A program made the translations under genes and the position numbers. The notes below the pieces were generated by a model. The model was not told where the DNA came from, searched no databases, and worked only from the letters and a program-made list of their open reading frames with translations. Positions 1-64,000 of a stretch of DNA of 64,000 nucleotides are shown here, in pieces (the first letter of the stretch is position 1; every line of letters starts with the position of its first letter). The DNA is from Scytolyngbya sp. HA4215-MV1 (lineage in GTDB: Bacteria; Cyanobacteriota; Cyanobacteriia; Leptolyngbyales; Leptolyngbyaceae): contig JAHHIA010000010.1 in NCBI GenBank assembly GCA_019359045.1, positions 62,001-126,000 of the forward strand, given 5' to 3'.

Positions 1-432
1 TCAGCTGTGTACTATAGCCAAACCCGATCCTGGTCTGTGTCCAATGTTGCGGCTTCAGTCGTGGTTGGGATTGCCACCAGTCTGATCTTGTTCTGCTCAC
101 ATTTTAATCAGGTGCAAGATGATGCTTCAGTGGGCAAAAAATCTCCGGTCGTGCGTTTAGGGACTTGGCGATCGGCGAAACTTCTCCCCTGGGCTAGCGG
201 TAGTCTGTACGGATTGACACTGCTCTTCGTCCTACTGAAGCTTTTCCCGGTCTGGACGTTACTGATTTTGGGCAGCTCACCTTATGCTATTAAGCTTTGT
301 CGCTACATCCTGGCGCATCATGACCAGTCCGACAAGCTGCTCTATTGTCGCTTTATTGCCGTGGCGTTGCATTTTTGGAGTGGCTTGTTGTTCGGAGCAG
401 GGTTTGTGGTGCCGATTTGGTTGGGGCGATGA
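1..432 (+). CDS. menA: 1,4-dihydroxy-2-naphthoate prenyltransferase MenA (5' truncated)
   Basis: C-terminal part of a UbiA-family integral membrane prenyltransferase; the frame is open to the window edge, so the start is missing. In phylloquinone synthesis MenA attaches the phytyl chain to 1,4-dihydroxy-2-naphthoate at the membrane. Visible are the second aspartate-rich motif with its GKKSPVVRLG continuation (about bases 112-160) and several hydrophobic segments after it. The stop TGA overlaps the ATG of menC (ATGA at 429-432), and menC in turn overlaps menE, so the three look like one translationally coupled operon. The order menA-menC-menE supports MenA over other UbiA enzymes such as homogentisate or chlorophyll prenyltransferases. 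Confidence 0.88.
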   Translation, partial: SAVYYSQTRSWSVSNVAASVVVGIATSLILFCSHFNQVQDDASVGKKSPVVRLGTWRSAKLLPWASGSLYGLTLLFVLLKLFPVWTLLILGSSPYAIKLCRYILAHHDQSDKLLYCRFIAVALHFWSGLLFGAGFVVPIWLGR

Positions 433-1499
433 GGAAGACGTGGGATGGGGCGATGAGGGGATGGGGAGAGGGGGCGGTTGGGTTTGGATTTAGTCTCTAT
501 CGTCGTCGATTTAAGCGATCGTTACTGACACATCATGGCTTATGGTCTGTGCGAGAAGGGATTTTGATTCGCCTGGTTGCGCCGGATGGACAGGTTGGCT
601 GGGGTGAAATTGCACCCCTGGATTGGTTTGGGTCTGAAACGTTGGCAGCTGCGCTGGAATTTTGTCGGCAGTTGCCTGAAAAAATCACAGCGGGGACGAT
701 TGGAGCGATTCCAGAAAATTTGCCTGCTTGCCAGTTTGGGTTTGAGTCGGCATGGGAGGAGATCGGGAGTCAAGAGTTAGGAGCCGGCAGTCGGGAGCCG
801 GGAGTCGGGAGTTGGGAGTCGGGAGTTGCCGAAATTTCACGCTGCCGCCATGTTGTTGCTTCTTCACTCTCCCACAGCACGCTTCTGCCTACCGCCAGTG
901 CTGCACTCCACGCCTGGCAGGCTCACTGGGAACAGGGCGATCGCACGTTTAAGTGGAAGATTGGGGTGGCGACGATCGCGGAGGAACTGGGCTGGTTTAA
1001 GCAACTGATGGGGGCATTGCCTGCGGGGGCAAAGCTGCGGTTGGATGCCAATGGTGGACTAACTGAGGCGGAAGCGATACGCTGGCTGACTGTTTGCCAG
1101 GGGACGAATGTGGAATTTTTGGAGCAACCGCTGCCACGGGAACAGTTGACAGCGATGTTGGCGTTGAGTGAACGATTTGCTACCCCGATCGCCTTGGATG
1201 AGTCGGTAGCGACTCTAACGCAACTGCAAGCTTGTTATAACCAAGGATGGCGGGGAGTTTTTGTGGTGAAGCCTGCGATCGCAGGTTCTCCGGCTCGTCT
1301 GCGTCAATTTTGTCAACAATATCGACCGGATGTGGTGTTTTCTTCCGTGTTTGAGACTGAGGTGGGACGATCGGCAGCTTTGCGATTGGCAGCTGAGCTT
1401 TCGTTTCATAACAGGGCGGTTGGCTTTGGGGTGGGGCACTGGTTTGAAGAGGCGGGGGTTGGGGGGATGGAGTGGAGGCATGAAGAGGTGATGGGGTGA
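429..1499 (+). CDS. menC: o-succinylbenzoate synthase MenC
   Basis: Enolase-superfamily enzyme that dehydrates SHCHC to o-succinylbenzoate in phylloquinone synthesis. Visible catalytic elements are KWKIG (acid/base lysine), LDANGG and EQPL (metal ligands), DES (third ligand) and VVKPAIAG (second lysine). The ATG at 429 overlaps the menA stop and gives 356 residues; an upstream in-frame ATG at 345 lies deep in menA and is unlikely. Odd feature: between the N-terminal capping domain (ends near FGFESAWEEI) and the barrel (begins near LLPTASAALHAW) there is a stretch of about 40 residues encoded by tandem GGGAGTC-type heptamers. It is absent from ordinary MenC as I know the family, yet keeps the frame open. 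The end overlaps the GTG start of menE. Confidence 0.9.
   Translation: MRKTWDGAMRGWGEGAVGFGFSLYRRRFKRSLLTHHGLWSVREGILIRLVAPDGQVGWGEIAPLDWFGSETLAAALEFCRQLPEKITAGTIGAIPENLPACQFGFESAWEEIGSQELGAGSREPGVGSWESGVAEISRCRHVVASSLSHSTLLPTASAALHAWQAHWEQGDRTFKWKIGVATIAEELGWFKQLMGALPAGAKLRLDANGGLTEAEAIRWLTVCQGTNVEFLEQPLPREQLTAMLALSERFATPIALDESVATLTQLQACYNQGWRGVFVVKPAIAGSPARLRQFCQQYRPDVVFSSVFETEVGRSAALRLAAELSFHNRAVGFGVGHWFEEAGVGGMEWRHEEVMG
764..828 (+). repeat. In-frame heptamer repeat inside menC
   Basis: Tandem degenerate copies of a 7-mer (GGGAGTC, GGGAGCC, GGGAGTT, GGAGCCG and similar) run about 65 bases without breaking the menC frame. They resemble the short tandemly repeated repetitive (STRR) sequences known in cyanobacteria. 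The encoded peptide is rich in Gly, Ser and Glu. It falls between two structural domains, so it is probably a tolerated surface linker. Confidence 0.8.
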
Positions 1500-2923
1500 C
1501 GGGGGATTTGTTGTGGCAGATTTTACAGCAGCGACGCGGGGACGATTGGCTGGTGGGTGCCGACAGTCATGAGTTTGCGCGGCTGGTGGAAGCAAAATTG
1601 CTATCGCTGCGTCAATCCATTGAAAACGGCATTTTCCCAAAAATTCTATTAGCAGAGCGTGATCCAATTCGCTTTCTAGCAGGCTTTATTGCTGCTGGTG
1701 TGATGCAATGTCCAGTTTTTTTGGCAAATCCAGATTGGGCAGAGGCCGAGTGGCAACAGGTGTTGGTGTTGGTGCAGCCTGATTGGGTGTGGGGAGCGGA
1801 GCGGACGCCAAGATGGAGGGACGAGGGGCGGTGGCGAGGAGGAGATGGGGAAGATACTTTTCTACCGCTTTCCCCCCTCACTTCCTCGGCTCACATTTTC
1901 ATCCCGACCGGTGGTTCATCGGGGCGAGTGCGGTTCGCGATGCATTCTTGGCAGTCGCTTGGGGCATCGGTGCAGGGGTTTTGCCAATATTTTGGCATCG
2001 ATCGCGTCCATTCTTGTTGTGTATTGCCGCTCTACCATGTCAGTGGGTTGATGCAATTTTTGCGATCGTTTCTGTCAGGTGGACGGTTGGCGATTGTGCC
2101 TTTCCAGGCATTGCAGTCTGGGCAATTGCCGGAGATTGCGCCGGAGTCGTGGTTTGTATCGTTGGTGCCGACGCAGCTGCAGCGTTTGATGCATGTGCCT
2201 GCTCAAATGCAATGGTTGGCACGCTTTCATGCGGTGTTGCTGGGAGGGGCACCTGCCTGGCAGGATCTGCTGGAGAAAGCAAGGGACTACCAGATTCGAT
2301 TGGCTCCAACCTATGGCATGACGGAGACAGCTTCCCAAGTAGTGACCCTAAAGCCTGAAGATTTCCTCCAGGGTATGACTAACGTGGGCCGTGTTTTACC
2401 CCATGCGGAGGTGCAAATTTGGGATGAGTGGGGCGATTGTCTGGATGCCAATCAAATTGGCTTAATTCAGATTCGATCTCGATCGTTGGCCCTGGGCTAC
2501 TACCCTCAACTTTTCGCCGACCCTCACGTTTTTCAAACTGATGATTTGGGCTACCTGGATGAGCACGGTTATTTGCATGTGGTGGGGCGCAACAGCCGCA
2601 AAATCGTTACGGGCGGAGAAAATGTGTTTCCAACAGAGATAGAGGCGGCAATTTTAGCGACGGGATGGGTCACAGATGTCTGTGTGCTAGGAGTGCCCGA
2701 TCGCGACTGGGGAGAAGTGGTGACAGCGGTTTATGTGCCTCAAAAAGCAGCAATTACGGTGCCAGCGTTAAAGGCAGAGTTGCGATCCAAACTCAGCCCC
2801 TACAAATGCCCCAAGCATTGGATTGTCGTTGCCTCGATTCCTCGTCGTGAAAATGGCAAGATCAATTACGAGCAGCTACTAGAATGGGCGATCGCCGCCC
2901 TCGTCGGAACGAGAATTCAATAA
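1496..2923 (+). CDS. menE: o-succinylbenzoate-CoA ligase MenE
   Basis: Adenylate-forming acyl-CoA synthetase that activates o-succinylbenzoate to its CoA thioester for phylloquinone synthesis. Motifs seen are the phosphate-binding loop FIPTGGSSG, the A5-type APTYGMTETAS, the TDDLGYLDEHGYLHVVGR hinge with GGENVFPTEIE, and the C-terminal lysine region RRENGKI. The GTG start overlaps the menC stop (GTGA at 1496-1499), indicating coupling. At about residues 100-128 (bases 1795-1880) there is a low-complexity segment of purine-rich then pyrimidine-rich DNA just before the phosphate loop; it looks like another tolerated repeat-derived insertion. Length 475 residues. Confidence 0.88.
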   Translation: MTGDLLWQILQQRRGDDWLVGADSHEFARLVEAKLLSLRQSIENGIFPKILLAERDPIRFLAGFIAAGVMQCPVFLANPDWAEAEWQQVLVLVQPDWVWGAERTPRWRDEGRWRGGDGEDTFLPLSPLTSSAHIFIPTGGSSGRVRFAMHSWQSLGASVQGFCQYFGIDRVHSCCVLPLYHVSGLMQFLRSFLSGGRLAIVPFQALQSGQLPEIAPESWFVSLVPTQLQRLMHVPAQMQWLARFHAVLLGGAPAWQDLLEKARDYQIRLAPTYGMTETASQVVTLKPEDFLQGMTNVGRVLPHAEVQIWDEWGDCLDANQIGLIQIRSRSLALGYYPQLFADPHVFQTDDLGYLDEHGYLHVVGRNSRKIVTGGENVFPTEIEAAILATGWVTDVCVLGVPDRDWGEVVTAVYVPQKAAITVPALKAELRSKLSPYKCPKHWIVVASIPRRENGKINYEQLLEWAIAALVGTRIQ

Positions 2924-3042
2924 CATTCATTTTGAGGCTGAAGCCATACCCTGACGCAAGACTTAGGAGTGATTTAATCCATGTTCTTTTACGATTTATA
3001 ACTACAACCACAATCGTTAGGACATTCCAACACCTGGAATCA

Positions 3043-3064
3043 ACAAGGGGCTGAAGCCCCTTGT
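3043..3064. repeat. REP-like palindrome
   Basis: A near-perfect inverted repeat with arms of about 10 bases around the centre GGGGCTGAAGCCCC. It lies downstream of menE. Similar GGCTTAAGCC-type palindromes recur at 19784. It may act as a repetitive extragenic palindrome or add to termination. Confidence 0.6.
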
Positions 3065-3088
3065 CCTAACCAAGTTGGCGATAGCTAT

Positions 3089-3120
3089 AACAGAGGGATT
3101 GTCGCAGGAATCCCTTTGTT
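3089..3120. terminator. Candidate bidirectional terminator between menE and the 3141-4679 gene
   Basis: Arms AACAGAGGGATT and AATCCCTTTGTT (one G-T pair) around an 8-base loop, placed between two convergent genes. A T-rich tail is weak on both strands, so termination is inferred from position and stem. Confidence 0.5.
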
Positions 3121-3140
3121 AAATTGGTGCTGCTCTTACG

Positions 3141-4679
3141 TTACTTTTTATGACCCGGTCTGCGTCCGCCTTCGTCGTTGCTGCCGCCATGAGGATGAGA
3201 ATTGCCGGGGTCGCAGCCTTCTGAACCATTGCCGATTCCCTGGTTACAGTTGCGACGATGATGATGTTCATCTTCATTCTCATCATCATCACCACTGCCA
3301 TAGCAACCCAAGTCACAAGTGCTGGTGAGTATGCCTTGACTGACGCCAACAGAGCGGTAAGTAACAATCAGTTGACTGACTTCATAGATAGAGATTGTGG
3401 TACTACTCAGGCTGATGATTTGCACCAATTGACCTGGTGCTGCAGTAATGGCAGACGCCAGCCCAGAACTGAAGACCCGAATCGTGCGACTAATCAAGCG
3501 GAAGGAACCTTGCTCAAACGATCGAGTATAGGCACAAGTTGAGCGCGGTGCGGGTAATCCGGATAGGTTGAAGGCACTCAAGTTGAGACTTTCTACATTC
3601 TTGAAGAAAACGACGCGGGCATCACTGTAGCGCTCACGAGAAACGGTGGTGACTTGGGTGAAGTAGTCGTAGACCTGAGTGCTGGAGTCGATAAGATCGT
3701 CCTGGTTGGTGTCTAAGCCATATACAGTACGAAGAATGCCGGATTCTAGCCGATCGGAGAGAATCAGAGTCACGGCTGATTTTGAAGACAGCAATTCGAA
3801 CGCACTGTAACCAATGAGGCGACCTTCGGAGGTAAACAAGCGCACGATCGCGCGATCACCAGCTTTCAACCCCTTTACAAACTTTGCTCGTTGGTTGATC
3901 TTGTATTTAAAGTCGCCCACAAATCGCTCAGCAGTCAATCCACTCTTTTGCTTGGTTTGCACCGAAACTCGCGCAATTACCGAAGACAGAGTTTGCTGCT
4001 TTTGTAAAATTGCTAGGCTAAAGTTGCCTTGCTGGTTGTGGCGTTCTCGATTGGTTCCTTCTCGCCCCTGTTGCGATTCCTGCTCATACCCCACCTCTTG
4101 AGCACTACTCGATGTGCTGCTAATGATTTGGGTGGTGCTGGTTTGGGCAATCTCACGATAGAACTGAACCTGCTCGAATGCGACTGTCTGGTCGCGTCTA
4201 CCCCCCTGAACGTCATAGCGGATTTGGGCAACGGTGCGCAATTCCACGGTGGACCAGTCTACTTCTTTTCCTAATTCTTTTTTAATATTCTTTTGAACTT
4301 CTTTGAGGTCAATTACTTCGGGAGCCAGAATCATTCTGCTGGTCGAATTGGCAACCAACCGAGCCCCCCGGTTAGTAAATACTTCTACCCAACGATTTTC
4401 CTGCCGAACAAAAATTTGATAAACCACGTTGGCATACTTCGTTTGCGGCTTATTCAGCACATCCAGTTGCATAATGAGTTTTTCTTCATTCAGCAACCGA
4501 GCAACTTTCAAAGCACAGTTCCAGTCTTGCTGGCGTTCACTGATTAATAAGGGGGCAGCAGAGACCATCTGAGCAGGTGCACCGCTCAAAAGCAAGGTTG
4601 AAGTGAGCACTGCGATCGTGGCTTTTTTCCAAAACGGGGCACGAGTTAGATGGAACGAGTTTCTTGAGGTAGTTTTCAT
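3141..4679 (-). CDS. Secreted protein of unknown function with His/Asp-rich C-terminal tail
   Basis: 512 residues, no family recognised. The N-terminus has a basic stretch, a hydrophobic core and a likely cleavage after MVSAA, typical of Sec export. The body is a mixed beta-rich sequence (repeated phrases such as VVYQIFVRQENRWVEVF and AIVRLFTSEGRLIGYSAFELL). The last 60 or so residues are different: an acidic run of Asp and Glu, a cluster of three His, then His, Gly and Asn with three Cys in all near the end, finishing in a basic GRRPGHKK. Such a tail could bind divalent metal, which is inference only. Convergent with menE; the upstream neighbour (4907-5494) is also secreted and on the same strand, but 230 bases separate them, so co-transcription is uncertain. 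Confidence 0.7.
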   Translation of the reverse strand: MKTTSRNSFHLTRAPFWKKATIAVLTSTLLLSGAPAQMVSAAPLLISERQQDWNCALKVARLLNEEKLIMQLDVLNKPQTKYANVVYQIFVRQENRWVEVFTNRGARLVANSTSRMILAPEVIDLKEVQKNIKKELGKEVDWSTVELRTVAQIRYDVQGGRRDQTVAFEQVQFYREIAQTSTTQIISSTSSSAQEVGYEQESQQGREGTNRERHNQQGNFSLAILQKQQTLSSVIARVSVQTKQKSGLTAERFVGDFKYKINQRAKFVKGLKAGDRAIVRLFTSEGRLIGYSAFELLSSKSAVTLILSDRLESGILRTVYGLDTNQDDLIDSSTQVYDYFTQVTTVSRERYSDARVVFFKNVESLNLSAFNLSGLPAPRSTCAYTRSFEQGSFRLISRTIRVFSSGLASAITAAPGQLVQIISLSSTTISIYEVSQLIVTYRSVGVSQGILTSTCDLGCYGSGDDDENEDEHHHRRNCNQGIGNGSEGCDPGNSHPHGGSNDEGGRRPGHKK

Positions 4680-4906
4680 CGCTTCAACAGGTAAGGTGAA
4701 AGAATTTTTTCCGAGTAGATAAACAGAACAAATTAGCCCTATCAGCCCAGAACTTTATCGGGTATGGTTGATAGCGGGTTGCTCTTTCGCTTCCCTGACC
4801 AGGGATAAAAGTTACAGGTTCCCTAATGAGAAAAGTTGACGCTGAATTTAAAGTTCTGATGAAGTAGGCATCGAATTGGGCTGATTATCGTCGTGCTTGA
4901 ATTGGA

Positions 4907-5494
4907 TTACGCACACCCTTCGACATATTCCACTTCAGGTAACTTGCCCGATCGAAACTGCGTCACGCGTTTACCATCAGTTTCAAAAATTAGGCGATAG
5001 TTGTGGTCCTCTGGATCTTGGGGCATGAAGGTGAGGTAGTGCCCATCTCCAACATATTTGTGGGGGGTAACACGAATTTTGCCTGGATAAAGCGATTTGA
5101 TACGAGCTTCAGTGTCGCCATTTTTAGCGCCGCTGAGGGTCGTGATGCGTCCGTTGCGCCAAACATCGACTCTGGCAATCCGGTCTTTGTCGCGCACCAT
5201 GCGGTTGTCTTCGCGATCGCTGATTACCATAAAACCCAAATTGGCGGGTCCCGTTTGGGGGCGCACATAGTAGCAACCGCCTGATCCAGCCCTCGCCCCT
5301 TTTTCGATCAGGTGAACCCCCGCAGATTTTTCTGCCTGGGCGATTGTCATGCCTACCCGCACAGGTCCAATGCCATCGATCGCCAGTTTGGATTGTTCCG
5401 TAAGTCTGCTCTGAGCACTAACGGGCAAAAGGGTTAGCAGCAAAGCCACGATCGTCCCCAATCCTAAAAGTAAAACTCTAAATTTGCGTCTCAT
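4907..5494 (-). CDS. Exported protein of unknown function, about 195 residues
   Basis: Start chosen at the second in-frame Met (MRRKFRV) because AGAGGTG lies about 9 bases upstream; a longer reading from 5524 adds ten residues with no better site. A signal peptide is clear: basic RRK, a long Leu-rich core, then VSAQS. The mature part carries GIGPVRVGMTIAQAE, a phrase found in several small bacterial exported proteins where it begins a compact alpha/beta fold. Two Cys remain, in GGCYYV near the middle and in the last residues (EGCA), and they could form a disulfide. No enzymatic motif seen. Confidence 0.7.
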   Translation of the reverse strand: MRRKFRVLLLGLGTIVALLLTLLPVSAQSRLTEQSKLAIDGIGPVRVGMTIAQAEKSAGVHLIEKGARAGSGGCYYVRPQTGPANLGFMVISDREDNRMVRDKDRIARVDVWRNGRITTLSGAKNGDTEARIKSLYPGKIRVTPHKYVGDGHYLTFMPQDPEDHNYRLIFETDGKRVTQFRSGKLPEVEYVEGCA

Positions 5495-5657
5495 GAGATG
5501 AGTCACCTCTGCCAACTCATCCATTCTCGCGCAACTTTTAGGTAGTGCCTGCCCAGTTTTGATCCCTCGTTTGTTGCTTAAAAAGTAACGAAATTCAAGT
5601 TTGGATCAAGAAACAGCCATAATAGCTGCCATCCAATTTGCCCAATGGATGTGACCA

Positions 5658-6632
5658 ATGTTGCCCAAAGATGCGCGAATTTACCAGATTGTCTTTCTCC
5701 TGATGTTTTTAGTGGTGGGCATCGGCACACGCGACTGGACTCTGCAACCGGGGATGATAGCCGTGACGATCGCCACTTGCTTGTTGACCCAATGGGGGAT
5801 GGAAGTTCTTCGGTGGCAGTTGACAGAGGATAGCCAATCCGAACCCCAAACCCTGCTAGAAGCTACCGCCCAGCCAGCTGAGATCCCTCCTTCATCTCCC
5901 CTATCCTCCCGTCCGTCTCATCCCCATGCCTCTACGTCCCCACGTCCTCCCTTTTACTCCTCCCTGCTCAGTGCTCTCATTACCTCTCTGGGGTTGAGTT
6001 TACTCTTACGGGCAGATAGCTATAGCACTCTAATGCTGGCAAGTGGGATAGCGATCGTTAGCAAATTTTTGTTGCGAGTGCGTGGCAAACACATCTTCAA
6101 TCCTGCCAATTTTGGGATTATTGCTGCGTTGCTGCTTACCCCCGATGCCTGGGTTTCGCCGGGTCAGTGGGGAGAAGAAGGTTGGTACGCGTTGTTGTTT
6201 TTGGGCACAGGAGGAATTGTACTCAAACAGGTCGGGCGCTGGGATACCACGATCGCATTTCTGGCGACCTATGCCGGGTTGGAGGCAATCCGCAATCTCT
6301 GGTTGGGCTGGACCTGGGATGTTTGGGCGCATCGTCTGATGAGTGGCTCACTCCTGCTCTTTGCGCTGTTTATGATTACCGACCCCCGTACCATTCCCGA
6401 TGCTCGGATCGGGCGCTTGATTTGGGCAGTGACGATCGCCCTGCTCACCTTCTTTTTACGAAACTTCTTGTTTGTTCCAACCGCCGTCTTTTGGGCGCTC
6501 TTTACCCTGGCTCCGCTGAGTATCTTGTTAGATTGGCTCTTTCCGGGCGATCGCTTCCGTTGGACACAAGAAGTTGTGACTGCAAATCCTGACGCCGCCG
6601 TGTATCAGGAAACAGGGATGACCAGTCAGTAG
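5658..6632 (+). CDS. RnfD/NqrB-like membrane protein
   Basis: 324 residues with about eight hydrophobic segments. The sequence KHIFNPANFGI and the later SGSLLLFALFMITDPRTIP match the RnfD/NqrB family, whose members carry a covalently bound FMN and move electrons at the membrane. No other Rnf or Nqr subunit lies nearby; the next gene encodes a DUF2330 exported protein. In classical RnfD the flavin threonine sits in an SGAT-type motif. Here the corresponding region reads SGSLLL, so covalent flavinylation is doubtful. A Pro/Ser-rich loop at residues 74-104 (bases 5884-5970) is encoded by pyrimidine-rich repeat DNA between the second and third membrane segments. A role in electron transfer is inferred from the family only. 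Confidence 0.75.
   Translation: MLPKDARIYQIVFLLMFLVVGIGTRDWTLQPGMIAVTIATCLLTQWGMEVLRWQLTEDSQSEPQTLLEATAQPAEIPPSSPLSSRPSHPHASTSPRPPFYSSLLSALITSLGLSLLLRADSYSTLMLASGIAIVSKFLLRVRGKHIFNPANFGIIAALLLTPDAWVSPGQWGEEGWYALLFLGTGGIVLKQVGRWDTTIAFLATYAGLEAIRNLWLGWTWDVWAHRLMSGSLLLFALFMITDPRTIPDARIGRLIWAVTIALLTFFLRNFLFVPTAVFWALFTLAPLSILLDWLFPGDRFRWTQEVVTANPDAAVYQETGMTSQ
5884..5970 (+). repeat. In-frame pyrimidine-rich repeat in the RnfD-like gene
   Basis: Irregular copies of CATCTCCC, CCTCCCGTC and CCACGTCCTCCC keep the frame open and encode a Pro/Ser/His-rich loop. Similar DNA reappears between genes at 6696-6770 and 8205-8264. Confidence 0.65.
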
Positions 6633-6695
6633 TTAGAGGTCAAAGGGATAGATGTTAAATGTCAGGGTAAAGGAGTTAAAGGCTAACAGAGTAAA

Positions 6696-6770
6696 GCGTC
6701 CCCCCTCTCCTCATCTCCCCCTTTTCCCCTCCCCTCTGTGTCCCCCCATCTCCCTTTCTCATTCCTTCAT
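6696..6770. repeat. Pyrimidine-rich repeat tract upstream of the DUF2330 gene
   Basis: A 75-base CT-rich stretch made of irregular TCTCCCC/CCCTCTC units, occupying most of the gap between the RnfD-like gene and the DUF2330 gene. It ends about 15 bases before the start codon, so it would lie in the leader if the two genes are co-transcribed. Confidence 0.6.
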
Positions 6771-6785
6771 TTAAAGGATATTGCT

Positions 6786-8165
6786 ATGAAGCCCTTACGA
6801 ATACTCGTGACCCTGTTGTTAGCCTGTCTTGCCTGTTTGGTCGTGGTGCCGAAGGCATGGGCTTTTTGTGGATTTTATGTTGCTAAGGCAGATACCAAAC
6901 TCTATAACCAGGCATCACAGGTGGCGATCGCCCGTAGTGAGAACCATACGGTTTTGACGATGGCAAACGACTACCAAGGTGAAGTGGAAGACTTTGCGAT
7001 CGTCGTGCCTGTACCCGTTGTTTTGCAAAAAGAGCAGGTCAAAGTCACTAACCCCACCATCATGGAACGATTGGATGCTTTCAGTGCTCCTCGTTTGGTG
7101 GAGTACTTTGACCCCGATCCTTGTGCGCCGGACTATCTCGAAGATCGCGTGCCGAGCGCTCCTCGGAACGCAGGTAATGCTAGCATAGGCGCTGGAGAGA
7201 GGGATGGGTCACTGGGGGTTCGCATTGAAGCGAAGTTCACGGTGGGTGAATATGACATTCTTATTCTCAGTGCGAAAGAATCGGGTGGGCTAGAAACTTG
7301 GTTAGTTCGAAATGGGTACAAGATTCCGCAAGGTGCAAAGCAACTTCTGAAACCCTACATTCGGCAAAAGATGAAGTTCTTTGTCGCTAAGGTGAATCTG
7401 AAAGAGTTTGATAAAGCAGGTTTTCAATCGCTGCGTCCTTTACAGATTACCTACGACTCGCCCCGGTTTATGTTGCCAATTCGGTTGGGGATGGTGAACG
7501 CCAAAGCGGCACAGGATTTGATTGTTTACATTCTGTCGCCTAAAGGACAAGCCAAGGTCACCAACTATCGCACGGTGAAAGTGCCCTCGGATGCAGAGAT
7601 TCCACTATTTGTTAAGAACGAATTCAGTGATTTCTACAAATCTATGTTCCAAACTTCTTACACCAAAGAAGGAAGAAATGTTGCGTTTCTGGAATATGCC
7701 TGGGATATGGCGAGTTGTGACCCTTGTTCCGCTGATCCGTTGACTCCAGAAGAATTGAAAGAAGCGGGTGTGTTCTGGCTCGATACCCCCCAAGATGAAT
7801 CCCCTGTGCCCATGGGGAGCGGGCGTCGTCCATTTGTGCGATCGTCGAGTGTTTTCATTAGCCGGTTACATGTGCGCTACACCCGTGACAAATTCCCAGA
7901 AGATTTGATGTTCCAGGAAACCGGAAATCAAGAGTTTTTCCAGGGGCGTTACGTTTTACGGCATCCGTACACAGGAGAAGCCAAGTGTAAGGAAGGACGG
8001 CAATATCAACGCTCTTTGCCAAGACGGTTTGAGCAAGAAGCGCAGAATCTAGCGCAACTTACAGGTTGGGATATTCGCAAGATTCGCCAAAAGCTACCCC
8101 AAATTCAAAGCCAGTTGTTGCCCTGGTGGCAACGAGCCTGGTCGGCGTTTACGGGAGCTGCGTAG
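6786..8165 (+). CDS. DUF2330 domain exported protein
   Basis: 459 residues. Start chosen at the ATG at 6786, with TTAAAGGAT upstream and a clear signal peptide after it (MKPLRI, Leu-rich core, AWAF); an in-frame start at 6738 would put 16 odd residues from CT-repeat DNA before the signal. The mature N-terminus CGFYVAKADTKLYNQASQVAIAR and the phrase FAIVVPVPVVL are typical of DUF2330, a periplasmic family of unknown function. Several Cys are present, including CGFYVA and the pair in SCDPCS; they could be structural disulfides or metal ligands. It follows the RnfD-like gene and the two may work together. Confidence 0.82.
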   Translation: MKPLRILVTLLLACLACLVVVPKAWAFCGFYVAKADTKLYNQASQVAIARSENHTVLTMANDYQGEVEDFAIVVPVPVVLQKEQVKVTNPTIMERLDAFSAPRLVEYFDPDPCAPDYLEDRVPSAPRNAGNASIGAGERDGSLGVRIEAKFTVGEYDILILSAKESGGLETWLVRNGYKIPQGAKQLLKPYIRQKMKFFVAKVNLKEFDKAGFQSLRPLQITYDSPRFMLPIRLGMVNAKAAQDLIVYILSPKGQAKVTNYRTVKVPSDAEIPLFVKNEFSDFYKSMFQTSYTKEGRNVAFLEYAWDMASCDPCSADPLTPEELKEAGVFWLDTPQDESPVPMGSGRRPFVRSSSVFISRLHVRYTRDKFPEDLMFQETGNQEFFQGRYVLRHPYTGEAKCKEGRQYQRSLPRRFEQEAQNLAQLTGWDIRKIRQKLPQIQSQLLPWWQRAWSAFTGAA

Positions 8166-8204
8166 AAAGTGATGGGGGTGAAGAATAAGAGCAGTTCTAG
8201 ATCC

Positions 8205-8264
8205 CGTTATTCTTTACCCCTCCCCTCCACTCCTCTACCCCTCTAGCCCCCCTACCTCTTGCTC
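8205..8264. repeat. Pyrimidine-rich repeat tract between DUF2330 gene and thyX
   Basis: CT-rich units (CCCCTCC, CTCCTCTACCCC and similar) fill the gap between the two convergent genes and end at the thyX stop. Same character as the tract at 6696-6770. Confidence 0.55.
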
Positions 8265-8987
8265 CTAAGGTGCAAGACGTGCTTTTTTAAGTCGAGTCGA
8301 TTCGTACCATTCAGCGATCGCGGGCACCCAGGCTTGAAAGTGGGGCCAGATTGTTTCGCAAAGTTTTTGTGCTTCCAGTTGGGCATCCAGTTTCCAGCGC
8401 AAATCGAGCAGATGCATCAGCGATCGCACGTTGGCGGACATGACCCAATGCTGCCGCACATCAAAGGGAATTAACCCTCTGGCGTGTTCTTCAGAAAATC
8501 CCTGGTTAATCCGTTCTTGATAGCGGTGGCAGGCTGTCAGACACCATTCCAGATCCTGTTGGCGCTGTTCTGGGGTGTAGTCATAATGTTTGCCCTGGCG
8601 ATCGGTGTAGGAACCCAATGGACGAAGATAAAAAACTTCCTCTACCTCTCGCTTGCCTTGAACAACATCAATAATACGGCTCCCTGTATAACGGAAAGAT
8701 TGTACATCAAAACTGATTCCCACCCGATGAGTCCGAATCTGCTGCATGGTGCTGTGGGGAAACCAACCGCAGTTCAACACAATTTGGGGATGCTCTAGGG
8801 GACCATAATGCCCCCGGTTACCTGCCAGCAAATTTTTGACCACCAATTCGCCACATCGCTCCTCGCTGGGAAAGCGATCGCGTTCATCATAGACAAACCC
8901 CTCGGCATAATCTTGATGCATTGCGGCATAGATTACCTGCTGCGGATTGGCGGTTTGGGCAAGAACCTCGACGGTAAAGCGATCCAT
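8265..8987 (-). CDS. thyX: Flavin-dependent thymidylate synthase ThyX
   Basis: 240 residues. Makes dTMP from dUMP using FAD, NADPH and methylene-tetrahydrofolate. The ThyX signature appears as RTHRVGISFDVQSFRY at residues 85-100, with His87, Arg88 and Ser97 in the expected places; the HYGPLEH phrase (residues 60-66) and the conserved DVRQ and DLRWKLDAQLE segments are also present. Length and motifs fit the cyanobacterial type. Divergent from the TPR gene downstream on the other strand, with about 260 bases between them. Confidence 0.93.
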   Translation of the reverse strand: MDRFTVEVLAQTANPQQVIYAAMHQDYAEGFVYDERDRFPSEERCGELVVKNLLAGNRGHYGPLEHPQIVLNCGWFPHSTMQQIRTHRVGISFDVQSFRYTGSRIIDVVQGKREVEEVFYLRPLGSYTDRQGKHYDYTPEQRQQDLEWCLTACHRYQERINQGFSEEHARGLIPFDVRQHWVMSANVRSLMHLLDLRWKLDAQLEAQKLCETIWPHFQAWVPAIAEWYESTRLKKARLAP

Positions 8988-9249
8988 AAAAAGCTCTGGA
9001 AGGAAATTTCCTAGAAGACTGAGTTTTCTAGAATACGGTGTTTGGACAGAAGGAACTGGCTAGTTACTAAAAAAACTAAGAATTTCACCCCAGTTTTTGG
9101 TGGAAACCGATTAGGTCACCCAATTTGTAGCGATTTGGGTCGAATTTGCCTGGAAGATTGGGCAATTCTTAAATCTTTTTGCCATGATTGTCTTGAGGTA
9201 GACTAAGCTATCTGGCAACCTTTATCAACTTTACTTTGAGACCAAAATC

Positions 9250-10137
9250 GTGCTGAATCGCATTTCTCTGCTTCCACTGGTCATTGTCCTTGGTTTGTTT
9301 GGCGTGGCTCGTCCCGCGATCGGGCAAGCACTGGTGCCCCACACGCTTCAGCTAGACTCGACCAAGCTCGAACGGCAAGGGCTAGTCTTGATTCAGGAAG
9401 CGATTCAACTCGCTCAATTCCAGCAATATGAAGCTGCCTTGCCGCGAGCTAAATTGGCTACTCAACTATCACCCACCAGTCCAGAAGCCTGGGCGATTTT
9501 AGGCAGCTTACATCTTCAAATTAATGAGCTAGATCCGGGCATTAAAGCGCTGGAGAAGGCACAGTCGCTGGATCAAAAAAATGCGGCGGTTCTCTTTGCT
9601 CTGGGGTCTGCTTACTTTCAAAAGAAAGACTACAGTAAATCGATCGAATATCTCCAGGCAGGGCTAAAGCTCAAGCCGAGTACTCCCGGTGCCCTGTTTG
9701 ACCTGGGTAATAGCTACTACATGTTAAAGCAGTTTTCAGAAGCGATCGCCAGTTACGAAAAAGCCGTGACACAAGATAAGAGCTTTTGGCCCGCTCTGAA
9801 TAATATTGGGTTAATTAAGTACGAGCAACAACGAGATGATGAAGCCATCAAGCTATGGGAATCATCTGCCAAGATTGATACGAAAGCTGCTGAGCCGCGC
9901 TTGGCGGCGGCGGTTGCCCTCTATACCAAAGGACGCCATGACCAGGGTTTGGCTTTGGGCGAAGCTGCTATTCAGCTAGATGCACGGTATGCGGATTTGA
10001 AATTTTTGAAAGAAAATCTCTGGGGCGATCGGCTCCTGGCAGATACCAAAAAGTTTCTCGAAATTCCTCGGATTCAAGCAAGTATTGTTCAAATTAAAAG
10101 CCAACCCGCTCCACCCGAAGGCTCAATGTCTCAGTAA
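9250..10137 (+). CDS. Exported TPR-repeat protein
   Basis: 295 residues starting at GTG 9250; a signal peptide follows (MLNRISLLPLVIVLGL, probable cleavage after AIGQA). From about residue 45 to 230 five or more tetratricopeptide repeats are visible (PEAWAILGSLHLQIN, AAVLFALGSAYFQKKDY, PGALFDLGNSYYMLKQF, WPALNNIGLIKYEQQRD). TPR proteins act as periplasmic or membrane-associated scaffolds; the partner is not indicated by the neighbours. A strong terminator follows at 10165, so the gene is probably transcribed alone. Confidence 0.8.
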   Translation: MLNRISLLPLVIVLGLFGVARPAIGQALVPHTLQLDSTKLERQGLVLIQEAIQLAQFQQYEAALPRAKLATQLSPTSPEAWAILGSLHLQINELDPGIKALEKAQSLDQKNAAVLFALGSAYFQKKDYSKSIEYLQAGLKLKPSTPGALFDLGNSYYMLKQFSEAIASYEKAVTQDKSFWPALNNIGLIKYEQQRDDEAIKLWESSAKIDTKAAEPRLAAAVALYTKGRHDQGLALGEAAIQLDARYADLKFLKENLWGDRLLADTKKFLEIPRIQASIVQIKSQPAPPEGSMSQ

Positions 10138-10164
10138 CCGCTAGCGATGGCTGACATTTGCAGG

Positions 10165-10206
10165 AAAATTAGCGTACTGTGGCACACACAGTACGCTAAT
10201 TTTTTA
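10165..10206 (+). terminator. Rho-independent terminator of the TPR gene
   Basis: Seventeen-base perfect stem (10165-10181 with 10187-10203), loop GCACA, ending in a run of six T. It lies 28 bases after the stop. Confidence 0.9.
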
Positions 10207-10358
10207 AAGGCATCCTTTTATAGGGTGGGGCTTTAGAGGATTGATATTAGGCAGTCGGTGAGTGAATGACCTTGCTGTAAACTGCGGAGGGGAAACGGTC
10301 TCTTGTCTCTTCTAATCAACGGTCTAAGCTCGAGTGATTGTGTATTAGGGATTAAGTC

Positions 10359-11357
10359 GTGAAAGCTGTTTTAATGACTGCTGCAGGGGCACCAGAAGTT
10401 TTGCAATTGCAAGAAGTACCCATCCCATCTTTGCAAACAGCCCACCAACTTCTGATTCGCCTTAAAGCCGCCGGGGTGAATCCGATCGACACCAAGCTCC
10501 GAAAACGGGGCACTTTTTATCCAGATCAAATGCCCGCTATTCTGGGGTGCGATGGAGCCGGAATTGTAGAAGGGCTGGGGGCGCAGGTGCAGCGCTTTCG
10601 AGTGGGTGACGAAGTTTACTTTTGTAATGGTGGGTTAGGGGGGCAGACAGGCACCTATGCCGAATATGTCGTTGTGGATGAATCGGTGGTGGCTCACAAA
10701 CCCCAGTCTCTGAGTTTTGCAGCAGCAGCAGCGGCACCGCTAGTTTTGATTACTGCTTGGGAGGCGCTATACGATCGCGGCAGATTACAGGCAGGGCAAT
10801 CGACCTTAATCCATGCGGGTGCCGGGGGGGTTGGGCATGTGGCAATCCAACTGGCACGCCTGCAAGGATCCATGGTCAGTACGACGGTCAGTACATCTAC
10901 CAAAGCCGATTTGGTCAGTCAGTTAGGGGCAGGGCACGTCATCCTTTACAAGAAAACTGACTTTGTCCAGGCGATTTTGGATTGGACGAATGGTAAGGGG
11001 GTGGACTTAGCGTTTGATACGGTGGGAGGGAGTACGTTTAGCAAGACCTTTCAGGCGGTGCAGATCTATGGCGATATGGTGACGATTTTGGAACCGCCTG
11101 CCGATGCAGATTGGAAAACTGCCCGTACTCGCAATTTACGGGTTAGTTTTGAACTGATGCTCACCCCCATGCTGAAAGGGCTGGTGGAAGAACAAAGAGC
11201 ACAGGCGAAAATTTTGGAGCAATGTGCCCGTTTGATCGATCGCGGCGTTTTGAAAATTCACCTAGGTGAAACGTTCCCGTTGGCGGATGTCGCTGCTGCT
11301 CATCAGCTTTTGGAAGAAGGCTCGGTGACTGGAAAAGTAGTGCTTTTAATCGACTAA
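10359..11357 (+). CDS. Zinc-independent MDR family quinone oxidoreductase
   Basis: 332 residues, GTG start. Medium-chain dehydrogenase/reductase with the GroES-like N-terminal fold (AAGVNPIDTKLRKRG, PAILGCDGAGIVEGLG) and a Rossmann domain carrying HAGAGGVGHVAIQLARLQG for NADPH. The catalytic zinc Cys/His set of alcohol dehydrogenases is absent, which fits the QOR/zeta-crystallin group that reduces quinones or alpha,beta-unsaturated carbonyls. It stands alone between the TPR terminator and an opposing small gene. Substrate unknown. Confidence 0.82.
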   Translation: MKAVLMTAAGAPEVLQLQEVPIPSLQTAHQLLIRLKAAGVNPIDTKLRKRGTFYPDQMPAILGCDGAGIVEGLGAQVQRFRVGDEVYFCNGGLGGQTGTYAEYVVVDESVVAHKPQSLSFAAAAAAPLVLITAWEALYDRGRLQAGQSTLIHAGAGGVGHVAIQLARLQGSMVSTTVSTSTKADLVSQLGAGHVILYKKTDFVQAILDWTNGKGVDLAFDTVGGSTFSKTFQAVQIYGDMVTILEPPADADWKTARTRNLRVSFELMLTPMLKGLVEEQRAQAKILEQCARLIDRGVLKIHLGETFPLADVAAAHQLLEEGSVTGKVVLLID

Positions 11358-11402
11358 TGCTTTGGTGTGCTCTGAAGATGACGGGTAAACCCTCTACCCC
11401 GT

Positions 11403-11630
11403 CTATAGGGATTCAAACGTGGCGATAAACCCATTCAGCGTCATGCTTTCAGCAATCAGATCTTCTGCGTCATTGATTTCCTCAAGCTGATACTCCATAA
11501 TGCGACGTTCATCGCCTTTCATTTTTTTGGAAGATAAGGGTGTTGCTGGATATTTGGCGGCGATCGCCTTAAACTCTGGGGCGTGGTCTCGCCAGCTTTC
11601 GGCAGAACATTGAATAATCACTCGCCACAT
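11403..11630 (-). CDS. Small conserved-looking protein of unknown function (75 residues)
   Basis: Start set at the Met of MWRVIIQCSAESW because GGAG lies 8 bases upstream; a longer reading from 11666 adds twelve residues. The sequence is charged and soluble, with EFKAIAAKYPATPL and a tail rich in Glu and Asp. No domain recognised. Convergent with the oxidoreductase gene and divergent from the oxygenase gene. Confidence 0.6.
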   Translation of the reverse strand: MWRVIIQCSAESWRDHAPEFKAIAAKYPATPLSSKKMKGDERRIMEYQLEEINDAEDLIAESMTLNGFIATFESL

Positions 11631-11706
11631 TGTGAAAGCTCCAATTCCTTTGAATAAATAGTCCAAAACTTATTGTGTCATAGGATTTTGATATCCCATG
11701 GGTTGA

Positions 11707-12312
11707 ATGTATTATTACCAGCAGCCTCAGGCATTTTCTTCTCGATATTTGAATAAGTTGCAGAATCGAATTTTGACCAGTCCCTATTTTGCTGTCAACA
11801 ATCTCAATCGTGATTTCATTGGGACTAAGGGGTTTTCGGTCGTGTTTCGGCGATCGCATATCGCCACCGTTGAGGAACACTTTCCCAACTTCAAACTCTA
11901 CCTGGATCGGGCACTGCAACCCGACTGCAACGCCTTTTATCTGAATCCGTTGCTTCTGCAAGCTGGATCGCGGGTCGATCCTCATATTGATCGCTCTCTC
12001 CGGTCTTATTGCAAAACTATCGATCCACCTGCTGTCGTCAGCGTGCTTTACATTGCTGTACCGGAGGATTTAGAAGGTGGCGAACTGGTCTTGCGATCGC
12101 ACCGTCGTCAGGTGGGGTGCATCCGTCCTGAAAGAAACACCTTGCTCTTTTTTCAGGGCGATTTGACCCATGCAGTTAACCGTGTCACCAGTGACGGTCA
12201 GCGTCTCAGTCTGGTTTGTGAGCAATACAACCTGGAAGAACATCAACTCGAAGAGATTCCCGAATTCCAATTAGAATCACGGGCAAGTCAACCAAAAAAT
12301 AAAAAACCTTAG
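11707..12312 (+). CDS. 2-oxoglutarate/Fe(II)-dependent oxygenase (prolyl-4-hydroxylase-like)
   Basis: 201 residues. The double-stranded beta-helix iron site is visible: HxD in VDPHIDRSL, distal His in GDLTHAVNRV, and Arg of GQRLSLVCEQY as the likely 2-oxoglutarate ligand. The stretch LYIAVPEDLEGGELVLR between them is typical of the P4Hc-like group. The substrate (protein residue or small molecule) cannot be told. It precedes the MerR gene by 120 bases on the same strand, but the MerR operator lies in that gap, so it is probably a separate unit. Confidence 0.78.
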   Translation: MYYYQQPQAFSSRYLNKLQNRILTSPYFAVNNLNRDFIGTKGFSVVFRRSHIATVEEHFPNFKLYLDRALQPDCNAFYLNPLLLQAGSRVDPHIDRSLRSYCKTIDPPAVVSVLYIAVPEDLEGGELVLRSHRRQVGCIRPERNTLLFFQGDLTHAVNRVTSDGQRLSLVCEQYNLEEHQLEEIPEFQLESRASQPKNKKP

Positions 12313-12394
12313 GAGATATCCATCCCTTGTTCATCTCTATGCCAGGGGACAAAAATCTAGAAAACGCCTTCAAGTCAACCTTAAGGAATAGAAA

Positions 12395-12413
12395 TTGACG
12401 TTAACGTTAAAGT
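12395..12413 (+). promoter_or_regulatory. Candidate MerR operator, copy 1
   Basis: TTGACGTTAACGTTAAAGT, with the palindromic core ACGTTAACGT, 19 bases before the start of the MerR gene. The same 19 bases recur exactly at 12844-12862. Placement fits autoregulation. Confidence 0.75.
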
Positions 12414-12431
12414 TATGGTAAAAAGGAAAGC

Positions 12432-12827
12432 GTGACGATAGAAAAGCTCAAAATTGGAGAATTTGCCAAACGGGCAGGGGTAACGCCTCGCACAGTTCGC
12501 TACTACGAGAGTCTGGGATTGCTCGGACCGAGCGAACGGGAAGGTACTGGCTTTCGGTATTACACCGAAGTAGAGCTTGCCAAAATCCAAAAAATCAATG
12601 TACTCAAGGAGCTAGGTTTGAGTTTGGAAGAAATTTCGACCGTCATTCCCCTTTACTTTGAGGACCCCACCGGAGTTCGCGGTAAGCAGAGGGTGCTAGA
12701 AATCCTTCGGCTTCATCTTCAAGAAACCGAAGACAAAATCGGAGCGTTGCAGCAGTTTCGATCGGAGCTGAAAACGAATATTGATCGCATTCAACAATGG
12801 TTGGATGAGCGTACCCAAGCAATGTAA
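12432..12827 (+). CDS. MerR-family transcriptional regulator
   Basis: 131 residues, GTG start with AAAGGAAAG just upstream. The winged-helix N-terminus is clear (KIGEFAKRAGVTPRTVRYYESLGLL, then FRYYTEVELAKIQKI), followed by the long dimerisation helix from about residue 80. No metal-binding Cys are present, so it is not a CueR/ZntR type; it is closer to MerR proteins that sense small organic or redox signals. The same operator lies before its own gene and before the following two-gene unit, which suggests that it controls both itself and the CMD and aldo-keto reductase genes. Confidence 0.88.
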   Translation: MTIEKLKIGEFAKRAGVTPRTVRYYESLGLLGPSEREGTGFRYYTEVELAKIQKINVLKELGLSLEEISTVIPLYFEDPTGVRGKQRVLEILRLHLQETEDKIGALQQFRSELKTNIDRIQQWLDERTQAM

Positions 12828-12843
12828 TTTTTTTGATCAAACT

Positions 12844-12872
12844 TTGACGTTAACGTTAAAGTAAGGTTTATC
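12844..12872 (+). promoter_or_regulatory. Candidate MerR-controlled promoter, operator copy 2
   Basis: The 19-base sequence of 12395-12413 is repeated exactly. TTGACG (12844-12849) can serve as -35 and TTTATC (12867-12872) as -10, with a 17-base spacer that holds most of the palindrome, the usual layout of MerR-family promoters. It lies 145 bases before the CMD gene. Confidence 0.75.
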
Positions 12873-12905
12873 TTGGCCGTGTGTATCTTTGTCTACTCTA
12901 GACCT

Positions 12906-13012
12906 TCCTCCAAAGTCCAAAGCTCAAAGCAGCATCCATTTTTATCAACGAGGTCACTTCCTCTAAACTCCAAAGCTCAAAGCAGCATCCATTTTTATCA
13001 ATGAGGTCACTT
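12906..13012 (+). repeat. Tandem 53-base duplication in the leader of the CMD gene
   Basis: Two copies (about 12906-12958 and 12959-13012) differ at only a few positions. Each copy contains GAGGTCACTT; in the second copy TGAGGT sits 9 bases before the ATG at 13017 and is the ribosome-binding site. The first copy thus holds a spare site with no start codon. Confidence 0.85.
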
Positions 13013-13016
13013 TGCT

Positions 13017-13433
13017 ATGTTGACAACAGAATCACAGAACGCTCGCTATGAGCGAGGGTGGGAAAAATTGAAAGAAATTGATGGGGTAGCTGGAGAAACT
13101 GTCATCGAACGATTGAAGACCATTGCCCCCGATCTGGGGCGCTACATTATCGAATTTGCCTTTGGCGATGTTTATTCTCGTCCTGGTTTGGATCTAAAGT
13201 CCAGGGAAATTGCGACTATCGCTGCTTTGGCAGCTTTGGGCAATGCCCAACCTCAATTGAAAGTGCATATTCAGGGTGCGTTGAACGTGGGGTGTACCGA
13301 AACTGAAGTGATCGAGGTTTTGCTACAAATGGCAGTTTATGCGGGCTTTCCGGCAGCTTTAAATGGCATTGCGGCAGCAAGCGAAGTCTTTGCTGAGCGG
13401 CAAGGCAAAGCGGGGAATGGGGTTGTGGCGTAA
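13017..13433 (+). CDS. Carboxymuconolactone decarboxylase (CMD) family protein
   Basis: 138 residues, all-helical CMD fold: REIATIAALAALGNAQPQLKVHIQGALNVGCTETEV and LLQMAVYAGFPAALNGI are the family hallmarks. The single Cys in NVGCTE is not part of a CxxC pair, so an AhpD-type peroxidase function is not supported. It is downstream of the MerR operator and followed by an aldo-keto reductase 150 bases on; together they suggest a small inducible detoxification unit, which is inference. Confidence 0.82.
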   Translation: MLTTESQNARYERGWEKLKEIDGVAGETVIERLKTIAPDLGRYIIEFAFGDVYSRPGLDLKSREIATIAALAALGNAQPQLKVHIQGALNVGCTETEVIEVLLQMAVYAGFPAALNGIAAASEVFAERQGKAGNGVVA

Positions 13434-13587
13434 CGATCGCCCGCTGCCCTATGCTTCGTTGCGATTTCAGGTAACAACCAACGACACAGGCTGGTTCCAA
13501 TGGCATGGGTAGGGTAACAGCGCGATAGATCCCCAAAAAGTCGTCCGATCTTGGCAAATGTTGACACAATTATCTGGAGACAATTTG

Positions 13588-14574
<987 letters not shown>

Positions 14575-14587
14575 TGGGGGCAGGGTT

Positions 14588-16915
14588 CTATGGGGGCTGA
14601 TTGTCCCCATCAGAGTTGTAGTCAAGGGGAAATTTTACAGTAAAGGTGGTTTGTCCAGCTCCACTTTTGACTGAAATGCTTCCCCCAAGACAAATCACCA
14701 GTTTTTTGACCAAGGCTAGTCCGAGTCCAGTTCCTCCCTGTTTCCAAGGATCGGCGTGAGGTACACGATAAAATTTGTCAAAAATTCGGGGAAGTTCTGC
14801 ATCGGGAATTTCGACACCAGAATTTTGTACAGCGAGTTCTATATGGGGGGGAATCCATTTAGCGAGAATGGTGATTGCACCGGCGGGTGGGGTGTATTTG
14901 CAAGCGTTGTTGATCAGTTCTGCAACAATGCGCTCTAGGCTGGGTTGGTCTGCCAAAAGTTGCGGGAGTTGGGTATCGAGGTAGACCGCCAACATCTGCT
15001 TTTGGGCGTCTGTACGTTGGTAGAAAGGTTCGATGATGTTGGGGAGGCAATCTTGTAGATCGATGGGTTGAGGCAGAAAGATTTGTGCGCCTGCTTCTAG
15101 ACGTTGTAGGTCAAGCAGGTCATTGATCAGATCCGTCTCCCGATCGCATTCTGCTTGCAAAATTTTCAGGTAATGAGCGGTGGTTTCAGGCGATCGGGTA
15201 ATTTTTAAGAGTTCGATCGCCATTTTGATATTTGTCATGGGGGTGCGGAGTTCGTGAGAAACCGTACTCAAAAAATCGTCCTTCAGATAATTGAGGCGTT
15301 GTAATTCCGCGACTTGTTTTTCTAAAACGGTTTCTGCCTGTTTGTAGGTCGTAATGTCTTCTAAAACAACGAGAAATCCATCGAGTGAGGTTGGCTGATT
15401 TGGTTGATTGAGGCGAATGGACGAGTAGCTAAGGGGTTCTAGCTTAATTTCAAACCAACGATCGGCTTGTGCCAGTATTCTGGCAGAGATGGCAGCTCCA
15501 TCTTTGAGCGCTTGCAGGTCGGCTTGCCACTGGTCTGCATTCAGCCATTGAGGGATGAGGTGAGGGGTGAGACGATCGCCAATCTGAAGCTGTAACCAAT
15601 CGGCAGCTACTGGATTGCAAAACCAAACTCGGTCGTTAAGATCGATCGCCAGTAAACCAATGGAGAGGCTGCGGGCGATCGCTGCTTGAGCGGATTGCGA
15701 TCGCCCAAATTGTTCCGCCAGTATGGCCAATCGGGTGATGCTTTGTTGATCTGCCCCATTGCCCAGAGAAGGCACGATTTCGGAAGGAGCGGCTGGGTTG
15801 AAAATCACCAGGTCTTGTTGGTAGGACTGCCAGAGTTGTTCAATTTGACGTTGTAGGAGGAGATGGTTGCGTAGACGATCGCTCAATGTGGTGGTGGCTG
15901 CGGTCAGGGAAAACAACCCGATCGGCATGACGACTGGCAACCAGTAATGGCAATAAAAGAGCAACACACTCAGTGCTCCCCAACTCAGACAGGCTCCTGC
16001 CCAGAGACCGATTTGCCAGTCTTCGCGACGACAGCTGATCATCCAACCGAAACCGGGACCTCCCAGTAACAAAATGAACAAAATGCCGCTTTGTGGTAAG
16101 GGCTGAAGCGCATTTCCCTGAAGCAGATTGTTGATGATTGCAGCGTGGAGATGCACTCCACTCGCAGCTGGGTTGCGATCGAAGGGTGTGACCAATGGAT
16201 CAATGCCAGTTGCCGTTACCCCCACTAAGATAATTTTGTTTTGAAAGAACTTCAGGGGAATCTTTTGCTGAATAACATCAATAAAAGAATATTGGCGCAT
16301 TTGACGCACAGGCCCGGACCAATTGATCCATAAAGGTTGATCGAGCCTGGGTAAAGGGATATTTGCCTGCGTTAGAGTATAAGCTCTGACGGTCGCCAGA
16401 CTTAGGCTGGGTTCGTTGTTTCGTTGCAGGTCTGCCTGACGGATCACTCCATCCGGGTCTCTCGTGTTCAGGATATGTCCGGTGGCGATCGCGGCAGATT
16501 CCAAAAGATCGGTGGGAGTGAGAGGTAAGCCTGTGGCATCTTGTGCTTGGGCGAGTACGACATTTCCCGTCTGTGTCATGATGTGAGCTAACTTTGGGTC
16601 GTCAGCAGTTGGCTCAGAAAAAATCAGATCGAAGGCGATGATGTTGGGTTCTGCCTTTGATAACGTCTTTATAAGGGTGACATAGTGCTGTCGTTTCCAG
16701 GGAAACCAGCCCAGCTTTTGAAGACTGGCATCGTCGATCGCAATGACCACTAGGCGATCGTCCCAAGCAAATTCTCCTCTTAGATGAAATAGCCCTGTTT
16801 GTGCTAACTGTTCCGGGGAGTGCAAAGCCCCTAATCTGAGCAGTGAGGCAAACAGCAGCGTCATTAGACTGCCTGGCAATAATCGCCAGCCAAATTTACT
16901 GAAAAATCGGTTCAT
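14588..16915 (-). CDS. CHASE2-domain sensor histidine kinase
   Basis: 775 residues. Order seen: an N-terminal membrane segment, an extracytoplasmic CHASE2 domain (VVIAIDDASLQKLGWFPW, NIIAFDLIFSEP, KIILVGVTATGIDPL), a membrane block with Leu-rich helices, a PAS domain (LLAIDLNDRVWFCNPVAA), HisKA with FLSTVSHELRTPM, and HATPase with ELINNACKYTPPAG, the DKFYR loop and GGTGLGLALVK. The start at 16915 is preferred because it places MNRFF before the first membrane helix. It overlaps the last 20 bases of the FecR gene, so the pair is probably coupled, with FecR sensing envelope state. The cognate response regulator is not in the window. Confidence 0.9.
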   Translation of the reverse strand: MNRFFSKFGWRLLPGSLMTLLFASLLRLGALHSPEQLAQTGLFHLRGEFAWDDRLVVIAIDDASLQKLGWFPWKRQHYVTLIKTLSKAEPNIIAFDLIFSEPTADDPKLAHIMTQTGNVVLAQAQDATGLPLTPTDLLESAAIATGHILNTRDPDGVIRQADLQRNNEPSLSLATVRAYTLTQANIPLPRLDQPLWINWSGPVRQMRQYSFIDVIQQKIPLKFFQNKIILVGVTATGIDPLVTPFDRNPAASGVHLHAAIINNLLQGNALQPLPQSGILFILLLGGPGFGWMISCRREDWQIGLWAGACLSWGALSVLLFYCHYWLPVVMPIGLFSLTAATTTLSDRLRNHLLLQRQIEQLWQSYQQDLVIFNPAAPSEIVPSLGNGADQQSITRLAILAEQFGRSQSAQAAIARSLSIGLLAIDLNDRVWFCNPVAADWLQLQIGDRLTPHLIPQWLNADQWQADLQALKDGAAISARILAQADRWFEIKLEPLSYSSIRLNQPNQPTSLDGFLVVLEDITTYKQAETVLEKQVAELQRLNYLKDDFLSTVSHELRTPMTNIKMAIELLKITRSPETTAHYLKILQAECDRETDLINDLLDLQRLEAGAQIFLPQPIDLQDCLPNIIEPFYQRTDAQKQMLAVYLDTQLPQLLADQPSLERIVAELINNACKYTPPAGAITILAKWIPPHIELAVQNSGVEIPDAELPRIFDKFYRVPHADPWKQGGTGLGLALVKKLVICLGGSISVKSGAGQTTFTVKFPLDYNSDGDNQPP

Positions 16916-17741
16916 AGACCCCCTGTTTTCCGAGAGGGGTAGTGACAATTACCCGAAGCTTCAAGCGATTGGGTAATGAGAGCAACTCTGATTGAAATCG
17001 TCCCTCGCGATCGGTATTTTGAGGAATTCCCTGGACGACCACCCGATTGACTGGGTCGGTTTGTCCAATTAAACGAACTTTGCGTACCCCTGCTTGAATG
17101 AAGTGCTGAAATTTATACTCTAAGTAAGGATTGTCAGCTAAAGGGACAGGTTCTGAAGGGGCTTCATTCGGGACTGTAAAGTTTTGAAATCCTGCGTTAA
17201 CGGGCACTTGACGGCTCTGAGCGGCAGTGACGACGCGCCCTTCCGACACGGCTAACCCTGTTTTGCCATTAGGCTGTACGCTTAACCCAAAGTCGGTGCC
17301 CCGGACGCCACTTAATCCGGCTGGAGTGTTGATCTCCAAAATGGAACCTCGATGGGTAAAAGGGCGTAGCTTTAAACGCACTTGTCCTGTATCGACCTGT
17401 AATTGAGTAATTCTGCCATTATCAGCCGCGTATTCCAGGGCTTGAAGGCGCAATTTTGTGTTTTCAAAAACAGTAATTGAGCCAATAGAACTATCGATAA
17501 CTAGGGTTGCGCTGGCGTTGTTGCCAGTGCTGATACCGTCTCCAATTTCGATGAGGCGATCGCCAATTTTGGCAGGGCGCGATGTATTGCCTCGCTGATA
17601 AATGACGGTACCCGTCATTTTTTCAAGACTAATCCAGCGTTCGACTCTCACCTGGACAGACTGCTGTGCCATGCTTTGCTTCAAACTGAGCGACAAAATC
17701 AGCCCTATCAAAATTCCAGTGAGTAGATCACGCAGTTTCAT
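16896..17741 (-). CDS. FecR-domain exported protein
   Basis: 281 residues. The signal sequence or anchor (LLTGILIGLILSLSL) is followed by the FecR domain: AKIGDRLIEIGDGISTGNNASATLVID, ITVFENTKLRL, and GLSGVRGTDFGLSV with GKTGLAVSEGRVV. FecR domains sit in the periplasm and commonly pair with signalling partners. The C-terminal 90 residues have the phrase VRLIGQTDPVNRVVVQG, like a small beta-sandwich. It is first in a two-gene unit with the CHASE2 kinase. Confidence 0.85.
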   Translation of the reverse strand: MKLRDLLTGILIGLILSLSLKQSMAQQSVQVRVERWISLEKMTGTVIYQRGNTSRPAKIGDRLIEIGDGISTGNNASATLVIDSSIGSITVFENTKLRLQALEYAADNGRITQLQVDTGQVRLKLRPFTHRGSILEINTPAGLSGVRGTDFGLSVQPNGKTGLAVSEGRVVTAAQSRQVPVNAGFQNFTVPNEAPSEPVPLADNPYLEYKFQHFIQAGVRKVRLIGQTDPVNRVVVQGIPQNTDREGRFQSELLSLPNRLKLRVIVTTPLGKQGVYEPIFQ

Positions 17742-17918
17742 GAACCGTTACTAATTCATGGGACGGGAACAGGATCGAAAATAGTCTCACTAAGATTGGA
17801 CGCATCCGCTTTGCCGATTGGTGGGGAGCGATTTAGCAGAAATTACTGTTCCATTTTTGCTTTAAAGTTCAGGCTCTATCGCGATTTTAATGACATGATG
17901 AACAGGCAAGGGGCTTAA

Positions 17919-18096
17919 GAGAATGCTTTAAAAGTCCTGACACAAATAGCAATAAATACAATCTCCCTCAATTCCTGCACTGGCGTGTTGCTGCGCTAAA
18001 AAAAAGGGAAACTTTGAGGCTGATTTCCCCCTTTTTAAGAGGCTAGGGGAAGTTCTGAGCACTCAACATCAGGCTAGCACCTTTGCAAACCGCCTC
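17919..18096. mobile_element. MITE-like element, family A, copy 1 (empty)
   Basis: 178 bases flanked by TAA (17916-17918 and 18097-18099). Its ends are imperfect inverted repeats beginning GAG. The interior (stretches such as GGGAAACTTTGAGGCTGAT) matches the copy at 40578-40935. There is no coding capacity. TNA target duplications and GAG-starting ends are features of some IS5-family groups, so it may be mobilised by such a transposase located elsewhere. This copy lacks the insert found in copy 2, so it shows the empty site. Confidence 0.75.
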
Positions 18097-18392
18097 TAAG
18101 CCCTTTGTTACAAAGGATTTTTTTGTTTAATTTGGCATTGCTATAAATTATTAATTTTAATTAAACAATCCGTACTGGTAAAAATGATGAAATCCATACC
18201 TTCTTAAAAAGAAAACATCAATAAAAAATTAAAAATGGATGTATTTCTTCTGGATTAATTACAAACAAACGGACAGTTTTCTAACAATTGCCTACTTTGA
18301 AAAACAAATTCTCCCTTTTTTGAAGCGAAAATCTCGATCGCTACACAAGTCCTGAGGGACTTACATGAAAATAAAAATACCAGCGGTTTGGA

Positions 18393-18441
18393 TTTCGGCT
18401 ACGCTCAATCCGCGACGACTGAAGGTTGAGCGCAGTCGAAA
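18393..18441. repeat. Inverted repeat, common cyanobacterial type
   Basis: Arms 18393-18408 and 18426-18441 match at 14 of 16 positions (TTTCGGCTACGCTCAA against TTTCGACTGCGCTCAA), with a 17-base loop. No gene nearby depends on it in an obvious way. Confidence 0.7.
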
Positions 18442-18936
18442 CCTGACTGCTTGGTACACTATTAATCCGCAGATCCCTAAGCTATGGAACAGAAGGCTTT
18501 AGTGAAATCCGTAAAATTCGTAGAATCCCTGATCTATCGAATCCCAAGCAAGCTTTTCTATTGAGACTAGAACGGCATTGTCACCGGTTTTGTGATAGCG
18601 CAAAGTGCCTACATGATGACTTCACTCTTGCCACCATCAAAGCGATTATCATTGAGCTGATTCAAAAAAATCAACCTAAACAGCGTTCTACCCCCGTCCT
18701 TTTATCGATGTATTGGGCCTCGGAATTGCTCCTAGATTACACTAAATCACAAAAGATTTTCTAAGTTATGGGTGAGAACTTGGCAGCTATTAATCTCCTA
18801 ATGGAGCAACTTGCCGGATTCGTTCCTGATGTTGTTCAGAAGATTTGAAACTTGTCGCTGGAAGGCGAAATCAGTCAGGCTTACATCCCTGCATCGTTGG
18901 CAAAAACTGAAATGTGGAATTGGGAGATTGTAATTT

Positions 18937-19725
18937 ATGGGGATTGCTCTACTGCAAATTGATGCGTTTACCAACCAACCCTTTGGTGGAAACCCTGCTG
19001 CTGTCTGCATCTTGTCAGTGCCCCAAAGCGATGCCTGGATGCAACAAGTGGCGCAAGAAATGAACCTATCAGAAACGGCATTTCTCCTGCCTCAATCAGA
19101 GGGCTATCATTTGCGCTGGTTTACACCAACGATCGAAATTGACTTGTGTGGACATGCGACACTCGCAAGTGCTCATGCCCTCTGGTCGGAAGGTTATTTA
19201 CCACTGGAGCAACCAGCTCAGTTTCAGACTCGGAGTGGATTACTCACAGCGGTGCGCCAGGAAGACTGGATTGAGTTAAATTTCCCTGCTAGGGTACCAG
19301 AAGCGACTACAGCCCCGATCGAATGGGTACAAGCTTTGGGCGTTGAACCGATCTCGGTGTGGAAAAATTCTTACGACTATCTGCTGGAGCTGGAGTCAGC
19401 CGCGATTGTCCGCTCCTTGCAGCCCGATTTTGCTCTGCTGGCGACTGTGCCTTGTCAGGGGGTGATTGTTACCAGTCGTTCAGATACGTCTGACTATGAC
19501 TTTGTTTCGCGCTTTTTTGCCCCTGCGATCGGCATCAACGAAGATCCGGTAACTGGAGCGGCGCACTGTGGGCTGGCTCCCTACTGGCAAGAGAAATTGG
19601 GCAAGTCGCCTCTGGTGGGCTATCAGGCATCAGCTCGGGGTGGGGTGGTCAAAGTCCGTTGGGAAGGAGAACGAGTTTTTCTAGCAGGACAAGCCATAAC
19701 GGTTTTGCGGGGCGAATTATGTTGA
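18937..19725 (+). CDS. PhzF-family isomerase/epimerase-like protein
   Basis: 262 residues, diaminopimelate-epimerase fold. Family marks: IDAFTNQPFGGNPAAVC at the N-terminus, NLSETAFLL with the catalytic Glu, RWFTPTIEIDLCGHATLASAHAL, and FAPAIGINEDPVTGAAHCGLAPYW in the second half. Cyanobacteria often carry such genes without phenazine pathways, so the substrate is unknown. GGGAG lies about 11 bases before the ATG. A perfect palindrome follows at 19784. Confidence 0.85.
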   Translation: MGIALLQIDAFTNQPFGGNPAAVCILSVPQSDAWMQQVAQEMNLSETAFLLPQSEGYHLRWFTPTIEIDLCGHATLASAHALWSEGYLPLEQPAQFQTRSGLLTAVRQEDWIELNFPARVPEATTAPIEWVQALGVEPISVWKNSYDYLLELESAAIVRSLQPDFALLATVPCQGVIVTSRSDTSDYDFVSRFFAPAIGINEDPVTGAAHCGLAPYWQEKLGKSPLVGYQASARGGVVKVRWEGERVFLAGQAITVLRGELC

Positions 19726-19783
19726 ACCGCGGTGACGAACTGCTAAAGCGACTGCCATGAGCATTCGGACATTTCAAAGACTA

Positions 19784-19817
19784 GCATCTACCAGAGGCTT
19801 AAGCCTCTGGTAGATGC
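19784..19817. repeat. Perfect 34-base palindrome
   Basis: Seventeen-base arms meet with no loop, around the centre GGCTTAAGCC. It lies between the PhzF-like gene and the UPF0173 gene. No T-run follows on the plus strand, so it is more like a repetitive palindrome than a terminator. Confidence 0.8.
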
Positions 19818-19895
19818 AACTATAAATCGCCAGATCGGTGGATAGTCGCACAGACGATTATCAGGCAAAATAAAACGCAAACAGGAGGGTGAGGT

Positions 19896-20753
19896 ATGAA
19901 AAATTTGCGATCGAATTGGTTCAAACCTTGGGGGATAGGGGGGCTTGCGATCGTGTTGACGATCGTCCTGGCTGTGTTTGGGTTTACCACGCTCGGTAGC
20001 CATGCCCAATCTGCCAAAAATACCCAGTTGTTGTGGTACGGACAATCGGCTTATAAGTTAACAACGCCTTCTGGCAAGGTGCTGCTGATCGACCCCTGGC
20101 TAGAAAACCCTGCGAACCCCAATGGCAAAGCTGACCTGCAAAAGCTCGATCGCACCGATCTGATCCTGATTACGCATGGACACTTTGACCATGTGGGCAA
20201 CGCAGTAGAAATTGCTAAAAAGACCCAGGCGAAGTTAGTGAGCACGTTGGATCTGGGCAGGGCGATCGTTCACTACAGCGGCTATCCTGAAGCGTTAGCT
20301 GGGTTTGACACCCAGGGCAACTTTGGAGGAGAACTAACTCTGCTGAATGGAGAAGTCAAGGTTGCGTTTGTTCCAGCTGTGCACAGTTCCTCAGTAGCAT
20401 CGGATGGCACCCCTGCCGCTTATGCAGGTAACCCAGGGGGCTTTTTGATTCAGGTTAAGAATGGTCCCACGCTTTACCACACCGGAGATACCGATCTCTT
20501 TTCCGATATGTCTCTCATTCCCCAATTCCACAAAGTAGATGTGATGCTCGCCTGCATTGGGGATAAGTTCACCATGGGACCCCGACGGGCAGCCGAAGCC
20601 GTCAAACTGATTCAACCGACGATGGTGATTCCCATGCACTACGGCACATTTAATCTCCCGGGCACCCCGCAGGCGTTTGCTCAGGCACTTCAGCAGCAAG
20701 GGATCAAGAGCCAACTCAAAGTGATGAAAGTGGGTGACGTGCTGCGATTGTAG
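19896..20753 (+). CDS. UPF0173 metallo-beta-lactamase-fold hydrolase, exported
   Basis: 285 residues with a strong AGGAGGGTGAGGT site before the ATG. The N-terminus is a signal peptide or anchor (GLAIVLTIVLAVFGF, then SHAQS), unusual for UPF0173 members, which are mostly cytoplasmic. Metal ligands are clear: THGHFDHVGN, AVHSS, HTGDTDLFSD and PMHYGTF. The fold hydrolyses ester, amide or phosphodiester bonds; the substrate is unknown. It is followed at 33 bases by a methyltransferase-like gene and may be co-transcribed with it. Confidence 0.85.
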   Translation: MKNLRSNWFKPWGIGGLAIVLTIVLAVFGFTTLGSHAQSAKNTQLLWYGQSAYKLTTPSGKVLLIDPWLENPANPNGKADLQKLDRTDLILITHGHFDHVGNAVEIAKKTQAKLVSTLDLGRAIVHYSGYPEALAGFDTQGNFGGELTLLNGEVKVAFVPAVHSSSVASDGTPAAYAGNPGGFLIQVKNGPTLYHTGDTDLFSDMSLIPQFHKVDVMLACIGDKFTMGPRRAAEAVKLIQPTMVIPMHYGTFNLPGTPQAFAQALQQQGIKSQLKVMKVGDVLRL

Positions 20754-20786
20754 GAATTGGGGTAAACAGGTGATAGGTGAGCTGGC

Positions 20787-21473
20787 ATGGGTTTCAAGTT
20801 AGAACAGGTTGTCCCCTGGGGGAGATCGTTGGATGAATACCGTCACATGTTTGATCTGCGTCCCGAAGACTTGAAACAGCGCATTTTGGATTGTGCTGGA
20901 GGTCCTGCCAGCTTCAACGCTGAAATGACCCAACAGGGCTATTCTGTCATTTCTTGCGACCCGCTCTACCAATTTTCTGCGGATGATATCGCCCAACGCA
21001 TTCAAGCAACCTATCCCGTAATTGTAGAAGGGGTGGCTCGGCACCTGGAAAATTATGTCTGGCATACGGTGCAAACCCCAGAACAGTTGGGACAGATACG
21101 GATGGCTGCGATGCGGCAATTTTTGCAGGATTTTGCGATCGGGCGGCAACAGGGCAGGTATTGCCTGGATGAGTTGCCCAAGCTCTCCTTTGCCAGCCAG
21201 CAATTTGACCTAGCGCTGTGCTCTCATCTGCTGTTTACCTACTCTGACTCTCTCTCGCTGACTTTTCATCTCGATGCCATTCGGGAATTGTGTCGAGTCG
21301 CTGCTATTGTCCGCATTTTTCCACTACTCAACATTTCAGGTGAAGTGTCTATTTTCTTACAACCAGTAATGGAGACTTTTAGCCAGCAGGGCTATGAGGT
21401 ATTGATTCAACAGGTGCCCTACGAATTTCAACGTGGCGGGAATCAGTTGTTACAAGTCCGAAGAATCGACTGA
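20787..21473 (+). CDS. SAM-dependent methyltransferase-like protein
   Basis: 228 residues. The Rossmann-like motif I appears as ILDCAGGPASFNAEM, then an acidic end of strand 2 in VISCDPLYQF, and FDLALCSHLLFTYSD as motif IV. The rest of the fold (RELCRVAAIVRIFPLL) agrees with class I methyltransferases. No substrate-specific motif is seen. AGGTGAG stands before the ATG. It ends 24 bases inside the convergent RluA-like gene. Confidence 0.72.
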   Translation: MGFKLEQVVPWGRSLDEYRHMFDLRPEDLKQRILDCAGGPASFNAEMTQQGYSVISCDPLYQFSADDIAQRIQATYPVIVEGVARHLENYVWHTVQTPEQLGQIRMAAMRQFLQDFAIGRQQGRYCLDELPKLSFASQQFDLALCSHLLFTYSDSLSLTFHLDAIRELCRVAAIVRIFPLLNISGEVSIFLQPVMETFSQQGYEVLIQQVPYEFQRGGNQLLQVRRID

Positions 21474-22418
21474 TCTGCTGGAAGGAACAGGTGCGAAAAA
21501 ATCATCAGGCTCTAGCAAAGGTGTTGGAGCCGGACAAATCTGGCTGATTGATTTGCCAGTGGTGGGATGGATGAAAGTCAGGTGATAGGCATGGAGCCAG
21601 TAGCCACCGTTTCCCGGTACCACGAGCTTGTTGTCCTCGTAAACAGTCTGTTGCTGGGGAATGCCACCGATTCCATAAAGCGGGTCGCCTACCAAGGGAA
21701 ACCCGGCAGCCGCTAAATGGATGCGAATTTGGTGGGGGCGCCCAGTCAAAATTGTGACTTCTAATAGGGTGACGGTGGGGTAGCGGTGCAAAACTTGGCA
21801 TTCACTGTGAGCTGTCAGTCCTGTTGCGGTGGCACCGTAAATATAGCCCAAGGTGGGATGGGGAATTTTGCCGATCGCCTGCGTCACAGTAAACCGAGTC
21901 GGAATCTCTCCGGCACCGACCAGCGCTCGATAGACCTTTTGAATTTTCCGATCGCGCATTTGTTGAGTCAGATGGGCACGAGCCTGGGACGAGCGTGCCA
22001 ATAACAGCAAGCCCGAAGTGCCTCGCCCAAGTCGATGGATCGGTACAGGCGGAGTTTGGGGGTAGCGCTGTTTCAGTTGGGTTAATAATGTATTTTCTAA
22101 AAATCCCCCGCCAGGTAATACAGGCAGACCTGCGGGTTTCGCCACAATCAGCAAATCGGCATCTTCGTAAAGCACCTCAAAATTGAGCGGAACCTCCGGT
22201 TCCTGCCACGGGGCGCGGTGATAAGTTAATTGCTGCCCCAACTTCAACCGCATATCCGCGTGGGTGGGTTTGCCATCTAGATAAATTTGTCCCGCTATGA
22301 GGCGTGCCTGCCATTCTGCTTGACTCGAATGCCGATAGCGCTGTGTGTAGTATTCCAGAACGGTGAGTTCTTGTGCGGTGCGATCGATGCGATCGTCGTA
22401 AATCCAGCCTTGATTCAT
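21450..22418 (-). CDS. RluA-family pseudouridine synthase-like protein with altered active site
   Basis: 322 residues from MNQGWIYDDRIDR. A frame continuing to 22766 exists, but its first 104 residues are antisense to the small gene at 22453-22755 and were rejected. An S4-like region (RLIAGQIYLDGKPT) precedes the catalytic domain (LLIVAKPAGLPVLPGGGFLENTLL, TGRPHQIRIHLAAAGFPLVGDPLY). The motif normally reading HRLDxxTSGL reads HRLGRGTSGL here, so the catalytic Asp is Gly; the codon is clearly GGG on the coding strand. A plant and cyanobacterial group with RLGRGTSGL exists to my knowledge. Activity is therefore uncertain. Confidence 0.82.
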   Translation of the reverse strand: MNQGWIYDDRIDRTAQELTVLEYYTQRYRHSSQAEWQARLIAGQIYLDGKPTHADMRLKLGQQLTYHRAPWQEPEVPLNFEVLYEDADLLIVAKPAGLPVLPGGGFLENTLLTQLKQRYPQTPPVPIHRLGRGTSGLLLLARSSQARAHLTQQMRDRKIQKVYRALVGAGEIPTRFTVTQAIGKIPHPTLGYIYGATATGLTAHSECQVLHRYPTVTLLEVTILTGRPHQIRIHLAAAGFPLVGDPLYGIGGIPQQQTVYEDNKLVVPGNGGYWLHAYHLTFIHPTTGKSISQICPAPTPLLEPDDFFAPVPSSRSVDSSDL

Positions 22419-22452
22419 CCCTTGCCCTGACGCATTCCCATATCCTGTCATC

Positions 22453-22755
22453 ATGGTGATACAAATCGTGTCCAAAACGCGATTACGCGATGTGCAGTTA
22501 GATAAGGGAAATGTAGCGATGCGATGTGCAGTGATTAGTCGTGCGGGGCAAGTGTTGGCAAATGGGCACTTGGTCCTCCATAAAGGCGATGATGGCGAAT
22601 TGCGATTGGATTTGAGAACAGATGGTGGTCGCTTACTCCAAGGAGGGGTGATTGGTGCAGATGGGGATATGACGATTGCCAGCAAAGCACTATTTCGGCA
22701 ATTTTTTGAAGTTTGGGGGATGAGCGATTTGACGCTCACGGTTACCGTCCGATAA
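22453..22755 (+). CDS. Small protein of unknown function (100 residues)
   Basis: It starts divergently, immediately next to the RluA-like gene. The sequence is soluble, beta-rich and regular (KTRLRDVQLDKGNVAMRCAVISRAGQVLANG, ALFRQFFEVWGMSDLTLTVTV). No family recognised. A strong bidirectional terminator follows at 22773, which supports a real transcription unit. Confidence 0.65.
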   Translation: MVIQIVSKTRLRDVQLDKGNVAMRCAVISRAGQVLANGHLVLHKGDDGELRLDLRTDGGRLLQGGVIGADGDMTIASKALFRQFFEVWGMSDLTLTVTVR

Positions 22756-22772
22756 CGCTGGGTCAATCGAAT

Positions 22773-22818
22773 GGCAGAGGGAGCGATCGTTGCAAAGCCG
22801 ATAATCGCTCCCTCTGCC
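22773..22818. terminator. Bidirectional terminator candidate
   Basis: Fifteen-base perfect arms (22773-22787 and 22804-22818) with a 16-base loop, between the convergent 22453-22755 gene and desB. Confidence 0.8.
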
Positions 22819-22850
22819 GTTTTCCGGCGGCTGTTTATTGGCTCAGTTGA

Positions 22851-23954
22851 CTACCGTTTGAGTTTCGGTTGATAGTAAACTGGAGTGCCCTGATCGGGAA
22901 CAAACTGACATGCCCAATAGGAGCGAAAGAAGCTTTTCCAAATGGGTTCTTCCGAATGACGGTAATAGTCTCCCAAAATGGGTTTAATCGCTTCAGTTGC
23001 TGTTTTCAAGTGATAGTGTGGCATGTTCAAAAAGATATGGTGTGCCACATGGGTGCCAATGTCATGATGGATGGCATTGATAAAACCATAGTCCCGATCG
23101 ATCGTGGACAGGGCGCCCTTCAGAAAATACCAATCTTCATTGTGGTACCAGGGAATATCGGGTTCAGTATGGTGTAAATACGTGACCAGATCCAGCCACA
23201 TGATAAACACTACATAGGGTCCCACGTAATACTTGACCAAAAATAGCCAGCCAAACTGGAACGCTAGCCAACCCAGAAAACCAACCATCAATCCCCACAG
23301 AATGGTACTGGTTAGCACATCCCACTTTTCAGAAGGACGGAATAAGGGACTGCTGGGGAGAAAGTGTGACCCTTGTCGATTGGGCGATCGTCGAAACAAA
23401 TAAATCGGATAAGCCAACAAAGGCAAGTAGAACCGAAATAGCTTTTCGTACCACGGCATTTGTTCGTATTTGGCTTTCGTCACCGGATACCAGCTTTCGT
23501 CGGTATCGATATTACCTGTGTTGGCATGATGGGTTCTGTGACTGATGCGCCAACCATGATAAGGCACTAGGATAGGCGTGTGGGAAAGATGCCCGATCAA
23601 ATGATTCAGCCACTTATGTTTAGAAAATGAACCATGACCACAGTCATGTCCCACGACAAATAACGCCCAAAACATGCTTCCCTGGATGATCCAAAAAATG
23701 GGAAAAAAGAACCAGGAATCTAAGCGGTCGGCGATCGCATACAGTCCTGCAATGATTGAAACATCCAAAAAAAAGTAGGACAGAGATCGCCGAACTGAAG
23801 GTTCAAAACAATCGGCAGGAATGGCAGCTTTTAGATCTTGGAGCGTAAACGGGATCTCTGATTTTTGGTTCAGTAGGGCTTGATCAGCCAACGGATTGAC
23901 AGTGGTATTTGCTTGCACGAACTTTCCAATTGCATCTGACTTTTGCATCTGCAT
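22851..23954 (-). CDS. desB: Omega-3 (delta-15) acyl-lipid desaturase DesB
   Basis: About 367 residues. A membrane di-iron desaturase with three His boxes: HDCGH, HRTHH, and HVAHH after AIHHDIGT. The phrases FTLQDLKAAIPADCFEPS and VGHDCGHGSFSKHKWLNH match cyanobacterial DesB, which introduces the omega-3 double bond into membrane glycerolipid acyl chains. Four hydrophobic segments are seen. The start is uncertain: ATG 23954, ATG 23948 and GTG 23978 are all possible. A long upstream gap (about 490 bases to the rpsN stop) may hold a cold-responsive promoter, but no element was recognised. Confidence 0.9.
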   Translation of the reverse strand: MQMQKSDAIGKFVQANTTVNPLADQALLNQKSEIPFTLQDLKAAIPADCFEPSVRRSLSYFFLDVSIIAGLYAIADRLDSWFFFPIFWIIQGSMFWALFVVGHDCGHGSFSKHKWLNHLIGHLSHTPILVPYHGWRISHRTHHANTGNIDTDESWYPVTKAKYEQMPWYEKLFRFYLPLLAYPIYLFRRSPNRQGSHFLPSSPLFRPSEKWDVLTSTILWGLMVGFLGWLAFQFGWLFLVKYYVGPYVVFIMWLDLVTYLHHTEPDIPWYHNEDWYFLKGALSTIDRDYGFINAIHHDIGTHVAHHIFLNMPHYHLKTATEAIKPILGDYYRHSEEPIWKSFFRSYWACQFVPDQGTPVYYQPKLKR

Positions 23955-24351
23955 TCCGCTCTTTGCTGTTACATCCACTGTCCAAGACCAGAATGTCTTG
24001 TCAGCTAAGGCTGAAAGAATAGATTCGCAGCACGATTCCTCTGCCCTCTAAAACTCTGCCGATTGGCAAGCAGCACTAATGACACTGGAACCAGGTTGGT
24101 TTCAGTGCCAACCCTTATCTATTCTTTTCTGATTCTCAATCCGGTAAAACGATCGACGTAAGAAATAAACCTTCAGAAACGTTGGCTGGGCGCCTGTCCT
24201 GAAAAATTGACGTGATCGACCTTACGCTGTGAAAAACCTCAATGTGCAAACAGGGGTACGAAATGCAGAGTATAAACGGAAACTATTTTATCCTTTTGTC
24301 TACCCTTTGTTAAGAAAAGTTTCGTCAATTCGGCAACGCTTTCCATTAAAA

Positions 24352-24398
24352 AAAGCTTGAGACCTTGAAGCAGCAAATGCTTCAAGGTCTCAAGCTTT
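24352..24398 (-). terminator. Rho-independent terminator of rpsN
   Basis: Twenty-one-base perfect arms (24352-24372 and 24378-24398), loop of five bases; on the minus strand the stem ends in a T-run. It lies about 50 bases after the rpsN stop. Confidence 0.92.
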
Positions 24399-24448
24399 CG
24401 GTCAATGAATCATTAAACCCAGGCTGTGCTTAATGCATCTAGGACTCT

Positions 24449-24751
24449 TTACCAACTCGATTTCACAACGCCGGGTAGCAGCCCCTCATGCGCCATCTCA
24501 CGCAAAACGTGGCGCGATACGCCAAAATCCCGATAGTACCCTCTAGATCGCCCTGTGACCATACAACGATTCCGCAGCCGAGTTGGAGCACTATTGCGCG
24601 GTAGCTGTTGAATTTGCCGGTGAATGAGTAATCTTTGTTGCTGAGAGGTCGCTTGACTAAATTGTTCTAGCAGATCTTGCCGCTTTTCAGCATACTTTTC
24701 CACCAGTTTCTGACGCTTTTTCTCCCGCTCAATCATGCCCTTTTTAGCCAT
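24449..24751 (-). CDS. rpsN: 30S ribosomal protein S14
   Basis: 100 residues from [14 protein letters not shown], with [41 protein letters not shown], the standard S14 core, and VVKSSW at the end. It has no CxxC zinc pairs, so it is the C-minus form usual in cyanobacteria. A longer frame from 24805 adds 18 unlike residues. It stands alone, followed by a strong terminator. Confidence 0.96.
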
Positions 24752-24848
24752 GAATCGTCCCCAAACCCTCAATGAAAGACAGCATTGTCTATTGTACTCA
24801 ATCAAGCAGGAAATGCACAGAGATCGCGAGAATTATTCGATAATCCTG

Positions 24849-25640
24849 TCATCCCATGCTAGGGAAGTGTTCGATCTGGGCATAGCCACTAAACAATAAC
24901 TGGTTGCCCCGAGTTTCCAGACGGTTGACCCGCAACAGAACCCCATCCAAGTCGAAGCGATCCAGATCGATCATCTTGTCCAAAATCCCAGCAAATGCCA
25001 TTGTCAAGACTTGCGAGGTACCCCGGAGTGCTTCGGGAACAGCATCTGGTTCAAACTGTGGATTCTGAAACACAATTCGCCGCCGCCGCTCCACTGCCAG
25101 GGTGGCAGTTAGGCTAATGGGAATGATTCCATTGGGCAACTCGGCTTTTGCTAGAAGACGAATGCCGTTATCGGGCAGCAAATTGATTTGAATGTCTCCG
25201 AAAGACACAGGCTCGCCGCCAGATAACTCAGTCAACGCAGGATCATCCACGTTTTGAATTCGCTTGATGACTAACTCCGAGTGAAATGCACGGTTAATGC
25301 CAGCTTCGGTCAAAACGATTTGAGCTACTGCCTGAGTGGGCTGTTTGAGACGAATTTTGCCCCCCAAGATCGAACTGAAATCAATGGAGACCGCATCTGT
25401 CTCGAACTCCATTTCTTCCACCCAGAAATCTCGACGAATCAACAGACCACAGCCACGCATCTTAAAGTTATCGATACTGCCCTGTAAGAGCTTGCTAGAA
25501 GGGTTGCAACGAATTACAACCTCAACTGTGTCACTCTGTGTAAACAGGTGGCGAATTGACTGGCTGACGACTTTGTTGAGCATTTGCTCACCGAAGTCCG
25601 CCCCCGGAGGAGTTTTAAGACCTGTTAAGCCACCGAACAT
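24849..25640 (-). CDS. DUF2993 domain protein
   Basis: 263 residues, no signal peptide. The DUF2993 (LmeA-like) pattern is seen in GADFGEQMLNKVVSQSIRHLFTQSDTVEVVIRCNPSSKLLQGSIDNFKM and in the later AINLLPDNGI-like beta repeats. The family binds phospholipids in other bacteria; here the sequence begins cytoplasmic. It sits upstream of rpsN on the same strand with about 100 bases between. Confidence 0.78.
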   Translation of the reverse strand: MFGGLTGLKTPPGADFGEQMLNKVVSQSIRHLFTQSDTVEVVIRCNPSSKLLQGSIDNFKMRGCGLLIRRDFWVEEMEFETDAVSIDFSSILGGKIRLKQPTQAVAQIVLTEAGINRAFHSELVIKRIQNVDDPALTELSGGEPVSFGDIQINLLPDNGIRLLAKAELPNGIIPISLTATLAVERRRRIVFQNPQFEPDAVPEALRGTSQVLTMAFAGILDKMIDLDRFDLDGVLLRVNRLETRGNQLLFSGYAQIEHFPSMG

Positions 25641-25960
25641 GCGGTTCCCTGCTCATAACATTTCTTCACTATTCTGTAACAGATTGTGAAGGTTCGACAA
25701 CCCACCTCTTTGGCATCTTTTTAAAACTGGGTCAGTTTCTTGCAATAAGGGCTTCCTTGTCATCATAGACTGTGGGGCTCAAATTTACTGTGTCGGGGGT
25801 GGGATCGAGATCGTCAACCCGCTGCGATTTCGTCAGGAATCCGAAACGAGTACCCTCAACCCTAGAATTGGGTTGATAGAATGATTTTCACAGCTTCATT
25901 ACGCATATTGATCGACGCATATTGACTGAGCGCATATTTACTGATTGAGGGAGAGTTGTC
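25641..25960. promoter_or_regulatory. Divergent intergenic region upstream of leuC, with three GCATATT repeats
   Basis: 320 bases between the DUF2993 gene and leuC. Within 25901-25940 the phrase CGCATATT occurs three times with 14 and 15 base spacing, ending about 22 bases before the leuC ATG. The copies could be an operator or a slipped duplication. A GAGGGAGAG ribosome-binding site follows them. Confidence 0.5.
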
Positions 25961-27283
25961 ATGACAATGACGTTGACTGAAAAAGTTCTGGCTCGTGCTG
26001 CCGGGCGGTCTGTACTGGAGCCGGGGGAGAATATTTGGGTCAACGTTGACCTGCTGATGACCCATGATGTCTGTGGTCCCGGCACGATCGGAGTATTCAA
26101 GCGCGAGTTTGGTGCTGATGCCAAGGTCTGGGACTCCGAGAAGATTGTGTTGATCCCCGACCATTACATTTTTACGGCAGATGAGCGGGCAAACCGTAAT
26201 GTGGATATTTTGCGGGACTTTGCCCATGAGCAGGGGATCAAGTATTTCTACGATATTGTCGATCGCAGCAACTTCAAAGCCAACCCAGATTACAAAGGGG
26301 TTTGTCATGTAGCGCTGGCGCAAGAAGGACACACCCGTCCCGGTGAAGTGTTGTTTGGCACCGACTCCCACACCTGCAATGCGGGAGCCTTTGGGCAATT
26401 TGCCACGGGGATTGGCAACACCGATGCAGGGTTCATTATGGGCACAGGCAAGTTGCTGATTAAAGTGCCAGCAACCATGCGGTTTGTTTTGGATGGGGAA
26501 ATGCCGCCTTACTTGCTCGCGAAAGATCTGATTCTGCAAATCATTGGGGATATCACCGTGGCAGGGGCGACCTATCGCACGATGGAGTTTGCTGGAGAAG
26601 CCGTAGAGCGTATGACAATGGAAGAGCGAATGGTGCTCTGCAACATGGTGATTGAAGCAGGGGGCAAGAATGGGGTGATTGCCCCAGATGAGACCACGTT
26701 TGAGTATGTACGTGCTCGAACTGATAAACCGTTCGAGTCGTTCTATACCGATCCCGATGCAAAGTTTTATGCCGATCGTCGCTACGATGTTTCTCAACTC
26801 GAGCCAGTGGTTGCGAAACCCCACTCGCCCGATAACCGCGCTTTGGCAAGAGAGTGTCGGGATGTGAAGATCGATCGGGTTTACATTGGTTCCTGTACAG
26901 GTGGTAAAACGACCGACTTTTATCATGCTGCCCAATTAATGAAAGGGCATACAGTGAAGGTGCCAACTTATATTGTGCCAGCCACGCAAAAAGTCTATGA
27001 AGATCTCTTTACCCTGAAATATGACGGGCAAACCCTGTCTGAAATCTTCTTGGCGGCAGGCTGTATTGAACCTGCGGCACCCTCCTGTGCAGCTTGTTTG
27101 GGTGGTCCTAAGGACACCTTTGGACGGATGAATACTGCAGAAGTCTGTGTTTCGACAACGAATCGCAATTTCCCCGGTCGCATGGGTGAAAAGACGGCTC
27201 AGATCTATCTGGCGTCACCTTACACAGCTTCGGCTTCGGCTCTAACAGGATATGTCACTGATCCCCGCGAATTTTTGGCATAG
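25961..27283 (+). CDS. leuC: 3-isopropylmalate dehydratase large subunit (HACN-type)
   Basis: 440 residues, aconitase superfamily. It isomerises 2-isopropylmalate to 3-isopropylmalate in leucine synthesis together with a small subunit (leuD) not seen here. Iron-sulfur ligands are visible: Cys in GSCTGGKTTDF and the pair in PSCAACLGGPKDTF. GTDSHTCNAGAFGQFATGIGNTDAG is the substrate-binding stretch. Length and motifs fit the 420-470 residue group (homoaconitase/DmdA-like), so a homoaconitase activity cannot be excluded. The end is 14 bases from the convergent CYTH gene. Confidence 0.88.
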   Translation: MTMTLTEKVLARAAGRSVLEPGENIWVNVDLLMTHDVCGPGTIGVFKREFGADAKVWDSEKIVLIPDHYIFTADERANRNVDILRDFAHEQGIKYFYDIVDRSNFKANPDYKGVCHVALAQEGHTRPGEVLFGTDSHTCNAGAFGQFATGIGNTDAGFIMGTGKLLIKVPATMRFVLDGEMPPYLLAKDLILQIIGDITVAGATYRTMEFAGEAVERMTMEERMVLCNMVIEAGGKNGVIAPDETTFEYVRARTDKPFESFYTDPDAKFYADRRYDVSQLEPVVAKPHSPDNRALARECRDVKIDRVYIGSCTGGKTTDFYHAAQLMKGHTVKVPTYIVPATQKVYEDLFTLKYDGQTLSEIFLAAGCIEPAAPSCAACLGGPKDTFGRMNTAEVCVSTTNRNFPGRMGEKTAQIYLASPYTASASALTGYVTDPREFLA

Positions 27284-27297
27284 GTTGCTTTGAGCGG

Positions 27298-27804
27298 TCA
27301 GCTAGCAGTGAGTTCAGGGGATTCACTGCTAGCTGATGCTCTCCAGTGGGTAAAAGGATGTTTTGCCAGATTGGAGTTGAAATAGCGGCGATCGTCCGAA
27401 ACTTCTTTGCCGATCCAGAGCGGTAAGTCAACTGTCTGGGCTGGGTCGGTCAATTCTACTTCTGCCAAAATCAACCCCTGATTCTCTCCAGCAAACTCGT
27501 CTACTTCCCAGACCAATCCTTGCCAGGGGATTTTGTAGCGAGTTTTTTCAATCAGGGGACGATCGCAGAGGGTATCTAGCATTTCTTGGGCATCGGTGAT
27601 AGGAATGGGATACTCAAACTCCGATCGGGCAAGTCCAGCCGTAGGACCTTTAATTGTCAAATATCCCTGATTTCCCACAATGCGGACTCGCACTGTCCGT
27701 CCATTGCCAGAGGTAATATATCCCTGACTGTAGAAATTACCCGTTGCCAGGTGTCGCCAGGTGTCCCCTTTAACCAAAAATTTTCGCTCAATTTCAGTTG
27801 CCAT
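27298..27804 (-). CDS. CYTH-domain protein (triphosphate tunnel metalloenzyme)
   Basis: 168 residues from MATEIERKFLV. The ExExK signature is EIERK at the N-terminus, with RVRIVGNQGYLTIKGP, YPIPITDAQEML, KTRYKIPW, and WEVDEFAGENQGLILAEVEL lining the expected tunnel. Such proteins bind triphosphates and act as inorganic triphosphatases or adenylate cyclases. It starts 13 bases after the stop of the PfkB gene on the same strand, so the two are probably co-transcribed. Confidence 0.85.
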   Translation of the reverse strand: MATEIERKFLVKGDTWRHLATGNFYSQGYITSGNGRTVRVRIVGNQGYLTIKGPTAGLARSEFEYPIPITDAQEMLDTLCDRPLIEKTRYKIPWQGLVWEVDEFAGENQGLILAEVELTDPAQTVDLPLWIGKEVSDDRRYFNSNLAKHPFTHWRASASSESPELTAS

Positions 27805-27817
27805 GGTGGATTCTGGT

Positions 27818-28801
27818 TTAGCTTTCTTGCTCTTGCAAATAGAGAAACGCTTCAACTTCGACAGCAGTCGGTTGGGCGGCGATCGCGCCAGCACGGGTTG
27901 TAGTTAAGGCTCCTACCGCGCTGGCGTAGGTGATGATCTGTCGGGTGCTTTCAGCCGTTTTGAGACTCTGTAAGCCTTGTTGGCAAAGCTGATGCAAAAA
28001 GCCTGCCAGGAAACTGTCACCAGCACCTGTGGTATCTTCCACATCGACTTTGAAGGCAGGCACTTTCCCTTCGTTCTCACCCAAGGCATAAGCGCATCCC
28101 TGATCCCCATCGGTGACTAAAACACCCTCAACACTCCCCATCCGATGGGCAATAACACCGGGATCAGTCGTCTCAAATAACCATTCCGCTTCCTCTTTGG
28201 AGAGTTTGAGAAAGTCTGCTTGATCCAGAAGCGCCTGAATCGTTTGGCGGGCAGTGCTGGGGTCAGTCCAGAAGGTGGGTCGCCAATTCACGTCCACCAA
28301 AATCTTTAAATAATATTGTTCGGCAAGTGTCAAGGCTTGAGAAATGGCGGCGCGGCTATCCAGATATGCCAGTTCCAGGGTGCCCAAAACCAGGAAATCT
28401 GCTGTTTCAAAAAGTGAGATAGGGAGACGATTTGCCTGGAGGTGGGTATCGGCAAAGGCGGTGGTGGGTAATTCTCCAAATCCCCCAAAGTGACGATCGC
28501 CTGATTCCGATCGCAGCACATACACCTGGCGGGTTGGTGCGCTTGGGTGGCGTTGAATTCCAGTTTTATCAACGCCAATGGCAGTCAGCAATTCAACCAA
28601 TGCTTCACCGGCCTCATCCTGCCCCACGCAGCCAATAAAGCCAGCTGTGGTTCCCAACTTAGTGAGCGCGCAAGCTACATTGGCAGGGGCGCCGCCGGGA
28701 TAAGCTGTCCAAGACTGGACTTGTTCCAACGGTAGACCGGGCTGGTCTGCTAAACAGTCAAACAAAACTTCACCGAGACAGAGGACACGGGGAGGGGTCA
28801 T
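27818..28801 (-). CDS. PfkB-family sugar kinase (fructokinase-like)
   Basis: 327 residues from the ATG at 28801 (a TTG at 28807 would add two residues). Ribokinase-like: LCLGEVLFDCLAD at the N-terminus, AYPGGAPANVACALTKLG as the first signature, and DTTGAGDSFLAGFL with the catalytic Asp near the C-terminus. The N-terminal pattern fits fructokinases. It precedes the CYTH gene. Confidence 0.85.
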   Translation of the reverse strand: MTPPRVLCLGEVLFDCLADQPGLPLEQVQSWTAYPGGAPANVACALTKLGTTAGFIGCVGQDEAGEALVELLTAIGVDKTGIQRHPSAPTRQVYVLRSESGDRHFGGFGELPTTAFADTHLQANRLPISLFETADFLVLGTLELAYLDSRAAISQALTLAEQYYLKILVDVNWRPTFWTDPSTARQTIQALLDQADFLKLSKEEAEWLFETTDPGVIAHRMGSVEGVLVTDGDQGCAYALGENEGKVPAFKVDVEDTTGAGDSFLAGFLHQLCQQGLQSLKTAESTRQIITYASAVGALTTTRAGAIAAQPTAVEVEAFLYLQEQES

Positions 28802-28849
28802 ATTCAACAGGCATCAAAAATTCCGCTCCCAGCTTAACAGCTATCTGAC

Positions 28850-29272
28850 TTACTCGCTTGCTTCTTGAAGTTGGGCTGCGACGCGATCGCCAAACTCTGG
28901 ATCGATGTTTGCCAGAGTAAGCAGTTGCAAGTATTCCTGCCGGGTCAAGCCTGCTTTCTCAATGATTGCCATGGCTTCTGCTTCAATTTCTTGTTCAATC
29001 CGCAAAGATTCCGATTCGGTTTCAGCACCTTGCAATTCGCCTTCTCGTCGCTCAATCAGTTTCACAACTTGGACGCAGGCATGGACGAACTGGCTCACTT
29101 TTTCGGAGGGAATCGTGTTGGCATCGGGATTGGTTGGATGGTTGGTCTCTGGAACCTCTGCGGGCAAGCGACTTGGGGAGGTGGTCTGAGCTAAGGCAGA
29201 AGTAGGACTTACAAGCATGAGACAGAGGCAACCGAAGGTCAGCAGGATGAATAGGATGTGTCGTTTTGCCAT
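28850..29272 (-). CDS. Exported DUF4168 protein
   Basis: 140 residues with a signal peptide (ILFILLTFGCLCLMLVS, cut near SALAQ). The mature part begins with a Pro/Thr/Asn linker and holds the DUF4168 helices: VSQFVHACVQVVKLIERRE, EIEAEAMAIIEKAGLTRQEYLQLLTLANIDPEFGDRV. Function unknown. It is divergent from the pedR-like gene, with 96 bases between. Confidence 0.82.
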   Translation of the reverse strand: MAKRHILFILLTFGCLCLMLVSPTSALAQTTSPSRLPAEVPETNHPTNPDANTIPSEKVSQFVHACVQVVKLIERREGELQGAETESESLRIEQEIEAEAMAIIEKAGLTRQEYLQLLTLANIDPEFGDRVAAQLQEASE

Positions 29273-29368
29273 CGCTCTAATGAAACATTACAGAGTAGAA
29301 TCTAGCATTTACACCAGTTTCTTCTAAGATAGAGAGGAGCATAGGTATATATACAGGGACGAGGATAT

Positions 29369-29650
29369 ATGTCTGGGTCTGGTGTTGAGTCTCAAGCCAA
29401 TGGAATCCTCTCGGAGCGGGAGTTGGAAGTAATTGAATTGGTGGCTGCTGGCTTGACCAATCAGGAAATCGCCGAAAAGCTAGAAATTAGCAAGCGAACT
29501 GTGGATAACCATATCAGCAATATCCTGACTAAAACTGGTACTGATAACCGCGTTTCTTTGGTGCGTTGGGCGTTGCAATGGGGAAAGGTTTGTATTAATG
29601 ATGTGAACTGCTGTGCTCTGCCGGCTCCGGATGCTCCCCCCAAGGCTTGA
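29369..29650 (+). CDS. pedR: Small LuxR-type regulator, PedR-like
   Basis: 93 residues: a GerE/LuxR helix-turn-helix only, without a receiver domain. LSERELEVIELVAAGLTNQEIAEKLEISKRTVDNH leads into WALQWGKVCINDVNCC with Cys75, Cys81 and Cys82. The layout matches PedR, the thioredoxin-linked regulator of photosynthesis genes in Synechocystis, in which a conserved C-terminal Cys is redox active. The symbol is given on likeness, not on a search. A GAGGAT site precedes the ATG. Confidence 0.75.
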   Translation: MSGSGVESQANGILSERELEVIELVAAGLTNQEIAEKLEISKRTVDNHISNILTKTGTDNRVSLVRWALQWGKVCINDVNCCALPAPDAPPKA

Positions 29651-29716
29651 CCTGATGACATCTGACGACCACAGGGTGGCAAGCGGGATTGGGACAGGGG
29701 ATGCCAAGATGAGGGA

Positions 29717-29983
29717 GTGTGTAGGTTGAAGTATCAGGTGCAATTTTCACAAATGCCGTTGGCTGTTTATCGAGAAGTGGCAGCGCATCTTAGCCAAGTT
29801 TTAGGTGTAGAAGTGACGTTACTGCCGCAACAGTCTCAGCAGTTCGATTATTTGCAAAGTCAGGTATCGGGATTGCAGTTTCAATATACCGAGCAGGCTG
29901 AAGCGAGTGCTGAAGCCAAGGTAAATCAGATTTTGGCGTATTATAGCGATCGCTACGGCAGTGGCAAGCCGATCGCACTTTAA
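29717..29983 (+). CDS. Small protein of unknown function upstream of hisS
   Basis: 88 residues from a GTG, or 85 from a TTG at 29726. It is soluble and Gln-rich ([18 protein letters not shown]-like middle), ending in [16 protein letters not shown]. No family recognised. It ends 25 bases before the hisS start, and co-transcription with hisS is likely. Confidence 0.6.
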
Positions 29984-30008
29984 AGAAACTTTTGCAAAAC
30001 GAAGGCTG

Positions 30009-31295
30009 ATGGGTTCAATTCAAGCACTACGGGGCACACGGGACATCCTGCCGGAAGAGACGAGTTCTTGGCAGCGGGTAGAATCGGTTGCTCGATCAAT
30101 TTTGGGCAGAGCTGCCTATCAGGAAATTCGCACTCCCATTTTTGAACAGACCGATCTTTTTGAACGGGGCATTGGCGAAGCAACAGATGTTGTCGGCAAG
30201 GAAATGTATTCCTTCAAAGATCGGGGCGATCGTTCACTAACGCTGCGTCCCGAAGGCACTGCGGGAGTCGTGCGCGCTTTTATTGAGCATGGTTTATATG
30301 CCCAGGGGGGGGTCCAGCGGCTCTGGTATACGGGACCCATGTTTCGATACGAACGTCCCCAGGCAGGACGACAGCGGCAGTTTCATCAACTAGGGGTTGA
30401 GGTGTTGGGGAGTGTCGATCCTCGCGCCGATGCTGAGGCGATCGCAATTGCTGCGGATATTCTGCGTGCCCTGGGGCTAAAAGATTTGCATCTGGCGCTC
30501 AATTCCATTGGCAATACGGACGATCGACAAGCCTATCGACAAGCTCTGATCGATTACCTCACGCCGCACCAGGCTGAATTGGATGCAGACTCGCGCGATC
30601 GACTCAGCCGCAACCCCCTCCGCATTTTGGATAGCAAAGATGTCGGGACTCAAGCTGTTTTACAACAAGCTCCCAATATTCTGGAATACCTCAGCCCTGC
30701 TTCGCAAACCCGGTTTGAGCAAGTCAAAAAACTACTGGATACTTTGGGTGTAACCTATCAAATCGATGCTCGTTTGGTGCGAGGGTTGGATTATTACACT
30801 CATACAGTTTTTGAGATTCAATCAGATAATTTGGGCGCGCAAGCAACGGTGTGTGCAGGCGGACGCTACGACGGTCTGGTGACAGAATTGGGGGGACCTG
30901 CAACCGCAGCAGTGGGTTGGGCGATCGGGTTGGAACGATTGATTTTACTCTTGCAACAATTGCAACCCTCAATGGTTACGAAGGTCGATTTTTATCTGGT
31001 TTCGAGGGGGGAAGCGGCTGAGGCGCAGGCGTTAGTCTTAGCCCAAAAGCTGCGTCAGGCAGAATTTTCGGTGGAGCTAGACTTGAGTGGCAGTGCGTTT
31101 GGCAAACAATTTAAGCGTGCGGATCGCAGTGGTGCAGTGGCTTGCTTGATTTTGGGAGATGCAGAAGCAGAAACCCAAACGGTGCAACTCAAATGGCTGA
31201 AAACGGGAGACCAAACAGCGATCGCGCAGGCAGAACTGTTGAGTGACCCGGACACATTGCGCCAACAAATCATTCGATCGCTCAATGCCTCTTAG
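30009..31295 (+). CDS. hisS: Histidyl-tRNA synthetase
   Basis: 428 residues from [15 protein letters not shown]. Class II synthetase motifs: [19 protein letters not shown] (motif 2), [13 protein letters not shown] and CAGGRYDGL (histidine-binding), and a final GLERL-type helix. An in-frame start 48 bases upstream is unlikely because it would overlap the small gene before. A GNAT gene follows after 18 bases. Confidence 0.95.
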
Positions 31296-31313
31296 AGAGG
31301 TCGTGCAATTTCC

Positions 31314-31853
31314 ATGCAAGTCCACACTCCCCGCTTAACTTTGATGGCTGTACTGCCTGAAATGGCAAGGGCAACGATAACCGATCGCGCACATTTGGCA
31401 AAACTACTCAATGCTCATGTGCCAGAAGACTTTCCACCCAAAATCATGGCTGATGTCATGTCTTATTTTGCAGAACGCTTAGAGCAAGATCCCGAATTGG
31501 TGGGTTGGTGGGTCTGGTATATCCTGCTGAAACAAGCGACTCAATTTAGAACTGTGATTGGGACGGTTGGATTTAATGGGTATCCTGATCTGGCAGGGTA
31601 TTTGCTAATGGGGTACTTCACTCTAAGCCGCTATGAAGGGCAAGGATACACTACTGAAGCCGCGGCAGGGTTACTGCGATGGGCGTTTCAGCAGCCTCAA
31701 GTGGAGGGAGTGATGGCTGAAACCTTCCCGACCCACATCGCTTCAGTGCGCGTCATGAAAAAGAATGGCATGGTGCTTCTAGGTACAGGCAGCGAACCAG
31801 GCACCGTGAAATATGGAATCACGCGCGATCGATATTTTTCTACGAGTGTTTAG
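31314..31853 (+). CDS. GNAT-family N-acetyltransferase (RimJ-like)
   Basis: 179 residues. The start of the fold is TPRLTLMAVLPEMA; the acetyl-CoA-binding part is LMGYFTLSRYEGQGYTTEAAAGLLRWAF, and VRVMKKNGMVLLGTG follows. Family members acetylate N-termini or small amines; the substrate is unknown. It overlaps the convergent pseudopilin gene by four bases. Confidence 0.83.
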   Translation: MQVHTPRLTLMAVLPEMARATITDRAHLAKLLNAHVPEDFPPKIMADVMSYFAERLEQDPELVGWWVWYILLKQATQFRTVIGTVGFNGYPDLAGYLLMGYFTLSRYEGQGYTTEAAAGLLRWAFQQPQVEGVMAETFPTHIASVRVMKKNGMVLLGTGSEPGTVKYGITRDRYFSTSV

Positions 31854-32479
31854 TTTGTTCGACAGCCGCGAGTTCCATTCACAGGACCCTCATCCACATA
31901 GGTTCCTCCCAAAATGGTTGAAACGACAACACACCGCTGGGTGTTTGCAGTAGTACCATTGACTGTGTAAGCAGTCACCATGAAGCCGCTCCCCAAGTTG
32001 TCTGCGGATAAAACAGTGCCCGATGCAGAATTCCGGATACAACGAATTGTTCCACGCTCATCAAACACAATACTGTCGTAGGCAGCGCCATTGGCAAAGG
32101 TGGCAAGACGTACCTGTCCTTTACTCACGGTTCCCTGACCTAAGGTTTGGACATTGAGTGATCCCGTGGCTAGGGTTGGGCAACCCCCTCCCACGGCAGC
32201 GACGGTAGAACCAATCGTGGCACGCGCGGGATCATTGGCACTATTCAAGGCATAGTTAAATTGCAAAATGCGAGAAGAGCGGGTTTTCCTGGCTTCGAGC
32301 TGAGCCTGCCGAATGACTTGAGCAGCCTGATTCCGCACGGTGCCGACCCGTTGTCGCCTGAGAAATGTAACCCAGCCTGGTGCCGCGATCGCAAACAAGA
32401 TCCCGATAATCACCATTACCACAATTGCTTCCAGGAGCGTGAACCCTGCTGCTGGGTTTGAACTTGTTTTTCTGATCAT
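31850..32479 (-). CDS. GspH/FimT-type pseudopilin of the hps locus
   Basis: 209 residues from MIRKTSSN, with GGAGAAG before the ATG. The class III leader ends at AAGFTLLEAIVVMVIIGILFA: cleavage after Gly, Glu at +5, and a hydrophobic helix. The body has two Cys pairs (GGGCPTLA and the terminal GCRTN), typical of minor pilins. It is last of four genes from hpsA to here on the minus strand, and by order may correspond to HpsD of Nostoc, though this is inferred. Confidence 0.82.
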   Translation of the reverse strand: MIRKTSSNPAAGFTLLEAIVVMVIIGILFAIAAPGWVTFLRRQRVGTVRNQAAQVIRQAQLEARKTRSSRILQFNYALNSANDPARATIGSTVAAVGGGCPTLATGSLNVQTLGQGTVSKGQVRLATFANGAAYDSIVFDERGTIRCIRNSASGTVLSADNLGSGFMVTAYTVNGTTANTQRCVVVSTILGGTYVDEGPVNGTRGCRTN

Positions 32480-32572
32480 CGCTCTTCTCCTGATTCGGAC
32501 TTTAAGGAAAATAAAATCGCTTGCCAGATTGGCAACGACCCACAGATAGCGCATACTGCTGCAGAGACTCCA

Positions 32573-33676
32573 TTAACTACTACTCTTGCTGAGCACGCCA
32601 CGAATCAACACCTGCGTTTGCAAAACCGGTAAGAATCCAGCAACTGTACGGGTCGATCGATTGGGATAGCCCGGTCTGCCCCAAATGCTACCGCGTAGAC
32701 TCAGAAAGATATCTTGGTTATTTCCAGCAGTTAACGGATTTCTGACACAAGCAAAAAAGGTTCGATAGCTAGCGTTCTGTCCGGCAGGGGTACTCCGGAC
32801 ATAGTCACGTCCTGAAGTGGTTGTAGACACATTGGCAGGACAGTCATCATTGGCAGGATTGCCAGCTGGGATTGGCGGAAGTGGAACCAGTGAATCGTTC
32901 GGTTGTGCAACAAAATCTACGAGAACGGTAGATCCCCATTCACTGGCTACGGGTCTGCTTGTCTGAAGGTTTGTGTTGCCAGTGTCATAGGGCCAGTTGG
33001 CAAAGTTACCACTGACTTCAGTAATTGGATCAACATAGCCTGTTGAACGAGTGAGGGTTGTCAGACCATTGTTGGTATATTTTCGTAGCGCATACCGAAT
33101 AATTCGAGATTGCCCTTGCCAGGGAGAAGAAGATGTTTGAGTGGTTTGTAAGTAAACCACTAAGGTGTAAGTACGTCGAGAAACCTGCAAGTCAAGACAT
33201 TCTTGCTGCTTGGGGTCATTTGCATTGGGAAAGGTGGCTGTACAGTAATTGTTGGTGTAAGGAAGGCTGGTACCGCCAACTTGGTATGGAATTGGCTCTG
33301 GTTTCCAAAAAGCTAAAACGATCTTTGCCCCATCTTGTCCCGAAAAGTCGGGAATGAACTGGGTTAGGGGATTGATAGTCGCCGAACCGTTCGTTGTCGC
33401 TGCAAGGCGAGTGCCATCATAAACGTAAATTGCTTCTCGCAGATCCTGAACAATGTAGTCCATTGCCATCTGCATTTCTCGTTGAGTTTCGTTACGCGAA
33501 GAATCTCTTTGGTCGTTGCCGAGCAAATCGACTACCAGGGTCAGCAAGCCAGTGACGATGATGCCGGAAATAATGATAGAGACCAATAATTCAGTGAGGG
33601 TAAAGCCTTTTGTCTGACCTTTTCTCAAAAGAGTTTGAAGTAACGCAAATCGAAATTTTTGAGGTCGTGTAGCCAT
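32573..33676 (-). CDS. hpsC: Hormogonium polysaccharide secretion pseudopilin HpsC
   Basis: 367 residues. PilW-like prepilin leader: KGFTLTELLVSIIISGIIVTGLLTLVV, with Glu at +5 after the Gly cleavage site. The body has the long C-terminal beta domain and DCPANV/CTATF Cys typical of the group. GGAG lies 8 bases before the ATG. Position after hpsA and hpsB fits HpsC, one of the pseudopilins thought to help export hormogonium polysaccharide for gliding. Confidence 0.82.
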   Translation of the reverse strand: MATRPQKFRFALLQTLLRKGQTKGFTLTELLVSIIISGIIVTGLLTLVVDLLGNDQRDSSRNETQREMQMAMDYIVQDLREAIYVYDGTRLAATTNGSATINPLTQFIPDFSGQDGAKIVLAFWKPEPIPYQVGGTSLPYTNNYCTATFPNANDPKQQECLDLQVSRRTYTLVVYLQTTQTSSSPWQGQSRIIRYALRKYTNNGLTTLTRSTGYVDPITEVSGNFANWPYDTGNTNLQTSRPVASEWGSTVLVDFVAQPNDSLVPLPPIPAGNPANDDCPANVSTTTSGRDYVRSTPAGQNASYRTFFACVRNPLTAGNNQDIFLSLRGSIWGRPGYPNRSTRTVAGFLPVLQTQVLIRGVLSKSSS

Positions 33677-33831
33677 ATACGATCTCCAATAAGCTTGCAG
33701 GAAGAGGTTTGAGGAAAGTGAATAACCTGATTTCGAATTTCTGTAAGTAAGTAATATCTAGCGACACGAAGCAGTAATGAGGACTAAGTAAGGATTGAAA
33801 GCTCAAATTCTCCACCTATTTTCCCAATCGT

Positions 33832-34572
33832 TTAGGGAGATGGGCAATTTGCTGGATTACTGCTGAGCAATTGGCACTGTAGTGGTAAAGCATCATTTGT
33901 CTCACTACGCGAAACGACGCTATAGACCACTGCCAGTGGTCGATTGACTTGCTGCCCTTCACCCGTTGTAAATTTGATTGCAGCCATATCCGTTTTTAGA
34001 TTGCCTAAGTTTTGTCGTGCAGTTGCTGCATAAACCCGCACAGCCATACGGAATGCAAGTGGCACAGTAGGAGTTTTAGAACTATACACTCCTCCATCTC
34101 GATAAGTCTGAACGAGAAAGTCTTCTTGCCCATCATTGTTGAGATCTAACAAAAAAGCTGCTTGAGCCGAGCCATTGTATGCTGAGCGAACTCCTAATGA
34201 CTGGTTTTTGGCAGGGGCAGTGGTTGGACCCCCCACACTGGTCAAGGGCCCCGACGACGCAACGGGGGGTAAGTCATTGATCTGGTAGTTACCACTTTCC
34301 AATAGCAAACGAACCCGATCGATCTCTTGCTGGGCGATTTGTTGCGCCTGTTCGGAGCGCTGATTTTGAACCCGCGTTGCGACTGCAACAAAGATTGGTG
34401 GGGTAATGGCAGTGACTGTTACGGCAATCACCATCATTGCGACCAAACATTCTAATAGGGTTAATCCTTGATTTTGGGCAGGGCGATCGGACGCAGGTGT
34501 CTGAACAAGTCGAAGCAACTTTGAGCCAAACTGCCGGGATAAGGGATAACCGGGAGGGGGGAGAGATGGCAT
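33832..34572 (-). CDS. hpsB: Hormogonium polysaccharide secretion pseudopilin HpsB
   Basis: 246 residues. A long basic leader, then QGLTLLECLVAMMVIAVTVTAITPP, a prepilin N-terminus with Glu at +5. The start has a strong AGGAGG site. It lies directly downstream of hpsA, with a hairpin between, and about 155 bases before hpsC. The family and order support HpsB. Confidence 0.82.
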   Translation of the reverse strand: MPSLPPPGYPLSRQFGSKLLRLVQTPASDRPAQNQGLTLLECLVAMMVIAVTVTAITPPIFVAVATRVQNQRSEQAQQIAQQEIDRVRLLLESGNYQINDLPPVASSGPLTSVGGPTTAPAKNQSLGVRSAYNGSAQAAFLLDLNNDGQEDFLVQTYRDGGVYSSKTPTVPLAFRMAVRVYAATARQNLGNLKTDMAAIKFTTGEGQQVNRPLAVVYSVVSRSETNDALPLQCQLLSSNPANCPSP

Positions 34573-34659
34573 TCTAGCCTCCTAAGGAATTAAACATTTA
34601 AAAGTGAGATATAGATGGCAAGCTCAATGTTTACATTTTGAATTTTCTTAAAACATGCA

Positions 34660-34699
34660 ATTTCACAGAGAGATAGAGTACTCCGTCTCTCTGTGAAAT
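34660..34699 (-). terminator. Hairpin between hpsA and hpsB
   Basis: Fourteen-base perfect arms (34660-34673 and 34686-34699), 12-base loop. It starts 5 bases after the hpsA stop. The T-run after it on the minus strand is short, so partial termination or transcript processing is more likely than full stop. Confidence 0.7.
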
Positions 34700-34704
34700 C
34701 GGGA

Positions 34705-37700
34705 TTATGGACAGGTCGCAATGGGATCTATCTTTTGTCCGGTTTGGGGGGCTACCGCGCACCGGAGGTTTTTGGCGTAGGGATCGTCGATCGGCAATTC
34801 GCGATAAGTCTCAGTCCAACTGGTGCCGGGAGTGATAAAGCGCCGAGCCACAGGACCTGCTGGAGCATACTGTAGCCCGACATCATACCCCCAGCGACGA
34901 GCAGGTGGTCCGTAGTAGGGAATGGATTCCGTCGAAGTTGGGCTAAGTCCAGGCTCATAGGAATCTTGATCGAACGGACCTGTGGCATAGTTACTGAAGT
35001 TGAGTTGTAGAAACGCCCCGGAAATGTTTAAATCAATGCCCCAACTTTGAATAAACCGGGGGAAGTTGTGGAAGCCACCGTAGGACTGTTGTGCCCGAGA
35101 AGGCACGATGCCACTGACAATAATGGCATTCATGCGCGTTGCAATTGCACTTTGAGGCTGATCTGACAAAGCAGTGTCATAATTACCATTCACTGCTCCG
35201 GTGGTTGGATTGATTCCCCATTCACGGATACGAGTGCAGGAGTTCACATAGTTCGCATCGCGCGCGGGAGTTTCGCAATATAAGGGGTTGCCATTCCGCG
35301 ATACGGCAATGGGACTGGTATTTTGAGCCGTGGCTGCGGTAAACGAAGTGGGGGTTGTCCAGGGATTTTCCTGCACCCAGTAATAACTTGCGCCGAGACT
35401 GGTGGGGGCACTGGCGGTAGGCCGAGGCTGATTGGAGTAAGATTGCGTTCCATTGTTGGTACGCCGGAAACCGTCTTCGACTGTCCCATCCACAAAGTTA
35501 CTGGACAAGAGTGTGATGGCGTCTGCAATAATTTCGGTGGGTCGCCAGCTATCTTGGGTACGATCGGCAAACCGTTGGTCAATCTGAGCACTTGTCCGAA
35601 GGTAAAAATTATCCCAATTTGGTTGGGTTAGTAGATTGGTAAACTCCTCAAGCCGACTTCCTGAAGCCGCTGTGCCATCAGTGCTGTGATGATTAAAATC
35701 TCCCTGAATATAGACTGGGTTGTCGGAAATGAAGGACACACCAGGCGAGTTGGCAGCATCCACAGTTCCGCCAGGGGCACGCCTGAGATCAACACCGTTT
35801 CTGAGCCGGAAGCCATAGGGGCGGCGATCGGGATCACCATAATAGTCCACTGATTTAGTGGAAATCCCATTGACTGAGTCAACCGCAGGATCAGTTGGAG
35901 TCGTATTAGCAGCGGTTGCCCCAGGATTCCAGGCTGGAGCACTGAGACCTAATGTGGCATTCATCGCGGTTGCCGCCGGACGGGCAATTTTGTCTTCGCG
36001 AATGGCATCTTCCCGGAAGGCATAAATAATACCGCTATTGTTAGTATTATTCAGACCTGGCAGTAAGGTGTCGTTGCTGCCAGTGGGCTTATTCCTCCGC
36101 ATCAGATCCAGATCCAAATCCATGACTCGTACGTTCATGATCTCTCGCCCATTGAAGAGGGCTTTGTCCAAGAATGGAATGGCAATCTGATTGCCCGCAG
36201 GATTAACGATGCCATTGGGAGTAGTCCCAGCAATAAAGGTTGCCGTTGGCAATGTCCAGATAGTATCCGATCGATTGGTACTGGGTGCGCTTCCTACGGG
36301 TCTGGGCAAGACCTGCACAGTTGCCAGATCGACCTTTTGATAGTTAAAGGTTGAAGGCACGGTTGCCGTCGAATCGCTGGTTGCGCTTACCCCCCGAATG
36401 TTGGGATCGACCACATAGGGTTCAGGAGGTAGGTTAACGGTGGGGTTAAAGGCGGTTTCAGTCGTTCCTTGAGTCGAGAGCAGCAGCGGATTATAAGGAG
36501 CGGTGGCGGTTAAGGTGGCAGCCACTAAAGCGCCACTGCCTAAGCGATCGGTCGGATTTGTGTTGCCGGGTTGGCGATGGTCAATGTCATGAGTCCAGAG
36601 GACGGTGCCACTCGCTTCTTCTTCAGGTGTGAGCAATTTGGGCGAAACGCCGTGAGCCTGATAAAGTCCATCCGGCGTATTGGTTGCGCCATTGGTTGTA
36701 TCCCAAACTGCCCCATCGTGGTCATGGTTGACTCGCGGGAAGAGGTAATAGAGCGAAGGGAAACGAGGTGCAATATCAATGCCGTCATAGCGGAAAGGTT
36801 GGTTGGCATCGTCCGCAGCTCCAGTGACCCGACTGGGGCTAATGGCAGATTTGAACCGTACCTCTCCACAAAGCCGTGCTAACCCCAATCTCATCCCTCT
36901 GACGAGCGCACCAGAGCCAGACAGGACTGTACTAAAGTCATCTGGGTTGCAGGCAAGGGGCACACGAGTGTTCGGTAAAGTACTAAAACCGTCATCCCAT
37001 TCATAGAGATAGGCAGGTGAACCACGGAAGCCGTAGAGTCGATCGCGCCGCACCTGATAGTTGAGATAGATCAGTTCTGCCAGCTTGACTACTGCCGAAT
37101 CAGGGGCGAAGTTGTAGGGAGGTTGTTTCAATCGCTCAATATAGGCTTCGGGTGGCAAACTCGAATAACGAAACTTTTGCCACAACTGGGTTGCTGCACC
37201 ATTGGTCACGATCGGTGCGATTTCATCGTTACTCCCAAGCGCGGGGGTCACGGTATTATCGGTCATCCCCGAGAGTGCCTGTGCCAGGGTCGTCAGGGCA
37301 TTGACAGTGTTGGTAGTGGTGCCGATCGTCTGGTTCCCAGGGTTAGCGGGGTTAAAGCTCTCCACCGTTCGCACATTGTATGCCAGCATACCGATGGTGC
37401 AGGCAGCCGTTTGTAACGTTGTTTTATCGGCTGGACTGAGGATGTCATAGCTGGTTCGGGACGTTGTACTGCCATCTGGATTGACCCCATCTAATAGGTC
37501 CACCACGCGTCTCAGATCAGAGAAGTCTCCCCACATGGTAGAGCGGGGGTAAGGATGAACAATGTTACGACCAGTTCCACCATTGGCGATCGAGGGTTCT
37601 TGAACGGCTGGAAATGCGCCTCTAGGATCGCCTGCAAACCGAGAGAGATTTCTTAATGCATTGCGCAGATCACTGGCGGAATTTCTGATGTCAGTCAGGA

Positions 37701-39897
37701 AATCATTGCGATTGCCTCGCGGCGTGTCAAACTCCCAGCCGTTTGTTCCTCTGCCCAAAAAGAAGTTGCTAATCAAACTGGTAGAGGCGACTCCGCCGCT
37801 GGCGCCATCCGAAAAGGAAATGGGGACAAAATTGGTACTGCGATCGAGGGTTGCCTGCGTACCCGGATGGACGGTGCTGGCAAGACATGCCAGAGGATAA
37901 TCCCCCGCTAGTGCCCCATTTGTGTTGACATCCCACTGATAAACGGCTGTACTTTGAACCGCCGCCAGGTTGTCTCGTAGTGTGCGACGCTGGCGGGCTT
38001 CATGTTGACGATCTCCGGGAGTGTTGGATGTGCGATCGGGGGGATAGAGCGGATCGCCCCACATTTCAGGTAAGAGGGACGGGGTTGCTGTACTCGCAAC
38101 GGCTGGGAAGGGAGGCAATGGACTGCCAAAAGTTTGACCGCCCCCTCCAGAACTACCAGTCGTGTTATCCAGAGTGCTGCCATTGCCATTGTTATCTACA
38201 GGGGTCTCCCAGCCGTAAGGATTGCCCAATTCCAGGCGCTGTCCTACGATAAGCCGCAATCCTTCCACCCTGGCGCGTCGTTCCCAGTAACCATCTAGTC
38301 CCAGGTTCTCAGTTGCACCTGCGGGTGGGTCTTCGCGGGTCAGTTGTCCGCTTGGCTCTGTGGTTGGGGTGATGGGAGAGCCACTCCGGATGGGAATCCC
38401 TGTCTGTGTGACCCCATTTGCCAGATCCGGAAATGCACTGCTATAAACCGGTTTGGGACCATAGCGATTATCTGCCCGATAGGTATCGTCTAGGTAAGGG
38501 GTGGGGGATTTATCACTAAAAATCCGTTTTTGTTGGACAAAGTCAGTACTCATCCAGTTCGAGACGGAATTTGGTGGCGAGAAAGTGCCTCCCCGGGCAA
38601 CCGATTCATCTTTGGTGACAATTTTCACCGGATCTAAGGCGAGAGCAATGGTTCCAGCTGCTGGAGCCGAGGCGACGGAATCGTTAGAAGGAGTCAGGGG
38701 CGAATTGTTGGTCTTGGGTGCAACCCCCGCTCCTGCCCAGACATGGAAACTCGAACTGCCAACAAAGGTGTTGTCTTTGGTCGAGCCAGCAATGATTTGT
38801 CCACTGAAACCATTCGGCTCGTCCTTGGTAATAGTCACTTCAGAAGCCGATTGCTGATAGACACAAGAGCCTGGGGAGCTAATCATGTAGCCCTTAAATC
38901 GGTCGAGATTACTAGAGCCAATAATCAGGTTGCCCCGAGTGTGCATCGCCCCGTTCCAGTTGAAGACAGGTCCTGGGAAGATCTCTAAGTCATTGCGGAA
39001 CCAGGCTCCCCACTTGTTGCCTCGGTCAATTTGACGATCTTGCTGCAACTCTAAGGTTGTTACGGTGCGGTTGGTTGCATTGCCACCCACCACGACCGCA
39101 TTAATCTGAATCGATTTCAGGATCTTGGAAGAATTGGTGGAATCTGTATACCATCCCCCCTCCGGAGCGCGGGTCGCAACTGGACAATTGGCATTGGCAC
39201 TACTTCCCCCCAAGTTGACTGGACCTGTACGAGTGACTAATGCTGGTGCTTTGACATCGTCAGTGGATTGACGCACCGTAACCGTATTCCCAGTTCCATT
39301 GGAATCTCTAACGATAATGGAGTAAGCAATGGTTTCTAAAGTGCCATCTCCATTGGTATCAACCTGATAAGTCCAAGCATTATCAACCCCGATATCAAAA
39401 GTACTCCCTGCATTGATATTGACTCGTTTTTCGTCAGGTAGGGTATAAGGATCGCTCGTAGGATTAGAAGCGACTGCGGGCAGGTGAGAAAATCCGCCAG
39501 TCCCATTATTGAGCAGCAGGCTTTCTAGGTTGGCATCCGAAGGAATCCCGCCTGGCAGACGTGGATCTTTGCTCAGCATGTATTGAATCTTTGCTTTTGC
39601 CCGGTCCATGACAGGGGTGGCAGCATTGTAAATGACCGTTTGGGAGCGTTCGCCAATGGCTTGCGACGATCGGTTAAATGCCCGATAGGTCATTGCTCCT
39701 ACGGTTAAGGTGACGACCAACAAGAGCAAGACAGTGGTTGGCAAGACGAACCCGGCACTAGTAGAGCCAAATCTGCGTTGGGTTACCAGGGATACTCGTA
39801 GAAACCAGTTCACCATCTCCTTGGTGAGCGATCCGGATAGCTTTCGGACTTGTCGAAATAGTTTTTGGATGGCTTGAACGAGTTGACGGTTCGACAT
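34705..39897 (-). CDS. hpsA: Hormogonium polysaccharide biosynthesis protein HpsA
   Basis: 1730 residues. After a cytoplasmic stretch the phrase TSAGFVLPTTVLLLLVVTLTVGAMTYRAF forms one membrane segment, pilin-like but lacking Glu at +5. The rest is a very long Asn/Thr/Pro-rich extracellular region with repeated phrases such as GDFNHHSTDG-like and NNPVYIQGDF. Size, the single N-terminal anchor and the pseudopilin genes downstream match HpsA of Nostoc punctiforme, needed for polysaccharide release and hormogonium gliding. AGGAAGG lies before the ATG. Confidence 0.85.
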   Translation of the reverse strand: MSNRQLVQAIQKLFRQVRKLSGSLTKEMVNWFLRVSLVTQRRFGSTSAGFVLPTTVLLLLVVTLTVGAMTYRAFNRSSQAIGERSQTVIYNAATPVMDRAKAKIQYMLSKDPRLPGGIPSDANLESLLLNNGTGGFSHLPAVASNPTSDPYTLPDEKRVNINAGSTFDIGVDNAWTYQVDTNGDGTLETIAYSIIVRDSNGTGNTVTVRQSTDDVKAPALVTRTGPVNLGGSSANANCPVATRAPEGGWYTDSTNSSKILKSIQINAVVVGGNATNRTVTTLELQQDRQIDRGNKWGAWFRNDLEIFPGPVFNWNGAMHTRGNLIIGSSNLDRFKGYMISSPGSCVYQQSASEVTITKDEPNGFSGQIIAGSTKDNTFVGSSSFHVWAGAGVAPKTNNSPLTPSNDSVASAPAAGTIALALDPVKIVTKDESVARGGTFSPPNSVSNWMSTDFVQQKRIFSDKSPTPYLDDTYRADNRYGPKPVYSSAFPDLANGVTQTGIPIRSGSPITPTTEPSGQLTREDPPAGATENLGLDGYWERRARVEGLRLIVGQRLELGNPYGWETPVDNNGNGSTLDNTTGSSGGGGQTFGSPLPPFPAVASTATPSLLPEMWGDPLYPPDRTSNTPGDRQHEARQRRTLRDNLAAVQSTAVYQWDVNTNGALAGDYPLACLASTVHPGTQATLDRSTNFVPISFSDGASGGVASTSLISNFFLGRGTNGWEFDTPRGNRNDFLTDIRNSASDLRNALRNLSRFAGDPRGAFPAVQEPSIANGGTGRNIVHPYPRSTMWGDFSDLRRVVDLLDGVNPDGSTTSRTSYDILSPADKTTLQTAACTIGMLAYNVRTVESFNPANPGNQTIGTTTNTVNALTTLAQALSGMTDNTVTPALGSNDEIAPIVTNGAATQLWQKFRYSSLPPEAYIERLKQPPYNFAPDSAVVKLAELIYLNYQVRRDRLYGFRGSPAYLYEWDDGFSTLPNTRVPLACNPDDFSTVLSGSGALVRGMRLGLARLCGEVRFKSAISPSRVTGAADDANQPFRYDGIDIAPRFPSLYYLFPRVNHDHDGAVWDTTNGATNTPDGLYQAHGVSPKLLTPEEEASGTVLWTHDIDHRQPGNTNPTDRLGSGALVAATLTATAPYNPLLLSTQGTTETAFNPTVNLPPEPYVVDPNIRGVSATSDSTATVPSTFNYQKVDLATVQVLPRPVGSAPSTNRSDTIWTLPTATFIAGTTPNGIVNPAGNQIAIPFLDKALFNGREIMNVRVMDLDLDLMRRNKPTGSNDTLLPGLNNTNNSGIIYAFREDAIREDKIARPAATAMNATLGLSAPAWNPGATAANTTPTDPAVDSVNGISTKSVDYYGDPDRRPYGFRLRNGVDLRRAPGGTVDAANSPGVSFISDNPVYIQGDFNHHSTDGTAASGSRLEEFTNLLTQPNWDNFYLRTSAQIDQRFADRTQDSWRPTEIIADAITLLSSNFVDGTVEDGFRRTNNGTQSYSNQPRPTASAPTSLGASYYWVQENPWTTPTSFTAATAQNTSPIAVSRNGNPLYCETPARDANYVNSCTRIREWGINPTTGAVNGNYDTALSDQPQSAIATRMNAIIVSGIVPSRAQQSYGGFHNFPRFIQSWGIDLNISGAFLQLNFSNYATGPFDQDSYEPGLSPTSTESIPYYGPPARRWGYDVGLQYAPAGPVARRFITPGTSWTETYRELPIDDPYAKNLRCAVAPQTGQKIDPIATCP

Positions 39898-40577
39898 GAC
39901 ACCTTCCTACCAAAAAATCACAAAGATTAGAGAGAAATACAAAGTTTGGATTGTGACGAATTCGAGATTCAGCCACCCATCGACAGTGAACAAGAAAACT
40001 ATTTTTGAGCAAAATAAGAATTAATGCCGATCGCAGTTCTGATGACTTCATGGATCGAGATCAGGGATATTGCTGCGATCGCTTTCAAACAATTGTAAAG
40101 ATGAGAGAGTTGTCGTTGATTTGAATCGTTTTAGGCAATGTTAAATCACCTTGCTCAGAATAAAGCAGTCAGTTTCTAAAATTGCTACAAACACTGCGAT
40201 CAAATTGAGGTGGAATCAGTGCCCCAATCTTACCCATGGGGTTGGGGGGAGAGATCATCCGTTACAAAAACTGGAACAGTTGATGATGAAGCACTCGGTA
40301 AGCATCCTGTGCAACCCCAAAATAATTATTCAAAAAATATTGTCCTAAGGGCTTTACCCTGATATTTTGTAATGACTGCTTTTGCGATTTACAGCCGCTT
40401 TTATGTGCATGAGCCACGCTTAGACCTATTGACTCATCGACTCATCCACCAAACTCGGCTAACTTGTCCGCAAACTGCTGCAATACAACATCCCAAGCCC
40501 GAAATCTGCAAAAAAAAGATAAGGACAGATCTGTCCTTATCTTCTAAATAGTGATGAATTGTAATCAAAAGCTTTTA
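39898..40577. other. Intergenic region upstream of hpsA
   Basis: About 680 bases with no convincing gene. It must hold the hpsA promoter, but none was recognised with confidence. A perfect palindrome lies at 40516-40543 and the MITE starts at 40578. A 65-codon frame at 40151-40348 was rejected. Confidence 0.55.
40516..40543. repeat. Perfect 28-base palindrome
   Basis: Arms of 14 bases (centre AGATCT) with no loop. It stands 34 bases before the MITE. On the minus strand it is followed by a T-run (A-run on the plus strand at 40507-40517), so it could terminate minus-strand transcripts coming from rpmB. Confidence 0.75.
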
Positions 40578-40935
40578 GAGGATGTTTTAAAAGTCTTTTC
40601 GCAAGTAGTAACAGATACGATCCCCCTAAATCCCCGCGCTGGCGCGCCGCTGCGCTAGAAAAAAGGGAGACTTTGAGGCTGATCCCCCCTTTTTAAGCTA
40701 CGGTGTACAAACAAATCTCAGATTCAAGGCGAAACCCCTGGAGATCCCCCCAACCCCCCTTTGAAAAGGGGGGCTTCAGCACCCAAAGTCCCCCTTTTTA
40801 AGGGGGATTTAGGGGGATCAACCCACTCAATGACATCACTGATTACTCGTGTGTACACGGTAACCTTTTTAAGGGGGGCTAGGGGGGATCTCTGAGTGCT
40901 CAACCATCACAGCGAACACCTTTTCAAACACCCTC
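40578..40935. mobile_element. MITE-like element, family A, copy 2, with a second element nested inside
   Basis: Outer ends GAGGATGTTTTAAAAG and (reverse) GAGGGTGTTTGAAAAG match at 14 of 16 positions. The flanks are TTA at 40575-40577 and 40936-40938. Apart from the insert the sequence follows copy 1 at 17919-18096 from end to end. The right-hand TTA is, on the minus strand, the TAA stop of rpmB, so the element abuts that gene. Confidence 0.78.
40698..40863. mobile_element. Small inserted element nested in the MITE
   Basis: 166 bases flanked by the 10-base repeat CCTTTTTAAG (40688-40697 and 40864-40873), present only once in copy 1. Its ends CTACGGTGTACA and (reverse) TTACCGTGTACA match at 10 of 12. 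Inside are GC-rich palindromic pieces such as AACCCCCCTTTG with AAAGGGGGG. There is no gene. Ends, duplication and the empty site together indicate transposition of a second, unrelated MITE. Confidence 0.72.
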
Positions 40936-41172
40936 TTATAGGCGATTTAGGTCAATTCCTGCTTCCTTGGCTAGAGACTCTAGACTGCGATGCTCCAGCG
41001 TTTTGAGCGCTCTGGTGGATAACCGCAGGCGAACCCAACGATTGCCCTCTGCCCACCAGATCCGCTTCCACTGCAAATTCACTTCTTGCAGCTTCTTAGT
41101 ACGACGGTGAGAGTGGGAAACGGCGTAGGCGTTGTTCGCCTTCTTGCCGGTCAGTTGACATTTGCGAGACAT
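40936..41172 (-). CDS. rpmB: 50S ribosomal protein L28
   Basis: 78 residues: [34 protein letters not shown], then [16 protein letters not shown], the standard L28 fold. The length is usual. The stop codon TAA lies in the target duplication of the MITE at 40578-40935, so the native terminator region has been displaced by the element. Confidence 0.95.
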
Positions 41173-41260
41173 GGGACTCTCCAGCGGTGATGTTGCAACA
41201 CGGCTCTCTATTGTACAGATAAATTCTACAAAGATGAAAGAGTTTTTGAGAAAAAGTGGC

Positions 41261-41328
41261 GAGGTGAAGGAATAGAGAGGTGAAGCAGCTGGAAAAGCCT
41301 CTCCTTCACCTCTCTATTCCTCTACCTC
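41261..41328 (-). terminator. Strong hairpin between htpG and rpmB
   Basis: Arms 41261-41285 and 41304-41328 match at 23 of 25 positions, with an 18-base loop. It is built of GAGGTGAAG-type repeats. Position after the htpG stop suggests a terminator or a repeat used as one. Confidence 0.75.
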
Positions 41329-41366
41329 TTCGCTATACTCAGTGTCAGCGATTAGACGTTGTTGTC

Positions 41367-43439
41367 CTACACCTTCTCGGTCAGATTGGTCAAAAGACGG
41401 TTCGATCGCTCCACAAACAACTTCATGCCATCGGCGTCAAAGCCCTTTTGCGCCATCAGTGCCAGATCATAAACATGCTGACAGATTTGAGTTGCCAAAG
41501 TGCCCGATGCAGACGCGCCATCGGGTTGAATTACACTTCCCTGACTGATGGTGACCAAATTTTGGATCAGTGGATGGGCGGTGTTCACTAAGAGGGTATG
41601 TTCTTCGGGAAACTGCATCGTTTGCTGTTGCATCAGTGCATTGAGTTCCTGAAGGCGACGCAAATGTTCAGGGAGAAGGACGATCGCGGGAGGTGTTCCT
41701 TTGGGGTCGTCTGACTTGAGCGCTTCTGTCCGAATCGTAATTTTGGGAAGGTTAAGGGCTTTCTGGAATAGCTCCTTGATCTGTTCACTCCGCGTCTGGT
41801 TGGTTTTGGGATCAACAATCTCAGCCGCTTTGTCTTTGTCGATCAGGGTGTCGTCTAGATCTGCATCCACCCGCGAGAATTTCACGTCTGGATGCTCTCG
41901 TTCCAGGAAGCTGACGAAGTGAGTATCGATGAAAGAGTCGAAGAACAACACTTCCAATCCCTGATTTTTGTGCAGTTCTACATAGGTTGCTTGGGAAACT
42001 TCATCAGTGCAGTAGAAAACCCGGTTTTCATGATGCGATTGGTTCCGCTCTAGATATTCTTTCAGCGTCGTATAGCCGGGAGATGATGGAGTATCTGGGT
42101 TGCTCTGAGTGGAAGGCGTGACATCTTGCCAGACATCCCCTTCGCCTGATTGCACTTCCACTTTTGGTGCATCCTGCTCTGCGATCGCAGTTGCCTGACC
42201 TCCACCGCCTTGCCAGGTGGTGCGGTAGATCAGAATATCCTCGACCTGTTTTTTGAACTTATCGTCATTAATCGAGCCAAACTTGACGAAAGTGCCGAGG
42301 TCTTGCCAACAGCGAATATATTCGGTGCGATCGTCGCGGTAAAGCTCCTTCAAGCGATCGCCGACTTTCTTGGCGATATAGTCCGCGATTCGCCGTACAG
42401 TGCGATCGTTCTGCAAAAAGCTGCGCGAAACGTTTAACGGAATGTCAACACTATCGATTACGCCCCTCAATGGGAGCAAGAACTTGGGAATGACTTCCTC
42501 ACAATTATCGCTAACAAACACCTGGTTGCAGAATAACTTGATTTGTCCTTTGCTGGTATCGACATCCGGTTTGAGCTTCGGAAAATAGAGAATGCCATTC
42601 ACAACAAAGGGATAATCCGTATTCAGGTGTACCCAAAGCAATGGCTCTTCTTGAAATGGGTAGAGATAGCGGTAAAACTCCAGGTAGTCTTCTTTGCTTA
42701 GTGAACTGGGTGATTCTTTCCAGGGGGCTTTTTGGCGGTTGATTTGCTCGGGCGCTTTTACCTCCGGCGGTGCCTCTCCTTCCTTCGGTGCCTCCCCTTC
42801 CTTCGGTGCCTCTTTGACATCTAGCTTGATGGCAAACGGCATGAAATCGCAGTATGTCTTGACCAACTGACGAATTCGGTAGGGTTCCAGGTACTCCTGC
42901 TCTTCATCCTGGATGGTCAACTTAATCGTGGTTCCCCGCGTCGCGCGGGAAGAGTCAGTCAGCTCAAACTCGGTGGAACCATCGCAAGACCAGTGAACGG
43001 GTTGTGCTCCTGCCTGGTAAGACAGGGTATCGATTTCTACCCGCGTTGCCACCATAAAAGACGAGTAGAACCCCAGCCCAAAGTGACCAATAATCTGCTC
43101 GTCGCTGCTGGCTTTGTATTTCTGGACAAATTCTTCTGCACTGGAGAACGCGACTTGGTTAATATATTTCTTGACCTCGTCGAGGGTCATGCCAATGCCA
43201 TTGTCGGTGACTGCCAGGGTTTTTTCCTGTTTGTCGATCGTAATCACAATCTCTGGTTCACCCAGATCGCCAGAAAATTCCCCTGAATGGGAGACCATTC
43301 GTAGCTTTTGAATCGCATCAACTGCGTTCGACACTAGCTCTCTGAGAAAAATTTCATGGTCAGAATAGAGCCATTTCTTGATAATGGGGAAAATATTCTC
43401 AGTATGAATACTGATGTTGCCCTTTTCCAAAGTGGTCAT
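41367..43439 (-). CDS. htpG: Hsp90-family chaperone HtpG
   Basis: 690 residues from MTTLEKGNISIHTENIFP. GHKL ATP-binding motifs: ELVSNAVDAIQKL (motif I), VTDNGIGMT (II) and GHFGLGFYSSFMV (III). The middle domain (RGVIDSVDIPLNVSRSFLQ) and C-terminal dimer domain follow. A short repeat APKEGE, three times in about 70 bases (42745-42815), lies in the linker after the N-terminal domain. HtpG is a heat- and light-stress chaperone in cyanobacteria. Confidence 0.95.
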   Translation of the reverse strand: MTTLEKGNISIHTENIFPIIKKWLYSDHEIFLRELVSNAVDAIQKLRMVSHSGEFSGDLGEPEIVITIDKQEKTLAVTDNGIGMTLDEVKKYINQVAFSSAEEFVQKYKASSDEQIIGHFGLGFYSSFMVATRVEIDTLSYQAGAQPVHWSCDGSTEFELTDSSRATRGTTIKLTIQDEEQEYLEPYRIRQLVKTYCDFMPFAIKLDVKEAPKEGEAPKEGEAPPEVKAPEQINRQKAPWKESPSSLSKEDYLEFYRYLYPFQEEPLLWVHLNTDYPFVVNGILYFPKLKPDVDTSKGQIKLFCNQVFVSDNCEEVIPKFLLPLRGVIDSVDIPLNVSRSFLQNDRTVRRIADYIAKKVGDRLKELYRDDRTEYIRCWQDLGTFVKFGSINDDKFKKQVEDILIYRTTWQGGGGQATAIAEQDAPKVEVQSGEGDVWQDVTPSTQSNPDTPSSPGYTTLKEYLERNQSHHENRVFYCTDEVSQATYVELHKNQGLEVLFFDSFIDTHFVSFLEREHPDVKFSRVDADLDDTLIDKDKAAEIVDPKTNQTRSEQIKELFQKALNLPKITIRTEALKSDDPKGTPPAIVLLPEHLRRLQELNALMQQQTMQFPEEHTLLVNTAHPLIQNLVTISQGSVIQPDGASASGTLATQICQHVYDLALMAQKGFDADGMKLFVERSNRLLTNLTEKV

Positions 43440-43760
43440 GGGTCTAACCTGGTTAATCAACTACACTAAAAAATCCGAAGCCAAAAAATCGGAGCCGAAT
43501 TCCATCCAACGCGTAAAACGAGTATGAAATCAGAAGATGGTCTTGATTACAAGCCCTGTTAAAAGAGCCTGCCAAACCAAATCCATCGACTTATTTAAAA
43601 CCCGATCAAATTGTGCAGGATGCGTTTCTATTCTAGTGAGAGGATAGCCGTCCGGTGCGAATTCGGATTTCCCTACCTGATCCGATATCTGAGAAATTAG
43701 GTGTTGAGATAGGAACGAATCGCATAGAATAGGAAGGTTGTCAAAAATTTAGCGAGCGAT
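43440..43760. other. Divergent intergenic region htpG-rpmF
   Basis: About 320 bases between divergent genes. It must contain promoters for both. No CIRCE-like element or clear hexamer pair was recognised. Confidence 0.5.
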
Positions 43761-43937
43761 ATGGCAGTTCCTAAGAAGAAAACCTCAAAATCGAAGCGAG
43801 ATTCGCGCAAGGCAACCTGGAAGCGCAAAGCTGCACTTCAAGCTCAAAGAGCATTGTCTTTAGGGAAGTCGATTTTGACTGGACGGGCGAGAGGCTTTGT
43901 CTATCCGACGAAGGATGAGGATACGGACGAAGAATAA
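43761..43937 (+). CDS. rpmF: 50S ribosomal protein L32
   Basis: 58 residues, [14 protein letters not shown] at the start and [27 protein letters not shown] in the body, the cyanobacterial L32 form; the tail is acidic (DEDTDEE). Short of the usual cutoff for open frames. It has no Cys zinc site. AGCGAGCG is upstream, and the ATG is unambiguous because of the MAVPKKK start. Confidence 0.93.
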
Positions 43938-44045
43938 TTGAGGGGTTGGGACGATCGTCAAACCCCTCAGACTGGATAAGATGAGAATTTCTGCTACATC
44001 AATTGAATGAAAGCGATTGGGTAAAAGCGATCCAGGTGTCGTTGT

Positions 44046-44642
44046 ATGTTAGGGAAATTTTTTCAGAAACCGGAGCAGGATCAAGCTGGACGAGTTCCGC
44101 CTGGTCAACATTTGGCAAAGGGCTTTCCGGTGCTGACTTATGGTCAAACGCCTGAAGTAAGCCGGGAAGACTGGCAACTGCGGGTGTGGGGACTCGCCAA
44201 GGAAAAGACCTTTAGCTGGTCTGATTTTATGGCAATGCCGCAACATGCCTTTACTGCCGATTTTCATTGCGTCACAACTTGGTCAAAGTTGGATGTGCAG
44301 TGGGTTGGGGTCAAAGTCACTGACTTCATGCAACAAGTTGAAGTTGACCCCAAAGCGGTGCATGTTATGCAACATTGCTATGGAGGTTACACTACCAATA
44401 TCGCGATAGAAGATTTTCTGAGAGAAGAAAACTTCTTTGCTTACCTTTTATTCGGAGAGGCGCTGCCCGCTGACCACGGTGGACCGATGCGCTTAGTGGT
44501 GCCGCATCTTTATGCCTGGAAGAGCGCCAAGTGGATTAATGGTCTGGAGTTTTTAGACCACACTGAATTGGGTTTTTGGGAAAGAAACGGCTACCATCAC
44601 CGAGGGGAACCTTGGGCAGAAGAGCGCTACAGCAGTCGTTGA
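44046..44642 (+). CDS. Sulfite-oxidase-like molybdopterin oxidoreductase
   Basis: 198 residues: only the molybdopterin domain of the SUOX/YedY family, no signal peptide, no haem domain. Cys in FHCVTTWSK is the molybdenum ligand; HCYGGYTTNIAIEDF, GEALPADHGGPMRLVVPHLYAWKSAKWI and LEFLDHTELGFWERNGYHHRG are the other family marks. Substrate unknown. A terminator-like hairpin follows at 44673. Confidence 0.85.
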   Translation: MLGKFFQKPEQDQAGRVPPGQHLAKGFPVLTYGQTPEVSREDWQLRVWGLAKEKTFSWSDFMAMPQHAFTADFHCVTTWSKLDVQWVGVKVTDFMQQVEVDPKAVHVMQHCYGGYTTNIAIEDFLREENFFAYLLFGEALPADHGGPMRLVVPHLYAWKSAKWINGLEFLDHTELGFWERNGYHHRGEPWAEERYSSR

Positions 44643-44672
44643 TGCCACATCGTATTGGAACAAGCTAGGAAG

Positions 44673-44714
44673 CCAAGGGTATTGAAAGCGTTTTTCGATG
44701 CCCTTGGTTTTTGG
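44673..44714 (+). terminator. Terminator candidate after the sulfite-oxidase-like gene
   Basis: Stem CCAAGGG with CCCTTGG, a long loop of 21 bases, and T-run after it. Thirty bases past the stop. Confidence 0.65.
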
Positions 44715-45192
44715 CGATTTTGCTCACACACTGTGTCTATACCATTTTGGTGTTTGGATGGGCATTTGGTATTTGGATGGGCCTAAAGCTTGGCGGCGTA
44801 TCAGAAACGGTAGCGACCCGATCGCACTTTTGGAATTGTAAAAACCTTTCTAAATAAGAAGTTCCAGCAATTTTTCTGCCTCGATCGCGGCTGCAATTGT
44901 GCTCACTTATCACACTTTTTCGTTTCTAGCTTGCGATTGGGTGAATGTTCTCTCTTTGGTGAAGCCGTTTGAATTTTGAGTTAAGAGTCGGTTTATTCGA
45001 GGAATCATCGAAGACTATGGGGGGCGTGAGTTTGTAGTATGGAGCGGGGTGGTTTGGTGTGACTCATCATGTTTGGCGTGATTTATCACCTTGCGGATGA
45101 CATATCTACCCCTTGCTTCCAGTGCTGCATCTATCTTCATCTTCTTAAATTCACCTTAGTAAGCCGCATCTACCTCCTTGAGACTAAACCCC
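44715..45192. other. Intergenic region upstream of the cyclase-TIR gene
   Basis: About 480 bases with no gene. It holds a tandem 19-base repeat (TTTGGTGTTTGGATGGGCA and a variant) at about 44748-44785. No promoter was called. Confidence 0.5.
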
Positions 45193-47424
45193 ATGGAACT
45201 TGTCAACCCTGGTGCGCTACCTCCTGACTTACGGGGGCGGCGTGTCTTAGCTGCGATCGTCTTCACTGACATCGCAACTTCGGGCACCCGTATGGCGATC
45301 GCAGAACGGCATACCCTCAATTTGATCCATCGGGACTTTCAACTGATGACGCGCCTTTGCGAACGGTTTGAAGGTCAGGTGCTCAAAACTTTGGGTGATG
45401 GACTGTTGATGTATTTTGCGAGTGCGGTACAAGCCGTTGAGTGTGCCCAAGAAATTCAACGCACTTTGGCTGAAAAGGCAGCGATATTGCCGCCTCAGGA
45501 TGTGCTGTATCATCGCATTGGCATCCATTTAGGAGATGTGTTGTTCAGCGAAACTGATGTGATGGGGAACGGTGTGAATATCGCCGCCCGATTGCAGACG
45601 GAAGCCAAACCCGGTGGAATTTGCTTGTCTCAAACCATCTACGATGTCGTGAAAAGTTGTCTAGACTTTAAGGTTGATTATTTAGGACTTCGACAGTTAA
45701 AAAATATTCGAGAAGCCTTACCGATCTATCAAATTCCTCCCGCGGCTCCCAACAAATATTCCAGCAAACACGCTTCTAAAAAAGCTTTGCCCACGGCTCG
45801 GTTGGCAAGAGTCTTTATCAGCTACCGCAGCCACGATCCGGACTTAAGTCTTGCCAGAGAGTTGCACGCTGGCTTACAAAAAGCAGGACATGCCTCGTTC
45901 ATGGCAGGAGAAAGTATTCATCTGGGTGAGGGATGGACGCAACGGATTGACGAGGAATTAAAACAAGCTGACTACTTTTTATTACTGCTGTCTGCTCAAT
46001 CTGCGACGAGCGAAATGGTGACCGAAGAAGTACGACGTGCACGCGAGTTGCGGGACAGCCATCCAGGCAAAAAACCGATCATTTTGCCAATTCGGGTGAA
46101 TTTTCCGCTGACATCGCCGTTGAATTATGATTTGCGAGGCTATTTGAATCAGATTCAACAGCGGGAATGGCAATCCTCTGGGGATACCCCAGTCTTGCTA
46201 CAAGAAATTTTAGACGTCCTGGCGCGGGAAGAGGCAATCAATCACCAGGGAATTGGAGTTGATAAAGAGGCTGAACGCTGGGGGGTTGAAGAATTGCTAG
46301 AGCGCAAGCTCTTGCCTGCACCGCCGGAGATGAAGTTGCTAGCTCCACCGTCATCGCCTGAAGTGGCACCTGACCCCGAACCGCCCCCCCTCCCAGCCGC
46401 CGAACCCGAACTGCCAGAAGGGCAGGTAGATCTCGCGTCCACGTTTTATCTGGAACGCCACCCGATTGAAAGTCGTTGCTACGAGACGATCGTGAAACCA
46501 GGCTCGCTGATCCGCATCAAGGCACCGCGCCAGATGGGCAAAACTTCACTCATGGCGCGGATTCTGCAACATGCTGCTCAGCAAGAATTTTTAACTGTGC
46601 CGCTCAGTTTTCAATTGGCAGACGGTGCCATCTTTGCCGATCTGGATCGCTTCTTACGGTGGTTTTGTGCAAGTGTTGGGCGGCGATTGGGATTGCCCAA
46701 TCGATTGGTCGATTTTTGGGATGAAATTTTTGGCAGTAAAGATAACTGTACTGCCTATTTTGAGGAATACTTGCTGCCCCGCATTGGTCGTCCGATCGTT
46801 TTGGGCCTGGATGAAGTAGATTGTGTCTTCCAGCATCCTGAAATTGCTGCCGACTTTTTTGCGCTCTTGCGGGCATGGCACGAAGATGCCAAAAATCGTG
46901 ATATCTGGAAACGGTTGCGGTTAATTGTGGTGCATTCCACTGAGGTTTATATTCCCCTGAACATCAACCAATCTCCTTTCAATGTTGGGTTGCCGATCGA
47001 ATTGCCAGAATTTAGCCCTGAGCAGGTGATGGATCTGGCAAATCGTCATCACTTGAATTGGGACAAAGCAGCGGTTGAAAAACTTATGGCGATGGTCGGG
47101 GGCCATCCTTATCTGGTGCGGGTGGCACTTTACCATATCGCTCGCCAGGATATCACTCTCGATCAGTTGCTCAGAATTGCTCCCACAGAAGCTGGATTAT
47201 ATGGAGACCATTTGCGTCGGCATCTGTGGAACCTAGAGCAACAGCCCAAACTTTCAAACGCTATGAAGAAAGTTGTCACATCGATCAGTTTAGTTCGCCT
47301 GGAAGCAACGCAAGCGTTTCAGCTACAAAGTATGGGCTTGGTTCACCTTCGGGGAAATGATGTGGTGCCCCGCTGCAATCTATATCGCCAATATTTTCGC
47401 GATCGTCTCAGAGTCATTCGATGA
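45193..47424 (+). CDS. Class III nucleotide cyclase-TIR-AAA-like ATPase fusion protein
   Basis: 743 residues. Three parts are visible. (1) Class III cyclase, about residues 15-180: metal Asp in [10 protein letters not shown] (Asp26) and TLGDG (Asp69), Lys65 in LKTLGDG and Asp122 as adenine-type selectors, Asn129 and Arg133 in VNIAARLQ; all catalytic positions seem intact. (2) TIR domain, about 206-340: [11 protein letters not shown], the beta-D region [19 protein letters not shown] with a candidate catalytic Glu (279), PIILPIRV. (3) Pro-rich linker (375-410), then an AAA-like P-loop ATPase with Walker [10 protein letters not shown] and Walker [13 protein letters not shown] 45193 preferred over TTG 45178. 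The stop overlaps the next gene (ATGA). Class III cyclases make cAMP; bacterial TIR domains can cleave NAD+. A combined signalling or defence role is inference. Confidence 0.85.
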
Positions 47425-50400
47425 ACGCTCTACCCAATTTGGCTGATGAGTATCAGGTAGGCGGTAGTCTACCGATTGATGCTCCCACTTATGTGCGGCG
47501 ACAGGCAGATCGGGACTTGTACGAAGGACTGAAGGCAGGAGAGTTTTGTTATGTGCTGAACTCTCGCCAGATGGGTAAGTCTAGTTTACGGGTTCAGACG
47601 ATGCAGCGACTTCAGGCAGAAGGGGTTGCCTGTGCGGTAATTGATCTGACCAAAATTGGGAGTCAGCAGGTCACGCCTGATCAGTGGTATGCCGGTATGG
47701 TGCGTAGCCTGATCAGCAGCTTTGCCTTGTCCGAACAACTCAATTTGCGGAGTTGGTGGCGCGATCGTGAATTTCTCTCACCTGTACAACGACTGAGTGA
47801 ATTTATTGAAGAAGTTTTGCTCGTTGCGGTTCGTAGTAACCTGGTGATTTTTATTGACGAAATTGACAGTGTCCTCAGCCTCAACTTTCCCACCGATGAC
47901 TTTTTTGCATTTATTCGCGCTTGCTACAACAATCGGGCTGACCAACCCGTTTTTCAGCGGCTGACCTTTTCGTTAATGGGGGTGGCTACCCCTTCCGACC
48001 TTATTCAAGACCGACAGCGTACTCCGTTTAATGTGGGGCGAGCGATCTCGCTCACAGGCTTTCAACTGCACGAAATTGAACCGCTTGCCAGAGGCTTTGT
48101 GGGCAGATTTCAAAACCTCGATGCGATTTTGGCTGCGTTATTGCAATGGACGGGGGGACAACCCTTTCTGACCCAGAAGCTTTGTAAACTGATCTTGCAG
48201 GAGGGCGATCTGGCGCAGGGAGTCGGCAGCAGGGGACAGGCGGCAAACGGCGATCTGCAGCAGGAAACAGGCGCTAGAAGGCAGGGACAAGGCGTAAGGG
48301 AAACTAAGAAGCAAAAGGGCGCTGGTCACTCCCATCCTTTGCCAGCACCAGCTAATTCCTCAACCCAAAACTCAAAACTCAAAATTCAAAACGCTGCTTC
48401 TACTTCGGCTGAATCCCAATGGATTGACCATCTGGTTACGACTCGTGTACTGGAAAATTGGGAGGCTCAAGATGAACCAGAGCACTTAAAAACGATTCGC
48501 GATCGGCTACTGCGCAGTGGTCAACGGACAGCTCGTCTACTCAGTCTCTATCAACAAATCCTGAATCAAGACGGGATTACCAGCAACGATACGCCGGAAC
48601 AAATGGAGTTGCTACTCTCGGGGTTGGTGGTCAAGCGGCAGGGCAAGCTGACTGTCTATAACCGCATTTATGCAGCGGTGTTTGATCTGGCATGGTCGCA
48701 TAAGGTGATGGCGGATTTGCGTCCCTATGGTGAGGCGCTCGGCGCTTGGATAGCATCGGGTGGGCAGGATGAGTCGCGTTTGTTGCGAGGGCAGGCGTTG
48801 CAAGATGCCATGATTTGGTCGGCTGACAAAAACTTGAGCAATCAGGACTTTCAGTTCCTAGCAGCCAGCCAGGATTTGGATAATCGCATGGTTCAGATTG
48901 CGCTGGATGCAGAGCGCAAAGCAAATCAAATTCTGGCAGAGGCACAACAAAAAGCAGAACACAAAATTCGAGAGGCTCAGGCAGGTACCCGGCTGGAGCG
49001 GGAAGGGGTGATTGCCCTGCGTCAATTTGAATCTGAAGAAATTGAATCGCTGCTCACCGCGATGCGGATTGGGCAGGCGTTAAAAGAAATGGTGACGGAC
49101 GATCGTCCCCTGTCAGAATATCCTGCAATTAGTCCGCTACTGGCTCTGCAGATTATTCTCGACAATGTGCATGAACAAAATCGCCTCAAGGGACATCAAG
49201 GACCGATCGCCGCCCTTCGATTTAGCCCCGATGGGCAGATCATTGCCACCTGTGGCGAAGATGGCACTGCCCGGCTGTGGAATCTGGCAGGACAGCAAAT
49301 CCTGCAATTGGATGGGCATCGGGGAGGGGTGTATAGTCTGAGCTTTAGTCCTGATGGGCGGAAGCTCGCGACTACGGGCGACGATGGGACGATCCGCATT
49401 TGGAACCCAATGGGCAAAAAGCTGGGGCAGTGGCGGGACTATGAAGGCAGAATCAATAGCGTTAGCTTTAGCCTGGATGGACGCTATATTGCCACGGCGG
49501 GTGAAGACAGCACGGTCAAAATTTGGAGCGCCTCCGGTCAGCTCAGTGCCCAGCTCAAAGGACATCGAGGACCCATTAAAGATGCCAACTTTAGCCCCAA
49601 TCGGCAATATTTAGCAACTGCAGGTTGGGATGGTATCGCCGCGCTCTGGCAGCTTTCTGATAACCAGATGATTCCGTTAGAAGGGCATATGGGTGGGGTT
49701 TACAGCAGCTGCTTTAGTCCTGATGGGCAACAAGTTGTGACCGCTGGGTTGGATGGCACCGCCCGTTTATGGAATTTGGCTGGACAACAAATTGCCCAGT
49801 TTGATGGGCACCAAGGTCCGGTTAATCGTATTTGCTTTAGCTCCGATGGACAACGCCTCGCTTCGGCCGGAGAAGATGGCAGTGTGCGAATTTGGAGCCT
49901 CTCAGGACAGCAAATTATGCAACTGAATGGGCATCACCATCCCATTCGAGATCTCGATTTTAGTTTTGATGGGCAATACCTGGCGACTGCGGGTTGGGAG
50001 GGCACTGTTCGTCTCTGGGATTTATCGGAGAAAGCGACGCTGCGATTGGAGGGACACTTGCGTCCTGTCAGGCAACTCAGTTTTAGTCCAGACGGCACTC
50101 ATCTGGCAACCGCCGCAGGCCAGGTGTATTTGTGGAATGCCGCTGGGCACAAGCTTGCACAACTCAAAGCCCATCAGGGCAGAGTCAATAGTGTGTGTTT
50201 CCACCCTTCCGGGCAACAACTCGCTTCGGCGGGAAAGCACGGGGTGGTAATCTGGAGCCTCCTGGGTCAAAAAGTAGTTCAACTGACGGGACATGCCGAT
50301 GACGTGACCAGTATTAGTTTCAGTCCCCAAGGTGATCTGTTGGCAACAGCTGGGTTTGATGGCACGGTTTGCGTGTGGAATCTGTCCGGTGAGAAATTGT

Positions 50401-50963
50401 TGCAGTTACAAGGACATCGGGTGTGGGTCGAAAGTGTAAATTTCAGCCCCAATGGAGAATTTTTAATCACAGCGGGTGGGGATGGGACTGCTCGCCTTTG
50501 GGATCTGACGGGTCGGCAACTGTTGCGTTTGAGTGTGGCGCAAGGCGATATTACCAGTGTGAGTTTTAGTCCCAATGGGGAGGCGATCGCCACGGCGGGT
50601 CGAGACGGTACCATTCGGCTCTGGAATCTGACTGGACAGCAGTTGATTCAAATCCGAGGACATCGTGGCTGGGTCAATAGCGTCAGTTTCAGCCCAGATG
50701 GGCAACGCTTGGCTTCTGCTGGCGAGGATGGCATGGTGAGAGTGTGGGTCGTTTCTGGACAACAGGTCGCCGAATTTAATGGGCATCAGGGACCTGTCAA
50801 TCAGGTAGGCTTTAGCCCCAACGGCAAACAAATTGCGGCCGCTGGAGAAGATGGCAGCGTTTATCTCTGGCAGGTGGAAGATTTGAACGAATTATTAACA
50901 CGCGGACGAGTGTGGTTGAAAGACTATCTAGCCAACAATTTAGGAGTCCTGAGTCATTCTTAA
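47421..50963 (+). CDS. AAA-like ATPase-coiled coil-WD40 (14 repeats) protein
   Basis: 1180 residues. N-terminal AAA-like domain (residues 1-260): SRQMGKSSL as Walker [11 protein letters not shown] as Walker [13 protein letters not shown] at the helical end; it resembles the ATPase part of the upstream protein. A repeat-derived low-complexity insert spans about residues 263-327. A helical and coiled-coil part follows ([23 protein letters not shown]). From about residue 590 to the end there are 14 WD40 repeats of about 41 residues, each with GH near the start, FSPDG in the middle and RLWNL at the end; that number makes two seven-bladed propellers. A STAND-like sensor is the likely role: the propellers bind a ligand and the ATPase switches state. 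Coupled by a 4-base overlap to the cyclase-TIR gene. Confidence 0.88.
48219..48400 (+). repeat. In-frame repeat-derived insert in the AAA-WD40 gene
   Basis: Purine-rich GGCAGCAGGGACAGG-like units are followed by AACTCAAAACTCAAAATTC-type units, both typical of dispersed short cyanobacterial repeats. They encode a Gln/Gly/Ser-rich linker between the ATPase core and its helical end, and keep the frame. Confidence 0.7.
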
Positions 50964-51091
50964 CGAGTTTGGCAGGGTCTTGAGAAATAGGAGAGCCATA
51001 GAGAGCAACTCCACCGTTTTGCCAGCGAGAAGTAACGTAAAATCGGCATAATAAAAGCCTTGAGCCTGGATTGCGTGAGGGAGAATCGGCA

Positions 51092-52228
51092 ATGAATTGG
51101 TGGCAAAGACTCAAAAACAACTTGCTTGCCCGTCTTGGGGCTGTATTGTTGCTCGTGTTTTACATCGCCGTCTTAGGCGCCGAGTTTATTGCGCCCTACG
51201 ATCCTTACGAATCTCAACTAGATGGTGCTTTGCTTCCTCCGACCCAGATTTATTGGTCGAATCAGCAAGGGCAGTTTCAGGGACCCCATGTGTATCCCAC
51301 TACCCAGGGACCGGTTGATTTGGCGACTGGGCAGCGGGAGTTAATCATCGATCGCACCCAACCCTCGCGGTTAAGCTTGTTTGTTCCAGGTGACCCCTAT
51401 CGATTGTTCCGGCTTGTCCTGCCCCTACCCACGCGCTTTTCACTGACCCAACCCAAGTTTGAAGAACGAGAGATTGTTCCAGGTATTAAAGGAAACATCC
51501 ACTTGTTTGGTACGCAGGGCAAAGGGAAATATAACCTCCTCGGCACAGATGAACAAGCGCGCGATCAACTGAGTCGCTTGATCTACGGGGGGCGTATTAG
51601 CTTGAGTATCGGGTTGGTTGGGATTGCCCTCTCTTTCCCGCTAGGAATGATTGTGGGCGGGATCTCTGGTTACTTTGGGGGATGGCTAGATAGCGTCCTC
51701 ATGCGTCTGGTGGAAGTGCTAATGACCATTCCTACGATTTATTTGCTCGTGGCTTTGGCAGCAGTATTGCCCCCCGGACTGAGTAGCGCTCAGCGTTTTT
51801 TGCTAATTATTCTGATTACGTCTTTTGTCAGTTGGGCGGGTTTGGCACGGGTAATTCGGGGGCAGGTTTTGTCCATCAAAGAGCGAGAATTTGTTCAGGC
51901 AGCGCGGGCGATGGGTGGCAAGCCGTTGTATATTATCGTGCGGCATGTTCTGCCCCAAACTGCGACCTATGTGATTATTTCTGCTACGCTCTCGATTCCC
52001 AGTTTCATTGTGGCGGAGTCCGTACTGAGTCTGATTGGTCTGGGAATTCAGCAACCTGATCCGTCCTGGGGCAATATGTTATCTTTGGCGACCAATGCGT
52101 CCATTTTGGTGTTGCAGCCCTGGTTAATTTGGCCCCCCGCCTTGTTGATTATTTTGACGGTACTGGCGTTTAACCTTTTGGGTGATGGTTTGCGGGATGC
52201 TCTCGATCCACGCAGCTTACAGCGCTAA
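51092..52228 (+). CDS. Oligopeptide/dipeptide ABC transporter permease (DppC/OppC-like)
   Basis: 378 residues from MNWWQRLKN, with GAGGGAG about 9 bases upstream. The N-terminal OppC segment (AVLLLVFYIAVLGAEFIAPYDPY) is followed by a periplasmic region of about 120 residues, longer than usual, then five membrane helices with the EAA loop FVQAARAMGGKPLYIIVRHVLPQT. The final DGLRDALDPR is typical. Partner permease, ATPases and binding protein are not in the window. Confidence 0.88.
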   Translation: MNWWQRLKNNLLARLGAVLLLVFYIAVLGAEFIAPYDPYESQLDGALLPPTQIYWSNQQGQFQGPHVYPTTQGPVDLATGQRELIIDRTQPSRLSLFVPGDPYRLFRLVLPLPTRFSLTQPKFEEREIVPGIKGNIHLFGTQGKGKYNLLGTDEQARDQLSRLIYGGRISLSIGLVGIALSFPLGMIVGGISGYFGGWLDSVLMRLVEVLMTIPTIYLLVALAAVLPPGLSSAQRFLLIILITSFVSWAGLARVIRGQVLSIKEREFVQAARAMGGKPLYIIVRHVLPQTATYVIISATLSIPSFIVAESVLSLIGLGIQQPDPSWGNMLSLATNASILVLQPWLIWPPALLIILTVLAFNLLGDGLRDALDPRSLQR

Positions 52229-52324
52229 CCGTGTTGCTAAATCGCCGTATGGATTGAAACTTTGTTCCACAATTCATACCCCTCTCTCTTTATTTCTAGA
52301 TCAGCAACGCTACGCTAACAGCAG

Positions 52325-53326
52325 TTATTTTGTCAGGGCGACCGCGTTGGGCATTTCAGCGTTGGTTACTTCAGACAGGTGACTGGTGAGGGTGCTCAGT
52401 GGCTCCAGCAGCATTTGATAAAGGTTCAGCCGAAAAGCAGGTTCGAGATACTTTTGTCGGGTGGCTTCCCAGGTAGACAGGGCTTCTGCTTGGGCCTGTT
52501 GCATTACGGCTTCGAGTTGAGCTTGGCTCGCAGGGGATAGTTTACTCAGTAGGAGCGATCGCAATACTTCGGTATCGTGCAATTTACCCAGATCGTCTTG
52601 AATGGCTTTGATTTCGTTTGCCCATTTCTGAAACGATTTGGGGTAGAAGTCCATGAAAAATTCTGCTTGGTAGCGTGCACGTTTACAAGCTTTCCGCAAG
52701 TCGTGCAGCACTGAGCTGTTTTCGGCTGAAATTTGCTCGGCTGAAATGAGCCACCCAGGGTGTAAAAGCAAGCTTGCCAAGAGTGGGCTGAGTAAATCGG
52801 GAATATGAGGTAAGAGCAGGAGCGGTGAGATCGTCGTGTATTGGGGGGTTTCTAGCCAGGTGTGGTAAGCCTCTTTGAGCGATTTGTAGTGCGATCGTTT
52901 CAGAGCAGATTTCACGCCAGCAAATGCTTTAATCCGATGTTTTTCTAAGACTGCGATTGCTTCATCGACCAAACCTTGCTCGTTCAAATCCAATTGCAAA
53001 CGATAGTTGGTTTCTAAATCTGCGATTTGTACGTCTAAATCGCGCAATTTTCCCAAGACTTTAGCCAGCGCACTCAACCGTTTTTCGCTGGCTGCTTTGG
53101 GCAATGCAATGGTTTCCTGAAATACTTGAAGGGCAGTGCGGAGGCGGCGAGTGGCTACCCGCATTCGATGTAAATTTTCAGGATCTTGATCGGTTAAAAC
53201 TTTCTTTTCATACTTAATGATCTGTTGATATTGCTCTTGAATGACGTTGCGGGCATGTTTACCCAAGGTCAGAATTTGTTTCGTTGTAGATATCTTTTTT
53301 AAAGATTTTTGGGTTGCTTTCCGCAT
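52325..53326 (-). CDS. CHAD-domain protein
   Basis: 333 residues, all helical. The two His-rich helix pairs of CHAD are visible as LHRMRVATRRLRTALQVF and VLHDLRKACKRARYQAEFF; further conserved basic residues follow in KLHDTEVLR. CHAD domains bind polyphosphate granules. It lacks the N-terminal CYTH domain often fused to CHAD; a separate CYTH protein occurs at 27298-27804, though far away. Confidence 0.85.
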   Translation of the reverse strand: MRKATQKSLKKISTTKQILTLGKHARNVIQEQYQQIIKYEKKVLTDQDPENLHRMRVATRRLRTALQVFQETIALPKAASEKRLSALAKVLGKLRDLDVQIADLETNYRLQLDLNEQGLVDEAIAVLEKHRIKAFAGVKSALKRSHYKSLKEAYHTWLETPQYTTISPLLLLPHIPDLLSPLLASLLLHPGWLISAEQISAENSSVLHDLRKACKRARYQAEFFMDFYPKSFQKWANEIKAIQDDLGKLHDTEVLRSLLLSKLSPASQAQLEAVMQQAQAEALSTWEATRQKYLEPAFRLNLYQMLLEPLSTLTSHLSEVTNAEMPNAVALTK

Positions 53327-53997
53327 AGCATCTCTGCTAATTTTGTGGATTTTTACCTTTAGTATTATAACACCTTCTTAATCAGAGCCTAAGCTTCTCT
53401 TAAGGAGAGAAAATGAAGTTTTGTCCGTGAATTTGGTTCCCTGCTTTAACCTTTCAATCGCCTGATTGTTTAGAGATAGGCAAGATTTCAAATTAATTAA
53501 TGATGTAGTCGAGGCGACTGACAAAATCTCAGTAATCAGTGATAATGCCAAGGGCGATTGCTCAAACAGTGCAATGAATTCTCATCTCGTTTATTGCTAC
53601 TAGTTAAGATGTACTGACGATCTTGTGAGGCGTGAGTTCTAGAAAGACTGCGATCGTGCTGCAGGCAGTAGACTCAATTTTGACTGAGTTCGTAGGGTTG
53701 AGGAAAGTCTTTCAAAAAAGAATCTTGTATTTGAATTGGCTCTCATCATTTTGTCCGGATGCTTTGAACCTTGAAATTTTCAAGACTAAAGGTTTAAATG
53801 TTGAAAGATGAATTCCCAGGGTTACTATCAAAGATGAAGTCAGGGTTGAAAATAGAAATTTGGGGTGCTTGATGGGATGCCTCTAAAAGTAAGTTGCTAG
53901 GGAGTTGGTTGCTAGGAACCGAGGCGCTTGTGCTAAGAGTAATTGTGAACGATGACTGTGTAGAACTTGATCACTGAGGACAACGTCATCAACGCTT
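53327..53997. other. Intergenic region without a gene
   Basis: About 670 bases between the divergent CHAD and histidine kinase genes. I see no open frame with a ribosome site, no strong hairpin and no repeat shared with the rest of the window. Confidence 0.5.
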
Positions 53998-55341
53998 ATG
54001 CTGATGCTTAATGCTCAAACAGTGTGTGTAAGCCCTTTGGTTTCAGATTTATCCCTGGAATCCACGCTACAAGATTTGTCTTTACATAATTGTCAGATTG
54101 AGATACATCGCTCCAGTCATGAGGTTGGTCGGATTTTTGAGGAAAACCCGTTACTGCCTGGCGTGATTCTTCTGGATCAAGGTCAGTTTTTGGGAATGAT
54201 TTCACGGCGACAGTTTTTGCGGCATATGAGCCGTCCTTATGGGTTGGAAATCTTTTCTCGACGATCGCTACGGACTTTGTATGAATTTGCCCGTACTGAT
54301 GCCTTAATTTTTCCGGGTAATACATCCATTCCATTTGCTGCCCAAAAGGCTGTACAGCGTCCTTCGGGAGCGCTCCAAGAACCGATCGTGGTGCAATTGG
54401 ATTCGCAAGATTACCGATTATTGGATGCGCATCAATTATTTATTGTCCAAGCTAAAATTCATGAATTAACGGTACAACTGCTACAAGAAAAAACTCAAGC
54501 TCAGATGATCCAGAATGAAAAGATGGCAGGTCTGGGACAAATGGTGGCTGGAGTTGCTCATGAAATCCTCAATCCAGTCAATTTTATTTGGGGAAATCTG
54601 AATTATTTAGCAGATTACAGCCAAGATTTAATGCAAATTCTTGCGGCTTATGAATGCGAGTTTCCGCAGGCTTCTGAGCAAATTGATGAGCTGAAAGCAG
54701 AAATTGATTTTGAATTTCTCTGTAAGGATTTTCCTCAAGTTCTTGCCAGTATGAAGCTGGGAACAGAGCGGCTGAAAAAAATTATTAGTGCTCTGCGAAA
54801 CTTTTCTCATATGGATGAGGTCAATCGTAGACCGATCGATCTACACGAATGTTTGGACAATACGCTGTTAATTGTGAGCAACCGCACCAAATATGGCATC
54901 GAGATCCTCCGAAATTACGGGGAGTTGCCTTTGGTCAATTGCTATTCGGGGCAATTGAATCAGGTGTTTATGAACCTAATTAGTAATGCGATTGATGCGC
55001 TAATTGAGCTAGATCGAACAACTAAACCGCAGGATTGGCAACCTCAAATTGTGCTCTCCACGGAAGTCGTGACAGATCAAGGGGAGAACAAATTGCTGAA
55101 ACAGGAAGAGGACGTTCAAGCAGTTCTGATCCGGATCTTAGATAATGGACCTGGAATTGCTCCAGAAATACAGAAGCAGGTTTTTGAGACTTTTTTTACG
55201 ACAAAACCTGTGGGCAAAGGCACCGGTTTGGGATTGGCAATTAGTCGGCAAATTGTAGTAGAAAAACACCAGGGAAAACTCGATTTTCGTTCTCAATTGG
55301 GTATTGGCACGGAGTTTGAGGTCTGGTTGCCTTTGTCCTGA
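53998..55341 (+). CDS. Cytoplasmic sensor histidine kinase
   Basis: 447 residues. N-terminal CBS-like or sensory region (residues 10-150; VILLDQGQFLGMISRRQFLRHM), a coiled-coil segment (VQLLQEKTQAQMIQNEKMAGLG), a HisKA variant with VAGVAHEILNPVNF (phospho-His kept, HEILNP in place of HEINNP), and a HATPase domain with NLISNAIDALIE, LDNGPGIAP and GKGTGLGLAISRQIV. No membrane segments. The output partner is not adjacent. Two start codons (53998 and 54004) are possible. Confidence 0.88.
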   Translation: MLMLNAQTVCVSPLVSDLSLESTLQDLSLHNCQIEIHRSSHEVGRIFEENPLLPGVILLDQGQFLGMISRRQFLRHMSRPYGLEIFSRRSLRTLYEFARTDALIFPGNTSIPFAAQKAVQRPSGALQEPIVVQLDSQDYRLLDAHQLFIVQAKIHELTVQLLQEKTQAQMIQNEKMAGLGQMVAGVAHEILNPVNFIWGNLNYLADYSQDLMQILAAYECEFPQASEQIDELKAEIDFEFLCKDFPQVLASMKLGTERLKKIISALRNFSHMDEVNRRPIDLHECLDNTLLIVSNRTKYGIEILRNYGELPLVNCYSGQLNQVFMNLISNAIDALIELDRTTKPQDWQPQIVLSTEVVTDQGENKLLKQEEDVQAVLIRILDNGPGIAPEIQKQVFETFFTTKPVGKGTGLGLAISRQIVVEKHQGKLDFRSQLGIGTEFEVWLPLS

Positions 55342-55365
55342 TCCCTTGGTTGCATCTCACTTTTA

Positions 55366-55458
55366 GCCCTCACCCTAAATCCCTCTCCCAGAGCGGGAGA
55401 GAAACTTTGATTTGGCTCCCCTTCTCCCGTTTTGGGAGAAGGGCTGGGGGATGAGGGC
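55366..55458. repeat. Dispersed cyanobacterial repeat with inverted ends
   Basis: The left end GCCCTCACCC and right end GGGGATGAGGGC form an inverted pair; the inside has TCTCCCAGAGCGGGAGAG and CTTCTCCCGTTTTGGGAGAAG, two more hairpins. It is a widespread type of repeat in cyanobacteria, downstream of the kinase gene. Confidence 0.7.
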
Positions 55459-55558
55459 AAATTTGCAAAACTGGGATGTACTCGATTTCAAATTCAGAAA
55501 GGCTCAAATCGCTATGCTTAAGCAGCATGCGTCATTCTTTCAATTGGGTTACCCAGCT

Positions 55559-56251
55559 TCAAATTTCAAAGTTGAACCCTTTTTGCTTGAGTTGTAAATA
55601 TTTTTGTTCATCGAATTGATAGAGTCGGGCGGCTCGGTGAGCAACGCCTGTTTGAGTTTCATCTAGTTCAATCAGCAAATCGGTTTTGAAAAACTTTTTC
55701 CGAAAATTGCGCTTGTCCAACGGTTGCCCCAAGATCGTTTCGTAAAGTTTTTGGAGTTGCGATAAGGTAAATTTTTGAGGTAAGAGTTCAAAGCCGATCG
55801 GTTCATAGCGCACTTTTCCTTTGAGACGGACGATCGCGGTCTGCAAGATGCGATCGTGATCAAACGCCAAAGGGGGTAACCTGGTAATGGGGAACCAGGC
55901 AGCATCGCTGGCATCGGTTGCTGCTTGAATGGCATATTCGCTCAAATTGACCAAGGCATAGTAAGCAACTGAGACAACACGCTCACGTGGATCGCGATCG
56001 ACTGCTCCAAACGTATAAAGCTGTTCTAAAAAAACTTCTTGGATGCCCGTTTCCTCTTGCAATTCTCTGCGAGCTGCGGCGTCTAACGACTCATCTACCC
56101 GGACAAATCCTCCTGGCAAAGCCCATTGCTCCTGAAACGGCGGCAAGTTTCGGCGAATTAGCATGACTTTGAGTGTGTGTTGCTCATCCAGTCCAAACAC
56201 AACACAATCGACAGTGAGGTTGGGTCGGGGATAGGGGTAAGTGTAGGGCAT
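55559..56251 (-). CDS. Nudix hydrolase with NrtR-like C-terminal domain
   Basis: 230 residues. The Nudix box ([24 protein letters not shown] region) has every consensus residue, so hydrolase activity is expected. After residue 150 a second domain ([29 protein letters not shown]) matches the winged-helix half of NrtR regulators. NrtR proteins sense ADP-ribose and control NAD genes, but often have a degenerate box; here it is intact, so it may be an enzyme, a regulator, or both. No NAD gene is next to it. Confidence 0.82.
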
Positions 56252-56477
56252 GGGTGAAGGAGCACTGAAAGACTCAACAAAAAGCTTAAACCAGCATTAC
56301 GCAGAGAAGAAATTCAAACAAGTAAACGGGAATACTCCAGCAAAGGTGGTACCGTTCTTGACTGAAAATTTTGGGTTTTTATCAGTAGGTCATTCTTGAT
56401 ATTGTCAGTGGGAGTTTCATGCATCGCTGGCTCTTCAACCCTTTTAAATCGATGATTGATTAAATTTTCACTAAAAA

Positions 56478-58577
56478 ATGAAAATGGCTCTCAAGCTTGG
56501 GCTACATTCTCTCTCGCGGCTTTGGCAAAAAGGACCCCAGCCGAGTCAGTCCTTATTCGATTCCATTTCTCTCCTGCTCTTGGGGGGAACTTTTTTTGCG
56601 ATCGGGGTAACCACATTAGCAGGTTACTGGATGGTGCGTAACTTGACGCTAGACAAGCTGAAAGATCAAGCCCTCACCAGGGTGCAACATGCTGGGCATG
56701 AAATTGATGATTGGCTCGCTTCCAGATTGACTGAGTTAGACACGATCGCAAACACTTCTGTGATTCGGAGCCTGGACTGGACAACCGCAGAGCCATACTT
56801 GCAACTGGAGCAAGATCGGTTACTCGATTTTCATATGTTTATCTATGCCAAGGCGGATGGTTCGTACTACACCACTAAAGCGGGGTTAGCCAAAACCAAC
56901 ATTCGAGATCGCCGCTACTTTCAACGCGCCATGGCAGGGCAGCACATTGTCGGTAATCCAGTGATTTCGAGATCGACAGGGATTCGTCAAATCAATATTG
57001 CGGTGCCGATTTGGTCTACTTTTCCGTTGCCTCGGACTGCTCTAAGTCCTGAACGTCAGGCAGTGCGATTGCGCAGCCTCGCTGCTTTGGGATTGCCAGC
57101 GAACCCAAATCTCAAAGCATATCCGATCGGCGTCTTGTCGGGGGCAATGACAGTTCAACGGGTCTCCGAGGTGGTTAGTAAAATTGCCATAGAACCTGGT
57201 AGCTATGCTTTTGCGATTGACTCGCAAGGGATTCCTATCGCTGACCCTAACCAGCTTTTGATTAGTCATTCCAAAAGTCTTCTAGTTTCAGCTGACCCCA
57301 CTTTATCAACATTGGCTCGATCGATGGTAGCGCTGCGTCGAGGGGTAAAACGGCTGAAGCTCAAGGGGCAATGGGTTTATGTGGTTTATTTACCCCTCAA
57401 TGAGGCAGATTGGTCGCTGGCGTTTGTGATCCCTCAACAGCGCCTCGAGGCTCCCCTAAATTCATTAAATTTATTAGCGGCGAGTATTGGGATGTCAGCA
57501 ACCTTTGCAGCCTGTTTAATTGTTTTAGATATTCTACGACGTGGACAAATAGAGCAAGCTTTACGGCAGAGCGAAGAACAGTTGCGGGTATTCGTGGAAA
57601 ATACCCCTGCAGCAGTCGCTGTGCTCGATCGTGACATGCGCTACCTTTTGACCAGTCGCCGATGGTTAACTGATTACAGGCTTAAATCGCAAAACTTGAT
57701 TGGACGTTCTCACTACGAAATTTTTCCGACTCTTCCCGATCGTTGGAAAGAGATTCATCAAAAGTGTTTGCAAGGCGCAATTGAAAGTTGTGAAGAAGAC
57801 TCATTTCAGTGGGTAGACGGCACGGATGAGTGGCTGAAATGGGAAATCCGCCCCTGGCACGATCGTACAGGTGCAGTGGGCGGCATCATTATGTTTACTG
57901 AAATCATCACTGCGCGTAAGCAAGCTGAAAAACAAGTTCAGCAGTCTCTACAAGAAAAAGATCTTTTGCTCCAAGAAATTCATCATCGGGTCAAAAATAA
58001 TCTTCAAGTCGTTTGTAGCTTGCTCAGCTTGCAAGCTGGATACATCACAGATCAGGCATCATTAGCAGTGTTTAGAGAGGGGCAAAGTCGAGTCAGGACG
58101 ATGGCGCTCATTCATGAAAAGCTCTACCGTTCCAACGATTTGGCAAAAACTGACTTTGCTCAATATGTATATGATTTGATTACTGAACTCTTCCATTCTT
58201 ATGGGATCAACCCGGAGATCGTCAGCCTTAAGATTCATATTCGCAACGTCATGCTGGGGATTGATACAGCCATTCCCTGTGGCTTGATTTTGAATGAATT
58301 GGTTTCTAATGCATTGAAATATGCTTTTCCCGCAGGTCGCAGAGGCAACATTGTTATCTATCTCCGCCAGGGCAGGCAAGGTGAGTACCTGTTGAGTGTG
58401 AGTGATGACGGTGTCGGGATACCAGACGATTTAGATTTTCGTGAGACTCGATCTTTGGGATTGACTCTGGTTTGTACATTTGTGGCGCAGTTGCGGGGCA
58501 GAATCGATCTCGATCGTCGCAATGGCACCACCTTCAAAATCTCTTTCCCAATCTCACAATTGGAGACAAGGGATTGA
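56478..58577 (+). CDS. Cache-PAS-HisKA_2 sensor histidine kinase
   Basis: 699 residues. One membrane helix (LLLGGTFFAIGVTTLAGYWMV), an extracellular Cache domain (about 60-320; FHMFIYAKADGSYYTT, DRRYFQRAMAG), a second helix, PAS (LRVFVENTPAAVAVLDRDMRYL), then the HisKA_2 box LLLQEIHHRVKNNLQVV and HATPase with GLILNELVSNALKYAFP and SDDGVGIPD. HisKA_2 kinases often act with separate response regulators; none is adjacent. Confidence 0.9.
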   Translation: MKMALKLGLHSLSRLWQKGPQPSQSLFDSISLLLLGGTFFAIGVTTLAGYWMVRNLTLDKLKDQALTRVQHAGHEIDDWLASRLTELDTIANTSVIRSLDWTTAEPYLQLEQDRLLDFHMFIYAKADGSYYTTKAGLAKTNIRDRRYFQRAMAGQHIVGNPVISRSTGIRQINIAVPIWSTFPLPRTALSPERQAVRLRSLAALGLPANPNLKAYPIGVLSGAMTVQRVSEVVSKIAIEPGSYAFAIDSQGIPIADPNQLLISHSKSLLVSADPTLSTLARSMVALRRGVKRLKLKGQWVYVVYLPLNEADWSLAFVIPQQRLEAPLNSLNLLAASIGMSATFAACLIVLDILRRGQIEQALRQSEEQLRVFVENTPAAVAVLDRDMRYLLTSRRWLTDYRLKSQNLIGRSHYEIFPTLPDRWKEIHQKCLQGAIESCEEDSFQWVDGTDEWLKWEIRPWHDRTGAVGGIIMFTEIITARKQAEKQVQQSLQEKDLLLQEIHHRVKNNLQVVCSLLSLQAGYITDQASLAVFREGQSRVRTMALIHEKLYRSNDLAKTDFAQYVYDLITELFHSYGINPEIVSLKIHIRNVMLGIDTAIPCGLILNELVSNALKYAFPAGRRGNIVIYLRQGRQGEYLLSVSDDGVGIPDDLDFRETRSLGLTLVCTFVAQLRGRIDLDRRNGTTFKISFPISQLETRD

Positions 58578-58676
58578 TACCAATTCTCTAAAGTCTGTTT
58601 ACAAATTCTCGTAGGGGCGTACGGCCGTACGCCCCTACAGACGGTCATCTGTAGAGCTATCTTTTGGAACTGGTAT
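58577..58676. mobile_element. MITE-like or REP-like element with central palindrome
   Basis: The outer ends (ATACCAATTC and, reverse, ATACCAGTTC) flank about 100 bases whose centre at 58611-58638 is a perfect 28-base palindrome with arms GTAGGGGCGTACGG. It has no coding capacity. Such GTAGGGGCG palindromes are scattered in cyanobacterial genomes. It lies between the Cache kinase stop and the promoter of the PP2C operon. Confidence 0.65.
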
Positions 58677-58721
58677 GAGACCCTTTCAAATTGGAGTGGT
58701 TTGAACAAACCCTCTGCTCCC

Positions 58722-58773
58722 TTGACAATGTGTATTTTAGACACTATACTTGGACTTAGTGTGATAAATACAC
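58722..58773 (+). promoter_or_regulatory. Near-consensus sigma-70 promoter with dyad operators, PP2C operon
   Basis: TTGACA (58722-58727), a 17-base spacer and TATACT (58745-58750). Two GTGT-N7-ACAC sites, 58730-58744 inside the spacer and 58759-58773 just after the -10, are 29 bases apart. A further pair, ACACTA (58741-58746) and TAGTGT (58757-58762), links them. This is a strong promoter placed to be blocked by a repressor; the repressor is unknown. Confidence 0.78.
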
Positions 58774-58780
58774 GAAAATT

Positions 58781-59620
58781 ATGAATCGTCACTTTGAAGT
58801 TGCAGCAGGCTCGATCTCAGGAAGAGAGCATTTACGGGTTGGCAAAAACAACCAGGATGCCTGTGCGGTCAAATTTCTAGATCAAGCTGTGGTTGCGGTG
58901 GTTTGTGATGGTTGTGGTAGTGCAGCTCACAGTGAGGTGGGGGCAAAGTTGGGGTCGCAGATGACGATCGCGGTGATCGGCCAAATGCTGGAAAAAAATG
59001 CTGGGAAATGTGGCAATCCAGGCTTTTGGCAGCAAGTTCAGGAAGCATTGTTGCAACGGCTGGATCAGTTGATTGTTGCTTGGGGAGACGATCGTCCGCA
59101 AGCGATTCGAGATTATTGGTTGTTCACGATCGTGGGTACAGTGATCACCTCGTCAATCACCACGGTATTTGCGCTAGGTGATGGCACGATCGTCCTGAAT
59201 GGACAAGTCTTACCCCTGCCTACCTTTGCCAACAATGCCCCGCCCTATCTGGCCTATGGGTTGATGGAACCCCAGCAGGTCAGCCTTGCCCCAATACAAC
59301 TGCAATTTCAGATTCATGCTTGCTTGCCCACGCAGGAGGTACAGTCGATGGTGATTGGGAGCGATGGGGTGCAAGATTTGATTGCAGCGGCAGAACGACC
59401 CTTGCCGGGCAGGGCAGAATGGGTTGGTGCCCTGGATCAGTTTTGGCTAGACGATCGCTATTTTCGCAATCCCGATCAGATTCGGCGGCGTTTGGCGTTG
59501 ATGAACCGAGAAGTGGCAAAACCCGATTGGCAACGGCAGCAAATGAACCGGGAAAGTGGGTTATTGCCCGATGACACAACCCTGGTGGTGCTGAGAAGAA
59601 AGGGTCGCTCAGGCAGATAG
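58781..59620 (+). CDS. PP2C-like protein phosphatase
   Basis: 279 residues, no regulatory domain. Metal-binding Asp positions are seen in NNQDACAV, VVCDGCGSA, IGSDGVQDL and LPDDTTLVVL, as in bacterial PP2C phosphatases that remove phosphate from Ser/Thr. FALGDGTIVLNG is the central strand. No ribosome site is evident; the ATG follows the promoter by about 30 bases, so the message may be nearly leaderless. It is the first gene of the PP2C-ARH-kinase cluster, and the kinase two genes on is its likely partner. Confidence 0.82.
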   Translation: MNRHFEVAAGSISGREHLRVGKNNQDACAVKFLDQAVVAVVCDGCGSAAHSEVGAKLGSQMTIAVIGQMLEKNAGKCGNPGFWQQVQEALLQRLDQLIVAWGDDRPQAIRDYWLFTIVGTVITSSITTVFALGDGTIVLNGQVLPLPTFANNAPPYLAYGLMEPQQVSLAPIQLQFQIHACLPTQEVQSMVIGSDGVQDLIAAAERPLPGRAEWVGALDQFWLDDRYFRNPDQIRRRLALMNREVAKPDWQRQQMNRESGLLPDDTTLVVLRRKGRSGR

Positions 59621-59691
59621 AAGGTGTGTTGAGTTTTAAGGTTTGAGATTGATCATTGACTTTCCGGCAATTATTTATTTAGGAGAAACTT

Positions 59692-60504
59692 ATGCTAGGC
59701 GCGATCGCAGGTGACATGATTGGTTCTGTCTATGAATTTGGTAATCATAAAACTAAAGATTTTCCATTGTTCCAGCCTGAATCTTGCTTTACTGATGACT
59801 CAATTTTGACTGTAGCGGTGGCTGAGGTGATTCTACAAGCTGGGGATTATGTGGATGCGTTTAAGCACTACTATCGTCGCTATCCCAATCCTTGTGGAAG
59901 TTATGGGGGTAGATTCCAGGAATGGGCTGCTTCTGACGATTCTCAGCCGTATGGTAGCTGGGGAAATGGCTCGGCGATGCGGGTGAGTCCGGTTGGATTT
60001 GCTTTTGAGGATCTGGATACCGTTTTACAAGAAGCACAGCGTAGTGCAGCAGTAACACATAACCATCCAGAAGGGATTAAGGGTGCTCAGGCAACGGCTG
60101 CCGCTATCTTTTTAGGACGGAAGGGGCAGAGTAAAGCGGAAATCAAGTCTTACATTGAAACTCAGTTTGGGTATGACTTAAACCGCACCGTGGAACAAAT
60201 TCGCCCTACTTACCAGTTCAAGGCATCCTGTCAAGAAACAGTGCCCGAAGCGATCGTGGCATTTTTGGACTCGACAGACTTTGAGGATGCAATTCGCAAT
60301 GCAGTCTCATTGGGGGGAGATGCCGACACGCTCACTTGCATTGCAGGTAGCATGGCTGAGGCATTTTATGGTGAGGTGCCAGAGGCGATCGCGCAAGAAG
60401 TGCTCAATCGACTGGATGCGCCTTTGCGTCAGGTCACAGAGGCTTTCAGGAATCGATATATGATCCATCCGGTCGGGGTGTCGCGTTTGGCGCAAAAGTG
60501 TTGA
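59692..60504 (+). CDS. ADP-ribosylglycohydrolase (ARH/DraG family)
   Basis: 270 residues with TTTAGGAGAAAC before the ATG. Mg-binding residues are in FTDDSILT and SLGGDADTLTCIAGSMAEAFYG, and GAIAGDMIGSVYE opens the fold; together these are the ARH signature. Such enzymes remove ADP-ribose from proteins or hydrolyse ADP-ribosyl compounds; in cyanobacteria the target is unknown. It sits between a phosphatase and a kinase, 71 and 65 bases apart, so the cluster may join phosphorylation and ADP-ribosylation. Confidence 0.88.
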   Translation: MLGAIAGDMIGSVYEFGNHKTKDFPLFQPESCFTDDSILTVAVAEVILQAGDYVDAFKHYYRRYPNPCGSYGGRFQEWAASDDSQPYGSWGNGSAMRVSPVGFAFEDLDTVLQEAQRSAAVTHNHPEGIKGAQATAAAIFLGRKGQSKAEIKSYIETQFGYDLNRTVEQIRPTYQFKASCQETVPEAIVAFLDSTDFEDAIRNAVSLGGDADTLTCIAGSMAEAFYGEVPEAIAQEVLNRLDAPLRQVTEAFRNRYMIHPVGVSRLAQKC

Positions 60505-60569
60505 CAAGCTGAGAAAAATAATTACCCAAAGGCTACGCCTTTACGGTGATATCGATGGGAGCGTTACAC

Positions 60570-62495
60570 ATGGATGTATACGTCAATCAAAAAAGAGTTC
60601 GTCTCAGTCCGAAGCAAGCGATCGGCAAGGGTGGGGAAGCCGATGTCTTTGATATTGGCAATCAAACTGCGTTGAAGCTGTTTAAATCGCCCAGCCATCC
60701 CGATTATCAAGGATTATCCCAAGAGCAGCAAGCAGCCTGCGATCGACTGACCTTGCACCAACAGAAACTGCGTCAGTTTCCCGCTCATTTGCCTACACGG
60801 GTAGTAGCACCCATTGAGTTGGCCATGGATAAGACTGGCAAGACGGTTCTGGGGTACACGATGCCCTTATTACAGGGAACCGACTTGTTGCTGCGCTATA
60901 GCGATCGTAGTTTTCGACAAGCCGGTATCAGCCAACAAACCGTAGTGCAGATCTTTCAAGATCTGCACGATACGGTTTCTAAACTGCATTTTGCTGGGGT
61001 GGTGATTGGGGATTTCAATGACCTGAATGTGTTGGTGCAAGAAACGGCGGCTTACCTGATTGACGCAGATTCTTTCCAATTTGGTGTGTTTCCCTGTCAG
61101 GTTTTTACGGCTCGGTTTGTCGATCCGCGTTTGTGCGATCCGCAAGCCACCCAGCCCCAATTGCAACGACCGCATAATGTGGATTCGGATTGGTACGCCT
61201 TTGCGGTGCTGTTGATGCAGTGTTTGCTATTTGTCGATCCCTACGGTGGCGTGTACAAGCCCAAAACTGCCAGTCCGCAGGTGCCTCACGCGGCGCGATC
61301 GCTGCATCGTATCACCGTATTTCATCCGGAAGTGCGCTATCCCAAACCTGCAATTCCTTACAAAGTTTTGCCAGACGAGTTGCTGCACTATTTTCATCAG
61401 GTGTTTGAGCAGGATCGACGGGGCGAATTTCCCCGATCGCTGCTGGACAATCTCTGCTGGACTACCTGTATCCATTGCGGTACAGAACATGCGCGTCCGG
61501 TTTGTCCAGACTGTATGCCAGCAGGAGGGAATGCGGGGACACCGGGACACGGGAACCCAGAGATGTTGGTTAGAGGAAGTGTAACGGCAACCCGGTTGTT
61601 CTGTACGGAAGGTGTCATTTTGTATGCCACGGTGCAACAGGGACAACTGAAGTGGGTGTATCACGATCGCGGTAAATTCTATCGGGAAGATGGTTCAGTG
61701 GTGTTGCAGGGGGTGCTCAATCCTCATTTGCGCTGGCGCATTCAGGGCAAAACGACGCTGTTGGGTTACCAGGGACAGGTGGTGAGTTTCCAATCGGGTC
61801 AACCGGCAGAACGCCTTGCAGTGGATAGCTACGGAGCGATCGCGGCTTTCGATGCCAATTCCTCCAATCGCTACTGGATTCATGATGGTCAACTCCTGAA
61901 AAACACGACGGCTCCCGCACTCCTAGCTTCCCACTCCCCCTCGATCGGTGAGGTCTTACCTGGACAAACCCGCTTCTGGGTTGGGTCTCACTTTGGTTTT
62001 GGCTTTTACCAGGCGGGTGAATTGAAAGTTGCGTTTGTGTTTGATGCAGAGCGACCGGGGTTGAACGATCGGGTACAGTTGCCTCGCTGGCAAGGACAAC
62101 TGATCGCTGCCAGTTGTTCTCTCAGTTCTGACTATGCCTGGTTATTTCTCACGACTCAAGTGCAGGGACAAATGCATTACTGTTGTGTCGTGATTCAAGC
62201 CGACGGACAGATTGCGGCAACAGCGCAGGCACGGGCAGGTGAGGTGCATTGGTTGGTGATGTTGGCGCAGGGAGGGGCGATCTCGGCAGCACCCTATTGT
62301 GCAGCAGGCGAGTTTTTCCTTGCTGCAACTGACGAAGGCATCATTCGAGTAGAAATTCGCAATAGTCAGCTAGTGCACACTCGGACATTTTCTGATACCG
62401 AACCGTTTGTCAATCTCAATTGCCGACTATTGCCCGATACCGATGGCATTTACGTCATCGGTCATCAAGCGATCCAAAGGTTGAAATTAGGATAA
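60570..62495 (+). CDS. Protein kinase with zinc ribbon and C-terminal propeller-like region
   Basis: 641 residues from MDVYVNQKRV (GGGAG 8 bases upstream). The kinase domain (10-290) has a glycine loop IGKGGEADVF, Lys in ALKLF, a catalytic loop GVVIGDFNDLNVLV where the HRD motif is IGD and the usual Lys is Asn, and IDADSF in place of DFG. This is the atypical pattern of TerY-P-type kinases. A zinc ribbon (CIHCGTEHARPVCPDC) follows, then a repeat-rich bridge with a GGGACAC insert, and about 270 residues of WRIQGKTTLLGYQ-like beta repeats. Activity cannot be judged from sequence. Likely partner of the PP2C gene. Confidence 0.82.
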   Translation: MDVYVNQKRVRLSPKQAIGKGGEADVFDIGNQTALKLFKSPSHPDYQGLSQEQQAACDRLTLHQQKLRQFPAHLPTRVVAPIELAMDKTGKTVLGYTMPLLQGTDLLLRYSDRSFRQAGISQQTVVQIFQDLHDTVSKLHFAGVVIGDFNDLNVLVQETAAYLIDADSFQFGVFPCQVFTARFVDPRLCDPQATQPQLQRPHNVDSDWYAFAVLLMQCLLFVDPYGGVYKPKTASPQVPHAARSLHRITVFHPEVRYPKPAIPYKVLPDELLHYFHQVFEQDRRGEFPRSLLDNLCWTTCIHCGTEHARPVCPDCMPAGGNAGTPGHGNPEMLVRGSVTATRLFCTEGVILYATVQQGQLKWVYHDRGKFYREDGSVVLQGVLNPHLRWRIQGKTTLLGYQGQVVSFQSGQPAERLAVDSYGAIAAFDANSSNRYWIHDGQLLKNTTAPALLASHSPSIGEVLPGQTRFWVGSHFGFGFYQAGELKVAFVFDAERPGLNDRVQLPRWQGQLIAASCSLSSDYAWLFLTTQVQGQMHYCCVVIQADGQIAATAQARAGEVHWLVMLAQGGAISAAPYCAAGEFFLAATDEGIIRVEIRNSQLVHTRTFSDTEPFVNLNCRLLPDTDGIYVIGHQAIQRLKLG

Positions 62496-62574
62496 ATCGC
62501 CGATTGGCATAAATTCCTGATCCAGTGCTTGGGATAGAAAAAGGTTTGTAGCCCCCCCATTGTCTCAACAAAAG

Positions 62575-63306
62575 ATGATGAAACTGACAACAATGGATGG
62601 ATTCCTTGCCCCCTTGGGGAAGCCAGTGATTGGTCTTTCTTTATCTGGCATCTCTCACTTAGACACTTATGAATTGACCTCCGATAGCTTGCTTTATTTC
62701 CGCAGTTGGCAAAAGCGTTTTTTGGATATTACAGGTGCTTTAACGGGAGTTTTATTGGGTTTTCCCATGTTTTTGATTGTCGCCTTGGTCGTGAGAATGA
62801 TCGATCGGGTTCCGGTGCTTTTTTCTCAACAACGCTTTGGTTTAAATGGAGAAGCCTTTACCCTCTATAAACTGCGTACACTACGAATTATCGAAACTCG
62901 TGACATGGTGGATGTCAACCGGATTCAAGTCAAACCTGCTTATGAAACAACTCTGACAGGTAAGTTTTGGCGTACGACCAGTATTGACGAAATTGTTCAG
63001 TTTTGGTTAGTTCTAAAAGGGGACATGAGCTTAATTGGACATCGCCCGTTTCCCATGTACTACATCCCCCATTTGGACAAAATTGAGGGTATGAATCAGC
63101 ACAAACTGGATCATTATTTGGGAATCGTTCGCCAATATAAACCGGGAATGAGCAGTTTAAGTTCCATCAATGGTAGAGGCGATCTGACGATGCAGCAAAA
63201 GCTAGAGTACGATTTGATTTACGCTCAAAATGCTTGCTTTTGGTATGATGTCAAGATTTTATTGCATACCTTAGTGGTTGTCATCCTAAGAAAGGGCGCG
63301 AAATAA
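62575..63306 (+). CDS. Bacterial sugar transferase (exopolysaccharide initiating type)
   Basis: 243 residues from ATG 62575; TTG 62560 is an alternative. The family core is seen in KRFLDITGALTGVLLGFPMFLIVALVV (membrane), PVLFSQQRFGLNGEAFTLYKLRTL, TSIDEIVQFWLVLKGDMSLIGHRPFP and YKPGMSSLSSINGRGDLT. Such enzymes move a sugar phosphate onto undecaprenyl phosphate to start polysaccharide chains. It might relate to the hps polysaccharide genes, but they are 23 kb away. Confidence 0.85.
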   Translation: MMKLTTMDGFLAPLGKPVIGLSLSGISHLDTYELTSDSLLYFRSWQKRFLDITGALTGVLLGFPMFLIVALVVRMIDRVPVLFSQQRFGLNGEAFTLYKLRTLRIIETRDMVDVNRIQVKPAYETTLTGKFWRTTSIDEIVQFWLVLKGDMSLIGHRPFPMYYIPHLDKIEGMNQHKLDHYLGIVRQYKPGMSSLSSINGRGDLTMQQKLEYDLIYAQNACFWYDVKILLHTLVVVILRKGAK

Positions 63307-63342
63307 AATGTGTAATAAAAATAGCAAACAGGAGACTCTTTA

Positions 63343-64000
63343 ATGACTACAAAAACGATGACCCAGCTCCCAATTCCACAATTCTTTGATGCCTGTCGGG
63401 TGGGCGAAGTTTGGCGGGTTCCCTATCAACAGCGGGCAGCACAGGCGAGAGATTGGGCAAAGCAGTACAGTTTGCAACCTGCTGCTAAAGATAAAACCCG
63501 CATTTGTTTGATGATTATTGATGCTCAAAATACGTTTTGTATTTCTGATTTTGAGCTGTTTGTAGGGGGACGATCGGGCAAAGGTGCGATCGAGGATAAT
63601 GTGAGGCTGTGTGAGTTTATTTATCGCAACCTGGGCGTGATTACTGAAATTGCGCCGACGATGGATACCCATACCTCCATGCAGATCTTTCACGCTGTCT
63701 TTTGGGTCAATGATGCTGGTGAACATCCGACACCCATGACGATGATTACGCTGGATGAGGTGCAGGCAGGCAAATGGAAGGTAAACCCCGCGATCGCCTA
63801 CTCCCTCGCCAAAGGCAACTACATGGCGTTACAATCCTTCGCGTTGCACTACACCCAACGCCTCAGTCAGGATGGCAAATACCCCCTCACCATTTGGCCC
63901 TACCACTCAATGTTGGGGGGAATTGGTCACGCGCTAGTTTCCTCCGTAGAAGAGGCCTGTTTCTTCCATAACCTGGCTCGTAGCAGCCAGACCAACTTTG
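63343..64000 (+). CDS. Isochorismatase-like cysteine hydrolase (3' truncated)
   Basis: 219 residues visible, open at the window edge. GGAG lies 8 bases before the ATG. The start ([20 protein letters not shown]) leads to IDAQNTFC with the catalytic Asp, and [14 protein letters not shown], where metal or substrate-binding residues lie. [22 protein letters not shown] follows; the Cys nucleophile position, usually in a later phrase, is not in the window. Nicotinamidase or isochorismatase relatives are likely. Confidence 0.78.

Follow-up and report, generated by a model that had tools for sequence, protein, structure and literature searches.

Tn5 is a standard laboratory tool with a weak target preference. 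The criteria of the IS4 family, the consensus of its IS50 subgroup and IS4 subgroups with target specificity have been described previously (PMC2266710). Insertion sequences (IS) that insert into REP palindromes are also documented, including ISPa11, ISPpu9/10, ISRm22 and others (PMC1525189). Among the repeats of cyanobacteria that are short, non-coding and mobile, the Nezha MITE and the very small repeats described by Elhai and coworkers in 2008 are cited (PMC10969869, PMC3733652). The elements discussed below resemble them in these cited properties. The literature that we searched contained neither a description of the nested targeting reported here nor the core string of the hairpin involved; Nezha and the report of 2008 lay beyond the reach of this search, and some of our repeats may already have names.

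The locus presented here most probably (about 85%) records the insertion of a Tn5-like IS4-family MITE into the hairpin of an older, unrelated MITE that serves as a repeatedly filled landing pad. The inner 166-bp MITE would derive from a Tn5-like IS4-family IS with 19-bp ends (CTACSGTGTACACACAARY), and would have reached the CCCCCCTTTTTAAGGGGGG hairpin of the older element by transposition, through a cut staggered by 10 bp. The IS and its MITEs would prefer palindromic CCC-N-GGG hairpins, and the hairpin-bearing outer MITE would act as a genome-wide landing pad, filled repeatedly, independently and in both orientations. Like the REP-targeting IS (PMC1525189), this system uses a repeated extragenic palindrome as the preferred target. 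In contrast to them, the palindrome is part of a MITE that has ends and a TNA duplication of its own, the incoming element is Tn5-like, and the site is used by MITEs, by complete IS and by the ISAs1 family too. A preference of IS for repeated palindromes is known; the present case departs from it in the Tn5-like element, the MITE-borne palindrome and the use of one pad by two IS families.

The window is the whole stretch of 64,000 nucleotides analysed here (G000:C13:62001-126000), from a genus represented by one genome. Together with its insert, the outer MITE occupies 40578-40935 on the forward strand. Its halves cover 40578-40697 and 40874-40935, to which one copy of a 10-bp duplication is added. 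The termini are GAGGATGTTTTAAAAG and, as reverse complement, GAGGGTGTTTGAAAAG, and a TTA target duplication flanks them at 40575-40577 and 40936-40938. The inner MITE is non-coding, lies on the forward strand at 40698-40863, measures exactly 166 bp and runs from CTACGGTGTACA to TGTACACGGTAA (termini CTACGGTGTACA and, as reverse complement, TTACCGTGTACA). Exact copies of the 10-bp target duplication CCTTTTTAAG border it at 40688-40697 and 40864-40873. The insertion interrupts a hairpin of which the left arm, CCCCCCTTTTTAAG, lies at 40684-40697 and which is intact as CCCCCCTTTTTAAGGGGGG in empty relatives. Two different short elements, one inside the other, with duplications of 3 bases (TNA) and about 10 bases, and a 166-base segment with its own inverted ends splitting the outer copy had been proposed in a preliminary description of this DNA, and these points are confirmed to the base, the inner duplication being exactly 10 bp here. 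An Rfam search of 39500-42000 gave no match.

The same description had named a second outer element in the window as the empty copy. This element (17919-18096, forward strand; 17916-18099 with the TAA on both sides) is indeed uninterrupted and contains CCTTTTTAAG once, at 18030-18039. Where it aligns with the left part of the filled element, the two are 81% identical; it is a paralogue that has diverged and occupies another site, not the pre-insertion site of the filled copy. A complete insertion history within the window is not supported: the copy at 17919 is only a paralogue, and assembly on site and arrival as a single unit are indistinguishable from the window alone.

We turned to the other copies in the same genome. 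Across its 6.6 Mb the end motifs CTACSGTGTACA and TNAGAGGNTGTTTNAAAAG are matched exactly 38 and 39 times, and the reversed control patterns of both have no match, so that the element pair is not a product of chance. The outer family has the ends GAGGRTGTTTKAAAAG, and 22 of the 35 copies read are flanked by identical TNA duplications. Where an exact outer end lacks an exact partner, a slightly diverged end in most cases lies as far away as the length of a MITE requires, and a few such ends are single; open reading frames were listed for one such locus (L103). Inverted ends, a 3-bp TNA duplication and many copies characterize the outer element as expected of an IS5-family MITE. The inner element is likewise a MITE: it is short and non-coding, has inverted ends and many copies, and produces a target duplication of exactly 10 bp in the window and of 10-12 bp generally. 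A lone CTACGGTGTACA at C23:384624 was set aside as a chance match inside a nitrogenase-cofactor-type gene; the genome carries nitrogenase-type genes.

These copies bear on the question of which form came first. If the long form were ancestral, a deletion between the two CCTTTTTAAG repeats would leave exactly one CCTTTTTAAG, as found at 17919. However, inner copies that stand alone are flanked by exact duplications unrelated to CCTTTTTAAG, for example CTCTCAAGAT at C31:582386 and GCTCCAAGAG at C16:220985. Filled outer copies also differ in inner core and orientation: the hairpin used in the window is filled again at C23:591162 by an inner element whose core has diverged, and at C31:160130 by a reversed element at a site shifted by one base, while at C21:15975 it is the outer element's other hairpin that holds the inner one. 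These three fillings are best read as separate insertions. Finally, the short form is in the majority, since inner ends are present in 10 and absent from 25 of the 35 outer copies. The unrelated duplications, the varied cores and orientations and this majority together indicate insertion and exclude the ancestral long form as a general account, which agrees with the earlier view that the short form came first. A further argument comes from a relative in another genus (G015), where the hairpin variants peculiar to an individual outer copy are themselves duplicated. We consider the deletion account extremely improbable, even if a single secondary deletion may have occurred elsewhere.

It had also been suggested that IS families with matching ends might be found for both elements. 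For the inner element this search succeeded in relatives; for the outer element no such IS was found in the loci sampled. The 19-bp end CTACSGTGTACACACAARY is present in 20 of 42 genomes of the family and has 144 matches in G015, where the spacing of paired ends is 188 bp in the MITEs and about 1484 bp in the IS. IS with the ends of the inner MITE, identical to the family consensus, occur in G015 and G008. The 1484-bp element of G015 encodes an IS4-family transposase (NF033590, E 2.6e-115) that resembles the Tn5 transposase over 394 residues (E 1.6e-37). Its DDE spacers of 103 and 140 residues fall within the D(60-110)D(100-150)E spacing of the IS4 family, and it contains the Y(2)R(3)E(6)K (YREK) motif as YCWRWRIEQLFATLK. 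The ends, CTACCGTGTACACACAAGTC, agree with the IS50-subgroup consensus CW------Y---CA-A--W- at all seven listed positions, and the length lies inside the 1350-1550 bp of that subgroup. The element is accordingly close to the IS50 (Tn5) subgroup (PMC2266710) in transposase similarity, DDE spacing, YREK motif, 19-bp-type ends and its size of 1.48 kb. It differs from IS50 in its strong hairpin preference, in the N-terminal frame break of the G015 copies and in the length of its duplications, which is 10-12 bp in 50 of 50 G015 copies instead of 8-9 bp. Since this length is outside the IS50 range, we assign the IS to the IS4 family as Tn5-like and do not file it in IS50; a duplication of about one helix turn is within the IS4-family definition. 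Duplications of 10-12 bp and a specific target are shared with the IS231 subgroup (PMC2266710), but the ends start with CTAC instead of CAT, and the transposase matches IS4_3/Tn5.

None of the seven IS copies of G015 (L170 and L219-L224) keeps the N-terminal part of the transposase in frame. All of them have the break close to the N terminus, where five G follow one another, and the main frame lacks the N-terminal part, as is also true of the Tn5 inhibitor. This break could reflect programmed frameshifting or a shared defect. The copy in G008 measures 1479 bp and has perfect ends and an open frame of 464 residues. Two further loci deserve mention. One of them, in G016 (L256, 990-2643), measures 1654 bp between inner-type ends, sits at a CCCCTTAGCAAGG target and contains an unrelated-looking, two-frame transposase-like gene (open reading frames at 1079-2274); it is perhaps a further nested IS. 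In G023, another IS4_3-type IS (L425, 1236-2745) with the ends CTATCCATTACGCAAAAGT is flanked by the 10-bp duplication AATTAGAATG, so that this length may hold generally across this branch of cyanobacteria.

The genome of the window itself contains no IS4_3 match, and its inner MITEs therefore look orphaned; the profiles PF13586 and PF01609 gave one weak and three matches there, respectively. The 166-bp MITE of the window and the IS of G015 have only their ends in common. The inner element was probably mobilized by a Tn5-like IS4-family IS. For the window copy we infer from the relatives that a Tn5-like transposase, since lost from this genome, would have acted in trans, presumably by cut-and-paste as in Tn5.

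The recurrence of nesting is most evident in G015. Among the 50 inner copies read from this genome, 43 are near-identical MITEs and seven are complete IS of 1483-1484 bp that share their ends with the MITEs. Every copy is flanked by an exact target duplication, of 10 bp in 22 cases, 11 bp in 26 and 12 bp in two. Of these copies 38, complete IS among them, lie inside outer MITEs; three of the 50 were retrieved only by a search with the compound sequence and are hence biased, and without them the fraction is 35 of 47. A strict pattern finds about 55 outer copies of 160 bp in G015 (52 and 57 matches for the pattern), or roughly 0.1% of the genome, from which we estimate a several-hundred-fold enrichment of inner elements in outer MITEs.

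Recurrence of this kind could also result if the nested pair had moved as a compound unit by way of the outer ends, so that copies of the compound, and not repeated insertions, were being counted. The intact TNA duplications around filled outer copies are what such a move requires, and the window copy itself may have arrived in this way. Yet in G015 the inner MITEs diverge by 0.025% on average, whereas the outer copies that hold them diverge by 7.7%, and the inner MITEs inside these outer copies lie in forward and reverse orientation equally often (16 and 16). The length and sequence of the duplications vary with the host hairpin. Amplification of a compound is thereby ruled out for the G015 set. 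Within the genome of the window, the hairpin used there is filled in three outer copies, and the fillings differ in core, orientation or site. As an overall explanation we regard compound movement as improbable, and retain repeated, independent insertion into the outer hairpin.

Targets outside the outer MITEs are similar in kind. The eight such sites are CCC-N-GGG-like and have a mean palindrome score of 6.9 of 11 against a background of 4.9 (P 8e-5), with four of the eight individually within the common background range. Other genera show comparable targets as well (CCCCTTAGCAAGG in G016, CCCCCTTACAAAA in G002 and CCCCCTTACCAAG in G008). A tally by hand from position 1 to 4.35 Mb of G015 contig 1 gave 19 outer copies with an IS4-type element, three with an ISAs1-family element and about six empty ones. 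The ISAs1-family insertions also sit in outer hairpins, and one was read with an exact 10-bp CCTTTTTAAG duplication. At L259, L260 and L261 of G015, ISAs1-family elements of two kinds occupy hairpins of outer MITEs. The hairpin of the outer MITE is a recurrent target for the Tn5-like IS and its derivatives, and not the site of a single event. The shape of the hairpin, beyond its base sequence alone, may be what is recognised.

The outer element and the inner element of the window share a core of roughly 77 bp, GATCCCCC...GGGGGATC, which consists of two inverted hairpins and lies at 40743-40819 on the forward strand within the inner MITE. Folding of this double-hairpin cassette as single-stranded DNA gives a z-score of -4.6, and a typical outer cassette, put together by hand from several copies, gives -4.2. 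Cassettes of this type, about 75-98 bp long, are shared by MITE-like elements with unrelated ends and also occur by themselves, at places without inverted ends. Apart from the window they were noted at L142, L143 and L155 and at L156 (1440-1642), a third element, which is bounded by the 20-bp inverted ends TGCCCATTGGTGTCAACTTA. One half-motif of it reaches up to 95 copies per genome and is present in 23 of 42 genomes. REP/REPIN sequences likewise consist of two inverted palindromes and are spread by RAYT transposases; in the cassette, two inverted hairpins are seen.

A core common to both elements raises the possibility that homologous recombination between cassettes, and not transposition, brought in the inner segment. 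Such exchange seems to occur: two hybrids (L014 and L020) have one inner end only, and at C15:210033-210324 (L016) five inner-element ends follow one another in tandem, exactly 70 bp apart. This array of half-elements perhaps arose by recombination or by self-insertion at the shared hairpin. The shared core would account for both hybrids and array as products of recombination, which remains the explanation for the one-ended hybrids. The window copy, by contrast, has two complete inner ends and an exact duplication, which refutes recombination there. Moreover, the inner MITE of G015 inserts in the same way although it contains no cassette, showing that the cassette is not needed for insertion. 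We judge recombination very improbable as the source of the inner segment, in favor of transposition into the outer hairpin. A more tentative idea is that the cassette is an exchangeable landing-pad module in MITE families with unrelated ends, which spreads with each of them and attracts at least two IS families; we consider this possible, but rather doubtful.

As a lead only, the outer element may have an IS5-type origin. No autonomous IS that combines GAGGNTGTTTNAAAAG ends with an IS5-type transposase was found in the 30 DDE_Tnp_4 loci sampled, in 80 sampled loci of a broad pattern scan or in G015; a partner may exist elsewhere. Carriers of outer ends in this broad scan were mostly cyanobacteria. 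Stretches of about 1.3 kb between outer ends in G015 were considered as the autonomous IS of this element, and were identified as ISAs1-family insertions in the outer hairpin.

A hairpin-seeking relative of Tn5 would inform the mechanism of this transposon. The dozens of recent insertions with intact duplications, together with empty and filled targets in one genome and the presence of both orientations, constitute a large natural experiment on how a Tn5-like transposase chooses its targets. If the cassette does act as a module, it would channel transposition into repeats and so produce nested, self-extending repeat islands. Nested MITEs in cyanobacteria can arise by repeated targeting and not by chance.
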